DNA of 64,000 nt from Antedon mediterranea (taxonomy: Eukaryota > Echinodermata > Crinoidea > Comatulida > Antedonidae): positions 24,179,201 to 24,243,200 of the forward strand of contig NC_092670.1 in assembly GCF_964355755.1 (NCBI RefSeq), read 5' to 3'. Of the stretch, positions 1-64,000 are shown one piece after another; positions within the stretch are counted from its first letter, which is position 1; each line of letters starts with the position of its first letter. The translations under genes were made by a program, and so were the position numbers. The notes under the pieces were generated by a model. The model was not told the DNA's origin. It was given only the letters and a program-made list of their open reading frames with translations, and did not search any database.

Positions 1-109
1 TTGTTGTTTGTACACAGACAAAGCTTGAATTATAAAAAAAAAACAAAAAAACAAACATGCTAAAAAAAAAACACATCAAAAGACACAAAAACATACAGGC
101 AAAAATGTG

Positions 110-415
110 TATACCTTAACTAATGTAAAAACATACTCCTATTTTAAGAAGTGAATAGAGGCCACTATCATAGTTAGCCTGTCATAATTGTAATTCTGTA
201 TAATAATACTATTTGAAATTACCCTGACATTGAAACAATGTGTACTTTAACCAATGTAATAACAAACTTAAGATTCAGCATTAATCGTTTTCGGTGAGTT
301 ACAATGTAAAAACAAACTTCTATTTTAAGAAGAAGAGGCTACTTATCGGTAGGCCTATCATAGTTAGCCTGTCATAATTGTAATTCTGTATAACAATACT
401 ATTTAAAATTTCCCT
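110..415. repeat. tandem duplication of about 190 bp
   Basis: CATAGTTAGCCTGTCATAATTGTAATTCTGTATAA occurs at about 169 and 358, each preceded by TATTTTAAGAAG. The region is non-coding. Confidence 0.75.
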
Positions 416-582
416 TGAAACAACAGTAGGTCTAATACACTCACTTGTACGTGTTGTTGATGAAAGAACAATTTGCGTTTAATGGTTTGTCTTCTATATA
501 GTTTGCTAGTGCCTGTAAGTATACAAAAATACAAATTTGAATTAGGTCGATATAATAAAATAAGAACTAACTAACTAACTCA

Positions 583-640
583 CAAGCGCCTTGAGCATTT
601 TTGTGGATATGTGCCCTATATAAATCTTATTATTATTACT
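583..640 (+). mobile_element. SINE 3' end remnant
   Basis: AAGCGCCTTGAGCATTTTTG, GATATGTGCCCTATATAAATC and a (TTA)n tail form a recurrent 3' end of marine-invertebrate SINEs. Confidence 0.4.
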
Positions 641-799
641 AAATAACTAACTAACTGTAATTGACTATTTAGAATTAAAATAATCTCAAGATGAACCTTT
701 TTTTGCGTAAACGATGTACTCTGTATCTCAAATTTGGTACGATTAGAATAAACGCTTATTGACGTGAAATGACCAACCATTTGCACTCCTTCCAATTCA
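640..799 (-). CDS. possible further exon with a strong acceptor
   Basis: The sequence TTTGTTTGTTTATTTTAG at 817-800 is a textbook acceptor followed by an open frame beginning ELEGVQMVGHFTSISVYS. It would need a phase-2 partner, which the exon at 1898 does not supply; the phase it does supply stops after about 14 codons. This may be an alternative terminal exon or an internal exon with a missing neighbour. Confidence 0.2.
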
Positions 800-1897
800 C
801 TAAAATAAACAAACAAAACATTAGAAAAGGTTTTTAATTTTGAAATATATCATAACTTATATAATTACATTTACGATATGAAGTACACTTGGTATTACAA
901 TTTGAAAATTAAATGTAACTACAATCTCCTTGTGTTATCTGGATAAACCGACATGTTTACATTTCTCAAAAACTGATAATTAAATTTATCTAACATCCCC
1001 GTAATCAAATGGTATGATCGAAAATTTCAACCGCCTATGACCATTGAAAAAAAAAATTTGAGGCAATTTCCCATCAACATTTGCTATAATAGTATCGAAC
1101 TTTAAAAAAATCTAAATAAGAAACTAATGTTTTCTATTATAATAATATTCAATCATATTGACCTTTTGGAAGCATTGATGATTTGCAAGTCAACACGTAG
1201 AACAACGGAATGGCAATTTGAACCTGTAATTGGAAATTAAATTTCCTCGTAAAAAACAATGATTACAATTTCGTTAAAATGAACTTGAGAAATGTTTAAA
1301 CACAACCAACTCTTTATTTGGGAAACACCGGTGGATGTTAAGGTGACACCCTTAGGTGTATGACTACAGGGTAAGCAGCAGTAAGCAGCGTTCCGCAAAC
1401 TTTTGATTTCGTGGCCTAAAATCCGGTTCCCGGGACCAAACCGCGATCCAACTACTCAGCTGGACCAGGACAATACTTAAGAATATGGACCTGTAGGTAA
1501 CCGGAAATTGCATTGTAATTTAATTGAAGAGTAAACTTGCGCTGATGATCCACCGAAATTTAGCGCAGTCCGTGTAACGCACACGACGCATGTCACCGGA
1601 TTCGCGTCACACTCTCAAAACATTTTACATTACATCGCTTGGGCGTTGGGTATGTTTACGATATTTTTAGCAAGGTCAAACCTTTACAGTAAATTGTAAC
1701 TCACATGCCTATTGATGAAAATCTAACTACAATGAAGTAGCTTTACGTAAGAAGTAAGTCACATATTTTGTAATACTCTGACGTCAGAGTAGTTCCCAGT
1801 CTCTCATTTCTGAGCCAAAGAATATGCAATTCTCTTTAGGATTATGCAAACATAATAAATATTTCATCAAATCGTTAATATATAGATGACAACTTAC

Positions 1898-3869
1898 AAT
1901 TGTTCACGTCGATTTGAAACGCTAATTCATCTCCGACATCAGACCAGTTTCTGTTGTTAAGTGAAAAGACTGCAGTATCTACAAAAAAAGCCCGATTCAT
2001 TATTTCAAAAGTATAAACAGTAAGTTTCAACGTTTTCAGATCAGTTTTTTCCACAAATAAAACGCATCGAAGAAGGCAAATTGATATATAGCACTATTTA
2101 ATAAACAATTGTAATATTTAAAGAATAAAAAAATATGATAAAATAGAAAACACTATGTTATAACATGTATGAATATATAGTCTATCGATGCATTTTTCAG
2201 TACTCTGCTTTTGGATTTATTGATAAAAAATTTATATTTATTGATAACATTGATACAGATACCAAAATCATTTGTATTGTCAGGTGATTTTTGTCAAATT
2301 ATGTGAATTAAATGAATAATAAAATTGATAGTTGCTTACTCAAATATTTGTAATTACTTTGGCTCTCAGTCTGACCGGGTTGTAACTCATTTAGAAGCGA
2401 TTGTCCTATGATGTCTGCTGATAATGACAACTGAAACAACTCCTACATAGTAAAATAATATGATTACAGTTTATGAACATTATTTTGTGCCTAAGCGTTA
2501 CCTAGATAAATAGACTAATATCATAGACTATTCTTCTTGAGGAGCAAGATTTAACTCGAAAAGTTTAGAAATTCTCTCCATAGAAGTATACGCAAATGAT
2601 GCCATTGCATTCAATACGGTATAGCTCTAAATAACACGTACCAGTTTTGGTGTTCCCTTTTCTCCGCTTCCCCTTAAGTCTGCCAAAGACAACAGGTTTT
2701 TCAATGTTTGGTGACCATATTTCCCGCTGCTTTTTGTTCCAATTTCCATTGTTGCATCTGTATGCTTGTTCTCTTCAGTTGTTTTCTAAATCAATTAATT
2801 TGTTTCACAATAAATTCCAAGTAAACGTAGTTTTATATATTTTGAATGAATTCAAAATAAGATAAAGTATTTTTCAGTTTTTATTGTCTATGATTAATTT
2901 AAATCATAGTAGGAAAATGTGTTATTAATTGATTCGTTCTGGATATAGGCCTAATCTATATTAAAGTATTTGTTTAATTTTAACTGTTGGTACTTGTACA
3001 AAATTCTAATTAGAATGGAAAACTGTATTATTATCATATGATTCGAATAATACCTGTTAATGAAATTATCAGATCTCTGCTTCATTATTAATAATTGTTA
3101 TATGCTATGTTTTAAGTTTCTTTGTTTATTGATGGTATCCATCTGTCCGTGCTGTATATAGACTTACAAGCACAATCATATTGTACTGAATTAATACATT
3201 ATACACATGTTGGCACACAAGTACGTGATTCAAAACCTGGCCTTATTCCACCGTCAGGACAATTCAATTTTAATATGTGAATCTTTGAAACCATTTAATA
3301 CAGCGTGCTTGGTGGTTTTATGGAACTAAACGTTATTGTATTTAGTAATACACCATTTGGTATTAAGATATTACTATATTTATATTAATATTTATAACCA
3401 TACTCATTAATAATTCATGGCAATTGCCTTCTCATTTATATTCTAATAAATGTCTCTTCACCTACAAAAATAACGTAAAAGATGTATTTAGATGTATTTT
3501 GAAAGTCTCTTTCGTACCTATGGTTATAGATAAACAGCCTTTTCTCCTCGAGGATCAAAATACTCGAAGAGTAGTAAATTCATTGAACACCCCTCTCTAA
3601 AAATTACCGTTTGGTAATTTTCTTAATGTTCAAATGAAATGTAAGTAGCCTTTAAGATTAATCTTATAGTCTCTTGTAAACAACATTTCTTACCGGTGCT
3701 ATTTTAGAAAATTCTTCATCATCCAATGACGTAATGTCCATGATTTCCGTCATCACAATTGTTTCAAATGCAATACCAACATCTAATTGAAATGAGATAA
3801 TATTGCAATTCTTGCAGTAGTGATTTCCATTTAAATCATTCATTAATTGAATGAGGTTTTGCATTATTT
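1898..3869 (-). CDS. putative downstream exons of the CTLD gene, domain not recognised
   Basis: Four open segments with good splice sites continue the phases of the lectin gene: 3869-3694 (acceptor TGTATAAG, donor GTAAGA; contains IISFQLDVGIAFETIV), 2785-2642 (GATTTAG; donor GTACGT; hydrophilic, ending KGTPKL), 2442-2340 (CTATGTAG; donor GTAAGC; ELFQLSLSADIIG) and 1978-1898 (TTTTTGTAG; donor GTAAGT; SLNNRNWSDVGDELAF). The phases run 1-0-0-1-1 without a stop, which is unlikely by chance for all four. I see no transmembrane segment. The repeated F-Q-(L/I)-D-V pattern suggests related extracellular modules, but I do not recognise the fold. Individual exons could be wrong; transcripts would settle it. 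Confidence 0.45.
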
Positions 3870-4130
3870 CTTATACAAAAAATTAAAAAAAAACTGTCGT
3901 TTCCGGTGTTTTGGTTCATCCATCTGTCAATTTACGTTATACCAATCCATCCAACAATGTATTCACATGTTTTGTTCTTTTTTTTATCCATTCTTTATCG
4001 TGTATAATAGTCATTCATGTTCTCTGAAAAACTGTCAACATATTACACGACAACAGAATATACGCTGAAATGTTCTTACGTGCACAATAACCTTCCTATG
4101 AGCTTAAAATAAATTCTACCAGATGCATAC

Positions 4131-7100
4131 CTTCGATGTTGCTTTTCTTTTTACATACTGCGAATCCGTCGTGCCAGTTTGGATTTCTGTGTGTTTTACT
4201 CCTCCACCATTTGCCGCTCTTTGATTCAATCGATACACCTTAGATAATAAAGATAACATTTATGATACCAGTTATTAGTAAATGAAGAATAACTAGAATA
4301 TCTCTTTTATTTTATTCATGTTTTTTTTCCAATGAACCTGGTGATTGATTTAAAATATGTATTCTGAGTGTAAGCAGGGAAGAATGAATTTCATTCTTGC
4401 CTGGTGTAAGTATTCTCACCATATTTCTTGTAAGAATCAAAATGTTTGACCCTAGGTTTCCATGGTGGAGTGAATGTTAAGTTCGTACCATCTAGCCAAA
4501 CAAATTTTGCATCAGAAAGCTATGATAAAAAGTTGAGCATTAGTTTCAATGTTAATGACTTTATAGACCTTATGATCACAATAATTTAGCAGGCATTTTC
4601 TGTCGGTTGGTAAGTTTTTAATACAAATGAACGTGTTATAGTACTTACAGTTACATTTTCCTTGACGGTTTCTATATTATATAAACCAATATAGCAATGT
4701 GTGCTGTTTTGAGAACACAAGTTCTTTACAAAGTTGTTCTCGATTTCATTAAGTATTGATGTCAAATTTGAGTTCATTTTCTCACATTCGTTTGATGCAT
4801 TCTTCCAACTACTATCATTAAATAGGTAGTAACAATGTTTATTGTGGTATTTCCAATTAGGTTCGCATTCTAATCGAATAATAAATAATAACAATGGTAA
4901 AAAAAAGCTCTTATTCCCCCAGTCTGTTATCTTTACATTTTTTTAAGATGCTAAAATTATGTTTATATTACATCTTTACTAAATGATTAACTGAACCTTT
5001 CCAGGCTCAATATTCCGTATAATCTTAATCCAAACAGTTATATAATACTTGGATATTTATAAATAATGTAAGACCTTAAAATATTACCTGCAGCAAATCT
5101 GCTTCTTTTTTTACATACTGCGAATCCGTCGTGTCGTTTTGGATTGTTGTATTTTCTACTCATGTGCCAGTTTCCGCTCTCTGATTCAATCGATACACCT
5201 GTATAAGAAAAAGTAAGGAATAAGTATAAGGTAATTGTAATGTATTTGTTATCGCATTTGTGATGACTGTAATTTAAAAATCTAGGGAGAACGATGAAAC
5301 TAATTGATGATGTGTATATAAATATTTTACAATAGCATTAGTATTATTTTTACCGTATTCCTTGTAAGAATCAAAACTTGTTTCTGTCAATGGTTTAGTG
5401 AATGTTAAGTTCGTACCATCTGCCCAAACAAATTCTGCATCAGGAAGCTATGATAAAAAGTTGAGTAAGCATGAGTATTTTAGTGATTTTATAGACCTTA
5501 TGATCACTAGTTTAGCAGTCAAGTGGTTGGTAAGTTTGTAATACAAATGAACATGTTAGGCCTATTAGTACTTACAGTTACATTTTCCTTGACGGTTTCT
5601 ATATTATATAAACCAATATAGCAATGTGTGCTGTTTTGAGAACACAAGTTCTTTACAAAGTTGTTTTCGCTTTCATTAAGTATTGATGCCAAAGTTGAGT
5701 TCATTTTCTTACATTCTGTTGATGCATTCTGCCAACTACTGTCATTAAATACGTAGTAACAATGCTCATTGTGGCAACTCCAATCAGCTTCACAATCTAA
5801 ATAGAATGATACTGTCACATTTGTTTTTAACCATAACGACCCACTGCTATGTATAAGCGAATTCGAATAAGCGCCCCGTTTTGAATAAATACCCCCCACC
5901 CCTACCCCCATAGAACATGATAACCCCCCACCCCGGGGATTTATTTCCTCGATTAAACGCCCCGCCACATGCACACAGTGTCAACACATTTCTATTTGTA
6001 GTAGAACTCATTGATTGACATGATCTACAATTCACCAAACATTTTGAAGTTTTACTTTATTTATCACTTCTCGATATTAATTGTGTTGTATTTTTTAATA
6101 TCTATGGGGTATTTATTTGAGTATACATGTTCCCATGTAAAAAAAATAAACACCTACCAGAATAAACACCCCCATACTTAATATTCCATATAATCTTAAC
6201 ATATAAAAGCAATTACTCAAATTATTAGAATAAATAAGTTAATAATGTTATTATTATGTACCTACAATAATTTCAGATTTTTCATTTTTCAAATTGTATT
6301 GTTTAATATCAATAAGTCACAATAAAATAACAATAATAATGGTATTAGTGTATTTTTAGCAGTAATTAATAGGATTAAGGAGAGGCCATCATTTAGTATT
6401 AATACCCTTTTTAATGGGATTAAATTACAGCTCGTCTTTTAATTAACACCATTTTTAGATTATACTTAATTAATTTTAATACTATTAGGTACTATGTACC
6501 TAAAACGAGTAAAAAAACTCACTATCGGTTGAAATGTGTGCACCTTTTCCCGACATATAATGAGTTTGTTTTTCGTTTAGAAACTGAATTGTGTTAGGTT
6601 ATGCATGTTATGGTAAAATGTAAATAAATTGAAGTAGTATTATTCTATTAACAATTTACTCACATATAGCCATAAAAGCTATAGCTGTTAAAAATGTATA
6701 GTCCCCCCCCCCCCACCCCAAAAAAAGTTGAAAATTAAAGATTTGAAAAAAAAAAGGAATTTCAATGACCCACTTCGCAGGTTTTAATAAAATTAATAAG
6801 TTACGTAGAAAAGAAAAAAAAAACAACATGTTTTTACTTCTAAAAATACAAAGTACACTTAGTCACATATAGCTATAAAAGCTATAGCTGTTAAAGATGT
6901 ATTGTCCCCCCAAAAAAGTTGAAAAATAAAGATTAATTAAATAAAAATGTCAATAACCCACTTTGCAGGTGTTAATAAAATTAATAACTTACGTCAGAAA
7001 AGAAAAAAAAAATGTTTTTACTTGTAAAAAGACAAAATAAACGGTTAAATTCAACCAAAAACCCATTGACTTCATTTCATTTACTTCATATACATATTTA

Positions 7101-9617
7101 TTCAGTTATTATATATGACAACAACAACTGGGGCCCTCACTAGAATCAATAGCTTGTCTCATGAGGGCCCCTACAATACAAGTAAGCAGAAATACATAAA
7201 AGAAAAAACATTATAAAACAATAAACAAAATATAAGTCAATCACGAAGGAGAAACAATACAGAGCAGTCAGTTTGACTATGTTTTGCTTTGAATTATAGT
7301 TTTTGGGTAAATAATTTAGTTTTTCGATCCAATTTGTTGTCAAAGTTAATAACTATTATGTGAAATTAAAATGGCATAAGACTATTCAACAAAAATATTT
7401 AAAAACTTTTTTCGGGTTGACAATATAATATTCAATATTCCCATTGTTAGATGTGTAGAGGGTAGGGAGAGAGAGTAGTATTACTTTCAATTAAGTTGAT
7501 TATAACAAACAATCGTTGGCCGAATTCATCTCACCCTAAAGATTGGTTCCGTGAACGCAACGCAAATACGTAAGCGCATCGGAAGTAATTCGACCAATCA
7601 TAGCGCGATATATCATTATCACTCCCGTCGTGATTGGTCAAATGTCTTGCGTTGCTTCTCCTATAACACATATGCATGCACCGTAAGGGAAGTCCTTAGA
7701 TATTTTAAGTATGAAGAGATTGTCATTGACAAAAAAAAATCTATTTTTTAAGGAAACCAAAAAAAAAAGTCAATTTGAAATCTTGTATACTTTTAGTTCT
7801 TTATCATTAGTTTACTAGACATTAACGTTGTAATTGTTGCTGCCGTTGTTTTTTTAACCGGATCCTGATCGGGCCTTGTAAGGAAGACACTGATTTTATT
7901 CTATGGGGTCACAACGTGCTTCAATCCTATTAGACAATTGTTACGCACGCTTTTTACAACTGAATACATTTAAGTTAAAATTGCTGATTTACTGAGTTAT
8001 TGCGAGTATAATCACTGTAGAGTATATTTACTTTAGAACAGATAGGACTAAGACTTACATTTCAAATAACAGTAAAATCGTAGTATGTGCATCATTACAT
8101 TATTTTCAAGGTTGGGACAGTTTAAATTCAGTTTCTCATAAAATTATATACTCTACTGAGAACTTAGCTGGTAATTATGACAATGAATAATTGATCCAAT
8201 TCTTTTGAATATTTTAACAGAATTCATAATCGCGGAAGTACAGTAATATTAATTTGTTTACCCTTGTGTTTGTTGTTGTAGAATGACTGTTATTGTGATT
8301 TTAATATATTAACGCATAATACCTGTTGTTTCTGATTGATCAATTGTGTCTTATGCGGATTCACCCATGACAGAATGATACTGGCAATTATTATGTTTTC
8401 TTTATTTTGTTTGGCTATAATATGATATAAAGCAAACTCAGAGAAGAAAAAAAGGGAGAAGACATGTTGGGCAATTGTTGTCACTTCAACATTTTTTTTT
8501 AAATGCATCAATTATTACACCCAATTGTAGCTGGAATGTTTAGACTAATTAAAATATTACATAAATTCATCTTGTTCCAAATCAATAACATTTTTTAATT
8601 TGTTACTTTTTTGTTGAAACCAAAACAACAAAAATCTAAATTCCTAGAGGAATTTGTCGACACTTTCGTCAAATTTAGACTCTGTCTACACTATCAAAGT
8701 TTATGTGACAAAAATGGGATGTGCCCATAAATGGACATGATGATGTCATATCACTACTATATTTGGGCATAGTACTACCATATTTGGGCACATCACACCT
8801 TTCTTGTTAAACTAGTTTGAGTGTAGACAGAGCGTTAGTGTTTGGATTGTAATTACTTAAAATCTAATTTGGTTCAACTTGAATACAGTATACAAATTCA
8901 AGAATTACCTAACGCACGTTTTCTCCAAAGTTCAACACGTTGTTTAGACAAGTAAATATATTATCTTAATCAGTGGAATCGGCATAGTTTACACATAACC
9001 ATTAACAAAGTACACTGTGTTACCATATAGTGCAATCCAATATTATTATTCATCTTGTAATACCATATACAGTACTTCAATATCTGTTGTTGACTTTACG
9101 AATTACATTACTTTTTTGTATTATCTTCCCGGCATCAATTTTGTTAATTTGTAGTTCGTTTGCAATAGCAACCGATATATTAGCTTCTGATATTCTTTCA
9201 ATCAAAATTGAAAACAACAGCAGTAACAACAATATTTTAATGAATAATTAGTATAAAATTAATTAATTAAATGAATTGAACAGTAATCCAGAATTTATTT
9301 CACTAATTATGATTTAATAACCGGAATAAAAAAAAAATAAATTCAATGAATATTTAATGAAATAATTTTTAAAAGTTCGATAATGATTCGAAAATTTATT
9401 ATCGAACTAAACCAGAAAGTAGTTCACGAGAGCTTTAATAATCGAGTTTTTTTTCTCGGATCTCAAATTACATGAAGCAAACAGCTATCATCAATGTATA
9501 AAACAATATGAAATATCTGAATAAAGTATAATTAATAAATGAATACTTACATGGCGAGGCTTTGGTCATGAAAAATAGACTGGCAAATGAAATCACATAC
9601 ATTTCAAAATAAAACAT
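4131..9617 (-). CDS. secreted or surface C-type lectin with two tandem CTLDs
   Basis: Seven exons fit one reading frame: signal exon 9617-9551; CTLD-1 exons 5796-5576, 5447-5354 and 5198-5088; CTLD-2 exons 4869-4649, 4519-4420 and 4238-4131. Exon 1 encodes MFYFEMYVISFASLFFMTK plus ASP, a typical hydrophobic signal peptide ending in phase 1 at GTAAGT. Each CTLD starts CExxW, then HCYY(V/L)FNDSSW, NEC/TEC, a LASILNE-type stretch and CYIGL; it continues with FVW(A/L)DGTNLTF and ends W-x-DGFAVCKK, the conserved cysteine framework of C-type lectins. The second and third exons of both domains use phases 0 and 1. No EPN or QPD sugar-binding motif is apparent, so carbohydrate binding is uncertain. 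N-x-S/T sites are frequent. The two domains are recent duplicates (both first exons are 221 nt). A CRE lies about 0.6 kb upstream of exon 1. Confidence 0.8.
6655..7030. repeat. tandem duplication of about 200 bp with C runs
   Basis: TCACATATAGC(C/T)ATAAAAGCTATAGCTGTTAAA starts two copies (6659, 6861). Each is followed by TGTA, a C run and GTTGAAAA(A/T)TAAAGATT. It lies in intron 1 of the lectin gene. Confidence 0.75.
7120..7215 (-). mobile_element. LINE 3' UTR remnant with stem
   Basis: GGGGCCCTCAC and TGAGGGCCCC form a stem around a 20-nt loop, followed on the minus strand by a short AT tail. This pattern occurs at LINE 3' ends; no coding part remains. Confidence 0.35.
8679..8834. mobile_element. 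156-bp MITE flanked by TTAG
   Basis: The ends TCTGTCTACACTATCAAAG and TTTGAGTGTAGACAGAG are inverted, with TTAG on both sides (8675-8678, 8835-8838). The interior has GTGCCCATAAATGGACATGATGATGTCA. Related sequence abuts the two duplicated UBL exons near 49190-49250 and 55480-55575. Confidence 0.7.
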
Positions 9618-10236
9618 CGTTCTTTCTTTTGTAGGCTATAGGCCTATTCAAATGAAAATGTATCGTCTGTTTTGAAACTGCGTCCGAACTCGTCGCAAAC
9701 AATTTTTATTCCGTTTATTTCACGTGATGCATTGTTCAAAATATGATCAACATTGTCTAAATGTATGATGCTAATGAAGTTGTATTGGTGAATTGGAGCT
9801 GAAGGTGTTGGCATAGACCTTTTATAACCAGCTCACCAAACTGCACTCATGTCACGTTTAAAACACTGTAGTAGAAAATGGTGTTCACAATTCACAAAGA
9901 AATATTAGATAATAATTCTTACTGTGATTGATGACGCGTTTTGGTTTCTTCGAAAAGATCCTTTTCGTCGATCCAGCCTACATTTTGTTGAAAGGCTTAT
10001 AATTGTCCGATAATAATATAACGGTTACCTGAAAATGCGTTTCTTATGCCTACTGTGTGTCCGAAAAGCAATCCTCTTTTAGTTTAACAACAATCGCCGA
10101 AATCGGCGATTATTTTCCCGAGTAACGTAGGCCTACATTCGTTACTGAAGCTTGGCGACGATTTACTTCTTCACCACCTGCAGTGTCGTTTGATGGTGAC
10201 ACTCTTTTATCTACAGTGCTCATTTTAATAGAATGA

Positions 10237-10244
10237 TGACGTCA
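10237..10244. promoter_or_regulatory. CRE upstream of the lectin gene
   Basis: A perfect TGACGTCA lies 620 bp upstream of the signal-peptide ATG. No other promoter element is secure. Confidence 0.3.
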
Positions 10245-12090
10245 CTCAATCTCCCAATAATAATAATACAGTGTGATGTGAAGTAAGCTTTTATTGTTTC
10301 TACATACTCATCGTTAATACCAACGAGAAATCACTCAACCATAACATAGTAACAGGTAAAATAAAATGTAAAGCTTACATACATTGTCATAATATTCATA
10401 TATTCTGGTTCATTTGCATTTATTATTCATGAGCATTAGCAACACAATAGTCTTTGTTTTTAATAGTCTTTTCAATCAATCAACCAACCAATCAATCAAT
10501 CAACCAACCAATCAACCAATTAATCAATCAATCAATCAATCAATTAATCAATCAATCAATCAATCAACCAATCAATAATCAATATAAGTAACATAACATT
10601 TTTCTTGCAGTTAAAAACGGATTTTTTAAAACACAACTTTAAAATATGAAATGCGAATAGACCTACTTTTAACAACACCACGTTAATATGCATGTTAAAA
10701 CGCTAAAGATGAGAGAGTTTGAAACAAGAAATTAATAGCATCCTTAACGAGAATCGAACGCGGATTCAGTTTAATATAGTTTTTTACTAGGTTATTTAAC
10801 AAAATGACACCGTCTCCGTTTTCCCGTGAAATCGAAATTCTGTGTGGACGTATCTTTACGCGCATTGTCATGGTTTCTTTTCAATGTTTAATCAAATAAT
10901 TAATTTGATATCTGGTACTGTGACATGCCATACCTTTATTATTTACAGTAACTTATTAATTTTACTGTCTAAATTAGCTCAGATTTATTAGTTTTTTTTT
11001 TTCATTGATTCAAATTCAGTTCCAAAGCCAACTTCGGAACTCAACAAAATGTGTTCGGTTGAATAACCGTCGTTCGCTTCTCGAAAAATTTCCCTTAAAT
11101 AGTGGTGTACCGAAGGAGGGATTCTACTGTATTTAATTTGTTATGCCCTTTTGAAGAAAAAAAATGCAATGCTTGTGTACCTGTATTATGATGCACTCAT
11201 TGATTGTACACGCGCCTTGTAGTCACCAGGATGTGAGTTCATCCTCGGTTGATCAACTTTCGTTGAAATAATAATTTAAGTGTAACAATCTTACAGGATA
11301 TTGTGTACACTTATATAAGGAGTACTAATCATCTGCGAAAGTATTAAGTAACCATACTACTATGTAGCAATAATCAAAAGAGGGCGCAATGCACAAAATT
11401 AAAAACAAATAGTTACACCGAGCATCGGAAAATGTAATCTGAAATATTAGTGAAAAAGAATATAGAGTAATGTGATAAAATAGATGTTAAAATGATACAT
11501 TTTTCGTATATAAAATAAATGTAATACAAACACAAATCACAAAGAAAATATAAACACGACCAATCCGTTGTATTAGAGCGAAAGTGGATTTAAACACTCT
11601 TAAATATTCATTATAGTTAAATACTGCAAGGACTATCTGCCCTATCATCGAAATGATATCAAAGTAAAGCAGAGATACTGTTATTTTTAAAATTATAGTT
11701 CAAATTGAAATATATCATATGTATAATTATTTTTTCATTTTGTATTAATTATTTTTTAAACAATAGGCCTAGGCCTAATAGTTTTTTAAACTTAACTGTA
11801 TGATTTATTTACATAAGAGACAAACGAAAATATAGTTAATTAAATATTAATAATTATTTTGTATAATATATTACATTTTTTAATTATACAGAATGTTCTA
11901 TATACAGCAGCACCGCATTGCATTTTCACTGATTTTAAAGGTACCACTACAATTTACGTTGAGTATCTTATCCTTATTAAAAGTGTATAACATTTACATT
12001 AGAACACTATTATATACATTATCGGTATTCAAGTTTCAAACCAAAACAATTCACATTTGATTTTCGTTTCCTATATACACCAGAGGTCGT
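10245..12090. other. intergenic, lectin to first cGLR
   Basis: Contains the (CAAT)n tract and AT-rich sequence. No gene seen on either strand. Confidence 0.5.
10468..10580. repeat. (CAAT)n microsatellite
   Basis: About 25 units of CAAT/CAAC, imperfect. Confidence 0.9.
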
Positions 12091-12097
12091 TTTGTGT

Positions 12098-13981
12098 CTA
12101 GCCTCCACGCAGACGGCCCGTCATTTGAATGGTACTCTCATTGGCGATGCCATACGATTGTAAATTTCGTTGGTCTTCGAGATTTTTGCCGCCAAATACC
12201 AACAACTGTTGACTTGGAGAAATTCCAGTTTTTATCTCGATTTTCTTTTTCAATTCACGCACGAGGGTAGATCTCTTCATGCCCGAAAATGTAAGTGTAT
12301 TTCCGTTGGTGGTCTTGACGAATACTTGAAAGTTGTCGATTGTGATGTCCTGGCAGTCTCTGTTGAGCAAGTAAAGTAAATTTAAACGTAACTTACTAGT
12401 ATTTAAATAGAAAAATGGTAGTGCATTGGTAATTTGTATCTAATTCATGAAATAGTAGGCATCCGCATAAGCTTTTTCCGTTCTCATACTTTAAAAAACA
12501 TTCACATTTTATTTCAAATCCAATTTATTGATGTCATCATACGTCGATATAGGCTTACAGCAATTTATTTCTCGGGTGGTGGTCAACCACTAAACAATTC
12601 TTCGAAAGGCCAAAGGTTAAGTTAACTATTTGCAATATTCGAACCTAATATTATCAATGACCTCGTTGGCCTCTTAATTGTTGTCGCCATTATAATCATC
12701 GTTATCATTATCATCGTCATCATCATATTCATCATTATCATCATCATCGTCATCGTCATCATCATCATCGTCGTCGTCTTCGTCGTCATCAGCATCATCA
12801 TCATCATCGTCGTCGTCATAATCGAATCATTTTCATCATTGTCATAAATAATGATTGATCATTACTCACCGTCCTTGTAAGAGAATTTCTATGATCTTTT
12901 GATCTGATTGGACGATTTCTCTCAACCATCTCAACACGTTTCTGAGTGATTCTTGAGTAAACTGCTCAAAAAGATTCTCTGATGGATTGTGGAAGTTTGG
13001 AAGATCGTATTTCTCCATGTATTTGATGAGCGTCCGCAGCAGGTCCTTAAAGCGATCATGAAGATAATCTTGGTGCCATTGTGTAACGCTTGTATCATCG
13101 TTAAGATACAGCATGCATGTCTTTAGATGGTATGACGACAACATTCCAAGTTGAGAAGCACCTCTCTTTACTCGAATCGTCTTCAAGATCTTCAGACAAG
13201 CTCTGCGGCATTCATTCTGCCAATCCATATCACTTATGATTATCTGTTCCTTCTGTGTGTAACTCCTACGCCACAGCTGATCGTAGATGTTCTGTCCAGG
13301 TGCCTGTCGAGAGTTTGGACTTTCTGCTTTTGGGTGTCTCTTTGCTACGTACCTGGTGCCATCGAGTTCGATGCACGGCACAATATCAATCGATAGTTGT
13401 TTTCTGCTGTCATATGTAACATTTATTGTTAAGGCTGGTCCATTAACACTTTGTCTAGCAGTAATCCCAAACAATTCTTGGTTTATCTGGTTCACTACTC
13501 CCTGAACCAAGGATTGCATCTGTCGAAATGTGGATATCGGGTTGATATAGCCATTAACAACGCAGTCGTTCAGATGTGTGGCACCATTTCTAACTTTCTT
13601 TATGAAATAATAGCCTGACGAGTGAGTATTGCATCCCTCGGCATTTTCTTCTGCTTTCCACAGATCAGTGCCCATCTTTATAGGGACCAGAAGGTCAAAT
13701 TCATCCTCTCGTATCACCTTCAAACCCTCATAAGAGCTTCCTTGGTGGTAAATTGTTCCAAACACGAAGTTAGATGTCTTGAAATTATCTTCCAGGATCA
13801 GTTTGATCTTCTCAACGACAGTCTTAGCGCGCTTTTGTTCAACAACAGGAATGCTCACATGTTCGTGGAAGTATTTTCTCAAAGCGTTAAGAAGTGGATC
13901 TCGGCTGCTTTCGAGCTGTCCAATTTGATTTTCTTCTTCTCCATCGGTATCCCGTTTACGAACATGTTGTTTATTCGCCAT
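12098..13981 (-). CDS. cGAS-like receptor (Mab-21 nucleotidyltransferase) fused to a C-terminal ubiquitin-like domain
   Basis: Two coding exons, 13981-12870 and 12359-12098, predict 457 residues. Residues about 30-370 form a Mab-21/cGAS nucleotidyltransferase: GSSYEGLKV at 81-89 (GS motif), DEFDLL with metal ligands E94 and D96, the third ligand D199 in LSIDIVP, and the family signature SSYHLKTCM near 282. No cGAS-type zinc ribbon is seen, as in most invertebrate cGLRs. The donor CG|GTGAGT (phase 2) and acceptor CTTGCTCAACAG|A join in frame, adding 86 residues that align along the whole of ubiquitin (VFVKTTNG, QQLLVF, GKNLED, ESTIQM) and stop immediately after RLRGG. Ubiquitin K27, K29, K33 and K48 have counterparts; I44 is Val and K63 is Asn. 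The start ATG lies 17 nt after a good acceptor (CTATACTTTCAG), so a 5' UTR exon exists upstream. Family knowledge: cGLRs sense nucleic acid and make cyclic dinucleotides that activate STING. The ligand, the product and any conjugation by the UBL tail are inference. Confidence 0.88.
12680..12845. repeat. (ATC/GTC)n microsatellite in the cGLR-UBL intron
   Basis: About 50 trinucleotide units of TCATCA/TCGTCG type lie in the intron between the catalytic exon and the UBL exon, close to the donor. Translations of this tract are spurious. Confidence 0.9.
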
Positions 13982-14726
13982 GGTACAATTTTAACTTTCT
14001 GAAAGTATAGCAATATTTGTTTTTGGTGAAACATTACAGAATATAGATTCCTACACAAGCATGTAGGCCTAAACTTGAAATACGAATTTATTAATTTTTT
14101 TATTTAGTAATAATTATTATACAGATATTGCCTGCTTAGAGGTGAAATATACTATTTGAAATCCCGAGGGAATGGTATTTGCAACCAATCACGTTCACGT
14201 ATTTACATAGCCTATGTAATATAAACATATTCAGCATGAATAGCATTTAAATTGTGATAATATCACAATGTAAATTCTATTCTAAAATCCATTTTGTAAA
14301 TGTTCTTACAAATGGTCCATGATGAGATAACAATTTAGAAAGGCCCTATATAGACAAGACAATTTATCATTTCAAATTTTTAAATGTATACAGTTATTTG
14401 AAAATGTATTTAGAAAAACATACGATATGCCTAAAGGTGTTTACCCCACCCACATATGCATAGTTTGGATTTTATTCTTCCCCACCCTCCCTGACATTTC
14501 TGGCTAAAACACTTGTCGACAGTAATTGAAATACATTTTGCACTAAGCCTATATATTCCAAACCATAAATCAAAATGATTATAGGCCTATTAAGCAATAT
14601 TTATTCAAAACAACGCATTCATCAGACATGACATGACAATCCTTTATCTTATAATGAGCTCATTATGATTGATTGTATATATACAGATTATAGATTTTTA
14701 AGGCTTGCTTGTCTGCGAGAGAACTT

Positions 14727-14830
14727 GGAATTTCCAATTGAATGACGTAATCACACGTCACGGCAATAAACTCGCTGAAGCAAATTTGACACCGACGTGA
14801 CGTACATTATTACATAAGTTGGGAATTCCC
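14727..14830 (-). promoter_or_regulatory. kB sites and CRE-like site nearer the first cGLR-UBL gene
   Basis: TGGAATTTCCA (14726-14736), TGACGTAA (14743-14750) and the perfect palindrome GGGAATTCCC (14821-14830) lie about 0.8 kb upstream of the coding exon's acceptor. Confidence 0.5.
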
Positions 14831-15666
14831 ATTCTTGTGTAATAATAAACGTCAAAAGCCTAGTAATTCTACCATGTCAAAACTGTTTTGGAAATCGCCA
14901 AAGCACGTTAATGGAATTAATGGCTGAGTAGTACAGTATGATAAAAAATTTATTATTCTTATTATTCTTATTGTATCTAAAAACTCTGTAAATAAAATGT
15001 TTATAGTTCACAATTTTAGCGGTAAATGCAGTATTCGATTTTGAAACAGTTGGATGAAAAAAGTGGGGCACAATTAATTTATATATAATAAATCATAACA
15101 TTTATCATAAATCATGACATTTATCATAACATGAGTGAATGTCATTGGGGATATGCCTGCACAGTATACATTTAATTAGTGGCGTCTTTGGCATTTCACA
15201 CATTATCATTAGTCTTATTATGGTCATCAAAATATCATAAATTATAATATTAATAATCTAATGTTTTTCAGCTCTCATCGTTTTCATAACAGCAAAATTG
15301 TAGTACAATCACAGAGTTCATTTCCCTCCGATATTGTGTATTTAAAATGGACTTGCTCTATGTAGGCCTATCGGTTATTTTTCTTAAATAGCCCTCTTAA
15401 ATTAATTATACAAAACAATATAAAATGTTTTTAATTATTTCATTACATAATAAACATATGAATAACAACTAACATGACATGAAGACAATAACACGTACGT
15501 GGTATCGCATCATAATATGTAACGTTCTTGTACTTACATGTATTTGAATTGTAATTTCTCTCTGTGCTCCGTACGTATTTAAACGTAATAGGGCCTACGC
15601 TCTTCGTTGAAGGTTGTGAGTAGACTAAGAGCATATTGCACAAATAATACTCTTATGTCGACATCA

Positions 15667-15718
15667 GGGAATTTCCAAACGAACATGGAAATCCCCAATC
15701 TAGAATTCTAGAACGTTC
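15667..15718 (-). promoter_or_regulatory. double kB + heat-shock element upstream of the first cGLR-UBL gene
   Basis: GGGAATTTCC (15667-15676), GGAAATCCCC (15687-15696) and TTCTAGAACGTTC (15706-15718) occur in the same order as at the tandem gene, with kB-to-HSE spacing of 9 nt here and 8 nt there. They lie about 1.7 kb upstream of the start. Confidence 0.55.
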
Positions 15719-15863
15719 TCTTCTTCATTCTATGTTTGTGTTGGGATTTTCGCTGAACTATTTATAGTAAAGCAATGAACATTTGCTCTGTTGCTCTGTC
15801 AACTCACAAATGCGGCGGATCATCATCAAACTGTGATTGGTCAGATTCTGTAGCTTTCACTAG

Positions 15864-17057
15864 CAGGGGTGGCGCCAGGATCTTCCGGACGCGGGGGCTA
15901 CATTCCCCGACGAGGGGGCTATGCGAGCGAAGCGAGCATCACTAGGCTGGGGGCCAGGGGGCCGCCAAGGGCCCCCGGTGGGGGTCCAGGGGGGCGAAGC
16001 CCCCGGAAGCAACGCGTTCTAGCGTCATTTGAGGTCATTTTAATCAGATTTAGGGTAGCCATTTTTTCCATTTTTTATAATGCATAAATAAAATACTGCG
16101 TGCAAAAAAACGATGCGCGGTGACTGTTTCAATCCATATTTTTCAATTTAAAAAATAAAAGTTCAAAGAAAATTTAGAAAAATAGAGTTGGAGGTCCCGG
16201 AAATTGGACTTATTATACTTCAAAACATGAAACAAAATATATAAGTCCCTATCATGGTTGTGACTGAGCTAAGAAATGTTTGAGAGATGTTAGGTCCCGG
16301 AAAATGCACTTCTTGTACTTCGAAATATGACCGTCGGTAAACTTCGCCTGGAAAATAACTATACAGTACACATTTTGGTCCCCTGATGGAACATGATATC
16401 ACGCGTCTCGACCCAACGTTGAACGATTCGTACAAAGGGATACCGCCAGACAAGTGCGTACCTAACTATTGTTTAGTAGTAAGTTAGATCGCTGGCAATA
16501 ATGAATGCATATAAAGTGCATAATATCACTCTGACGTACTCTCACGGTCAATGAAACGTCGCGGTTTTCTAGGCGCTGAAGCTAGCTACGAAGTGAACGC
16601 GAACGCTTTTTACTGTATATTATATTCCCCGACAAAAAGTACCCGTGTTCCCTTCGGTAACCGTCGGTAAACTTCGCCTGGAAAATAACTACATTACACA
16701 TTTTGGTCCCTGGATGGAACTTGATATCACGCGTCTCGACCCAACGTTGAACGATTCGTACAAAGGGATACCGCCAAACAAGTGCGTACCTAGCTAATGT
16801 TTAGTAGTAAGTTAGATCGCTGGCAATAATGAATGCATAAAAGTGCATAATAGCCCTCTGACGTACTCTCACGGTCAATGGAACGTCGTGGTTTTCTAGG
16901 CGCTGAAGCTGTATGAAGTGAACGCGAACGTTTTTTACTGTATATTATATTCCCCGACAAAAAGTACCCGTGTTCCCCGACGGGGGGGCTAGGCTCCCCG
17001 ACGAGGGGGCTAGAGCCCCCGTAGCCCCCCCCCCCCCCCCCGCTGGCGCCACCACTG
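15864..17057. mobile_element. non-autonomous hAT element with perfect 8-bp target duplication
   Basis: The terminal inverted repeats CAGGGGTGGCGCCAG and CTGGCGCCACCACTG (one mismatch) are bounded by TTCACTAG on both sides (15856-15863 and 17058-17065). The 8-bp target site and CAGNGGTGGCGCC ends fit hAT. It is 1194 bp with GC-rich ends and no transposase frame. An internal tandem duplication of about 330 bp starts at 16331 and 16661. Confidence 0.88.
16331..16990. repeat. 330-bp tandem duplication inside the hAT element
   Basis: CCGTCGGTAAACTTCGCCTG begins both copies (16331, 16661), and both run through GGATACCGCCA, GCTGGCAATAATGAATGCAT and TATTCCCCGACAAAAAG. Differences are single bases and short indels. 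Confidence 0.85.
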
Positions 17058-17069
17058 TTCACTAGTAGA

Positions 17070-18760
17070 CAGGCAGCTCGGCAGCCCAGACATTTAGTTA
17101 GATGACCTAGTTACCAATATCTAACTATGTGAGTGTGTTGTGGGGTTACCTGAAGTCAAAGAAAATGCGAGTCTGTCAAGTGCCCCACGCTGCGTAAAAA
17201 CCCGGTGCTTAAAAATGGTACCAGATAAACTAGAAAAATACTACCTAATTTCACCACCATGAGATACCCATTGACATCGTCATACCAAATTCACAAACGA
17301 CAGACAATTTATCCGCTGCAATAGGTCCGCCAATTCCCCCCCCCCCCCTCCCGCCTATACGAAGGGCTTAAGATGGGGATATCATATGAGTGAAATACCA
17401 CCTAATTTCACCACCATGAGATGCCATTGACATCCACATCCAAATTCACAAACGACAGACATTTTATCCACTGCAATAGGCCCGGCAGACCCTCCTATAC
17501 GGAAGGCCTAAACATAGGAATAGCATAAATGAACACGTTGAGTTCATACAAATACCAAATCGGTAACGACTAATTGTCCGCTGCACCGCAAGGACCAGAC
17601 ACGTTTGACTATAGAGACCCTCCCTTTTCTCCCAACTACTGCAGGCTATCTGATATTTGTAGATACCACCAGCAACCAATATCATATCATTTACGACATT
17701 GTAAGGAATACAAAATGACCTATCACAGACCACTTATACACTTGGTCCTGACATAACCCGCTAAAGTTTGACCTGAGACACCCCTCCCCCATCCAGTCCC
17801 CTTCCCCCCAACTAGCTATCTTAGATATTGTAGATACCATGTCCACCGGCACACAATATCATATGATCTGGCACATTGTAAGGATACAAAATGCCTTATT
17901 ACAGTCTACAGACCACCTATGAACTCCCTTTGGTCCTGCCAAATCCTGCTAAAGATAAATTGATATTGTAGATATTACCAGCAACCAATGTTATATTATC
18001 TACCTATTGCAGATATAATGATTTAGAAATGTATAAAAATGAGCTACAATTACCTACTGTACATATACTGCCTTGTTTTATCACCCCCATTTGAATATAA
18101 GGTACGTCTTAGCTCACCTGGCTGTCCTTTGTAGGTACCAGAATATAAATACCAATATTCCCGCAAAAAATCAAATAAAAAAAGTTTAATTAAGTCTCTG
18201 GTCAAACATTAGCGAGGTCTGTCAGAAGTGTATAAGTGGTCTGTGATAGGTAATTTGGTATTCCTTACAATGTGGTAAATGATATACTATTGGTTGCTGG
18301 TGATATCTACACATATAAGATAGTCTAGTTTGGGGAAGGGAGAGTCAAACTTTAGGGTGTCTGTTACTTGCGGTGCAGCGGACAATTAGTCTGTTGTTAC
18401 CCATTTGGTATTGTATGAATTCAACTTGTTCATTTGGAATTATTTGTGAGTGGTACCTCACTCAACTATACTATCCCCATTTTTAGGCTATCCGTATAGG
18501 GTTGTCTAGCGGGCCTTTTGCAGCGGATAAAATATCTGTCGTATGTGAATTTGGTATGAGGATGTCAATGCACCCGATTCTCGTACGGTTCATGTCTAAC
18601 AACAAGAAACTGCTGCGGTGTTCCATGTCAAGCGACCATAACAGGCCCATCCATATCACGCATGTGTCACTGTTGCATGTCCCAGTACTGTACTACAGTA
18701 AAACTTAATTCATCTAATGTGAAATTGTCCGCCGGCAACCAGAGTTGAGTCGTAGGCCCA
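17070..18760. mobile_element. fold-back repeat element
   Basis: Segments at about 17220-17760 recur inverted at about 18210-18540 (CACCAGCAACCAATATCATAT against ATACTATTGGTTGCTGGTG, plus CGCTGCACC/GGTGCAGCG blocks). The left arm also repeats directly (ACCTAATTTCACCACCATGAG at about 17245 and 17400). Parts of both ends occur inverted at 46325-46705. No coding frame; reading frames here are short and repeat-derived. Confidence 0.65.
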
Positions 18761-19598
18761 ACCAAACAATGGAACTCGCTCGCATTATAATTATAGACCT
18801 AGGTTATACTACTAGGAGGCAGTGTATGCAATTCTAGGATTTAGATTTTATTTCTGTTTAAGTAAACTATCGGGATATTTCAGTAAATATTTCGATGTTT
18901 TTCCACCAAGAATGTTATGCCCAGTCATTGGTATTAGTTACCGAAATGTCTGTACAATTTCACCAAATTTGGTACGGGTTGACCTGATCGTCTCTAAAAT
19001 GGGCCCGATATCGTCTTAGACGAGTCCTCCTAAATACCAAGCCCCCCTATCAATAATTATCACTGGAGGACCCTTTAAAAAAATAAACCTCCATGCTTGA
19101 ACCGACCCGATCGATCTAGCCTGCCTAAGGAGACCGTGCAGTTTTGTACCAAGATAAGTATAAATAAATATAATTATTTCGTTTTATGTAGGCTAGCTAG
19201 GCCTAGCCTTTTTGTGCAGTGGTGGCCTAGCTTGACCTTATCTAGTAGTAGGCTAGGCTAGCCGTGATTATTTACCCATGCATCCGCCTCAGGATGCTCT
19301 AGCTGATTGCTCTACGAGGCCAGGCCTTATTATACACCCTTATTATAATGATTCATACCCAAGTTTTATTAAATGCTAAAAAATGCCTAGGCTAGTATAA
19401 TGTTCGATTCGGGTACGAACTGACCAATACAATTTGGCATGGGTACGAGTTTGTTATGGTACGGGTGAGATCCCCACTAACACCTCCCCCACCCACTAGC
19501 TAGGCTAACCAATGGCGATCCACCTATGGCATGGCTAGGCCCAGTATCAACCATCATGATGTTCAACTACATTTTTGCTACAAATTACAATTATAATA

Positions 19599-19690
19599 AT
19601 TGTAACTATACATTGTTACTAAATACAGGTCAACCCCGTCCCGTACCTATACCAACTCGTACCCATGGCAGCTGACGCGTATCCAAGTAA
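19599..19690. repeat. 92-bp direct repeat, copy 1
   Basis: ATTGTAACTATACATTGTTACTAAATACAGG ... GACGCGTATCCAAGTAA occurs again, apparently without change, at 22003-22094. Together they flank about 2.3 kb. Confidence 0.85.
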
Positions 19691-19884
19691 AGTTTAATGC
19701 TATGTAAAACATTTATTTTATTATTAATTTTCTTGAAATGGGACCCTCTGCCCACTTTACTTCACGGCATTTTTCTCGCTCTTCTGTGGTCGATCTATAA
19801 AACCTATGATAGACTTCAGGATTTCATATTCTAGATAACAATTTTTAAAAATAAACTAGACATGTAACTCGTCACTTTGACGAG

Positions 19885-21460
19885 TTTGGTTATCCGCCGC
19901 GCAAGTGGTGCAACATTAACATTAAGGGGATAGGTTGAGGACAAAAGGAAGTGTTCACGTTGGCATTATGACCTGAACTGAAGAATATGATATGTTGTTA
20001 TTGCTGAATTTTATTATTTAAATTCATATATAGTATACACAGTATAATCTGTATCCATATCACATACAGTGTAGAATAGGTGAAATTACGGGACCCGCTA
20101 TTTATTGCAATTTTTAACATGTTGACGGTTTTAAAATGAAACGCGAAGGTAGCAATTCCGAAAGGAAATTATCTCAGCAACAACGTATTAGCGTGTAGAA
20201 GAAATTTGAATACGTGAAATATTGATGCGCGCTCTTTTAAATGTAATGAATTATGACGCAAAAGATGAAAATACGACCTTTTTTATATAACTGGCCATAT
20301 GATGACGTCACAACATCCGATTGGCAACATTTTTACATAATTTCGTATCTACAATCCAATAGCTTCCAGAAAAAGTTTTAATCGTGATTATCACATTTTA
20401 TTCTTATGAGCTATAACAGATTAAAATTTACTGTAAAGATGAAATTAATGCCACACGTGATTTAAATTTTTAGGCATGATGACGTCAAAAAAATTAAAAT
20501 ATTTTTAACTCCTGCGAAAGATACTTGATTGACCTAGACAATATCAAAATCTGGGTGAAAATGGAAAACGGATAAGTGGAGAAGCGCTCTATTCAATGTG
20601 ATGAGCTATGACGAAAGGTACAAAAATCCTAAATTTTATATTCGCGTGGCCATACGATGACGTCACAATGTCCGGTTAGCCATATTAATACCTGATCCGA
20701 TATCTATAACTCATCTACTTCCAGAATATGCCATCCACAAAAAGTTGACCGTCTAGTTTAGAAATTACGACTGTTTAAAAAAAGGCATATTTTAAACAAA
20801 TTTTTTAACCTTTTCTTAAAAAACGCGCGCAAATTGTCCAATTCGACGTGCTCGTATGACGTATCTTTAAGTCGAAATTGTTTAAAATTTGGTAAAATTA
20901 CTAGAAAAGGCTGGAAAAATATAAATCACGCGAAAAAAATACGTTTTCAATGCTACGTGCGCACCGCACACGTAAAAATGTGCGCACGCGTTGGAATTTT
21001 TGACATGCTTAAAACGACATGAATCGCGTAGAAAGTTGATTATAAATTAATTTTGCGCATTTTGAAATTTTAAATGCGCGTGCGCGCGTAACTTTGTGTA
21101 AAACACGCAATTTTTTTTCAACAGAAAGTTAGCGCATAATATAAATTAAACTTTTGCAAAGTTTCAAGTTGAAATGTTATTTGGTTGTCGAGCTATGTTA
21201 AATACGACAAAATCGTTAAATCGCGCGTAAGTCACGTTGCGCAATTGTAAACATCATGAAAAGCTTCGCTGCACATCTTCATGTGCATGACGATATGTTG
21301 AGAAAGTTACAAAATGTTATGTTTGCAAGTTTTAGAGAAAAGCGATCCACAAAAATCATACAGAAAGAAAGAAGACAAATAAAAAGTTGATGTTGATGAT
21401 TTCGTACAATCACAAGAGGTTATCCTGCAACTTCGTTGCGGATAACCAAAAATGTTATTG
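19885..21460. mobile_element. putative non-autonomous DNA element with GGTTATCCGC ends
   Basis: TTTGGTTATCCGCCGCGCAAG near 19888 and CTTCGTTGCGGATAACCAAAA near 21430 are inverted. Between them are repeated motifs, e.g. GGCCATA(T/C)GATGACGTCACAA at about 20290 and 20645. No coding frame. The exact boundaries are not clear. Confidence 0.5.
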
Positions 21461-22002
21461 GTTAGTGTGATTAAATTTATATTTGTACGTATGTTTCCAA
21501 ACCAAATACATATAGGCCTACAGTTCTGTATTAAATTTAAAACATTATATTTCCAGATGGTTGTAGCTGTACTTTCAGAAATAAAAGATATCGTCATGAA
21601 TTTTTCCCACCCTCGTACCTCCTAGAATTTGATACTACGGTATTAATGCTGTATGAAAATATAAGAAGGGCATTTCCATGGTGAGAAATTTCAGTGCATA
21701 TTTATTTAAATTACTTGGATCTGGGCAATGTCATCAGATAATTATTTGCACGTACAGTAGTTACACTAACCCTATTATCAACTAATAATGTGATTTAATA
21801 ATATTTTTTACAGTTATTGAAGAAATACATGATTCATTGTGGAAATCGAAGTGATTCAAATACAATAAAAGAAGATAGAACAAAGTTGTTAAGAGTGTGA
21901 AATGATGTCCACCATTATTCAGATGTACATTGTGCAAAAAAAATATTTAGACAGTAGGGTCGTTCTATGCAAAGTTTGGTTTGTTTATTTTCAAAAATGA
22001 TT

Positions 22003-22094
22003 ATTGTAACTATACATTGTTACTAAATACAGGTCAACCCCGTCCCGTACCTATACCAACTCGTACCCATGGCAGCTGACGCGTATCCAAGTAA
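22003..22094. repeat. 92-bp direct repeat, copy 2
   Basis: Near-identical to 19599-19690 in the same orientation. The high identity implies recent duplication or a shared insertion. Confidence 0.85.
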
Positions 22095-22200
22095 TTTTAA
22101 TTTTTAAGATCAAAGATCTATTATTTATAATTTACTCATAGTTAATAATCGTCATGATACTCTCACTTTCAAGCATCTTCGCTCCAGTAATGATATGTCA

Positions 22201-22690
22201 AATGTTTATGCAAAATGTTTTACCTCTATAATATAATTTCAAAAGCTTTTAATTGATTGATACATAATAAATATTATTTTATATTATATCTTGTACAACT
22301 TTAACTTTATGTATTGTCCATGTGTTCTTTTTTTAATGTAGAGTGACACTGCCACACCCACCTCAGCCAAAGCATAGGTGAAGTTACAATTGTAACAAAA
22401 TAGCACCCTTAGAAATTATAAATGCTTTTTCAAGTAAAAGTTTTAACTATGAATTATTTTACGTTCATAAAGTTAGGGGAGACTGTACTCAATAAAAATA
22501 TGTAGTTCCCCATAGTATCTGAATTGTATGTACATTTCATTACCCAAATGATATCGGACCTATATTTTAATGTATAATGATAATGCAACTATAAATGTAA
22601 ATTTACACAATGTTTATGCAAAATGTTTTACCTCTATAATATAATTTCAAATGCTTTTAATTGATTGATACATAATAAATATTATTTTAT
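22201..22690. repeat. 82-bp direct repeat pair 408 bp apart
   Basis: AATGTTTATGCAAAATGTTTTACC ... ATAATAAATATTATTTTAT occurs at 22201-22282 and 22609-22690 with one visible change (AAAGC/AATGC). Confidence 0.8.
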
Positions 22691-23348
22691 TAATTTTGAT
22701 TTCATTTACTTTACAGTAGTATCTTTTGTTTTTTATTCAATATGTTAATTAGTAACCAATTGAAATAAAATTTAATACATGTTGCGATCCGTGAAATACT
22801 AATAATGTATTTAACTTGTTTGCTTTAATTAATTATCAACAACATTTACACTAACACCAAATTGCATGTCAGTCAGCCATAACAGGTAATTTTATGATGG
22901 TACGGTACACTTGTTCGGCTACCATATAAAGGGAGAATTTCCAGTATACAGAAAATGCCACTGGTAAACACTCTAGACTAAACTAAAGCATTTTGAAGAA
23001 TACAGTAAATAGGATGTACAACAAACCAAGTTTAATTGTTCTAGATAGTTATTCATTTAAAATACCATTTACATACAGTTATATACAATAAGGATTTAAA
23101 AATATTACATACACTATGACTATATAACTACACAGGCTTTTGCCAGTATTAATGTGCAGCAATCATACCAACTCACCCAGCCTGATGAAGTCATGTTGAT
23201 AACATAACATATTACAAAATAATTAATATGTACAGTAGTGTATACAATATTAATCATTATAAGTTACCAGAGGCAACTTTCAAGTTTGTCTGAATTGATC
23301 GGGGCTGCAATCAGATAAGTAAACATGTTCCTGCTTTTTTTATTTCTT

Positions 23349-23493
23349 GCACACCCCCCTTAAATGCCGTAGGATGTTTTGCCATGGTTCCCAGGTACAC
23401 TCTGACTCGGGAACCCAATCCACTTAATACCAAGTATTCCTTCTTTTTTCTTCTATACCGAGTTTTGACAATGTGCTCCAAATCAAATACACC
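23349..23493 (-). pseudogene. frameshifted chromodomain-like exon
   Basis: After the acceptor GCATTTTTTCAG the sequence reads VFDLEHIVKTRYRRKKKEYLV and then, shifted by one base, KWIGFPSQSVPGNHGKTS. Joined, this is the central strand block of a chromodomain (EYLV-KWIGFPS). The preceding exon at about 23998-23940 (WKIYVKVWVPINENKPG|GTAATG) ends in the compatible phase. One-base disruption suggests a decayed gene or retroelement. Confidence 0.4.
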
Positions 23494-23939
23494 TGAAAAA
23501 ATGCAATTAATAAAATGTCAATTACATCATATACATGTAGTCTGTGTGAAAAAACAGTCCTATTAGCTCCTAAGCAAGTCCCCTTTATCTTAGCGGCAAT
23601 ACATTCTGGCTTTCACCCACACCTCACAGGTTCAATTCCCCGTCCAATAGGAAAGTGAGTGGCAGCGGTTGGATGGATTTATCTGAGCTAATAATTAATG
23701 CTCATATCAATAACAATGACCAGATTATTTTATTGTTGATCAACTTCACAATTTACAAGTTAAAGGGCCAATTTCATTATTGACTGATCTGGTAAAGGGT
23801 GGTGGCACACCAATAACTGATTCTACCTATCTTAAAGATGCATTGGTTTTATAGTAGATTTATTTGGATGATGCTATATTGTACAGTTATGTATATGTTA
23901 TTCTACATATATGTTACTCTACATATACAAACACATTAC

Positions 23940-23998
23940 CTGGTTTATTCTCATTGATGGGTACCCACACTTTTACATAAATTTTCCATATCTGTAGC
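23940..23998 (-). CDS. putative exon preceding the chromodomain-like remnant
   Basis: TTATATTTTTCAG is followed by 19 open codons, LQIWKIYVKVWVPINENKP, ending at G|GTAATG in phase 1, which matches the chromodomain exon. Function unknown. Confidence 0.25.
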
Positions 23999-26519
23999 TG
24001 AAAAATATAAATACGTCACTGCATTAGATATTTTAGTAATGATACAATAAAATTAGCTTTTAATGTTACCATGCAGCAAACAAAATATATATATATATTT
24101 CTCACAGAATTTGTTATAAAGTGTAATAAGTACTTTTTAGGATGAGAATTAAGGTATAATCTCTGAGAAGCTACTTACCGCACACAAATGATGTGAACTG
24201 ATAAAAATTGCTTTGCTTTGGTGGTACTGTACCTCTAAATCATGCCACTCTCTGCGAGTGGTGCTAAACCATTCTAAGGTTTTCAAGAGACCTTCTAAAT
24301 CATGAGAAATTTGATTTGATACACTAATAAAGATGCTTAATAATATTGGCTGCTACCATCTTCTGTTGACTGCAATGTAGAAATTGAGACGGACAGTGAA
24401 TTTTTTATAGGATTAAACATTTCATAAACTGTAACATGGCTTAGTTTTACAGTGGTCGTACAGGTAGGCCTATAGAATATATAATAATGGATGGTTTTAA
24501 ATTTGTATAACGCATACTAGTACTAGTAGTATGTAGTACTAGTAGGCTAGGCAGCCTTCATCATTAGGCCTGTTTTTAGTATTCAAAGAAATTATTTAGA
24601 CTCAAGCTTTCTTTGAGACAACTTTGCTGTAAGTATAAGAGTTAGTTTAGTTAGTTGCTGGCCAGAGACTCGTCAACTTTATTGTTGATATTTTTTATTA
24701 CTCCGTGGATAACATATTTTCCCGTAACAGTAAGCCTAACTATTATTTCATTTCATCACATTTCATAATTTGTTTCTGTTTAGGTAGTATAAGTGTTATT
24801 ATTTGATTTATTAAACTAGAAATAAATGGAACTACTAGTAACTTCCCTATTTAAAAATGGTCTTGTCTAGCATCGGCCTTGCCTTCTGCTGGGTATAGGT
24901 AGGAGGTAGAGCCCTCAGAGCCCGCCGAGGCACTCTGGTAGACATGAGCTAGGCCCCCACTAAACCAAAAGACCTACTCGTAGGCCGACCTCTCTCGCGG
25001 AGTGACTAATAAGCATACGCGGCTAGAGCGAATCTCTTCCCGGTTCCCCATACACTGAACCACCACTAGCTAGCCTACAATATTTAGTGAGACTCGTCAA
25101 TTTACTATTAAGGCATGCATTGCTAGATATTTTACACATTGATAATATATTTTCTCATATTGGAAGTACTTATTATTTTAATTCATTATGTTTCATACTT
25201 TATTTTTTTAGACATTAGTTTCCTTTCTTGATTAAATGAATTGAAAATAAATAAACATATTGCATTAATTAACGGTTCCTTTAGCAAAATGGAATATCCT
25301 TTCCTGTAGTGTAAGAATACAAAAATAATTGGGAGCTCCGTACCTGTGCGATGAAGTCTGTGAGTTAAAGAATACTCGAGCGGAAGAATAACACACACAC
25401 TAACCATATCAATTTACTAGCAAAACAGCGTCCTCTCCGATTTTTTCGCGTAGATTTTAAATAACGAAAAAATAAATGTCAAATAATAGCTAATAATGAC
25501 TAATTAGTACACATACTTAATATTTAATAGTGTAAGTTTGTTCCACACATAAAACAGCATTTAATTCCAAAATTGTAATACAATTATATTGGAAAGTTAG
25601 ATTTGTATTGGTAATTGAAATTTATATTATTTGGACTAATAATAAAACTGTAAAACAGCATTCAAAAACTATTGCGGAAAAATACTTAATCAATTGCAAT
25701 TTTGTTCAAATTTGGTACAAGCATTTTATATGTATTTGTTCATCTTTGGTAGAAAAATTGGGTAATTTACTAAGATTTTAGATTGTTTGGACCATTTGTA
25801 TTTTCAAAATATGATGCCTATGAACACACTATGCAACTTGAACTCATTTTTTAGTGAAAATGCTCCTATTAATAATGTACAAAACAAAAAGAATGACACA
25901 GTATTATTCTTTTACAATAATAATAGGTGAAGGCAAATCTTACAACTTTAAGTGACACAACATTTTTTTTTACGGAGACAGAGTATTATTCTTTAAAATA
26001 AAAAAATATGTTACTATTATTAGGCCTAATGCCTTATTTTAAAATGTATTAAACTTAGTTGATTGAAATTGACCCTTTCAGGTGTAGCTACACGTCTAAA
26101 TGAACTACCTAATATCATTTTATTAATTACACATAAATACGGGTACATGGGAAGAGGATGTTATCAAAAACAGTTATAACACCCTACATGGCAGTGCACC
26201 CGTAGCCATTTTTTTTTCTTTAAAAAGGGGAAAATGCAAGCAACTGAAGAAAAAATATATTTAAGTCTACCTACTGTAGTAGATGAAAAAAATGTCTGCT
26301 GGCTAGGAGAATTGGCCATAATTCTCATGAGTTAGGCATTTACTAGCAATTTCGCTGATGGTCTCTGTGTGAAAAGGGCACTTAAGAAAAAAAAAGTTGG
26401 TGGAGTTGGGGGGGGGGGGGGGTAAGGGGTTATTCGAACCCATTTGTCGAAATAAATGAATGAATGAATATTTGAGTGGCCATTATGATGACGTTACAAC
26501 ATTTTTCATGAACTCAATA

Positions 26520-27012
26520 GGGAGGTTTCGCAACCTTACGAATACGATAACGAAAACGGATACGTCATACATTTGTGAAACTTTTGAGCTGATCCCCATT
26601 TAATATTCGTAAAGCGTATTCGTGTTGACGAATATCGCCAGTCATATTCGTAACTACAAAACGAGTATAGTTTTTGATCTATTTTGCACATTTTGCATTT
26701 GAATCAGGAATGATTCATGATTATAATATAATTATAGATTTATTGAAAGTAATTTACTAAAATGCCAAGTCAATTTTGATAAATAGCAGTTTTTAAAGTC
26801 CTCACTCGCGTTGATGTTACGCTAGGCCTAGGCAGCCAAGCACCAAGCAACACGTACCTGCGCTTCGCTCAAATTTACCGCAGTCATCATTTGGACGCGC
26901 CTCAATATTTCGTTGCCATGCGAAACAGATTTTTTTATGGCTTACGAAAACGAATACGTGTGTGTGACGTATCTGTTTTCGTTATCGTATTCGTAAGATT
27001 GCGAAACCTCTC
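26520..27012. mobile_element. TA-flanked MITE (mariner-like), 493 bp
   Basis: The left end GGGAGGTTTCGCAACCTTACG and the complement of the right end (GAGAGGTTTCGCAATCTTAC) continue as an inverted repeat of about 48 bp (ACGAATACGATAACGAAAAC). TA dinucleotides flank it (26518-26519, 27013-27014). It is non-coding. Confidence 0.85.
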
Positions 27013-27824
27013 TATTTTCTTCATTTCAGCCTTTTAGTGGAATATTTAACAGTAAGATGACTAATAATGCTTATTATAACCATTATTATTTCGCATAATG
27101 TGCAACACCCATCAATTGGTACAAGGGTATATTACAAAGTGAACATTACTAAAAGTAGGCCTGTAATAATGCTCTGTTGCAAAATATACTCTCAAGAAAC
27201 TAGGAGTGTTGTATACATTTTATTGCAATACCATATAAATCAATAGTAACAACAAGACGTGTAATTTATTGTATTGTTAATTGATAAAACAAAATATTAA
27301 TTTGTACTATAAATATCTAAAACATCTCTGCGAAATACAAAATTATTTTAATATTATTAACAGTAATTTCTTTGTCACACTAAAATATCACATACAACTA
27401 AAATTATTTGATATTTATTTTTGAAATGTTTATTTGATAATGCTTTTAAGGAATATTTTTAGGTGCTAAATTCTGTCTTGGACGGGTGATGGCATTTCAT
27501 CCTCAACCCCTATTTCTTCATATGTCTGTTTATGTATTCACACGACACAATCCTGTATTTTATCCTGTAACAATAAATACAACTGTAATTACATGATCAC
27601 CGAAACAACACATTAATAACATACAACATAACATAAAATGATTAGTAAAAATGTTAATGTTAAAGAAACCAACTATTTAATTGTGTAAAATAATATGCCA
27701 TGTACAATGTTGCCGTTGCAACTAAATAAAAACACAGAAATGAATACAAGTGTAACTACACATTAACACAAACAGTGGATAGGGGAAAATCTGGCTTTGT
27801 ACTAGGCTGCTGTATTGTAGACTT

Positions 27825-27890
27825 ACTTTTAATCTGCACAAAAATATCCCCATCCTCATGATATTTCATATGGACCACTACTGTAGCTTT
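27825..27890 (-). CDS. second open copy of the duplicated KYHED exon
   Basis: Codons reading VVVHMKYHEDGDIFVQIK end at the same AAAA|GTAAGT donor. The acceptor is unclear. It lies 1.3 kb downstream of the best copy. Confidence 0.3.
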
Positions 27891-28046
27891 AAAGATTGAT
27901 TGAAAATAATTGTTAAACATATCAGCCTTTTGTTAAGCATCTCAGCTTAAAAACAGAAGTACCTCCAAGATTTAAGGCTGACGGTTAAGAGTAATTAGAT
28001 TTATAAGACTTCTTCATCCAAGACCAAAATTTGTTGTTGTTACATT

Positions 28047-28563
28047 TCATTTCATTAGCAAGTGCTTGTAAGTAAGAGTAGTACTTGCTCCTACAAAGGA
28101 GCAGTAATACAGAATCAGTAAGATACTTCTTCTTGAATTTAAGGATTTTTCTTTGGACTTAACACTAGCAAAAAGTTCAGCATCAAACAATGGAGGTAGC
28201 TTCCTACGAGGTTTATACATAGGAACAAGATCGCAAGCAGTAGCTAAAACAAAATCATAGAAAAGGTCACACAGATTCATCAACATTATTGCACAATTCC
28301 AAGAGAATACACGGTATATGATACACGGTATATGATACAAAGTATCAATTCAGTCAGCATTATTTAGTCTTTAAAAATTGAAAATTATTTAAAATGATCA
28401 ACATCACGTATGCTATTACAATATGTATAAGTACGGTTAAAGAAGAATGATCAGAATTAAAAATGTCATCATTACAATTAACACTATTAGAAATATCCTT
28501 ATTGCTACAAATCAGGTCTAAAACATAAGTAGGTTCTTTATTAATTACATTGAAAAAAACCAA
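28047..28563 (-). pseudogene. non-LTR retrotransposon fragment (endonuclease end and EN-RT linker)
   Basis: The right part (28563-28360) reads TYVLDLICSN then NSDHSSLTVLI, the conserved LDL/SDH block that ends APE-type LINE endonucleases. The left part, in a different frame, reads YKPRRKLPPLFDAEL and VKSKEKSLNSRR, typical of the linker before the RT, where a basic stretch is followed by P-x-FD. Frameshifts separate the two and no RT follows, so this is a dead fragment, probably of the CR1/Jockey assemblage. Confidence 0.6.
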
Positions 28564-28827
28564 AAAGGATTAAAAACAGAGTCCAAGAAACTTAAAATCG
28601 ACAGCTAGTAGACAAACCATGTAATCATTATGTTAGTTAATATGTACAGCAAGTTGCACTGGCAATGCAACGAATAGAAAACACTGGCATCAATACCAAT
28701 ACAACTACACAGTACAAACAGTGAATAGAGGCAAATTGGGCTGTCTACCTGACTGTGCACAATACCACAAAGTGAATAAGTGCAAATTTGGCTTTAAACT
28801 AGACTGTGCTGTAGACTCATAACTTAC

Positions 28828-28903
28828 TTTTAATGTGCACAATATCAACATCCTCATGACATTTCTATGGGAATTTTTTTCCAATAGCATGCATGACAAC
28901 CTG
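28828..28903 (-). pseudogene. decayed copy of the duplicated KYHED exon
   Basis: This copy lies between CTATCCACAG and AAAA|GTAAGT and has the same nucleotide core (TCATGAGGATGTTGATATT). The homologous frame is interrupted by a stop, so it is probably dead or skipped. Confidence 0.35.
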
Positions 28904-29170
28904 TGGATAGAAGCACAATGACTGATTAGGACATATTTCTTAGTTAAATCATGGACCTATAAATTAGATTAATTTATAGGTCCATGGTTAAATTATCAAG
29001 TTAAAATAGACAGCTAGTAGTAGACAAATCATTTAATGATATTATGTTAGTTGATATGCTGTGTAGGCCTACATCAAGTTGTACTGGCAATGCAACTAAT
29101 ATAAAACTACAAAGCACAAACAGTGAATAGAGGCAAATTTGGCTGTACATGGCTGTTTAGTAAAATCACA

Positions 29171-29239
29171 ACTTACTTTTAATATCAACATCCTCATGAT
29201 ATTTCTCTGGAAATGCTGCAAGTTCAATAGGAACAAACT
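29171..29239 (-). CDS. putative tandemly duplicated exon, best-preserved copy
   Basis: The acceptor TGTCCACAG is followed by 20 open codons, FVPIELAAFPEKYHEDVDIK, ending AAAA|GTAAGT. Diverged copies with the same donor occur at about 28903-28828 and 27890-27825 (the latter reads KYHEDGDIFVQIK). The host gene is unknown; it may belong with the zinc-cluster exon upstream. Confidence 0.35.
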
Positions 29240-30234
29240 GTGGACAGAAACAAAATGATAATGCCTAATTAAGACATGTTTAGTAATTAAACTATGAAGT
29301 CTAAAATAGACAGCTAGTAGACTAGTATTTTAGAGCTAGTATTTTATCTTCAACAAGTTGTACTGAAAATGCAACTAATATTAAAAACCCAGCAATTTAT
29401 AGCTTGTTGACAAACCATCAAATCATTTTGTTAGTTACATGGCATGTACAAAAAGTTGTACTGGCATTGTACTAATATAAAATAAAACTCTCAGGTACAG
29501 TTACAATGATATACTGTAAAATCTTTTATTTTCATGGCACTAAATTTTTGCAATTTCATGATTTCAAGCATTTCGCCATTTTGATTTTCATAGTGGAGCC
29601 TTTTTCGTCCATAAGTTTTTCAACATACACTTAATAATTGTAGCAAAACCATAATGCTAAGTTTTAACCAAAATATTTTGCTTAGTATTAAAATTGTTAT
29701 TTGGCTAGGGCTAGCTTAGCAGCCATAGCCTGCCTAGTTTTCAAAGCATTTTAGTTAGAATTTTACTCACTATGCCTAGGCCTATGCTGGTATAATATTC
29801 ATAACAATACAGTATTTCCCTCGATTTGTTTTAAAAACTACACATCAACCCTACCATATATATTAACTGTCAATAATTACTGTTTAACAAGAGGTCAAAC
29901 TATAGCCTGAGAACACATCAACACGGTATCGGCTAAATTTATGATTCTTCAACTCGCCTTTTTTTTCAGAATACCTTTTTTTCCGATTTTCATTACACGT
30001 CATCTGTGTATTTTTAGCGTGTTAAACATAACTGTAACCTCAAAAGGTTTAGCAGAAAGCCTTAGCAGCAAGTAAGTTGGTAGGTCTAACAAATGTTCCA
30101 TACATTTAAATGTTAAATCAGATTATGTGAATCAAATTTGCTGGCTTATAATTAAACAAGATAGTTGACATCAGACTTCAACTTGTAAGTTTGGCACGTG
30201 TAAACTTGGACACTGGGGAAAAACAGTAAAACTG

Positions 30235-30453
30235 TCATAACTTGTGAATGATTTTACTTACTTTACAAATTTCAAGAACATGAAGAATTTTCTGCCGGTG
30301 TGTTACCAGCAGACACGACTGGCAGAAATATACTTTTGGACCACAGTCCAAACATCCAAAAAAATTTTCATTATTAAAATCTGCACCACATGAACTGTGG
30401 GCCCGCCGGCCCATCATCTTCAGTTTTGGGTCAGTCATAGGCGTTGGGCACAA
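30235..30453 (-). CDS. possible exon with a cysteine-rich zinc cluster
   Basis: The frame contains CGADFNNENFFGCLDCG then VYFCQSCLLVTHRQKILHV, i.e. C-x2-C, C-x2-C and H-x5-H spacing, ending at the donor TGTAAA|GTAAGT. Such clusters occur in B-box proteins and in the CxC modules attached to KDZ (Kyakuja/Dileera/Zisupton) transposases. I cannot decide between them. No transposase core is visible nearby, so this may be a remnant. Confidence 0.4.
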   Translation of the reverse strand: MCPTPMTDPKLKMMGRRAHSSCGADFNNENFFGCLDCGPKVYFCQSCLLVTHRQKILHVLEICKVSKIIHKL

Positions 30454-30479
30454 TAGTCTTACCGTTGGGTCTGATAGTT

Positions 30480-32250
30480 CTAATGTTTAGCTGGGCTTGG
30501 TTGTTTTATATTCTGGTTTGAAAATCTTTTTCAATATTTTAAATAACCAATATTCCATGATCAACTGTTTTATGAGTTCTTATACCTACTTTTCGACATG
30601 CCATGGATAATAAAGAGAGAAACAACTTAAGTTTATCGTTATAATAATAATATTCATTTTTTACCTAATTTACATTTGCAATCTTCAATTTAGTTGAGTA
30701 CTGCGTTTATTTATAACATCATTTGACCTCATTTTTCAAAACTGAGGGGAAAAAAAATGTGCAAATTTGTTTAATACAGTAGTACAAATAATCATCTGTT
30801 TTATAAAATGTTGTTATTATGAATGAACCGATCACTGATTGTCTTTTCCCATTTAAAAAAACAAATTTGCGGCCCAAACGTCCTGAATTAGTACATTAAT
30901 TAGTTTGTCCTGATCGTCTTGAAATGACCCTCATCATCTGTGAACCTCATTATTAGTTTGACAACCGGCTATGCTTAGCTACTAGCATAGGTTTAATAGG
31001 ATCCGTTACGAGTAAGCCAAATAATTAGGTACGGGTTGATTTGGGTACGGGCCCGGGTACGGGTTTTAGCCAAAGTGAGTACGAGTTGACCAATTTGGCC
31101 CTTGTTGGGTACGAGTTGGCATCCGGGTACAAGTTGGTTTGGATACGGGTTCACCAGCATCCTTGGGGCTATGGCATAGGGCCTGTGGTAGGCGGGAGGG
31201 TCTAGTAGGCTAGGCCTGGCCTACCTACCTAAACAAGGCCCAAAGGCCCTAAGCCTAGCCTAGCTAGGCTATAATCCCTATATAGGCTAGTAGTAGTACT
31301 AAACTAGGCTAGCCTAGTAGACTATCTAGGGGATTCTAGAGGGCTATCATAACCTACTACTAGATGGTCAGTTTATTCAATAGTTAATGTACATCTAATA
31401 GAATTTTAAGGGACAAAGACAACCAAGTGGGAATTGATCAAGCAGATAGATCCTAACTAACAACATTGGTACGAATGAGGGACGAATTGACCAGACCGAT
31501 TCAATTCAGCAATTGGTCTAGGTGCACACGGCACGTACGTAATGTGGTAGCTGGTTGATGGCCAGCAGGCGCGACAACTTGTTAACACAGTTTTACATCG
31601 CTATAATATACAGTATCTACTATACAATTAAGTTTTAATATAACTAAGCTTATATAATATTATAGGCAGGATAATGCATCACTTGATATTTTTTATACTT
31701 AATTTAAATAGTTTATACGTAAGTATTATTTTTAATTTATGTCAAAAGATGACCTTTTGATACGCGATTTTTAAAAAAAATATCACTTAATCTGTCAATA
31801 AAAAATTAATAGATATAATATGTCAGGCAAGTAAAAAAATGTAATAATGCATTTAATTAAAGTGTAAATGAAATGTCCATGCAACTGATATTACAATATA
31901 TTTACAAATATGATCAAAATAATATTAATTGAAATTATTCATTCAGTCTGCTGGTTGCCGGTGTAAGATTGAAATGTGTCCATCATTCAAAAGTGTCCGG
32001 GTGGACACTTTTCAGCATTGGATAGTGTCCAATTGCATGTTTCAACGGGTTCGCGGGCGTTTTCCAACAATTTAATGCTGTCCGGCGCGTTTAATAATGT
32101 CTGACCCTTGGATTGAATACCGTCCGTGGTTGAGATTTGAGATTCAGGTTTTGATCGTGATTGCGCATGCACTTGTCTTTTTTTAACGACCACTATTTGT
32201 TAATAATGCCAAACTAGTTTTTATTTTTCAAAGATAACTTGGCTTAAAAC
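30480..32250. other. non-coding, GGTACGGG-rich patch
   Basis: 31025-31150 repeats GGGTACGGGTT/GGGTACGAGTTGG motifs, also seen weakly near 19400. The rest is AT-rich. No gene seen. Confidence 0.4.
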
Positions 32251-32254
32251 ACCT

Positions 32255-34860
32255 CCAATTAGCGACCATTATATTATTTGGTATGAATAAAGACAAGAAG
32301 AATAAATAACAATATAATAATAATCATGTAATAAAAACAAGTAATTATACTGGTCCTCTTCCAATTAAAGAACACTTTAGTTTAGACACTTCCAATTAGC
32401 GACCATTTTTATTGTTTTGTATGAGTAAAGACAAGAGTAATAATAGTTTTTAATCATGTGACAAAAAACAAGTAATTGTACTGGTCCTCTTCCAATTAAA
32501 GATCACTTAAAATTAAACACTTCCAATTAGCGACCGTTTTATTATTTTGTATGAGTAAAGACAAGAATAATAAATAGTTTATAATCATGTGATAAAAAAC
32601 AAGTAATTGTACTGGTCCTCTTCCAATTAAAGATCACTTAAATTTAAACACTTCCAATTAGCGACCGTTATTATTGTTTTGTATGAATAGAAACAAGAAG
32701 AATAAATAGATTTTAATCATGTGATAAAAAACAAGCAATTGTACTGGTCCTCTTCCAATTAAAGATCACTTTAATTTAAACACTTCCAATTAGCGACCGT
32801 TATATTATTTTGTATGAATAAAGGCAAGAATAATAAATAGATTTTAATCATATGACAAAAAACAAGTAATTGTACTGGTCCTCTTTCAATTAAAGATCAC
32901 TTTACTTTAAGACACTTCCAATTAGCGACCGTTATATTGTTTTGTATGAGTACAGACAAGAAGAATAAATAGATTTTAATCATGTGATAAAAAACAAGTA
33001 ATTGTACTGGTCCTCTTCCAATTAAAGGTCACTTTACTGTAAGACACTTCCAATTAGCGACCGTTATATTATTTTGTATGAGTACAGACAAGAAGAATAA
33101 ATAGATTTTAATCATGTGATAAAAAATAAGTAATTGTACTGGTCCTCTTCCAATTAAAGGTCACTTTACTTCAAGAAACTTCCATTTAGCGACCGTTATA
33201 TTATTTTGTATGAATAAAGACAAGAATAATAAATAGTTTATAATCATGTGATATAAAATAAGTAATTGTACGGGTACTCTTCCAATTAAAGGTCACTTTA
33301 CTGTAAGACACTTCCAATTAGCGACCGTTATATTATTTTGTATGAGTACAGACAAGAAGAATAAATAGATTTTAATCATGTGATAAAAAACAAGTAATTG
33401 TACTGGTCCTCTTCCAATGAAAGATCACTTTACTTTAAGACACTTCCAATTAGCGACCGTTATATTATTTTTTATGAATAAAAACAAGAAGCATAAATAG
33501 TTTATAATCATGTGATATAAAATAAGTAATTGTACTGGTCCTCTTCCAATTAAAGGTCACTTTACTGTAAGACACCTCCAATTAGCGACCGTTATATTAT
33601 TTTGTATGAGTACAGACAATTAGAAGAATAAATAGATTTTAATCATGTGATAAAAAACAAGTAATTGTACTGGTCCTCTTCCAATGAAAGATCACTTTAC
33701 TTTAAGACACTTCCATTTAGCGACCGTTATATTATTTTGTATGAGTACAGACAAGAAGAATAAATAGATTTTAATCATGTGATAAAAAACAAGTAATTGT
33801 ACTGGTCCTCTTCCAATTAAAGATCACTTTACTTTAAGACACTTCCAATTAGCGACCGTTATATTATTTTGTATGAGTACAGACAAGAAGAATAAATAGA
33901 TTTTAATCATGTGATAAAAAATAAGTAATTGTACTGGTCCTCTTCCAATTAAAGGTCACTTTACTGTAAGACACTTCCATTTAGCGACCGTTATATTATT
34001 TTGTATGAGTACAGACAAGAAGAATGAATAGATTTTATTCATGTGATAAAAAACAAGTAATTGTACTGGTCCTCTTCCAATGAAAGATCACTTTACTTTA
34101 AAACACTTCCAATTAGCGACCGTTATATTATTTTTTATGAATAAAAACAAGAAGCATAAATAGTTTATAATCATGTGATATAAAATAAGTAATTGTACTG
34201 GTCCTCTTCCAATTAAAGGTCACTTTACTGTAAGACACCTCCAATTAGCGACCGTTATATTATTTTGTATGAGTACAGACAATTAGAAGAATAAATAGAT
34301 TTTAATCATGTGATAAAAAACAAGTAATTGTACTGGTCCTCTTCCAATGAAAGATCACTTTACTTTAAGACACTTCCATTTAGCGACCGTTATATTATTT
34401 TGTATGAGTACAGACAAGAAGAATAAATAGATTTTAATCATGTGATAAAAAACAAGTAATTGTACTGGTCCTCTTCCAATTAAAGATCACTTTACTTTAA
34501 GACACTTCCAATTAGCGACCGTTATATTATTTTGTATGAGTACAGACAAGAAGAATAAATAGATTTTAATCATGTGATAAAAAATAAGTAATTGTACTGG
34601 TCCTTTTCCAATTAAAGGTCACTTTACTTTAAGACACTTCCATTTAGCGACCGTTATATTATTTTGTATGAATAAAGACAAGAAGAATAAATACTAGTTA
34701 AGACAAGAAGAATAAATAGTTTATAATCATGTGATAAAAAACAAGTAATTGTACGGGTCCTCTTCCAATTATAGATCACTTTAGTTTAAACACTTCCAAT
34801 TAGCGACCGTTATATTATTTTGTACGAGTAAAGACAAGAAGAATAAATAGTTTACTTGTT
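32255..34860. repeat. 131-bp satellite array, about 20 units
   Basis: The unit is marked by CTTCCAATTAGCGACCGTTA, a TATGAGTACAGACAAGAAG segment and TAATTGTACTGGTCCTCTTC; successive AGCGACC positions (32271, 32398, 32529, 32660) give spacings of 127-131. A higher-order repeat of five units (about 663 bp) is visible: a block near 33440 recurs near 34105 with the same private variants (TTTTTTATGAATAAAAACAA, CAATTAGAAGAATAAATAG). The first few units are the most diverged. No gene lies inside. Confidence 0.9.
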
Positions 34861-35592
34861 TAATCCCCAATCAATTAAAAGTTGCACCTTTTTATAATCA
34901 ACACGATATAGCTGATCTCTTGAAAAAACATAATCAGTTTTACTGAAGTATTATGTTAATTGGTACATTGATCGTCACATCGAGAATATGGTAGGGGTGT
35001 CACACTATGTGCGTCTAGGGTGAATGCAAAGATAATGACATCGATATAGCGCCACATCAACACGTTTTTATGCACCTTTGGTGTAAGTATTTATTTTAGT
35101 ATTTTGTCCTTAAATCAGAATTTATATTCAAAGAAAAAATGACTTGTTATGTAAAAAAACAACAATTCGGTATCTGGAATCTTAAAATTAATGTATCTAT
35201 AAAAATAATTAATATGGGATAGGCCTGAGACCTCATACATTTGTTAATAGGGCTACTTTATTGAACCTTCATTTTATCGGATGTTATAAGAACGCTTGCT
35301 TCAACCGATTCTTTTTTTGAACAGCATTTTGTTTAAAGGCGATTGTGTTATTTTCAATGTTTAATAAACTTCTGGAATTTCAGAGAAACCCATTTTAATA
35401 AACAAAAGCTTCTTATAAAATGTGCTTACTGGATAATGTTTCATACATGTTTGGCTGGTTCAAATTTACTTTACTTTTGCTTTTCCGCTACTCCCCTGTT
35501 ATACTATATATTTGTTGTTATGTAGAAAGATTGAAAATAAATTCATTCATTCATTCTTCTTTTATTTCGGAAAAAAAAAATTCTCCATAGTT

Positions 35593-35701
35593 CAGTAACA
35601 AGTGTACATTATTGTAAATATAACAAATACATATACATATATATATATATATATAATATATATGTATTTGTTATATTTACAATAATGTACACTTGTTACT
35701 G
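35593..35701. repeat. 109-bp palindrome with TA-rich centre
   Basis: The left arm begins CAGTAACAAGTGTACATTAT and its exact complement ends the element at 35701. The arms of about 45 nt look perfect over the readable part and meet in a (TA)n core. It could extrude a cruciform or be a minimal fold-back insertion. Confidence 0.85.
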
Positions 35702-35736
<35 letters not shown>

Positions 35737-35810
35737 TGTGTTCCAACCGTACCACGCCGAGAATGTTAAAGGGTCGTTATCCGGTCGAGTTAAAGAACAA
35801 TACCATGAAA

Positions 35811-35882
35811 GCCCCAGTGGTCTAATGGTTAGGGCAACTGCATATCAAGCCGACGGTCCGAGTTCGAGCCTCGGTTGGGGCG
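35811..35882 (+). tRNA. tRNA-like gene, anticodon ATC (copy 1)
   Basis: The 7-bp acceptor stem GCCCCAG/TTGGGGC, D arm GTCT/GGGC and perfect T arm CCGAG-TTCGAGC-CTCGG are present. The loop ATATCAA gives anticodon ATC (Asp codon GAT). The anticodon stem (ACTGC/GCCGA) has mismatches, so this copy may be decayed. A T5 run follows 4 nt downstream and could end Pol III transcription. Confidence 0.5.
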
Positions 35883-36076
35883 ACTTTTTCTCATTCTCTC
35901 AGATTTCCTCATCTTTATCGTTTCAAAAATTAATTAAATCATTTTCAGTGTATCACCGGGCGGTTTGGAATTTATTTCTATGCCTGTTGTGTTTACAACT
36001 GAGGACTAGTGCTGTTCCGCCGTACCACGCCGAGAATGTTAAAGAGTCGCTATCCAATCGAGTTCGAACCGTGAAA

Positions 36077-36148
36077 GCCCCAGTGGTCTAACGGTTAGGA
36101 CATCTGCATATCAAGCAGGCGGTCCGAGTTCGAGTCTCGGTTGGGGCG
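36077..36148 (+). tRNA. tRNA-like gene, anticodon ATC (copy 2)
   Basis: A complete cloverleaf: acceptor GCCCCAG/TTGGGGC, D arm GTCT/GGAC, anticodon stem TCTGC/GCAGG with loop ATATCAA, T arm CCGAG-TTCGAGT-CTCGG. Anticodon ATC would read GAT, but eukaryotic tRNA-Asp is normally GTC, so this is unusual or a pseudogene. It lies in a duplicated block of about 270 bp shared with copy 1 (CCGTACCACGCCGAGAATG upstream, GATTTCCTCATCTTTATCG downstream). Confidence 0.6.
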
Positions 36149-36899
36149 ACTTTAACTCATTCTCACAGATTTCCTCATCTTTATCGTTTCAAATTAATTA
36201 ATTAAATTTCAGTATATTACCGGGCGGTTTAGAATTAATGTTCTATGCTACATAGTCACGTGGTTAGAACAATAGTTTCATATATCTACTATGTAGATTG
36301 GATGAAGGAAAAGCAAATTCATGAATACATTACAAATAAATGTATGAATTGTGAATTACAAAAATATTAAATGTTGTTGTCTTGTCAGAATGAGTTGTAA
36401 ATATGAACGAGTTTTGTAAACATAAATTATATATCATTGATCATTACTTATATTAACAGGATAAAATAATAATAGTGTAATAATAATGAACAATAGTTAC
36501 AGAAAAATATTTATTTATTTATTTATTTATTGCTATTAAAACTTGTTTCAGTAAGTGTGTTTGTATTTATTTTACTTTGTTATTGATCATCATTGGTCTG
36601 GCTACCAATACATTGGAAGCACGCAAGCCTCGCTACCACGTCAAGGTTGATGATCATAGCGAGGGTAGGTTGCACGTTTGTATGTGCCCCTTTGACCAAA
36701 GAAAACATATTATAGAAGAAAATTGCATAACATTATGAAACAGAATCATATGAGTTGTAAATATGAAAAAGTTTTTTAAACATAAAAATACAATAAAAAT
36801 AAACACTAGTTACAATCTAATTCACGTACTTTTACCTTACCGGACCTTTAGTCGCGTTATTCTTTTATACAATCTGCTTTTTAATTAATTTTTTAATCC

Positions 36900-37171
36900 T
36901 TGTAGCGATCAAAGCAGGGCGCATGACACATCATTGCATGTTTACACTGGACACACTGTATTTGATCTGTTGTTACCTGCCATTAGACCCCTTGAGCCTT
37001 TGACGTACTTATGCTCAGATATTCGTCTTCCGTTGATTCAATGAAAGATGGTGACGCTTTAATTAGCCGCTGTGGTGAATCTATGTTCTTCTTTCTGGTC
37101 CGACAAATGCAATTGGTATTTCTTCGTCGATGAGTTTCAGACAAAGCCGACAATCTCCTCTTGACGGAAGC
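36900..37171 (-). other. possible 3' exon of the integrase-OTU gene
   Basis: A strong acceptor (TTGATTTTTTACAG) near 37172 is followed in one frame by about 55 codons rich in Arg and Lys (RRLSALSETHRRRN...). The donor that would join it to the OTU exon is not obvious, so this is only a candidate. Confidence 0.2.
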
Positions 37172-37375
37172 ACCTGTAAAAAATCAAAGCATTAACGAAA
37201 CTTACCTCTATAAGGTAAACAAATACCCTTTTCACCATTTAATGCTTCTGTGTATGTTGAGATTACCGGTCATAGGTAGGCCTACAGTTAAAGAGTGACG
37301 TTGTATGAATCAACATATAATTGTCCAGGTACTTCATTGTTGCTCTGATGAATCCTTTCCGGGAAATGTTCCATG

Positions 37376-40300
37376 TCACAAAGATTCAATTTTTTCAAAT
37401 AGGTTTTTGTTCATGGACATATAGTTTAGTATGTAATCCCGTACAACTACATGGTAGTTCTGGACACCAAAGAGAATATAACTCAAAGCCCTAAAAAGAC
37501 AGTTGCCGTCCCCTCTCATATTAACAACTTTAGTAGGCCTGGCTGCCTTGTCCATTTCACATTTTAAGTGAGTTTTGTGAAAATTTTTGACATTGATACC
37601 AAATGGTGCTGCCTTTTCAAGCTGCCAATTGGCATCGACAGGAAAGAATAACTTTCTTGAAGTTTTCGTGTTGAGGTATACCACATCACTATCAGATACA
37701 GGCCTACTGTTGTCATGGTCATCATCCGGTGCGACATTATCATTGTCTAATGTAGGTATGTTATCGTGATTATCCAGTGTGATATCATCGTTCTTGGATG
37801 TAGGTATGTTAATGTGATCATCCGGTGTGATATCATAATTCTTGGATGTAGGTCTGTTATCGTTATCATCAACATTCTTGGATGTAGGTATGTTAATAAT
37901 GTGATCATCCGGTGTGATATCACCATTCTTGGATGTAGGTATGTTATCATGGTGCGTTACTTCAGGTGGGATGTCTGGCGTTCGCTTTCGTTTCTTTGGA
38001 GGGAGATGCTTATCATTGGTATTACATTTCTGTTTAGTGCTTGATGATGGACAGTTCAAAGAGGTTGTTTTATCGGACTTGTAATGTCTGATCTTGTTTC
38101 CGTTAACAATAGCCCTTCTTCCTTTTAGTCGATATGTATTGTGAGTGAGGACTTTTTCTATAATATATGGACCAGTCCATCGAGCATTAAGTTTGCCTCC
38201 CTTTCTTGACAAATTTCTGGAATTCTGCAAGAGCACTTGATCTCCTGCATAGTACGTGTTGCTTTTAACACCAGCATCATGATAATGTTTTTGCTTTTTC
38301 TGTGCTTTTTTGATATTTTCTGATGCCTTTCTCCTTGAATCTTTGAGTTTCAAAAAAGCGTCCACTCTTATTTTTAAAGGAACAGTTCCGGATATGTCAT
38401 CTTTATTAGACGAAACGATGGGAATACGTAATTCTACAGGCAACACAGCCTTTCTACCGTAAACTAATGAGAATGGGTCACATTTCGTAGACTTGTGCTC
38501 GGATGTTCTGTAGGCAAACAACACGTATGGGAGTTGTATATCCCAGTCATTTTGGTCTGCGTTGGTCAACGTCATAAGCATTGTGCAAAGTGTTCTGTTA
38601 AAGCGCTCCGTTTGCCCGCCTGTTTGAGGATGGTATGGTGAGGCAACTCTGTGGTCTACCCCAATCAGCTTACAGAAGCTGTCATTCAGCTCATTACAAA
38701 ACTCTCTACCCTGGTCTGTAATCAATATAGAAGGTGTTCCATGTCTGCAGACAAAATCAATAAAAGATCTCAGCACTGTTTTAGCAGATTTATCTGGAAT
38801 TGCATCAGCTTCCACCCATTTGGTAAGGTACTCCGTAAATACAAGTAAGTACCGATTACCTGAAACACAGCAAATAATAATATAATAAGCCGTAATAATA
38901 GTAGTGTCAAAATGTCATGATGAGATGTACAACACCCGAACTGTACGAATGAAATAACAATAATAATAACAATATTAATATCAATAAATATAATAAGAAC
39001 AAGAACAATAATAATATCGTGGATTTACATAGCGCCTAATGTTGTAAAACCTCTATGCGCTGAACAGTATTACCCCAGTCATGGTTTGGATCAAATTAAA
39101 ACAGGCAGAAATAAAGATTATTACAGTATAGCCATAATCGATGTAAATCCGGTGACAATAATAAGAGCATCTGATTCTTGGTAAATCTAGTTTTTGTTGA
39201 CAGTGTAAAAAAGAGAACTGTCATAATTTTAGTTTAGTTAACAATTTCAAGAAACCTCACAGAAATTGCGCTTGTGCCTTTACAATAATAAATTTAAGTT
39301 CAGCCCTATTACAATAAAGGCCGAACAGAACTAATTATTAACTGTAATTTTAGGCCCTGAAGAATGAATTACAAAGTTTTCTGAACGTATTTCATTCATG
39401 TCTTCTTGCTTTTTACTTTTACGTTTTGATTTAGCTTTTTTATCCAGTCACAGCATTTTTGTTTTTCAGTAATTTGTCATGAGATACCTTACCATTTTCT
39501 GTCTTTACCAAAGGCCCAACAATATCCATACCGATCTGTCTGAAAGCAGTATCTGTTACGGGTATAGGTTGAAGTGGCACTTTTGCTTTTTTTAAAACTT
39601 CTTTCCGTTGGCACTGATCACAGGCGGCTATAAAATTACGAACACCATCAAATGACCCCTTCCAATAATACCTTTCGCGTATCTTTTTCCAACTGTTAAA
39701 AAAAAAAAAAAATGTGTTTATTGTATTGATGATATTCAATCTCTTTGTAGGTTTACTATTGACCTTAAAACTGTATTATGGATTCTTTAAATATTTTAAT
39801 TTTATTTTGTTTTTTAATATTATTTATTATTTATTACCGCAGTTCACATCACCATTCTCATCAATGCATTATAATAACATTACAGTTTGGCGTTCCATAT
39901 ATTTTAACTTTTCGTTTAAGGCAAGCACTGGGCACAACTGATTAATTAACTTTTAATATTTATCTATGTTTCTAGTTTTTTTATTTGACAATGATAAATG
40001 AATATTGAAAAGAGAAAAGATACCTTCTATGAAAAATGTCCATCAGTCCGTGATGATTCCGTGTCACATTGTACCAGGGAGATTTACATCTCCCTGATTG
40101 TACCGTGTTTACATTCTAAATACCCCCATATAAACTTCAAATTGAGTGCAGCCTCCCATACAAAATAACTACGCCCTCAATCTGGTAATAATTCACTCAG
40201 GCAATAAAAAACTAACTTGAAAAGTATAAATAATTAATTGTCCTACTAGAATTATTGTGTACGCTTGGTGAATGTGCGACAGAGTAGATATAAAAATCGC

Positions 40301-42586
40301 CACTTTTTTTTTAAAATAAACAAGGGGAAATATATACGTTTTAACACTACATACTGGTTAAATTTATTTATTTTTAAAATGTAGAGGACACCCTATTAAG
40401 GAAACCGGGTACTTTTTAGTGAGCCACAATGGTAGATTGCGAGAGGTAGTGGTCCTTTAAAATAGGTGGTCACTTACGAAAGATGTGGTCGATAAGGGAG
40501 GTGGTCGCTTACGATATGTGATCGATTATGAGAAGCGGTCTCCTAACAGAGAGGTCGTTTATTAGAAGTGGTCACTTAAGAGAGGTGATTTATACAAGAG
40601 TTGGTATATTATGAGAAGCGGTCCATTTAGAGATATGGTGGTCTTCTAAAAGAGATCATCACTTACGAGAGGCGGTCGAAAATATAAAGCGGTCGCTTAC
40701 GAGAGTTGTGGTTGTTAAGAGAGGTGGTCGCTTACTACGAGAGGTGGTCGATTATGAGAAGCGGTCCATAATGAGAGGATGTGATCACTTACAATAGTTG
40801 GTCGATTATGGGAAGCGATCCCTTAACAGAGACGATGGCCGTTTAATAGAGGTGGTCACCCAAAAAAGTTGTCGTTACGAGAGAGGAAGTCGATTATGAG
40901 AAACGGTCCCTTAAAAGAGTTGGTTGCTTACGATGTGTGGTCGTTTTAGAAAGTTGGTCGGTTACGAGACGTGGATAGATGGATAGCTAAGTAAACAGAT
41001 GCATTTGCACATGATTTAGACATTTAGGTTTGTAAAATATATATTTTCTACATTAGCTGGCGATAGTCCTACATTAGCTGGGATGCAATTTTCGTTCCTA
41101 CATTCGTTGTTGATCGTTCTACATGGTGTTAATTTTTTTCATTACATAAGCTGCAGGTGGTTTTACTCCATTACCGGGGGATTGGAAACTAGTTTTGTTA
41201 TTGAAAATGCGTTTTTTTTAAAGAAGTATTCCCTAAAAAAAAATGTAATAATCCACTTTAAAGTTACATAATAAAAGTCTTCTTCCTTACATTTTTTTTG
41301 TCAAATTGTGTTTTCTTTCATAAGTATACATTTTAAACGAACGAAAGTTAATACTGATATGGCTTTTTGCATTATGAATGAGCAACTAATATTGAACATA
41401 TTTATTATACCAAGACCTGAATAAGTTTTCATTCGGGAAGTATTTGTATCACTATTTAAAACTAAGATATCTCTCATGAGGGATATCTCTATATTACTTA
41501 CTTACCAAGATATTTAGAATGGAAGATTCTTGTCCCATTCGGAATATCACAAGTGGATTTTTTTCTGTGTTAGTTATGCAGTGGGCACGTGTAGAGTACC
41601 GTATATGAACTGTTATAAAACTAAAACATTACTATTATAGATAGAGCTAGTTGTACTGTATTCTTCTTGGTTTTTCGAGGTGTAATAAGCCTACAAAAAA
41701 ATATCTATTAACATAGATATTTCTTTTAAAAAGTAAGACATCTTAGTTTTCAATTGAAATAATCTATCTTTATTAAAAGAGATATCTTAATTTTGAACTA
41801 AAGATATATGCGTTGTGTAGCACTGTGTAAATTATATAATAATAATCTGTCAAATTATTGAAACAGTGCTCATATTCGGAACATTTTTGATTAATTATTG
41901 AATGCCAATATATGTTTTGTATTTTTTACATGTGATATTTTATGTTCAACTTCAATATATTTATACAATTAATTGCGATAATATATTGAGTAGAAATTAT
42001 TATCGACTTAACATATTTTTCATTCATGGAGGTATAAAAATATGTTTGAATCTATATATAAAATACTAACTTCATAATGTACACGGTCATTATACATTTT
42101 TCAATTGATAAGTATTAGTTATTATTCATTTAATTCATTCATTTAATCATTTGTTTCGAATTCTGTGGTCCACAGAAAGTAAAATTACGTATAAAATCAT
42201 TTAAAAACAATGCTGTACTAATTACTAATACTCATCTCAGGATGGCATTCCACCTGGCCAAACATATAAACAGTTTTAAAGTCACCCAGAAACTTATCGA
42301 AGCTTAAATATTATTTAATTGACAAACTTTAAACTTACGTTTTGTTGACACCCAAGTGACCACCATGTGCCTGCTTATGGATACTGTTTAACACTTCGTT
42401 TTTTTCTTTCGGTAACAATACACGCAACAATCTACCAGAATGTTGTTTGTAATACAAGATATCACGAAGAATTGTAAAGTTCTTGGCTTTCCGTCGCAAA
42501 CTTCGTTTTAATATTTCAGAATAATTTACAGGATAAACGTTGTTTTGTAGATAGTTTCTCAAGGCATCAAACTCATGATCGGCCAT
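37376..42586 (-). CDS. spliced integrase-OTU protein (Ginger/GIN-type transposase or domesticated derivative)
   Basis: Three exons, 42586-42339, 39692-39493 and 38859-37376, join in frame (GTAAGT/AACAG; GTAAGG/TTTCAG) into 643 codons plus stop. Order: an H-H-C-C zinc-binding domain split across intron 1 (HGGHLGVNKT then CDQCQRKE), a DDE integrase core with all three acids visible (GMDIVGP, ITDQGREF, GQTERFNR), a GPY/F-like segment (RWTGPYIIEKVL), an acidic Asn/Asp-rich linker with about five repeats of an IPTSKN-D unit, and a terminal OTU-protease motif, GDGNCLFRALSYI, with the candidate Cys at about residue 603. The OTU domain is cut short after about 50 residues, so its catalytic His is not seen; a further exon at about 37171 is possible. 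No gag, RT, RNase H or LTR is present, which argues against an LTR retrotransposon. Introns plus a Gypsy-like integrase fit the Ginger DNA transposon group. Terminal inverted repeats were not found. Confidence 0.75.
37740..37960 (-). repeat. in-frame repeat inside the integrase-OTU linker
   Basis: Five degenerate units of about 42 nt (GATGTAGGTATGTTA...GTGATATCA on the plus strand) encode the repeated IPTSKN-x-DITPDDH motif. Confidence 0.8.
39000..39110 (+). mobile_element. short interspersed repeat fragment
   Basis: TGGATTTACATAGCGCCTAATG, CTATGCGCTGAACAGTATTACCCCAGTCATGG are typical of a common echinoderm-type interspersed repeat. It lies in intron 2 of the integrase-OTU gene. Confidence 0.4.
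40400..41190. repeat. GGTGGTCGCTTACGAG minisatellite and half fold-back arm
   Basis: About 25 degenerate units of 20 bp (GAGAGGTGGTCGCTTACGA) at 40430-40970 are followed by GTGGATAGATGGATAGCTAAG and TACATTAGCTGG repeats. This matches the right half of the fold-back element at 44.1-45.1 kb. It lies inside intron 1 of the integrase-OTU gene. Confidence 0.7.
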
Positions 42587-43485
42587 AATGATAATAAGTA
42601 AAAATAGAAAGAAGGCAGATTGTAACGAACAACACCGTGATTGGAACTTTGCAAGCAAAGTGAATGATTTTTTAAATGTAGGAGGTTTTGAACAAACATT
42701 GAGCCAATCAGCTTCTTGCTACATTTGTTTTAACCAATTGCCGATTAGAAGAAAGAGCAAACAGTTTTGTCAGGTGTAGGCCTATAATTTAAACTTTGTG
42801 CCTTAAGTGGATGTCACGAACTCCTTTTACGTATGTTTCCGAGCGGTTGAAAATACTTTAGAAACTCCCTTGTGACATAAAAGTATACACACCAAATTCA
42901 CAAAGTTGTAAAATAACTCAAAAACAAATCTTTAATTTCAATCAACTTCAACTTTCAACAACCCAGTAAGCATTTTAAACAACAGCTTCACAATAACTTT
43001 TACAATCTAATATCCAACCTCTAATATCCAACAACATGACAATAGTTTTACATCCCTTTATATACAAGATGTTCCTATCCTTCTATATCATTCTTTATAC
43101 TTCTTATTCTATTTGATTACAGTTTCTATTAATAGCATACTGGAATGTTCCTGATTGTTATTATATTAATTATACATGATGTCTTAAATGTAAACATCTT
43201 ATTCTAGAATGTTCATGGTTAGGGAATGGTAATTTATTACAGTGGCAAGTACACAAAAAAATGAGAGAAAAAAACTATTGGAGGGAAATGCCATTTATTA
43301 AATTAAATTTCGAAGATACTCTTATTGGTAAACGCTTCAGTCGTTCTATTACACAATAAATAGCACATTCAGATAGGAGTATAAAATATAATCATATAGT
43401 TATTCTTTATTACATATTATACGTTCATCTCAAATTATATTATAATATTAATTGAAATTGTATTTAAATTTGTATCCGTTTTTGT

Positions 43486-43580
43486 CGACAGGACCACAAT
43501 GCAAAACAAGTATATTTCTACTTGATTGTGTATAATCCTGTATAAATATGTTGTTAAATAAATAAAATAATATTAAATAG
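43486..43580 (+). mobile_element. LINE 3' UTR fragment
   Basis: GACAGGACCACAATGCAAAACAAG ... ATCCTGTATAAATATGTTG matches the 3' end of the LINE at 47.2-48.1 kb in the same orientation. It is a short, 5'-truncated insertion. Confidence 0.5.
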
Positions 43581-44059
43581 TAATCTACGTAAAATAATAT
43601 TATAGTACATAAGTTCGTATTAAAACCGTTCAGGCTATGAGGCAACCCCCGCTCCCTGTATATTAAATAGAAACATTTTTTATAATACTTATACTAGAAT
43701 CATATACTAATTTATTTAGTTATTTTTTAAAATAAGAGAATTAAATTACGTAACATACTGTGGTATATAATTCTTGTAATGAAATCATATTCATGGTAAG
43801 CGTAATCTTAATTTGAGATATGGCAAGTTCGCACCCCTTCTCCTGACAAATAACAGATGACAGTTAACACGACTACCGGTAATTAATATCTCCCGAGAGC
43901 CGCTGTTTTGAGGTTGACCTGACAATTGTGGCCTGAGTTATGGGACATTACCCTTGCTGGACATCTGGTAAAAATAAATACTGATTATGCTGCCACTTTA
44001 GTACACAAAACAATAAATAAAAAAAAATAAAAAAACACAACTTGTGGCATTTCCTTTAC

Positions 44060-45115
44060 ACTAGTCCCTGTTCAAAACCGCTAGTGTAGAAAACGGCAGC
44101 AAATGTCGTCGAAACTGTCAAATCCACCCATGTAGTAAAACCTAGAACTAGCTAATGTAGAAACACCAACAGTTATTTATTAAATAAAAATCAACATTAG
44201 CTAATATACAACTTAACAGGTAATGAAGTAACGAAAATTGCCTCACAGCTGATGTAGTTAATATCGCCAGCTAATAAAATAATAATTATATATTTTACAA
44301 ACCTAAATGTCTAAATCATGTGCAAATGTATTTCTCTACTTAGTTTAGCTGTCAGTCTATCCACCTCTCGTAAGTGATCGGCTTTCAAAACGTAACACTC
44401 TGATCGTAAGCAACTACCCTTGTTAGCGACCACCTTTAATATTTAAAAGGAACTACCTCTGTTAAAGGACCGCTTCTCACAATGGACAACTTCCTGAAGG
44501 GGTAACCTCCTCTCATAAGGGACTGCTTTTCATAAACTACCACCGCTCGTAGACGACCACTTCTTTTACCGACTACACCTCCCGTAAGTGACCACCTCAA
44601 TAGAGGTGGTAATTTGCGAAAGGTGGTCGTTACGGATGGTAGTCGATTATGAGAAGTGGTCCCAGTGGAGAGGTGGACGTTTTTTTTTATAGAGAGGTCG
44701 ACACTTTAGGCGTGGTCGTTAAGAGAGGTAGTCCGTCATGAGGTTGATTATGAGAAGCCGAGGTGGTGGTCCTTTAAAATAGCTCGTCCTTGACGAGTGG
44801 TGTGGTCGTTAAGAGATGGTGGGCGATTATCAGAGACGGTGGTCGTTCAATAGAGGTGGTTACTTACTAGAAGTGGTTGTTGGTTGGTCACTTACGAGAC
44901 GTGGATAGATGGATAGCTACCGGTAAGTAAAGAAATGCATTTTCACATGATGTAGACAGGTTTTTAAATTATACAATATTTTCAACATTAGCTGTGAGGC
45001 AATTTTCGTTACTACATTATCTGCTGACCGTTCTAAATTAGCTGGTGTTGATTTTAAAAATTGATACATAAGCTGTTGGTATTTCTGGTATTAGCTGGTG
45101 GTTTCTATGTTTATA
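44060..45115. mobile_element. fold-back element with GGTGGTCG minisatellite arms
   Basis: The left arm runs AGCTAATGTAGAAACACC ... CTGTCAGTCTATCCACCTCTCGTAAG, and the right arm carries the complement (GGATAGATGGATAGCTACCGG ... TTAGCTGGTGGTTTCTATG). The centre is a degenerate minisatellite of about 20 bp around GAGAGGTGGTCGCTTACGAG. Outer parts carry CATTAGCTG repeats. It is non-coding. Confidence 0.65.
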
Positions 45116-45732
45116 TGTCCATATAAAACAAAAATACAACCGCGATTTTTTAAACTCAGCTGCATGTACAGACATTGTGGCAAAGACGTTTTAAACGCTT
45201 CATTTCAATATAAGCCATTATTCTATGAATTTGATGTATAACGGTATTGGACTGTTTGTATTGGGAACGAAATACCCTAATATTCGAAAAAAACAAAAAA
45301 CCGAAATACCCTTGAGTGAACGAATAATTATGATGCGCAATTAAGGTGTTTATTTTGCCATATAAAATATAAAAAACAAATATTTTTTGGTAATATGCAT
45401 CAACAATATTTTTCAAATGTATTTTAGATAAATAAATAAATAATGTAAAGTCTATAGAAACAAAGCAAATATTGTGACTAACCAATTCAATGTTTTATTA
45501 AATAAAAACAAAAATCAGGCATCTGTGAAAAAAATATAATGAAAAAGAACTGACTTTAACAATGACGAACTTACTTGTTTAAAGAACTTTTGTTATCAGT
45601 TGATATTATTAAATTAGTAGCAGTATTATGAATATTACAAAATAATATTTTGAGAACTGAAAAATATTTTGAGGGAACGAATATATTTAGGGAGAACAAA
45701 ATAAGATTTCAAGAACTGAATAATATAAAAAA

Positions 45733-45841
45733 CGAATTACTACTTCGAGACAAGGAATGATGATGATGATGATGATGATGATCGAGAGAACGAAATAATT
45801 TCGAGGGAAATTATTTCGTTCTCTCGCGAAGTAGTAATTCG
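45733..45841. repeat. hairpin with GAT microsatellite
   Basis: CGAATTACTACTTCG and CGAAGTAGTAATTCG form outer arms; CGAGAGAACGAAATAATTT and AAATTATTTCGTTCTCTCG form an inner stem; (GAT)n lies between them on the left. Confidence 0.75.
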
Positions 45842-46324
45842 AATTTCGAATGAAATAATATTTCGAGATAACGAAATAGGTAGGCCCTATGCCTATATGA
45901 TTTAGTGATATTCATTCCCTCGAAATAATAATACAGTAGGCTATATATTTTTCAAGTTGTCGATTTACTTCAAATTGACAACAGGTTGTATATACTCAAT
46001 CAAAAACAAACAATTTAATTTGATTAGACTATATGTCTCCAGATATAATAATAGTAATATTTATTTCAATCCACTTGATATTTTGCGATTCAAGTTGGTA
46101 TTCTAAGGAATTATAATTACCCTAACGGGAGTTGGTGAACGTCCAGTGCCCTAGTTTTTACGGGGTTAATATGATGTCGATGTCTCGATGGTCCTACTTT
46201 TTTATCGATGAAAGCTGCCCGGGTGGTTGCGGCCATTTTCAACAGCTAGTATTACAATATTCAATGCTGAAAATTGTCCAGTGGACACTTTCAAACACCG
46301 GACAGATTTAAATCTTACACCGGC

Positions 46325-46705
46325 GGACAATTTCACATTAGATGAATGAAGTTTACAGTAGTACAGTACTGGGACATGCAACAGTGACACATGCGTGATA
46401 TGGATGGGCCTGTTATGGTCGCTTGACATGGAACAGCGCAGCAGTTTCTTGTTGTTAGACATGAACCGTACGAGAATCGGGTGGTCAATGGGCATTTCGT
46501 GTGATGAAATTAGGTGGTATCTCTCTCATCTAACTGGTACCGATATTTTCCCCTTTCGGAGTCTCCCACGTCCATACGAGGGGAGGGGGGTGGGGTTACC
46601 CGGCAGACACCGATTTTAATTGACTTTAGGTAACCCTCTACATCATCATATAGTTAGATATTGGCACCTAGTTCATCTAACCAAATGTCTCTGGGCTGCC
46701 GATCT
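46325..46705. mobile_element. partial inverted copy of the 17.1-18.8-kb element
   Basis: 46328-46495 is the reverse complement of about 18560-18735 (CACCCGATTCTCGTACGGTT and TGTCAAGCGACCATAACAGG), and 46620-46705 is the reverse complement of about 17070-17160. The middle of the element is missing. Confidence 0.75.
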
Positions 46706-47222
46706 ATAGACTCAGTATTGGAAGACTATGGTAGCTTACATATTCGTTGCCAACAAGTCCTTCTCAGGTATCAATTCGTTTGATGTCCTTGGAACAATTT
46801 ATAAGTAAAATAAAGTCATACCGATTTACTAATATAGATATTTAATTGTCATTGTTCATACCAATCTATTATTATAAATTTACGTATAAGGACAAAATTC
46901 GGTAAATCGCGCGTTACTTCTAGAATTTTTACTCGATGGTGTATATAGTTGATTCATACTTTCGGTACTGATTTTAACCACCCGATGTAACCCTGTTTAC
47001 TAACTACATTGAATTATATAATTAGTAATTGACAATTAAAACGAATTTAGGTTCAACGATTTGCCCCAAATAGGGGTGTTTTCCGATCGTGGTATACACT
47101 GTCTAATGGGTGTCCATCTTTAAAAATACCCGCACACAATAATACGAGGATGATTCACATTTACCTATCTCCTTCTACAATAATAATAATATTCTATAAT
47201 AATAAGATAGTAATATAGTGAT

Positions 47223-47801
47223 TCATTACAAATAATTATTGATAACAAATGGTATGATGACAACCACCTCTCTATAAATACTGAAAAAACAAAGGTTATG
47301 TTACTAAGACACAATCATACAGCTGACAGTAATGATTTAAATATACAAATTGGAACCAGTAAATTAGAACAAGTTGATAGTATAAGGTATCTGGGAGTCG
47401 TAATCGATGAAATGTTAACTTGGAAACAAAATACTCAATGTATTAGTAAAAATATTGGATATAAAATAACAATGCTAGGTAAAATAAGTAGTTTAAGTAA
47501 ACCGTTACTAGAAACTCTATATATAAGTAAAATTCAGCCTTGTAGTGATTATGCTATAACAGTCTGGGGAAATACGACAGAGTTAAACAAAAATATTTTA
47601 AAGCGACATCAAAAAAGAGCTGCTCGAATTGTAACTAACAACTTCGATTATATTAACGTAAGGGGTGACAACATCATCCAGAACCTACCGTGGCAAACTC
47701 TTGAAGAGAAACGAGATTTCTCCCTAGCATGTCTAATGTATAAATGTGTTTACGGCCTTGCACCAATTAGATTAGTAAATGAAATATTCACACCCACTTA
47801 A
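47223..47801 (+). pseudogene. 5'-truncated non-LTR retrotransposon, reverse transcriptase C-terminal part
   Basis: An open frame, readable from about 47223, contains WYDDNHLSINTEKTKVM and IRYLGVVIDEMLTWKQN, the hallmark of the RT thumb region of CR1/Jockey-type LINEs, then KRHQKRAARIVTNN and the LMYKCVYGLAPI motif. The catalytic YxDD box lies upstream and is missing. After the stop at 47801 homologous codons continue in another frame (FKVAGAKTWNSLPINIK) to about 47990, so the copy is also frameshifted. Its 3' end (GACAGGACCACAATG...ATCCTGTATAAATA, about 48015-48080) recurs at 43488-43560. Dead copy. Confidence 0.8.
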
Positions 47802-48110
47802 CACGAGGAGGAAAATTTGAATGTAACAATACCTAAATACACCCTTAGTAAAATGAATTCGTCCTTTAAAGTTGCAGGCGCAAAAACATGGAACAGTTTA
47901 CCAATTAATATTAAATCGGCACCAACAATTACGTCCTAGGCTAGATACAAATCTCATTTCTTTCATAAAAACTGTATTATATTTAATTAAGTTTCTCTTT
48001 TGTATATTTTGATTAAGACAGGACCACAATGTAAAACAGATACACTGTTATCTGATTGTTTTATCCTGTATAAATATATTATTTATTTATTATTACTATA
48101 ATAATTGTTT
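47802..48110 (+). mobile_element. LINE 3' end (decayed coding tail plus 3' UTR)
   Basis: This continues the RT fragment: out-of-frame RT tail to about 47990, then a 3' UTR with an imperfect stem (ACAGATACACTGTTATCTG), ATCCTGTATAAATA and a T/A-rich end. Confidence 0.55.
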
Positions 48111-48519
48111 TTAATAGATGAAAACCGGAAAAACACCTCGAGTACAGCATCATAATGTTGAAGACAAACCAAATTTCTTTAAAAAATACTATTTTAATTG
48201 AGTTAATATACAGTACGTTTATACGTACAAACGTATTGATTGGCAATGAATTGAACATTCCAATCTCCCAGTCTCCCAGTATAAATATTTGGCATAATAC
48301 AAATAGGTAAATTCATGGGCCCTTGGGGAAAAACCCAAAACCTTATTATAGGTAATAATGTGGGTATTGTTAGATATATAAACACACATACAAAATAGAG
48401 GGTACTCCGAGCGTACAAACCTCCGCCTACTGTAAAATTCCCCTACATAAAATGTCCACGGAAAATATATATATTTTTTATTTGTTCTAAGTGTAAATAG
48501 GCTAACTGCACACTAAAAA

Positions 48520-48885
48520 GTTGTGGATGAGAGTTTGGTGTAATGGTTATATATCCAGCCTCTCACAGTTGAGATCACTGGTTCAAGTCCCGCTTTTTTT
48601 TTTATTATTATTATTATTTTTTTGTTTTGGTGGACCTTGATCTTTGATCCTGACCCTTCAAAATTTAATCACAATTATATGATGAGGCATTGATCATTGT
48701 GGCTAAGTTTGGTGAGAATCGGATAAAAACTGTGGTCTCTAGGTTAGTTGTGACCTTGACCTATGACCCTTTCCCCTCAAATTCGAACTCGTCCGACTGT
48801 GGCCTCCAGGCTGTTCACAGACACACGCACACACAAACATACATGGGTGAAAATATAACCTCCTTGGCGGAGGTAATAAACTTAT
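48520..48885 (+). mobile_element. tRNA-derived SINE (Glu-like head)
   Basis: The head GTTTGGTGTAATGGTTATATA has an A box, and GGTTCAAGTCCCGC a B box; the loop sequence CCTCTCACAG is like tRNA-Glu. A T run, the body with TGACCTTGACCTATGACCCT, and the tail AACCTCCTTGGCGGAGGTAATAA follow. That tail is common to SINE/LINE families of marine invertebrates. Confidence 0.65.
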
Positions 48886-51011
48886 TATTGACAGTTGCTT
48901 CTCAATGTTTGTATTAATTAATAATTACACAATAAACGTCGTAGTGGTGTATAAATGTACTTTACTATTTCAATCGACTATGACAATGACAGTTTCAACA
49001 AAGTATTAAATCGCAAATGTTTGACTCTGTTTGCTGGTATATTATTTATAAAACATGAAAACAAATATTTCGTTACTGAGTGGATAAAAAATATAAATTG
49101 TTCCCCTTTGCACCCATCCTCTTCCCCATTCCTCAACCCTAATGTTACATACAAAAAAACAATTTGGTTATGTACCCAAAAATGTTCATTCCTAGGTCAT
49201 ATATGGGCAAATCACATTTTTTTGTCACATAAAGATTGATAGTGTAGACAGAGCTTGATATATACAATATTTCACCGAACATTATTGCTACCGTTTGTCC
49301 TTTTCGTGACGTTATTCCGTGTAGGAAAAGGCTTATATTTTATAGGCTGTAGCCTAATGTAGGCCTGTAACCTTTTAGGATTGATTTCGATCTGTATTAT
49401 CGACCTCCTCTTAATCTTGGTAGGAGATAAATTGTACTCTGGTCTTTAATGTTGTAATAGCCCAACGTGTTGCCATCTTCTAGTTGTCTACTCTCAAATG
49501 TTAGTCTCTGTTGATCCACTGGAATACGCTCCCTTCCTGCGATTTCATGTTTCAGTTGTTTTACTGTGGTTGATTTGCGCATGTTTTGATAAACGATAGA
49601 TTTTCCATCATGGTTTTTAACAAAAATGTCAAATGTATCGGAGGTACGTGTTGCATAACTAAAGGAAAAAATATATATAATGTAGAAATATTAATTATGT
49701 AAATATAATAATATAATTCGCAAAGAATAACAAAATGATAATCTCAAGTTTTTATGTAATTTGTCAGCGTTTACTTAGCAAAATAATAAGTTTGACACCG
49801 CAAATCTCTCCGGAAACCAACCCGATAATTTATAAAGCGCTATCTGCAGTGCATTAAAGACCTCAAGCTAAAAATGGAATGTTTGATAGTCTAAACCAGT
49901 AAACTGTGAACAGATAAACAAAATGATTATCATCGCACCAAACTTCGCGATACTGGATTATTAAACTATATTTCGAATAGGAAAAACAATCAAATTAGCA
50001 TATAATACAGGTACTATATATGCAAGCAATCCAACATTGTGCAATAAGCATCCAATGATGTTTCCATGGTATTTGGGGGAAAATAAATTCCACTTATTAC
50101 TGGCTTACATTTTATTCAGTAGGAAACTGATAATTCATCATCACGCATAGCTCTTTTAAGCCATCCCAGAATGTTGTCCAGTGAGGCAGGCTTATACCGA
50201 TCAAGAAGATTCACTGATTCGCAGAAGAAGTTGGGCACGTTGCGTTTTTCAAGGAAAAGCATCAGAGTCTGAACCAAATCTTTGAATCTATCTGCTAAAC
50301 TGTCTTGGTGCCACGATAGGTCAGGACCGTCCTTGTTTAAATGCAGCATACAGTCTTAAGGTGATATGACGACAGCATTCCTAGTTGTGAAGATCCTGCC
50401 TTCTTCTGAACTGTCTTCAGAATTTTCAGGGTATCACTACGGCATTCATTTATTTTGTCAATGCTGTTGAATATACTTTTTTCTCTATCCGAGAAACTCT
50501 CCCTCCATAATTGATCGTATTCAGAAGTATTTAAATGACGAGGACCTTTAGCCACAAAGTGCCTACCATCAATAGTTAAGCTTGGAACTATATCAATAGA
50601 CATTACTTCCACCGTTGGATATTAAATACATGGCTGGACCACCAGATTCCTTAGGGGTTATCGTCATGCCTAGGTCATTCTCATCGCCATGAACTATTTT
50701 GTCTACGGTTGACTGCATGTTCTGACGAACTGTATCAGGGTTCAATCGCCCGGCTTTTATAAAATCAGCCAATGTAGATTCAATCGAATGTGACGTTTTC
50801 TCAATCAAATAGTAGCCATCTAATCTTCCTTCTGTGATTCTCCAATTATTAGTAGACAGTTTCAAAGGAACCAGTAAATCAAATTCGTCTGCCTTAATCA
50901 CCTTCAAACCTTCGTATGTACTTCCTTGATGAAAGATCTGCTTAAAGTTAAATGATGAAGAGTGATGGGAGATCTCGAACTTTTTTATATTTTTTCAACG
51001 GCTTCTTTTGC

Positions 51012-52650
51012 GAGGCGAGTCATATGGCCAAGCGGTTAAGGCAGGGGCGCCGTTTACCGTACCTAAAGAGCCAACAACAACATCGGCAAGGGTTCGAGGC
51101 CGACTCGCTCCTAGTTCTGGTGGTGGAACAAGTCTTCTCGGATAAGGACTATAAACCGTAGGTCCAGTGTACACAGTTATAAGTTACCAGTGGCGTATCC
51201 GGACCAGGATTTTGAAGTTGGGGGGGGGGGGGGGCCGGGAATTGCCAATTTGCCGACAAAATTGGTGTCATTATCTGTACATACACGACGTCTCTGATCA
51301 ATATATGTTCTAGGATTACATAGTCATATTGCCTTATATGGGATGACGATGCAAAATTAAAACCAAACCAACATTATCTGTTAGTATGTTGTATTTACAA
51401 TAAAGAAAGAATTAGGAAAATCTGATTGGTAGTTTTCGAAATATAGGGTCTAAAACATCGCCGAAAATGATCGTTTTTAGCCACGAAAGAAGTAAAACAA
51501 TTTGCGGCCTCAGTCGACAATTCTATTAACTACGCCATTTTTGGTTAAAATAATTACATATAATTACGTTTTTTAGTAATTTATTTTATATATCACCATT
51601 GGAAATATCAATAAAACATGTTATTAAATGCTTATAAAATATATAAAGTTGTTTACTTAACGGAATTCGGACAAATTCATTGCTCTAACTTTGTGTAGTA
51701 ACGATCAGAGAGATTCATGGTACACGCGCGAGAGAAAACATTCCGCTGCGGGCGATTCGCATCCACCAATCAAATCAGCTAGAATCCTAAATCATTCAAC
51801 CGTGAGCAATGCCAATCGCGAGAAAGCTCAGCTTTGATTGGCTTACGATGACATCACATCACAAAATGGTGGTTTTGTAGTTGAGCCTCACGGAATATTC
51901 TGTTCCAAAAATGAAATACATGGATATTTTTTATGGTATATGTGCTTTTTCTTTAAAAATTTTGAATAATAAAGGCCTCATATCGAGAAAAAAAACCGGG
52001 TTTTTGGCACTTATAATAAATATATCTTAGACAAAAAAGCACATGGCATGTGGAACTATATAGCCTAATCTCTTAGCGTAGGAAGACATACAAATTAAAT
52101 CCCAGGTCATGAGAGGCTCAACTGCATGCAAAAACAAGGTTTTAGGGTAAGGTCAAAGACTTTTGAGTAAACAATCTACCGCGTACGGCCGTACGTACGT
52201 GCTACACATTTTTTACGTGTTTCGTTAGATGTAATGAAAATAAAAAATAGTTGATCTGAAGGGATCAATGATGATATGTAAATAAACAAACACTCAAAAG
52301 AATTATGTTTACAGTTCAATTATTGTCAGAATAAATAGTTTATTTTTTTCCCCGGCACCTTTGTTTGCCGACGGCCGCGATGATGTGCCGACGGAAACGA
52401 AATCAGGGGGGCCCGGGCCCCCCCGGCCCCCCTACTGGATACGCCACTGGTTATAACCTGTGTGTACTTTAAAGAACCCAGTTCATTATTCGAAAAAGAG
52501 TAGGGGGTTACCCCGGTGAACTGGTTCACACAATAGCCCCTGTATCAGGGGGATTACCACCTATCTGATAGGACAGTGATTAATTCACTATTGGTAATCC
52601 TTGGCCACATTGCCTAAAGACATAAAATAAAATAAAATAAAATAAATAAA
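51012..52650 (+). mobile_element. tRNA-derived SINE inserted in the cGLR pseudogene
   Basis: The head GGCGAGTCATATGGCCAAG, with class II A box (TGGCCAAGCGG) and B box (GGTTCGAGGCC), resembles tRNA-Leu/Ser. The tail is (AAATA)n at 52621-52650. TTTTGC flanks it on both sides (51006-51011 and 52651-52656). Without the nested transposon at 51188-52449 the SINE is about 377 bp. It interrupts the pseudogene between its N-terminal coding part and the catalytic core. Confidence 0.8.
51188..52449. mobile_element. DNA transposon nested in the SINE
   Basis: The ends CAGTGGCGTATCC and GGATACGCCACTG are exact inverted repeats, continued by G-rich and C-rich stretches. Length 1262 bp, no transposase frame. 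Both flanks contain GTTATAA, but the left has extra bases (GTTATAAGTTAC), so the target duplication is not clean. The CAGTGGCG ends suggest hAT. Confidence 0.75.
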
Positions 52651-52739
52651 TTTTGCTTGTCTCTGTTCATGTTGAGGGATGTTGACCTCATCTAGAAGGT
52701 AACTCCTTAGAGCTCCTATCAAATTTGCTGCACACATAC

Positions 52740-55470
52740 TGCACTCTAAAAATTGTAAAAGATGGTTATATGAATAGATACAACGATAGCATTTAATGAT
52801 TTTATTTCTAAGAAATGCAATGTATATAATTAGTTATACTATACAAATTTAACCTATATTATTTATTTAACTGTTCGATCCAGAAGGTTCTGCGTATACG
52901 GGCAAAATGCCTCCTTAATTATATACTAGAAACATCAATTTCAATAATGAAATCATACATTTTGTTTAAAAACTCTTTATAATATCTTCCTAAGATAGAA
53001 ATATGGAACTATATCGTAATAGTGAAAACTAATGTTATCAAATTTACATTTCACGGTACATCTGAGATAGATCAGGTAGGTATCTAAGGCAGAGATTTGT
53101 ACCAAAGTTTTTTCATTGTGCTCGCCTATGTCAGAATTAACCATAATTTATATATAGATACATACCCTATAGGCCTACCGTAATTAAATCATATATTATA
53201 TTTGGAAATATCCTATTTTTAACTTTCTTCGTGGTATCGGATTATTCATCAAATGATTAAAAGGTACATATATTTACACAGCATCCAAACTCAACAAAAA
53301 AATGTGGTTTTTTTTTTTTGCCTCTCCTACCATTTTGTCTGTGTGCATGCGTCCGTGCGTGGTAGATTTATTTTATGAATGAATGTCTATTTGGAATTGG
53401 AACCATTCTGAAGGAAATCGAGAACGTGCGTATAGTACGATGCACATCGATTAATTTAAAAAAAAAGACAAAACAAAAATGGTATTATTAATATAATTTG
53501 TCGTGTTTAACATAATGACTGGTAATTTGGAATAATAAATTTTGTAATATGATACGATCATACTGTTGTCCTTAAGTTATTTTTAGACTTAAACTATTGT
53601 TGTATGTATGATATTATATGGCCTACAGTCTGCTGTGAGAGAAAATGCACCGATTGTTAATTAAATATCATATCTACTCTACGCAGCCATATAACCGTCT
53701 TAATGAAAATTAATTAAAATAAATGACGAAAATTGACTAACCTTAGTTTGTTTGTGAAACAGTATTTTCACTAGACATTCCGGCTGGTTTTGACTACGCA
53801 AATTTGTGACAAACTATGTTTTAAACATTAGACAAGAGGAAGTCCCGTTACTTCCTCGCCATCCAGGGTTAAACTTCATAAAATGCTATTTTTATACACT
53901 AGTGATATTGGAAATTCCCACAGGTCGTTCTAAAATGTATTATGCGGGCATGAGAGTAATGACGTCATAATAAGATGCGAGTCATATTTTTACATGATTG
54001 GCTACTTTTCAAAACGTTGACATGCTGAGATAAAACAATGAATACGAAAATATAACTATTTAATAATTAGTACCAATTACATACGCTTAGTTTTATATTT
54101 GTCATCTATGTAATGCATTTTCTTCTTTTTTTTTTGATATAACAAAATTAAGAAAACAAGTTAAGAGAGTCTGAGCCGAGAATTATATTGTTAGGCAGGT
54201 TGTCCACTTGTCAAATTTAATAGGTCTTCCTCCAATTAAAGACCACTTTTGCGACCCATGTTTTAGTGGTCTTTAATAGCTTTGGTCTCTAATTAGAATC
54301 CCTTCAACTAAAGACAGTCACTTAGTTTTAAAATTACCTAGAGGATGTTTTTCGAAGAGTTTGGTATAAATGTAAACCAGCTTGTTGGTTTGTCTGCTGT
54401 ACATTTGTGTATTTCAAAAACTGAATTAGTTTTTATGTTATTTTTTTGGCCTAGCGTACATAAGAGCCAAAGACTGAACCGTAATTCTGAATTCAAAGTA
54501 CCATTAAATGTTTATTAAAATGCAAACAAACGAATTAAACAATTTAAAGAAATCAAATATGTACTTAAACTACTAATAAAAATACTATTGCAAGCTGCCA
54601 TCACCTTGTATTAATTAATGTTATCAGTAATTGTAGGAATGATTTTAGAGTCTCATTACCGAAGTTTTACAAAAGGTTAGGTCTACGTAGATTGTTTCTT
54701 AATATTAATAAATACAAATAAAAATTAACACAACACAAATCAAGATTTAACAATAAAAGACACATTTTTACATATTTTTTTAACACTTCTTTTGCAAACG
54801 TGTCACAAAATTACCATTATCATGTATGTCATTAATTTAGCAAATAAGTTTCATAACCTTATTATTTAATAATTAGTTATAATTAGTTTATAACCTTTGT
54901 CCAGTACAAGTTTTTAATTCTGAGAAAAACAAATATTTTAAATATTGAATCTGAGGTCTGTTGCAGAGATATATAACTATAATAAATAATATATATAATA
55001 TAACAAATTGAATATGTTTATAGTGGAAAACAAGAAAACGAGAGCCACTGAAAACAAGTTTATGCTTACATAATGAATCAAAATTACAGTATCATTCGGA
55101 AACATCTTAGTTAAAAACAATAAAAAGTTTAAAACATTTTATTTACATACATTTATTTGCACACACCCTATGTTTTGTCTAAAGTCATATTTGAGGTTAA
55201 TTTTAAATTAAATGTATTAATGTACGAATTATGAATGTAAAACAATTGTACGTCCATCACTTAAAATAACGGAAGCCAATGGCAGTAAACAGTTAACAAC
55301 AGGCTACAATACATAATGATGAAGTACAACATAATTATTATAAAAGTTTAAAACAACCTTTATAAATTAAATTATTTTTCTTAATCAATATCTCATCCTA
55401 ATCATTACCGGAATAACTGTAATCGAAAAACTCCACTCTCAATTACTAATAATTAGTGTGTGTGTTACTA
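52740..55470. other. upstream region of the pseudogene (duplication unit A)
   Basis: Matches 57.4-59.8 kb over most of its length, including the kB/CRE site and a short inverted block, TTAAAGACCAC/GTGGTCTTTAA, near 54235-54275. No other gene seen. Confidence 0.5.
53910..53967 (-). promoter_or_regulatory. kB + CRE upstream of the cGLR pseudogene
   Basis: GGAAATTCCC (53910-53919) and TGACGTCA (53960-53967) are retained. The heat-shock element between them has decayed to TTCTAAAATGTAT. Confidence 0.55.
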
Positions 55471-55580
55471 ATAAAAAAGTGTGGTTTGCCCAAATATGGT
55501 AGTAATAATGACGTCATCATGTTCATTTATGGGCACATCACATTTTTTGTCACATAAAGTTTGATAGTGTAGACAGAGCT
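55470..55580. mobile_element. partial copy of the TCTGTCTACAC MITE
   Basis: GCCCAAATATGGTAGTAATAATGACGTCATC, a stretch reading GGGCACATCACATTTTTTGTC and GATAGTGTAGACAGAGCTTG match the interior and right end of the 8.7-kb element. It lies 140 bp downstream of the UBL stop of the intact tandem gene; a shorter remnant is at 49190-49255. Confidence 0.6.
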
Positions 55581-55716
55581 TGATATATAAAATATTTCAC
55601 CGAACATTATCGCTATCGTTTGTCCTTTTCGTGATGTTATTTCCGTGTTGGAAATAACTTTTATTTTATAGGCTGTATGTAGGCCTGTAACCTTTTAGGA
55701 TTGATTTCGATCTGTA

Positions 55717-57369
55717 TTATCGACCTCCTCTTAATCTTGGTAGGAGATAAATTGTACTCTGGTCTTTAATGCTGTAATAGCCCAATGTGTTGCCATCTTC
55801 TAGTTGTCTACTCTCAAATGTTAGTCTCTGTTGATCCACTGGAACACGCTCCCTTCCTGCGATTTCATGTTTCAGTTGTTTTACTGTGGTTGATCTGCGC
55901 ATGTTTTGATAAACGATAGATTTTCCATCAAGGTTTTTGACAAAAATGTCAAAGGTATCAGAGGTACGTGTTGCATAACTAAAGGAAAAATATATATAAT
56001 GTAGAAATATTAATTATGTAAATATAATAATACAATTCGCAAAGAATAACAAAATGATAATCTCAAGTTTCATGTCATTTGTCAGAGTTTTACTTAGCAA
56101 AATAAGAGATGTGTGACATCGGAAATCTCTCCGATGAATTACAAAGCGCTATCTGCAGTGCATTAAAGACCTCAAGCTAAAAATGGAACTTTTGATAGTC
56201 AAAAACAGTAAACTGTGAACATCATTGCGCCAAACTTCGCGATACTGACCCTTAAACTATATTTCGAATAGGCAAAACAATAAAATGACACTATATGCAA
56301 GCAATCCAATATTTTGCAATAAGCATCCAATAATGTTTCCATAGTATTCGGAGAAAAATAAATTCCACTTATTACTGGTTTACCTTTTATTCAGTAGTAC
56401 TCTGATAATATGCTCATCATCACGTGTAGCTCTTCTAAGCCATCCCAGAATGTTGTTCAGTGAGTCTGCATCATAGCGATCAAGCAGATTCACTGATCCA
56501 CGGAAGAAGTTTGGCATGTTGCGAGTTTCAAGAAAGTGCATCAGAGTCTGAACCAAGTCTTTGAATCTATCTGCTAAACTTTCTTGGTGCCACGATAGGT
56601 CAGGACGGTCGCTATTTAAATGTAGCATACACGTTTTAAGGTGATACGACGACAACATTCCGAGTTGTGACAACCCTGCCTTCTTCTGAACTGTCTTCAG
56701 AATTTTCAGGGTATCTCTACGGCATTCATTTATTCGGTCGATGTTGTTGAATATACTTTTTTCTCTATCCGAGAAACTCTCCCTCCATAATTGATCGTAT
56801 TCAGGAGTATGTAAATGACGAGGACTTTTAGCCACAAAGTGCCTACCACCAATGTTTAGGCTTGGAACTATATCAATAGACATACTTCTTCCGTTGTATC
56901 CAACATCCAACGTTATGGCTGGACCAGAATAACTAAGGTTTATCCTCATACCTAGGTCACCAATTCCATTAACAACTGTCTGCACAGTTGACTGCATGCT
57001 CCTTCGAACTCTATCAGGGTTCAATCGTCCGTCTTCTATAAGGTTACCCAATGTCGAGTCAGTGTAATGTGACGTTTTCTCAATCAAATAGTAGCCATCT
57101 AATCCTCCTCCTGTGATTCTCCAATTAGTAGATAGGTTCAAAGGAACCAGTAAATCAAACTCATCTGCCGCTATTACCTTCAAACCTTCATATGAACTTC
57201 CTTGATGAAAGATCTGCCTGAAGTTAAATGGTGAAGAGTGGTGGGATCTCACAAACACGTTTTTTATTTTTTGAATGGCATCTTTTGCTTGTGTCTGTTC
57301 ATGTTGAGGGATGTTAACTTCATTTAGAAGGTAACTCCTTAGAGCTCCTATCAAATTTGCTGCACACAT
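55717..57369 (-). CDS. cGAS-like receptor with C-terminal ubiquitin-like domain (tandem paralogue)
   Basis: Exons 57369-56384 and 55978-55717 predict 415 residues. GSSYEGLKV (GS at 57-58), E70 and D72 in ADEFDLL, and D166 in MSIDIVP are all intact, followed by SSYHLKTCM. I start at the ATG at 57369 because a polypyrimidine acceptor (TTTTACAATTTTTAG) lies 8 nt upstream; the open frame continues further 5' only through intron sequence. The donor AAAAG|GTAAAC (phase 2) and acceptor TTTTCCTTTAG|T fuse in frame. The UBL exon is 262 nt, exactly the length of the UBL exon in the 12.1-kb gene. The UBL retains VDQQRL, LEDG, DQSTI and R72-L-R-G-G, but ubiquitin I44 is Thr and K48 is Arg. The protein ends GG plus one Arg, so, as in ubiquitin precursors, one residue would have to be removed to expose the diglycine. 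A possible AATAAA signal lies about 50 nt past the stop. Confidence 0.88.
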
Positions 57370-58499
57370 ACTGCACTCTAAAAATTGTAAAAGATGGTTA
57401 TGTGAATAGATACAACGATAGCATTTTAATGATTTAATTTCTAAGAAATGCATTTTATTTTAATGTTTATCATTAATTAATGATACTATACAAATTAAAC
57501 CTATATTATGTATTTAACTGTTCTGCGTGTACGGGCAAGTATAGGCCTCCTTAACCATATACAAGAAAAATAAATTTCAATAATACATACCGTACCGTAA
57601 TTGAATCTTATATTATATTTTGAAATATCCTATTTCTAACTGTCTTCGTGGTATAAAAGCTTACTCATTATCTATCAACTGATTAAAAATGGTACATATT
57701 TACACAGCATCTAAAATCAGATAGTGGGAATTTACGAGAGTGGGAATTCACCAACTGTGACGTACACATAAGCATTTACATAAATGCAACAGCAAACCTT
57801 GTACATGATGATGATTTTTTTTTATTTTTGTTTTTTTTTTACCTTCCCCGCCATTCGTTGCAAGAAGGATTTGGCCTATTTATTGAATCAAAGCTTTGGT
57901 CACGTGCGTGGTAAATTGTTATGAATGAATGTCTTAATTGGAACCTTTCTGAAGGAAATCGGACGTGCGTATAGAGGATGCACATCATCTTTCAAAATCA
58001 AATTGAAAAAATACTAAATGACGGTATTATGAATAATAATTTGTGACTGTTAATTTGGAATAATAAAGTTTGTAATATGATGCGATCATACTGTTGTCGG
58101 TCGGTAAACACTAATTTAAATTTGAGCACGCGACTACAGCCATGTATATGGCCTTGACTTAAAATAGTATTGTTAGGCTGTATGATATTATTATGCCTAC
58201 TGTCTGCAGTAAGGGAAAATGCACCGATTGTTAATTCAATCGTATGATATCTACTCTTCGAAGCCATATAACCAACTTAATGAAAGTTGAATAACATAAA
58301 TGATGACAATTGACTAACCTTAGTTTGTTTGTAAAGCAGTATTTTGACGAGACCTTCCGTTTCCGGCTGGTTTTGATCACGAAAATTTGTGACAAACTAT
58401 GTTTTAAATTATTATTAACAAATAGGAAGTCCCGTTACTTCATCGCCATCAGTTGAACATTATAGCATATGCTAACATTTTATACACTATAGTGATATT

Positions 58500-58553
58500 G
58501 GAAATTCCCACTCGTAGTTCTAGAACATTCTATGCATGAAAGTAATGACGTCA
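58500..58553 (-). promoter_or_regulatory. kB + heat-shock element + CRE module upstream of the intact tandem cGLR-UBL
   Basis: GGAAATTCCC (58500-58509) is a perfect NF-kB consensus. TTCTAGAACATTC (58518-58530) is a three-unit heat-shock element (TTCnnGAAnnTTC). TGACGTCA (58546-58553) is a full CRE. The module is about 1.1 kb upstream of the start codon; the gene has a 5' UTR intron, so it may be promoter-proximal. Confidence 0.6.
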
Positions 58554-59884
58554 TATTAAGGCGTGAGCCATATTTTTATGATTGGCTATACTATTGAAAA
58601 CAAACAGGCAAAGTTTTCCACTTTTTGGGTGCTGAGAATGTAATAAGGTGTTCCTCCAATTAAATACCACTTTTGCGACCCAGATTTTAGTGGTCTTTAA
58701 TAGCTTTGGTGGTCTCTAATTAAAATCTCTTAAATCACCGTCACCACTTAGTGTTTAAAATACTCTATTTAGAGGGTGCTCTTCGTAGGGTAGGGTAAAT
58801 GTAAACCAGCTGGTTGGTTTGTCTGCTGTCAATTTGTGTATTTCAAAAATTGAATTAGTTTTTGTTACTTTTCTTGGCCTAGCGTACATAACAGCCAAAG
58901 ACTGAACCGTAATTCTGAATGCAAAGTACCATTAAATGTTTATTAAAATGCAACAAATGAATTAAACAACTTAAAGAAATAAAAGATTGACTTAAAATAC
59001 TAATAAAAATACTATTGCAAGCTGCCATCACCTAGTTTGATTAATTAATTTTATCAGTAATTGTAGGAATGATTGTCGGGTGCCATCACCGATTAGTTTT
59101 TCAAAAGGTTACATAGATTGGTTTCTTAATATTAATAAATACAACAAATAAAAATGAACACAACAAAGATCAAGATAAAATACACATTTGACATATTTTG
59201 TAACATTTCTTTTGCAAAAGTGTCACAAAATTACATCATTCTCATGTCAATAATTTAGCAAATAAGTTTGGTAACCATTTTTGACACAATATATACACAA
59301 TAGTCTGCTTTCATTTAAGTACTATAATTTAAATTAGTTTATAACATTGGTCCAGTACAAGTTTTTAGAAAAACAGACATTTAAGTATTGAATCTGAGGT
59401 CTATTGCACAGAGATATAAAGTGTTTAGAGTGGAAAACAAGAGGAGCTAGATACAAAAATATAAACATCTAACAACTTTTACAATTTCAGATCTAAAAAC
59501 GGATAAAACTATCTGTCAAAAAATATATCAATATACTCTCATCTACTGGTTCAAAAGGTACATGATTTTGATTCCTAGAGTGAGTACGACCAGAAATGTT
59601 CAATTTGAACCAAGATATCAGATAGATCCTTAAAAGAAACAACACATCAAAAAATATGTTTATGCTTACAAAATGAATCAAATTACAGTATCATTCGAAA
59701 ACAATAAACCCCAAATTTAAAACATTTAAAATGTTAGCATACATTTATTTACACATCCCCTATCTGTAGGCCTATTTGCAAAACATCGTTTTTCTATTGT
59801 CTAGTTGTATCCTCTGCTGAATTTGATCATCCTTTCCTTGCATTTTCAGTAGGTATAACCATGGACCTATAAAGGGTATGGTGT

Positions 59885-60180
59885 AACTTCATTGTATGAA
59901 GGGCGTGGTGGTGCAGTGAGATCGTAGAGGATTCTAATCCAACCTAGTTGCATTGCTTGTATCCTTCGGCAGGACACTATGTTTGCCTCTCTCCACCCAG
60001 CTGTACATATACAAATGGGTACCTGCTAAGTTCAAGGCATAAATTTGCGCTAGTAACTTATGGAAGTATGTTTCCATATGTGTTGATCCAAAAATGACTG
60101 GGGTAATAATATGTCTGTTTCCCCAATGGAAAGCAGTGATATTTCTGATCTGGGCTTCCCTCTCTAAATAAGACTTGTCT
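59885..60180 (+). mobile_element. SINE-like repeat in the gap where a UBL exon would be expected
   Basis: GGCGTGGTGGTGCAGTG, TCCTTCGGCAGGACACTATG, TTGCCTCTCTCCACCCAGCTG and AAATGGGTACCTG are hallmarks of a widespread marine-invertebrate SINE. It lies downstream of the UBL-less cGLR gene. Confidence 0.6.
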
Positions 60181-60279
60181 AGTTGCTTACTTTTGAAAAG
60201 TTAATCTAATTAAAACCATCTTTCCCCTGTGTTTCAGTTGTTAATCTCTGCCCTTGCTGTCAGTATTGCATGTTGTATA

Positions 60280-61417
60280 TTATTCAACTTGGTCCTGAAT
60301 ACTTTGTGGTTTTCTGTCAAAAAAAAAAGACAAAATGTTTTATTTCAGTTAAAATATCTAAAAATTCTGTTGATTATAAACGTTAGACTGTTGCCGTAGA
60401 TTCTTACTTTTTGTGAAGTAACACACTGATTATCTGCTCGTCATCGCGTCTAGCATTTTCCAGCCACTTCACAATATGATCCAGGGATTCTTTGTTGTAC
60501 TTAATATTATTAATAATTAGATTCATTGACCTGCAGTGAAAGTGTGGTATGTTGGAGTCCCTAAGAAAATCTATCAATGTCTGAACTAAATCCTTGAACC
60601 TATCTGCCAATTTGTCTGGCTCCCACGATAATTCAGAACGATTGGCTAAATGAAGCATGCATGTTTTCAGGTGATAAGACGACAGTAGTTTTAGTTGGGA
60701 TTCTCCTCTTTTTTCCCGAATTGTCTTTAGAATTTTTAGACAATCTCGACGGCATTCATTCATTTTGTCCATAGCTTTTATTCTTTTTTTTTCTTTCTTG
60801 GAAAAGCTCTCCCTCCATAGTTGACCGTATTCCTTGTGATCACGAAGATGCCGGGGACTTTTAGCAACAAAATGTCTGCCGTTTAGTATTAAGCCTGGAA
60901 CAATATCAATAGACAACTTTTTGTCGTTGAACTTTAGTGTGATAGCTGGGCCAGAACTTCTCAGGTTTATTGTCATTCCTGTCATACCATTGACAGCTTT
61001 CTGCACAGTCGACTGCATGCATTTACGCACTTTTTCCGGTATCAATCTCTCTTGCTCTATTAGGTCATCAAAGGTCTTGTCATTTTCATTTGAATTCTGT
61101 GACTTCTCTGACTTTTCAATCCAAAAGTAGTTACCTAGGTCTTTTTCTTTTGGTTCTTTGATTTTCCAATCGCTAGATTTTAGGTTAAGAGGAATCAAAA
61201 GGTCAAATTCATCAGCTGCTATGACCTTTAGACCTTCGTATGAACTTCCTTGATGGTAGATCTGCTTGAAGTTGAATGGCGAGGAGTGTTGGAATTTATG
61301 AAAAGCTTCTCGAATCTTTTGAACGGCTTCTTTGGCCTGTGTTTGTTCAAGTTTAGTAAAAGTGACTTCAGTTTTAAGATAATTCCTTAGCTCCAGCAAC
61401 AGGTTTGATTCAGACAT
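60280..61417 (-). CDS. cGAS-like receptor without a ubiquitin-like domain
   Basis: The main exon 61417-60408 encodes about 337 residues: MSESNLLLEL start, GSSYEGLKV (GS at 57-58), E70 and D72 (ADEFDLL), D171 (LSIDIVPGL), SSYHLKTCM and a C-terminal HKK. The start follows the acceptor TTTTATCTTTTCAG|ACA-ATG directly, so coding sequence upstream of it is excluded. The 3' end keeps the family's phase-2 donor (AAAAA|GTAAGA). The nearest acceptor, a long T tract ending GACAG at 60314, would add a short tail, KPQSIQDQVE, before a stop at 60280. Reading through instead stops after HKK at 60404. No LRGG-bearing exon is visible between this gene and the next paralogue; that interval holds a SINE and the upstream part of the neighbouring duplication unit. 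The catalytic residues are intact, so an active enzyme is likely. The tail exon itself is tentative. Confidence 0.8.
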
Positions 61418-62144
61418 TGTCTGAAAAGATAAAATGATGCAGTAAGTAATTACCATGATCAATTTGCGTAATTATCTAGAAATTTCATTTCTAAATAAAA
61501 AGACTTCCATTAAAAATAGGCCTATGCATTTTATTCAACAAAAGGCAAAATAAACGTTACTGAAAAGACAAAAATATTAATATCATACACTGCACATTAC
61601 CATTTTTATAGATCCATAAAACGCAGAAAAAAGTACTGTATATATACAGAGTACATATATATTGACGGTTTTAGAATGTCCTAGAGCAACCTATTATGGC
61701 AGCTGGGTTCATCATTTATGGTTACCATTTGCCTAGATAACGGGATGTAATTCACCTTACTGGCAAAGGCTTTGGAACGATACCATGTGCAAAATGTAAC
61801 AACTGGAAAATAACTAACAATATCCTAAATTTGGCCGTTCCATACCCGGCGGCCGAAATGAACCGCACTCAGCCTGTAGTAGGCTACGTATTATGATTAT
61901 TTACTGTATATACACATTCATTCATAATACTAAATTTGAATAATAATATTCTACAGTGGTGTATTTCATTGCTTAGAATACTGTACTTACTCTCGACAGG
62001 GATAATTATGTTGTCACTAATTTCACCAAGGAGTTATTGTACTAGACTATAATATTAGCTTACTAGCTAGGCCCTTTCTGGTAGATAGACGATGGGCGTG
62101 ACGTGACACCGAACGACTACGCAACAGAAAAACAAAACAAACCT

Positions 62145-62154
62145 GGAAATTCCC
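62145..62154 (-). promoter_or_regulatory. kB site upstream of the UBL-less cGLR
   Basis: GGAAATTCCC within the near-palindrome CCTGGAAATTCCCAGG, about 730 bp upstream of the start; a TGACGTGA half-CRE is nearby at about 62099. Confidence 0.5.
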
Positions 62155-62339
62155 AGGCATGTTTGGTTTGTCGCCCTCTGTTGTCTGGAAATACAGTACT
62201 GTAGTGTGGTTGGTATCATTGTCTTGTGTATAAGCCGAGTTGGTGAATTGTATTGTTGAAAGAAAATATAACATTGCAGGCTATACCTCACTGTACACTC
62301 AAATGATTTTGAATACATAATTGTTAGATAAAACCAATT

Positions 62340-64000
62340 GCTTTGATGGCTTGAATTGAGAGGATTAACTATTATTGTCCGATGTTATTCAGCACATTTT
62401 TATTCAAGTACTGTAATTATTAATTATTTATTAAATGTGTGTCCAAAGTAGGCTAAGAGTGTAATTGTTATTGACAAAACTGTTGTTGAATCCAAGCATA
62501 TAATTATTCGCATTAATAACTGCTTTATCAGATTTAGTTTTATAATATCGGGGAATAAAGGATTATGGATTGCCTGTTGACTCCTTTAAAGTACAAGTAA
62601 ATATAATTACTGAGTGTTAAATATTCAATTCAAAACTTTTATCTATTTTCCAATTTATTAATAAAAATTCACCTGATATGCTTAAGCTTGCATCTGAGAT
62701 TTAACATTTAAACGTTGTTGATTTGGTAACGTAAAAGATGAATAGAAACCTTTAATTACATACATTTATTCCTATACCTACCCCTTCTTCTTTTAATGTT
62801 TTTTTCATTTGTTAGAACAATCAATATATATTTCAGCCCATTTTTCCCCTCAATCTTTTTTCCTAGTACTCTTCTAATTTGTTTTAATGGCCACTGTTTT
62901 ACCAACGTAATTGTTTACTCCAAAATGTTTTATGCTGCTGGTCAAATTGTTTCAGTTGTAGAAAACCATAAAAGATACGATACGATAATATTCATTGTCA
63001 TTTTCACAACAAGGTACAAATAAAATTTGGTTGGTTGATTTTTCTTCAATAACTTCTTAACGTTTTCCGTCTTGCGACATTACGCTTTCCACAATTTGTT
63101 TCCATGTTTGTCTGTTTATGGCAGAGGATGGTTTGTTATTGTGTTAGTGTCTACATATCCTTGTAAGTCTTTCTTTATTTGATTCATCCTGTTAAACATG
63201 AATAGAACTATGAACAAATGACTGTCGGCAACGTTTAGTGTTTTGATTGAGAGTGATCAGTCTCCCAGTTTGGCTAAGTTTACAGAATTTATTTAAAGGG
63301 TTATCGGGATCTTGACGAATTTTATTGACAGAAGAATACTTTCTCTATGGTAGAACTTTATATTTTGTTGTTGTTTAGTTAAAGGCCAACTCGATTCCAA
63401 TTAATTTGTTTCTTCATTTAACAATACATGTGACAATTATACTGTACATTATATTTTATTTAAATATTCGGAAAATTATATTATTATAAGTAGAATCAAT
63501 CAATTATCAAAAAATACTACTAAAACACTACTGCCAGTTGGCATCATACCTTTGCTTGATTCATTAATCTTATCAGTAATTGTGGAGTTAGTAAGAACAT
63601 AAAACTAGATTAAATTGTTTATTTAATTTTGTATTTATTTAAAAACATATTCAGGATAAAAGACATATATTACGGAACAACTATTTTACATATGAATCTG
63701 CTTTACATCTATAACATCTATACAAAGCTAAAACTACATAACACTTAATAAATTTTAAAATAAAATAATAAATAAAACAGTTAAAAACAAGTGTATATTT
63801 AACTTAAGTATAATTTTTTTGACATGACATTGGATTTAAAGTAAAAACCCCTATTAAGGGGACACTTATAATTCACCAAGTGGTTATTTTAATTTCTATT
63901 ACGGGGAAACAATTATTTTCCCATCACAAAACAACACAAACAAGACCAAAATAAGTTATATTCATTTGGTTGGATCTTCATAATTATTTAGGATACTAAT
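62340..64000. other. right-hand flank, non-coding
   Basis: AT-rich. Near 63330-63600 it carries a diverged copy of the upstream duplication segment. A LINE-like 3' end (GATACGATACGATAATATTC...) lies near 62970. No gene seen. Confidence 0.4.

Follow-up and report, generated by a model that had tools for sequence, protein, structure and literature searches.

A crinoid cGAS-like receptor with a ubiquitin-like domain and a conserved LRGG end that suggests chemical linkage of the enzyme to other proteins

Results

A cGAS-like receptor gene with a ubiquitin-like second exon

The window, a stretch of 64,000 nucleotides of Antedon mediterranea DNA, carries on its minus strand a two-exon gene for a Mab-21/cGAS-like nucleotidyltransferase together with related genes and other features (Table 1). 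The catalytic exon of this focal gene spans 1112 nt from its ATG to a GTGAGT donor and ends in phase 2. The 262-nt exon behind the acceptor (...TTGCTCAACAG) restores the frame, encodes a ubiquitin-like domain (UBL) and closes with RLRGG-TAG. Joined, the two exons give a product of 457 aa that is identical at 457/457 aa to the NCBI protein 'cyclic GMP-AMP synthase-like receptor 3 [Antedon mediterranea]' (P0001). This bears out a first-pass annotation of the locus, made from the letters alone, which had proposed that the next acceptor restores the frame into a UBL ending R-L-R-G-G-stop.

Table 1. Features of the window (positions in the window; all on the minus strand)
Feature	Position	Strand	Basis or remark
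Catalytic exon, Mab-21/cGAS-like nucleotidyltransferase and helical C-terminal domain, residues 1-371 (the intron interrupts codon 371)	12870..13981	-	reading frame, Pfam
G81-S82, nucleotidyltransferase GS motif	13736..13741	-	coordinates from frame; invariant 18/18
E94-F95-D96, acidic pair (ExD)	13694..13702	-	E94 and D96 invariant 18/18
D199, third acidic residue	13385..13387	-	invariant 18/18
Intron, GTGAGT...CAG	12360..12869	-	510 bases; splicing there yields the NCBI protein
Ubiquitin-like exon including stop	12098..12359	-	Pfam ubiquitin 1e-20, exon alone
Codons of the free C-terminus R-L-R-G-G (ubiquitin positions 72-76)	12101..12115	-	reading frame, UBL alignment
Paralog P0007: catalytic exon 57369-56384, UBL exon 55978-55717, ends RLRGGR	55717..57369	-	identical to NCBI protein
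Broken near-copy of P0007: catalytic exon in 3 frames, UBL exon 49658-49397 open, ends RLRGGR	49397..50994	-	
Paralog P0015, lacking a UBL: catalytic exon 61417-60408; second exon 60313-60280 short and unrelated	60280..61417	-	identical to NCBI protein
Retrotransposon integrase core running into a weak OTU protease-like stretch	37376-38914	-	rve 6.6e-10; OTU E 0.0096, below cut-off
Pair of similar C-type lectin exons	4586-5980	-	

In the joined protein, Pfam detects Mab-21 (1.2e-16), Mab-21_C (3.3e-17), MID51-like_C (6e-13) and a single ubiquitin stretch (2.2e-19, residues 383-455), all above the curated cut-offs. The residues G81, S82, E94, D96 and D199 are unchanged across the 18/18 sequences of alignment A1. 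Mab-21 and Mab-21_C domains, the GS motif and three acidic residues are the features of the cGAS-like receptor (cGLR)/Mab-21 family; the annotated catalytic exon with GS, ExD and D intact and a consensus donor is thereby corroborated. The UBL matches ubiquitin at 37/76 positions. Further, the hydropathy profile of P0001 reaches a top 19-residue mean of 0.62, at residue 170, and contains no strongly hydrophobic window.

The predicted model shows a cGAS-like fold, that of MiD51/cGAS, and the matches listed from the PDB fold comparison span the catalytic part only, about residues 23-372. By sequence, the nearest solved structures in the PDB are those of MiD51, not of cGAS; in the sequence alignment with MiD51, the latter has H and Q where the focal protein has E94 and D96. 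Residues 371-380, between the catalytic domain and the UBL, are modelled with a mean pLDDT of 59, and residues 454-457, beyond the folded UBL, with a pLDDT <50. The whole-protein model has a pTM of 0.68, with a domain placement that is not confident. Taken together, the sequence features make the focal protein most likely a crinoid cGLR with intact catalytic residues, no hydrophobic anchor, one UBL and a free, flexible LRGG end.

Related genes in the window and in the genome

The broken near-copy of P0007 has diverged little from the intact gene in its UBL exon, where 8/258 bases differ, affecting 4 synonymous and 4 non-synonymous codons (dN 0.020, dS 0.073); these differences are too few for an inference on constraint. 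The P0007 coding exon has its first 23 bases duplicated at 52737 (-), ~1.7 kb upstream of the remainder of the broken copy (50994-50119), which looks as if an insertion had split it.

The focal gene, P0007 and P0015 all have their first junction in phase 2, and exon lengths give the same phase for two genes elsewhere in the genome, L013 and a gene on C7. In L013 (C1:23.48 Mb), an acidic linker comes after the catalytic exon, then a hydrophobic stretch, and last a UBL that breaks off ahead of the tail; this gene is an exon chain assembled here, without a matching NCBI protein. The C7 gene runs from the catalytic exon through a hydrophobic stretch and a tail-less UBL into more hydrophobic repeats, and its assembled chain equals the NCBI isoform P0025. 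At this locus (G000:C7:24485257-24492789), the NCBI isoforms X1 (P0025) and X2 (P0024) represent two catalytic exons with one common hydrophobic-UBL-hydrophobic tail, and the whole receptor domain may be swapped between isoforms.

The order of Mab-21 followed by ubiquitin, for which the first-pass annotation had suggested a search of echinoderm and other invertebrate proteomes, recurs in proteins of Antedon and Anneissia japonica. Pfam ubiquitin is listed for 7/23, 2/3 and 8/29 of the proteins from our relatives searches, all of them from Antedon or Anneissia; these searches reach only proteins sharing short exact words, and one scored just the 7999 candidates richest in such words. The whole comparison covers two crinoid genera. 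Five of the proteins listed for Anneissia japonica (P0002-P0006, including two with isoform names) combine both domains, and P0002 and P0003 are 69% and 64% identical to the focal protein over 99-100% of its length. The NCBI names of proteins with both domains include 'cyclic GMP-AMP synthase-like' and 'mitochondrial dynamics protein MID51-like'. A further Anneissia japonica protein, P0026, combines two Mab-21-type domains in one chain of 871 aa with a hydrophobic segment in between.

The LRGG tail is retained while the ubiquitin patch drifts

LRGG is present in 7/7 of the proteins P0001-P0007; it is terminal in six, while P0007 ends LRGGR. For the UBL alignment, P0005 was set aside, its UBL being the same as that of P0004. 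Across the six distinct sequences, ubiquitin positions 73-76 are all invariant, as are 18/72 of the other positions. A random draw of 4/4 invariant positions has a chance of ~0.006, a value obtained from six related sequences of two genera and not corrected for relatedness. In contrast, 0/4 of the ubiquitin patch positions 8, 44, 68 and 70 are invariant in this alignment; conservative changes among them are V44 (focal clade) and L70 (other clade), and P0007 keeps L8. Lysine 48 is kept in 4/6 sequences and lysine 63 in 0/6.

A review describes R42, R72 and R74 of ubiquitin as touching the crossover loop of UBA1, with R72 pivotal (PMC12355090). R72 and R74 are kept in the focal protein; R42 is replaced by L, L and V in the focal protein, P0002 and P0003, R72 by G in P0004 and P0005, and L71 by G or P in all.

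A maximum-likelihood tree computed from the catalytic regions of 21 proteins resolves the LRGG members into two clades with both genera in each, which means that the tail was kept on either side of the Antedon-Anneissia split in each clade. One clade comprises the focal protein, P0002 and P0003 (support 100/99). The other unites P0004/P0005/P0006 and P0007 with the UBL-less proteins P0008, P0014 and P0015 (support 100/99), in which the absent UBL is most simply explained as a loss; the UBL is thus dispensable for some members. The three tail-less UBL proteins group as one clade in the same tree. Windows of 19 residues with a mean hydropathy of >=1.6 occur in 3/3 tail-less UBL members vs 0/7 LRGG members, L013 lying only just over this threshold with 1.83. 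Because the tail-less members belong to a single clade, in which P0024 and P0025 have their tail in common, the contrast between hydrophobicity and tail amounts to a single event and is only suggestive.

That LRGG persists as the patch residues change speaks for a role that depends on the tail rather than for simple docking. A conserved, disordered and free diglycine on a patch-drifted ubiquitin fold indicates that the C-terminus has a function of its own.

Ubiquitin genes, other UBLs and STING exons in the genome

Polyubiquitin is encoded at two loci of the Antedon genome, and two further ubiquitin units stand singly, fused to sequence that we take to be that of RPL40 and RPS27a. The polyubiquitin on C6 has an L after its final GG, comparable to the R after GG in P0007. 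Identity to ubiquitin ranges from 33 to 38/76 among the cGLR UBLs, and 30-42 of 81-82 positions are identical between the two LRGG clades. UBL trees computed with the tail removed are compatible with one or with several captures of the UBL: one of these trees requires two changes for the cGLR UBLs, with no well-supported branch forcing more than one.

Ubiquitin-like sequences also occur at other loci. At L051 (G000:C5:1834500-1844400), two tandem two-exon genes on the plus strand (4533-5009 and 7447-8248) are predicted to encode free-standing UBLs of ~90 aa that end LLLRLRGG-stop. They are 49/76 identical mutually and 34/76 and 31/76 identical to ubiquitin, and their products are possible dedicated free modifiers of the crinoid, ISG15-like in form only. 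L048 and L049 (G000:C4:35.57 and 35.65 Mb) contain ubiquitin-like ORFs, one ending VLRYRGGSGMYIFK, with death effector domain-like stretches within a few kb (DED, E ~1e-6, below the curated cut-off); these are possibly UBLs in other immune genes.

STING_LBD exon matches number 15, all within C1:19.07-19.11 Mb. These STING ligand-binding-domain exons stand in tandem at G000:C1:19073747-19107246, and 7/15 extend from the first half of the domain as far as profile positions 97-101. OAS1_C exon matches number two, on C11 and C9.

Discussion

Possible conjugation of the receptor

The focal cGLR most likely senses an infection ligand and would then make a cyclic nucleotide that is read by STING, a role suggested by its family, its catalytic residues and the STING cluster. 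Its C-terminus, a ubiquitin-type domain with an exposed GG as in conjugatable modifiers, would be activated by a host ubiquitin-type E1 and joined to the cGLR itself or to a target protein. Such conjugation would concentrate, place or license the enzyme, comparable to the Cap2-conjugated bacterial cGAS and the reported self-conjugation of chicken OASL. The LRGG end suggests that the cGLR could be coupled chemically to other proteins like its bacterial and bird relatives.

Conjugation is favoured by the signal for a function of the C-terminus together with the two published systems, bacterial cGAS and chicken OASL. On these grounds of sequence and analogy, we regard the focal protein as an evenly balanced candidate for a conjugation-competent cGLR with E1-dependent self- or target-conjugation. 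A wider proposal, which we advance tentatively and with more doubt than confidence, is that crinoid cGLRs would act as ubiquitin-type modifiers that the ubiquitin E1 cascade attaches via LRGG to the cGLRs themselves or to targets, in convergence with type II CBASS and bird OASL, and that the membrane-anchored paralogs would have swapped the covalent anchor for transmembrane segments.

The main rival is a non-covalent docking module similar to that of human OASL, in which the LRGG end aids binding or is neutral. The UBLs of human OASL are reported to act in place of polyubiquitin on RIG-I, and mammalian OASL is described as being without LRLRGG (PMC4446440, PMC8764230). Moreover, the paralogs with hydrophobic segments keep a tail-less UBL, which argues for a use of the UBL independent of LRGG, and patch residues are replaced conservatively in the case of V44 (focal clade) and L70 (other clade). 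Nonetheless, none of the patch positions 8, 44, 68 and 70 is invariant, whereas LRGG is found in 6/6 distinct sequences, and docking has no need of a free GG end; we consider docking a serious but rather unlikely explanation. Alternatively, the UBL might govern turnover or autoinhibition, through binding of the proteasome, p97 or a deubiquitinase or by folding back on the enzyme, with the tail being read by a deubiquitinase rather than an E1. A tail-specific contact of this kind would conserve LRGG as well, and the two domains stand close together in sequence across the linker 371-380 (mean pLDDT 59). At the residue level, no support for such a role emerged and the placement of the domains is not confident (pTM 0.68), which leaves this reading improbable.

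The tail might also be a relict: a ubiquitin unit taken over from a polyubiquitin gene would have carried LRGG along, and the motif would persist by inertia. Any of the two polyubiquitin loci and two single units could be the donor, yet the UBLs have diverged to 33-38/76 identity with ubiquitin while LRGG stayed unchanged, and the third clade lacks the tail, so its loss is tolerated there; inertia is accordingly a very improbable cause. Finally, the fusion might be a gene-model error that joins exons of separate genes, given that NCBI models can be predictions. However, order, strand and phase-2 junction are alike in the focal, P0007, L013 and C7 genes, and the NCBI models of two genera agree. 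This recurrence rules out the separate-gene reading for practical purposes, and we give it almost no weight. The reading that we prefer remains the conjugation-competent cGLR.

Novelty of the architecture

The first-pass annotation knew of no description of this architecture in animals, a view that holds in part. A Mab-21/cGLR protein with a UBL or its tail in print was not found in the full text of open PMC papers, among the matches listed. The word 'ubiquitin' occurs 0 times in a paper on evolution (PMC10732462), and the available portions of PMC12424679, PMC10855445 and PMC13372824 make no mention of a cGLR-UBL fusion. On the other hand, proteins with both Pfam domains already stand in the NCBI database, and the avian OASL parallel is in print (PMC8764230). 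Mab-21-like cGAS domains are also described as parts of other immune proteins with several domains, and the passages on them name no ubiquitin-like domain (PMC8195603); fusions of a Mab-21-type enzyme as such are thus already known.

Comparison with known systems

Among animal cGLRs, cGAS and cGLR1 are without the C-terminal UBL of the crinoid protein, and identity to cGAS is only ~20%. MiD51 and MiD49 have an N-terminal membrane anchor. The crinoid protein differs from them by keeping E94 and D96, by having no strongly hydrophobic window and by its UBL. For function, we rejected the reading as a MiD51 ortholog because the protein retains the acidic pair.

The parallels to OASL and type II CBASS that the first-pass annotation had drawn proved apt, avian OASL and bacterial cGAS being the closest precedents. 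Human OASL shares with the crinoid protein C-terminal UBLs on a protein of the OAS/cGAS superfamily; unlike the latter, it is described as catalytically inactive, without LRLRGG and with two UBLs (PMC4446440). Avian OASL comes closer as a nucleotidyltransferase immune sensor of the cGAS/OAS superfamily with a C-terminal UBL sequence and the ubiquitin tail motif, and it is made as a pro-form with residues past GG, like the paralog P0007 (PMC8764230). In chicken OASL, where LRLRGG follows the tandem UBLs, covalent species are reported in DF-1 cells, mainly with OASL itself, and modification sites are assigned to 21/32 lysines (PMC8764230). These data come from overexpression in which OASL was not separable from OAS*A, and the available text contains no GG-less control and the word 'mutant' 0 times (PMC8764230). 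While avian OASL is of the OAS type with two tandem UBLs, the crinoid protein is of the Mab-21/cGLR type with one UBL, the focal copy ending on GG. Membership in OASL was rejected, as OAS1_C is absent among the 10 Pfam families listed to E 1 and there is one ubiquitin stretch only.

The CD-NTases of type II CBASS share with the crinoid protein a cGAS-like enzyme with a conserved C-terminal glycine (or alanine) as the attachment point (PMC10097602, PMC11153139), and the focal protein ends G-G. In bacteria, Cap2 and Cap3 are the operon partners of these CD-NTases. The terminal glycine of bacterial cGAS forms a thioester with Cap2, and conjugation raises its cGAMP output (PMC10097602). Another type II CBASS cyclase is conjugated to PspA, which is proposed to keep the cyclase inactive (PMC11153139). 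These enzymes have no ubiquitin fold or diglycine and use a dedicated E1-E2 (PMC10097602, PMC11153139); the crinoid protein, in contrast, has a whole ubiquitin domain and would use the eukaryotic machinery. In bacteria, cGAS-like enzymes are regulated through attachment of their C-terminus in a ubiquitin-like manner. With a cGLR that has a whole ubiquitin domain and in which the attachment motif is conserved, the question of an animal counterpart becomes directly testable in an animal gene. If the crinoid protein is indeed conjugated, the OAS and cGAS branches would each have arrived at the same design.
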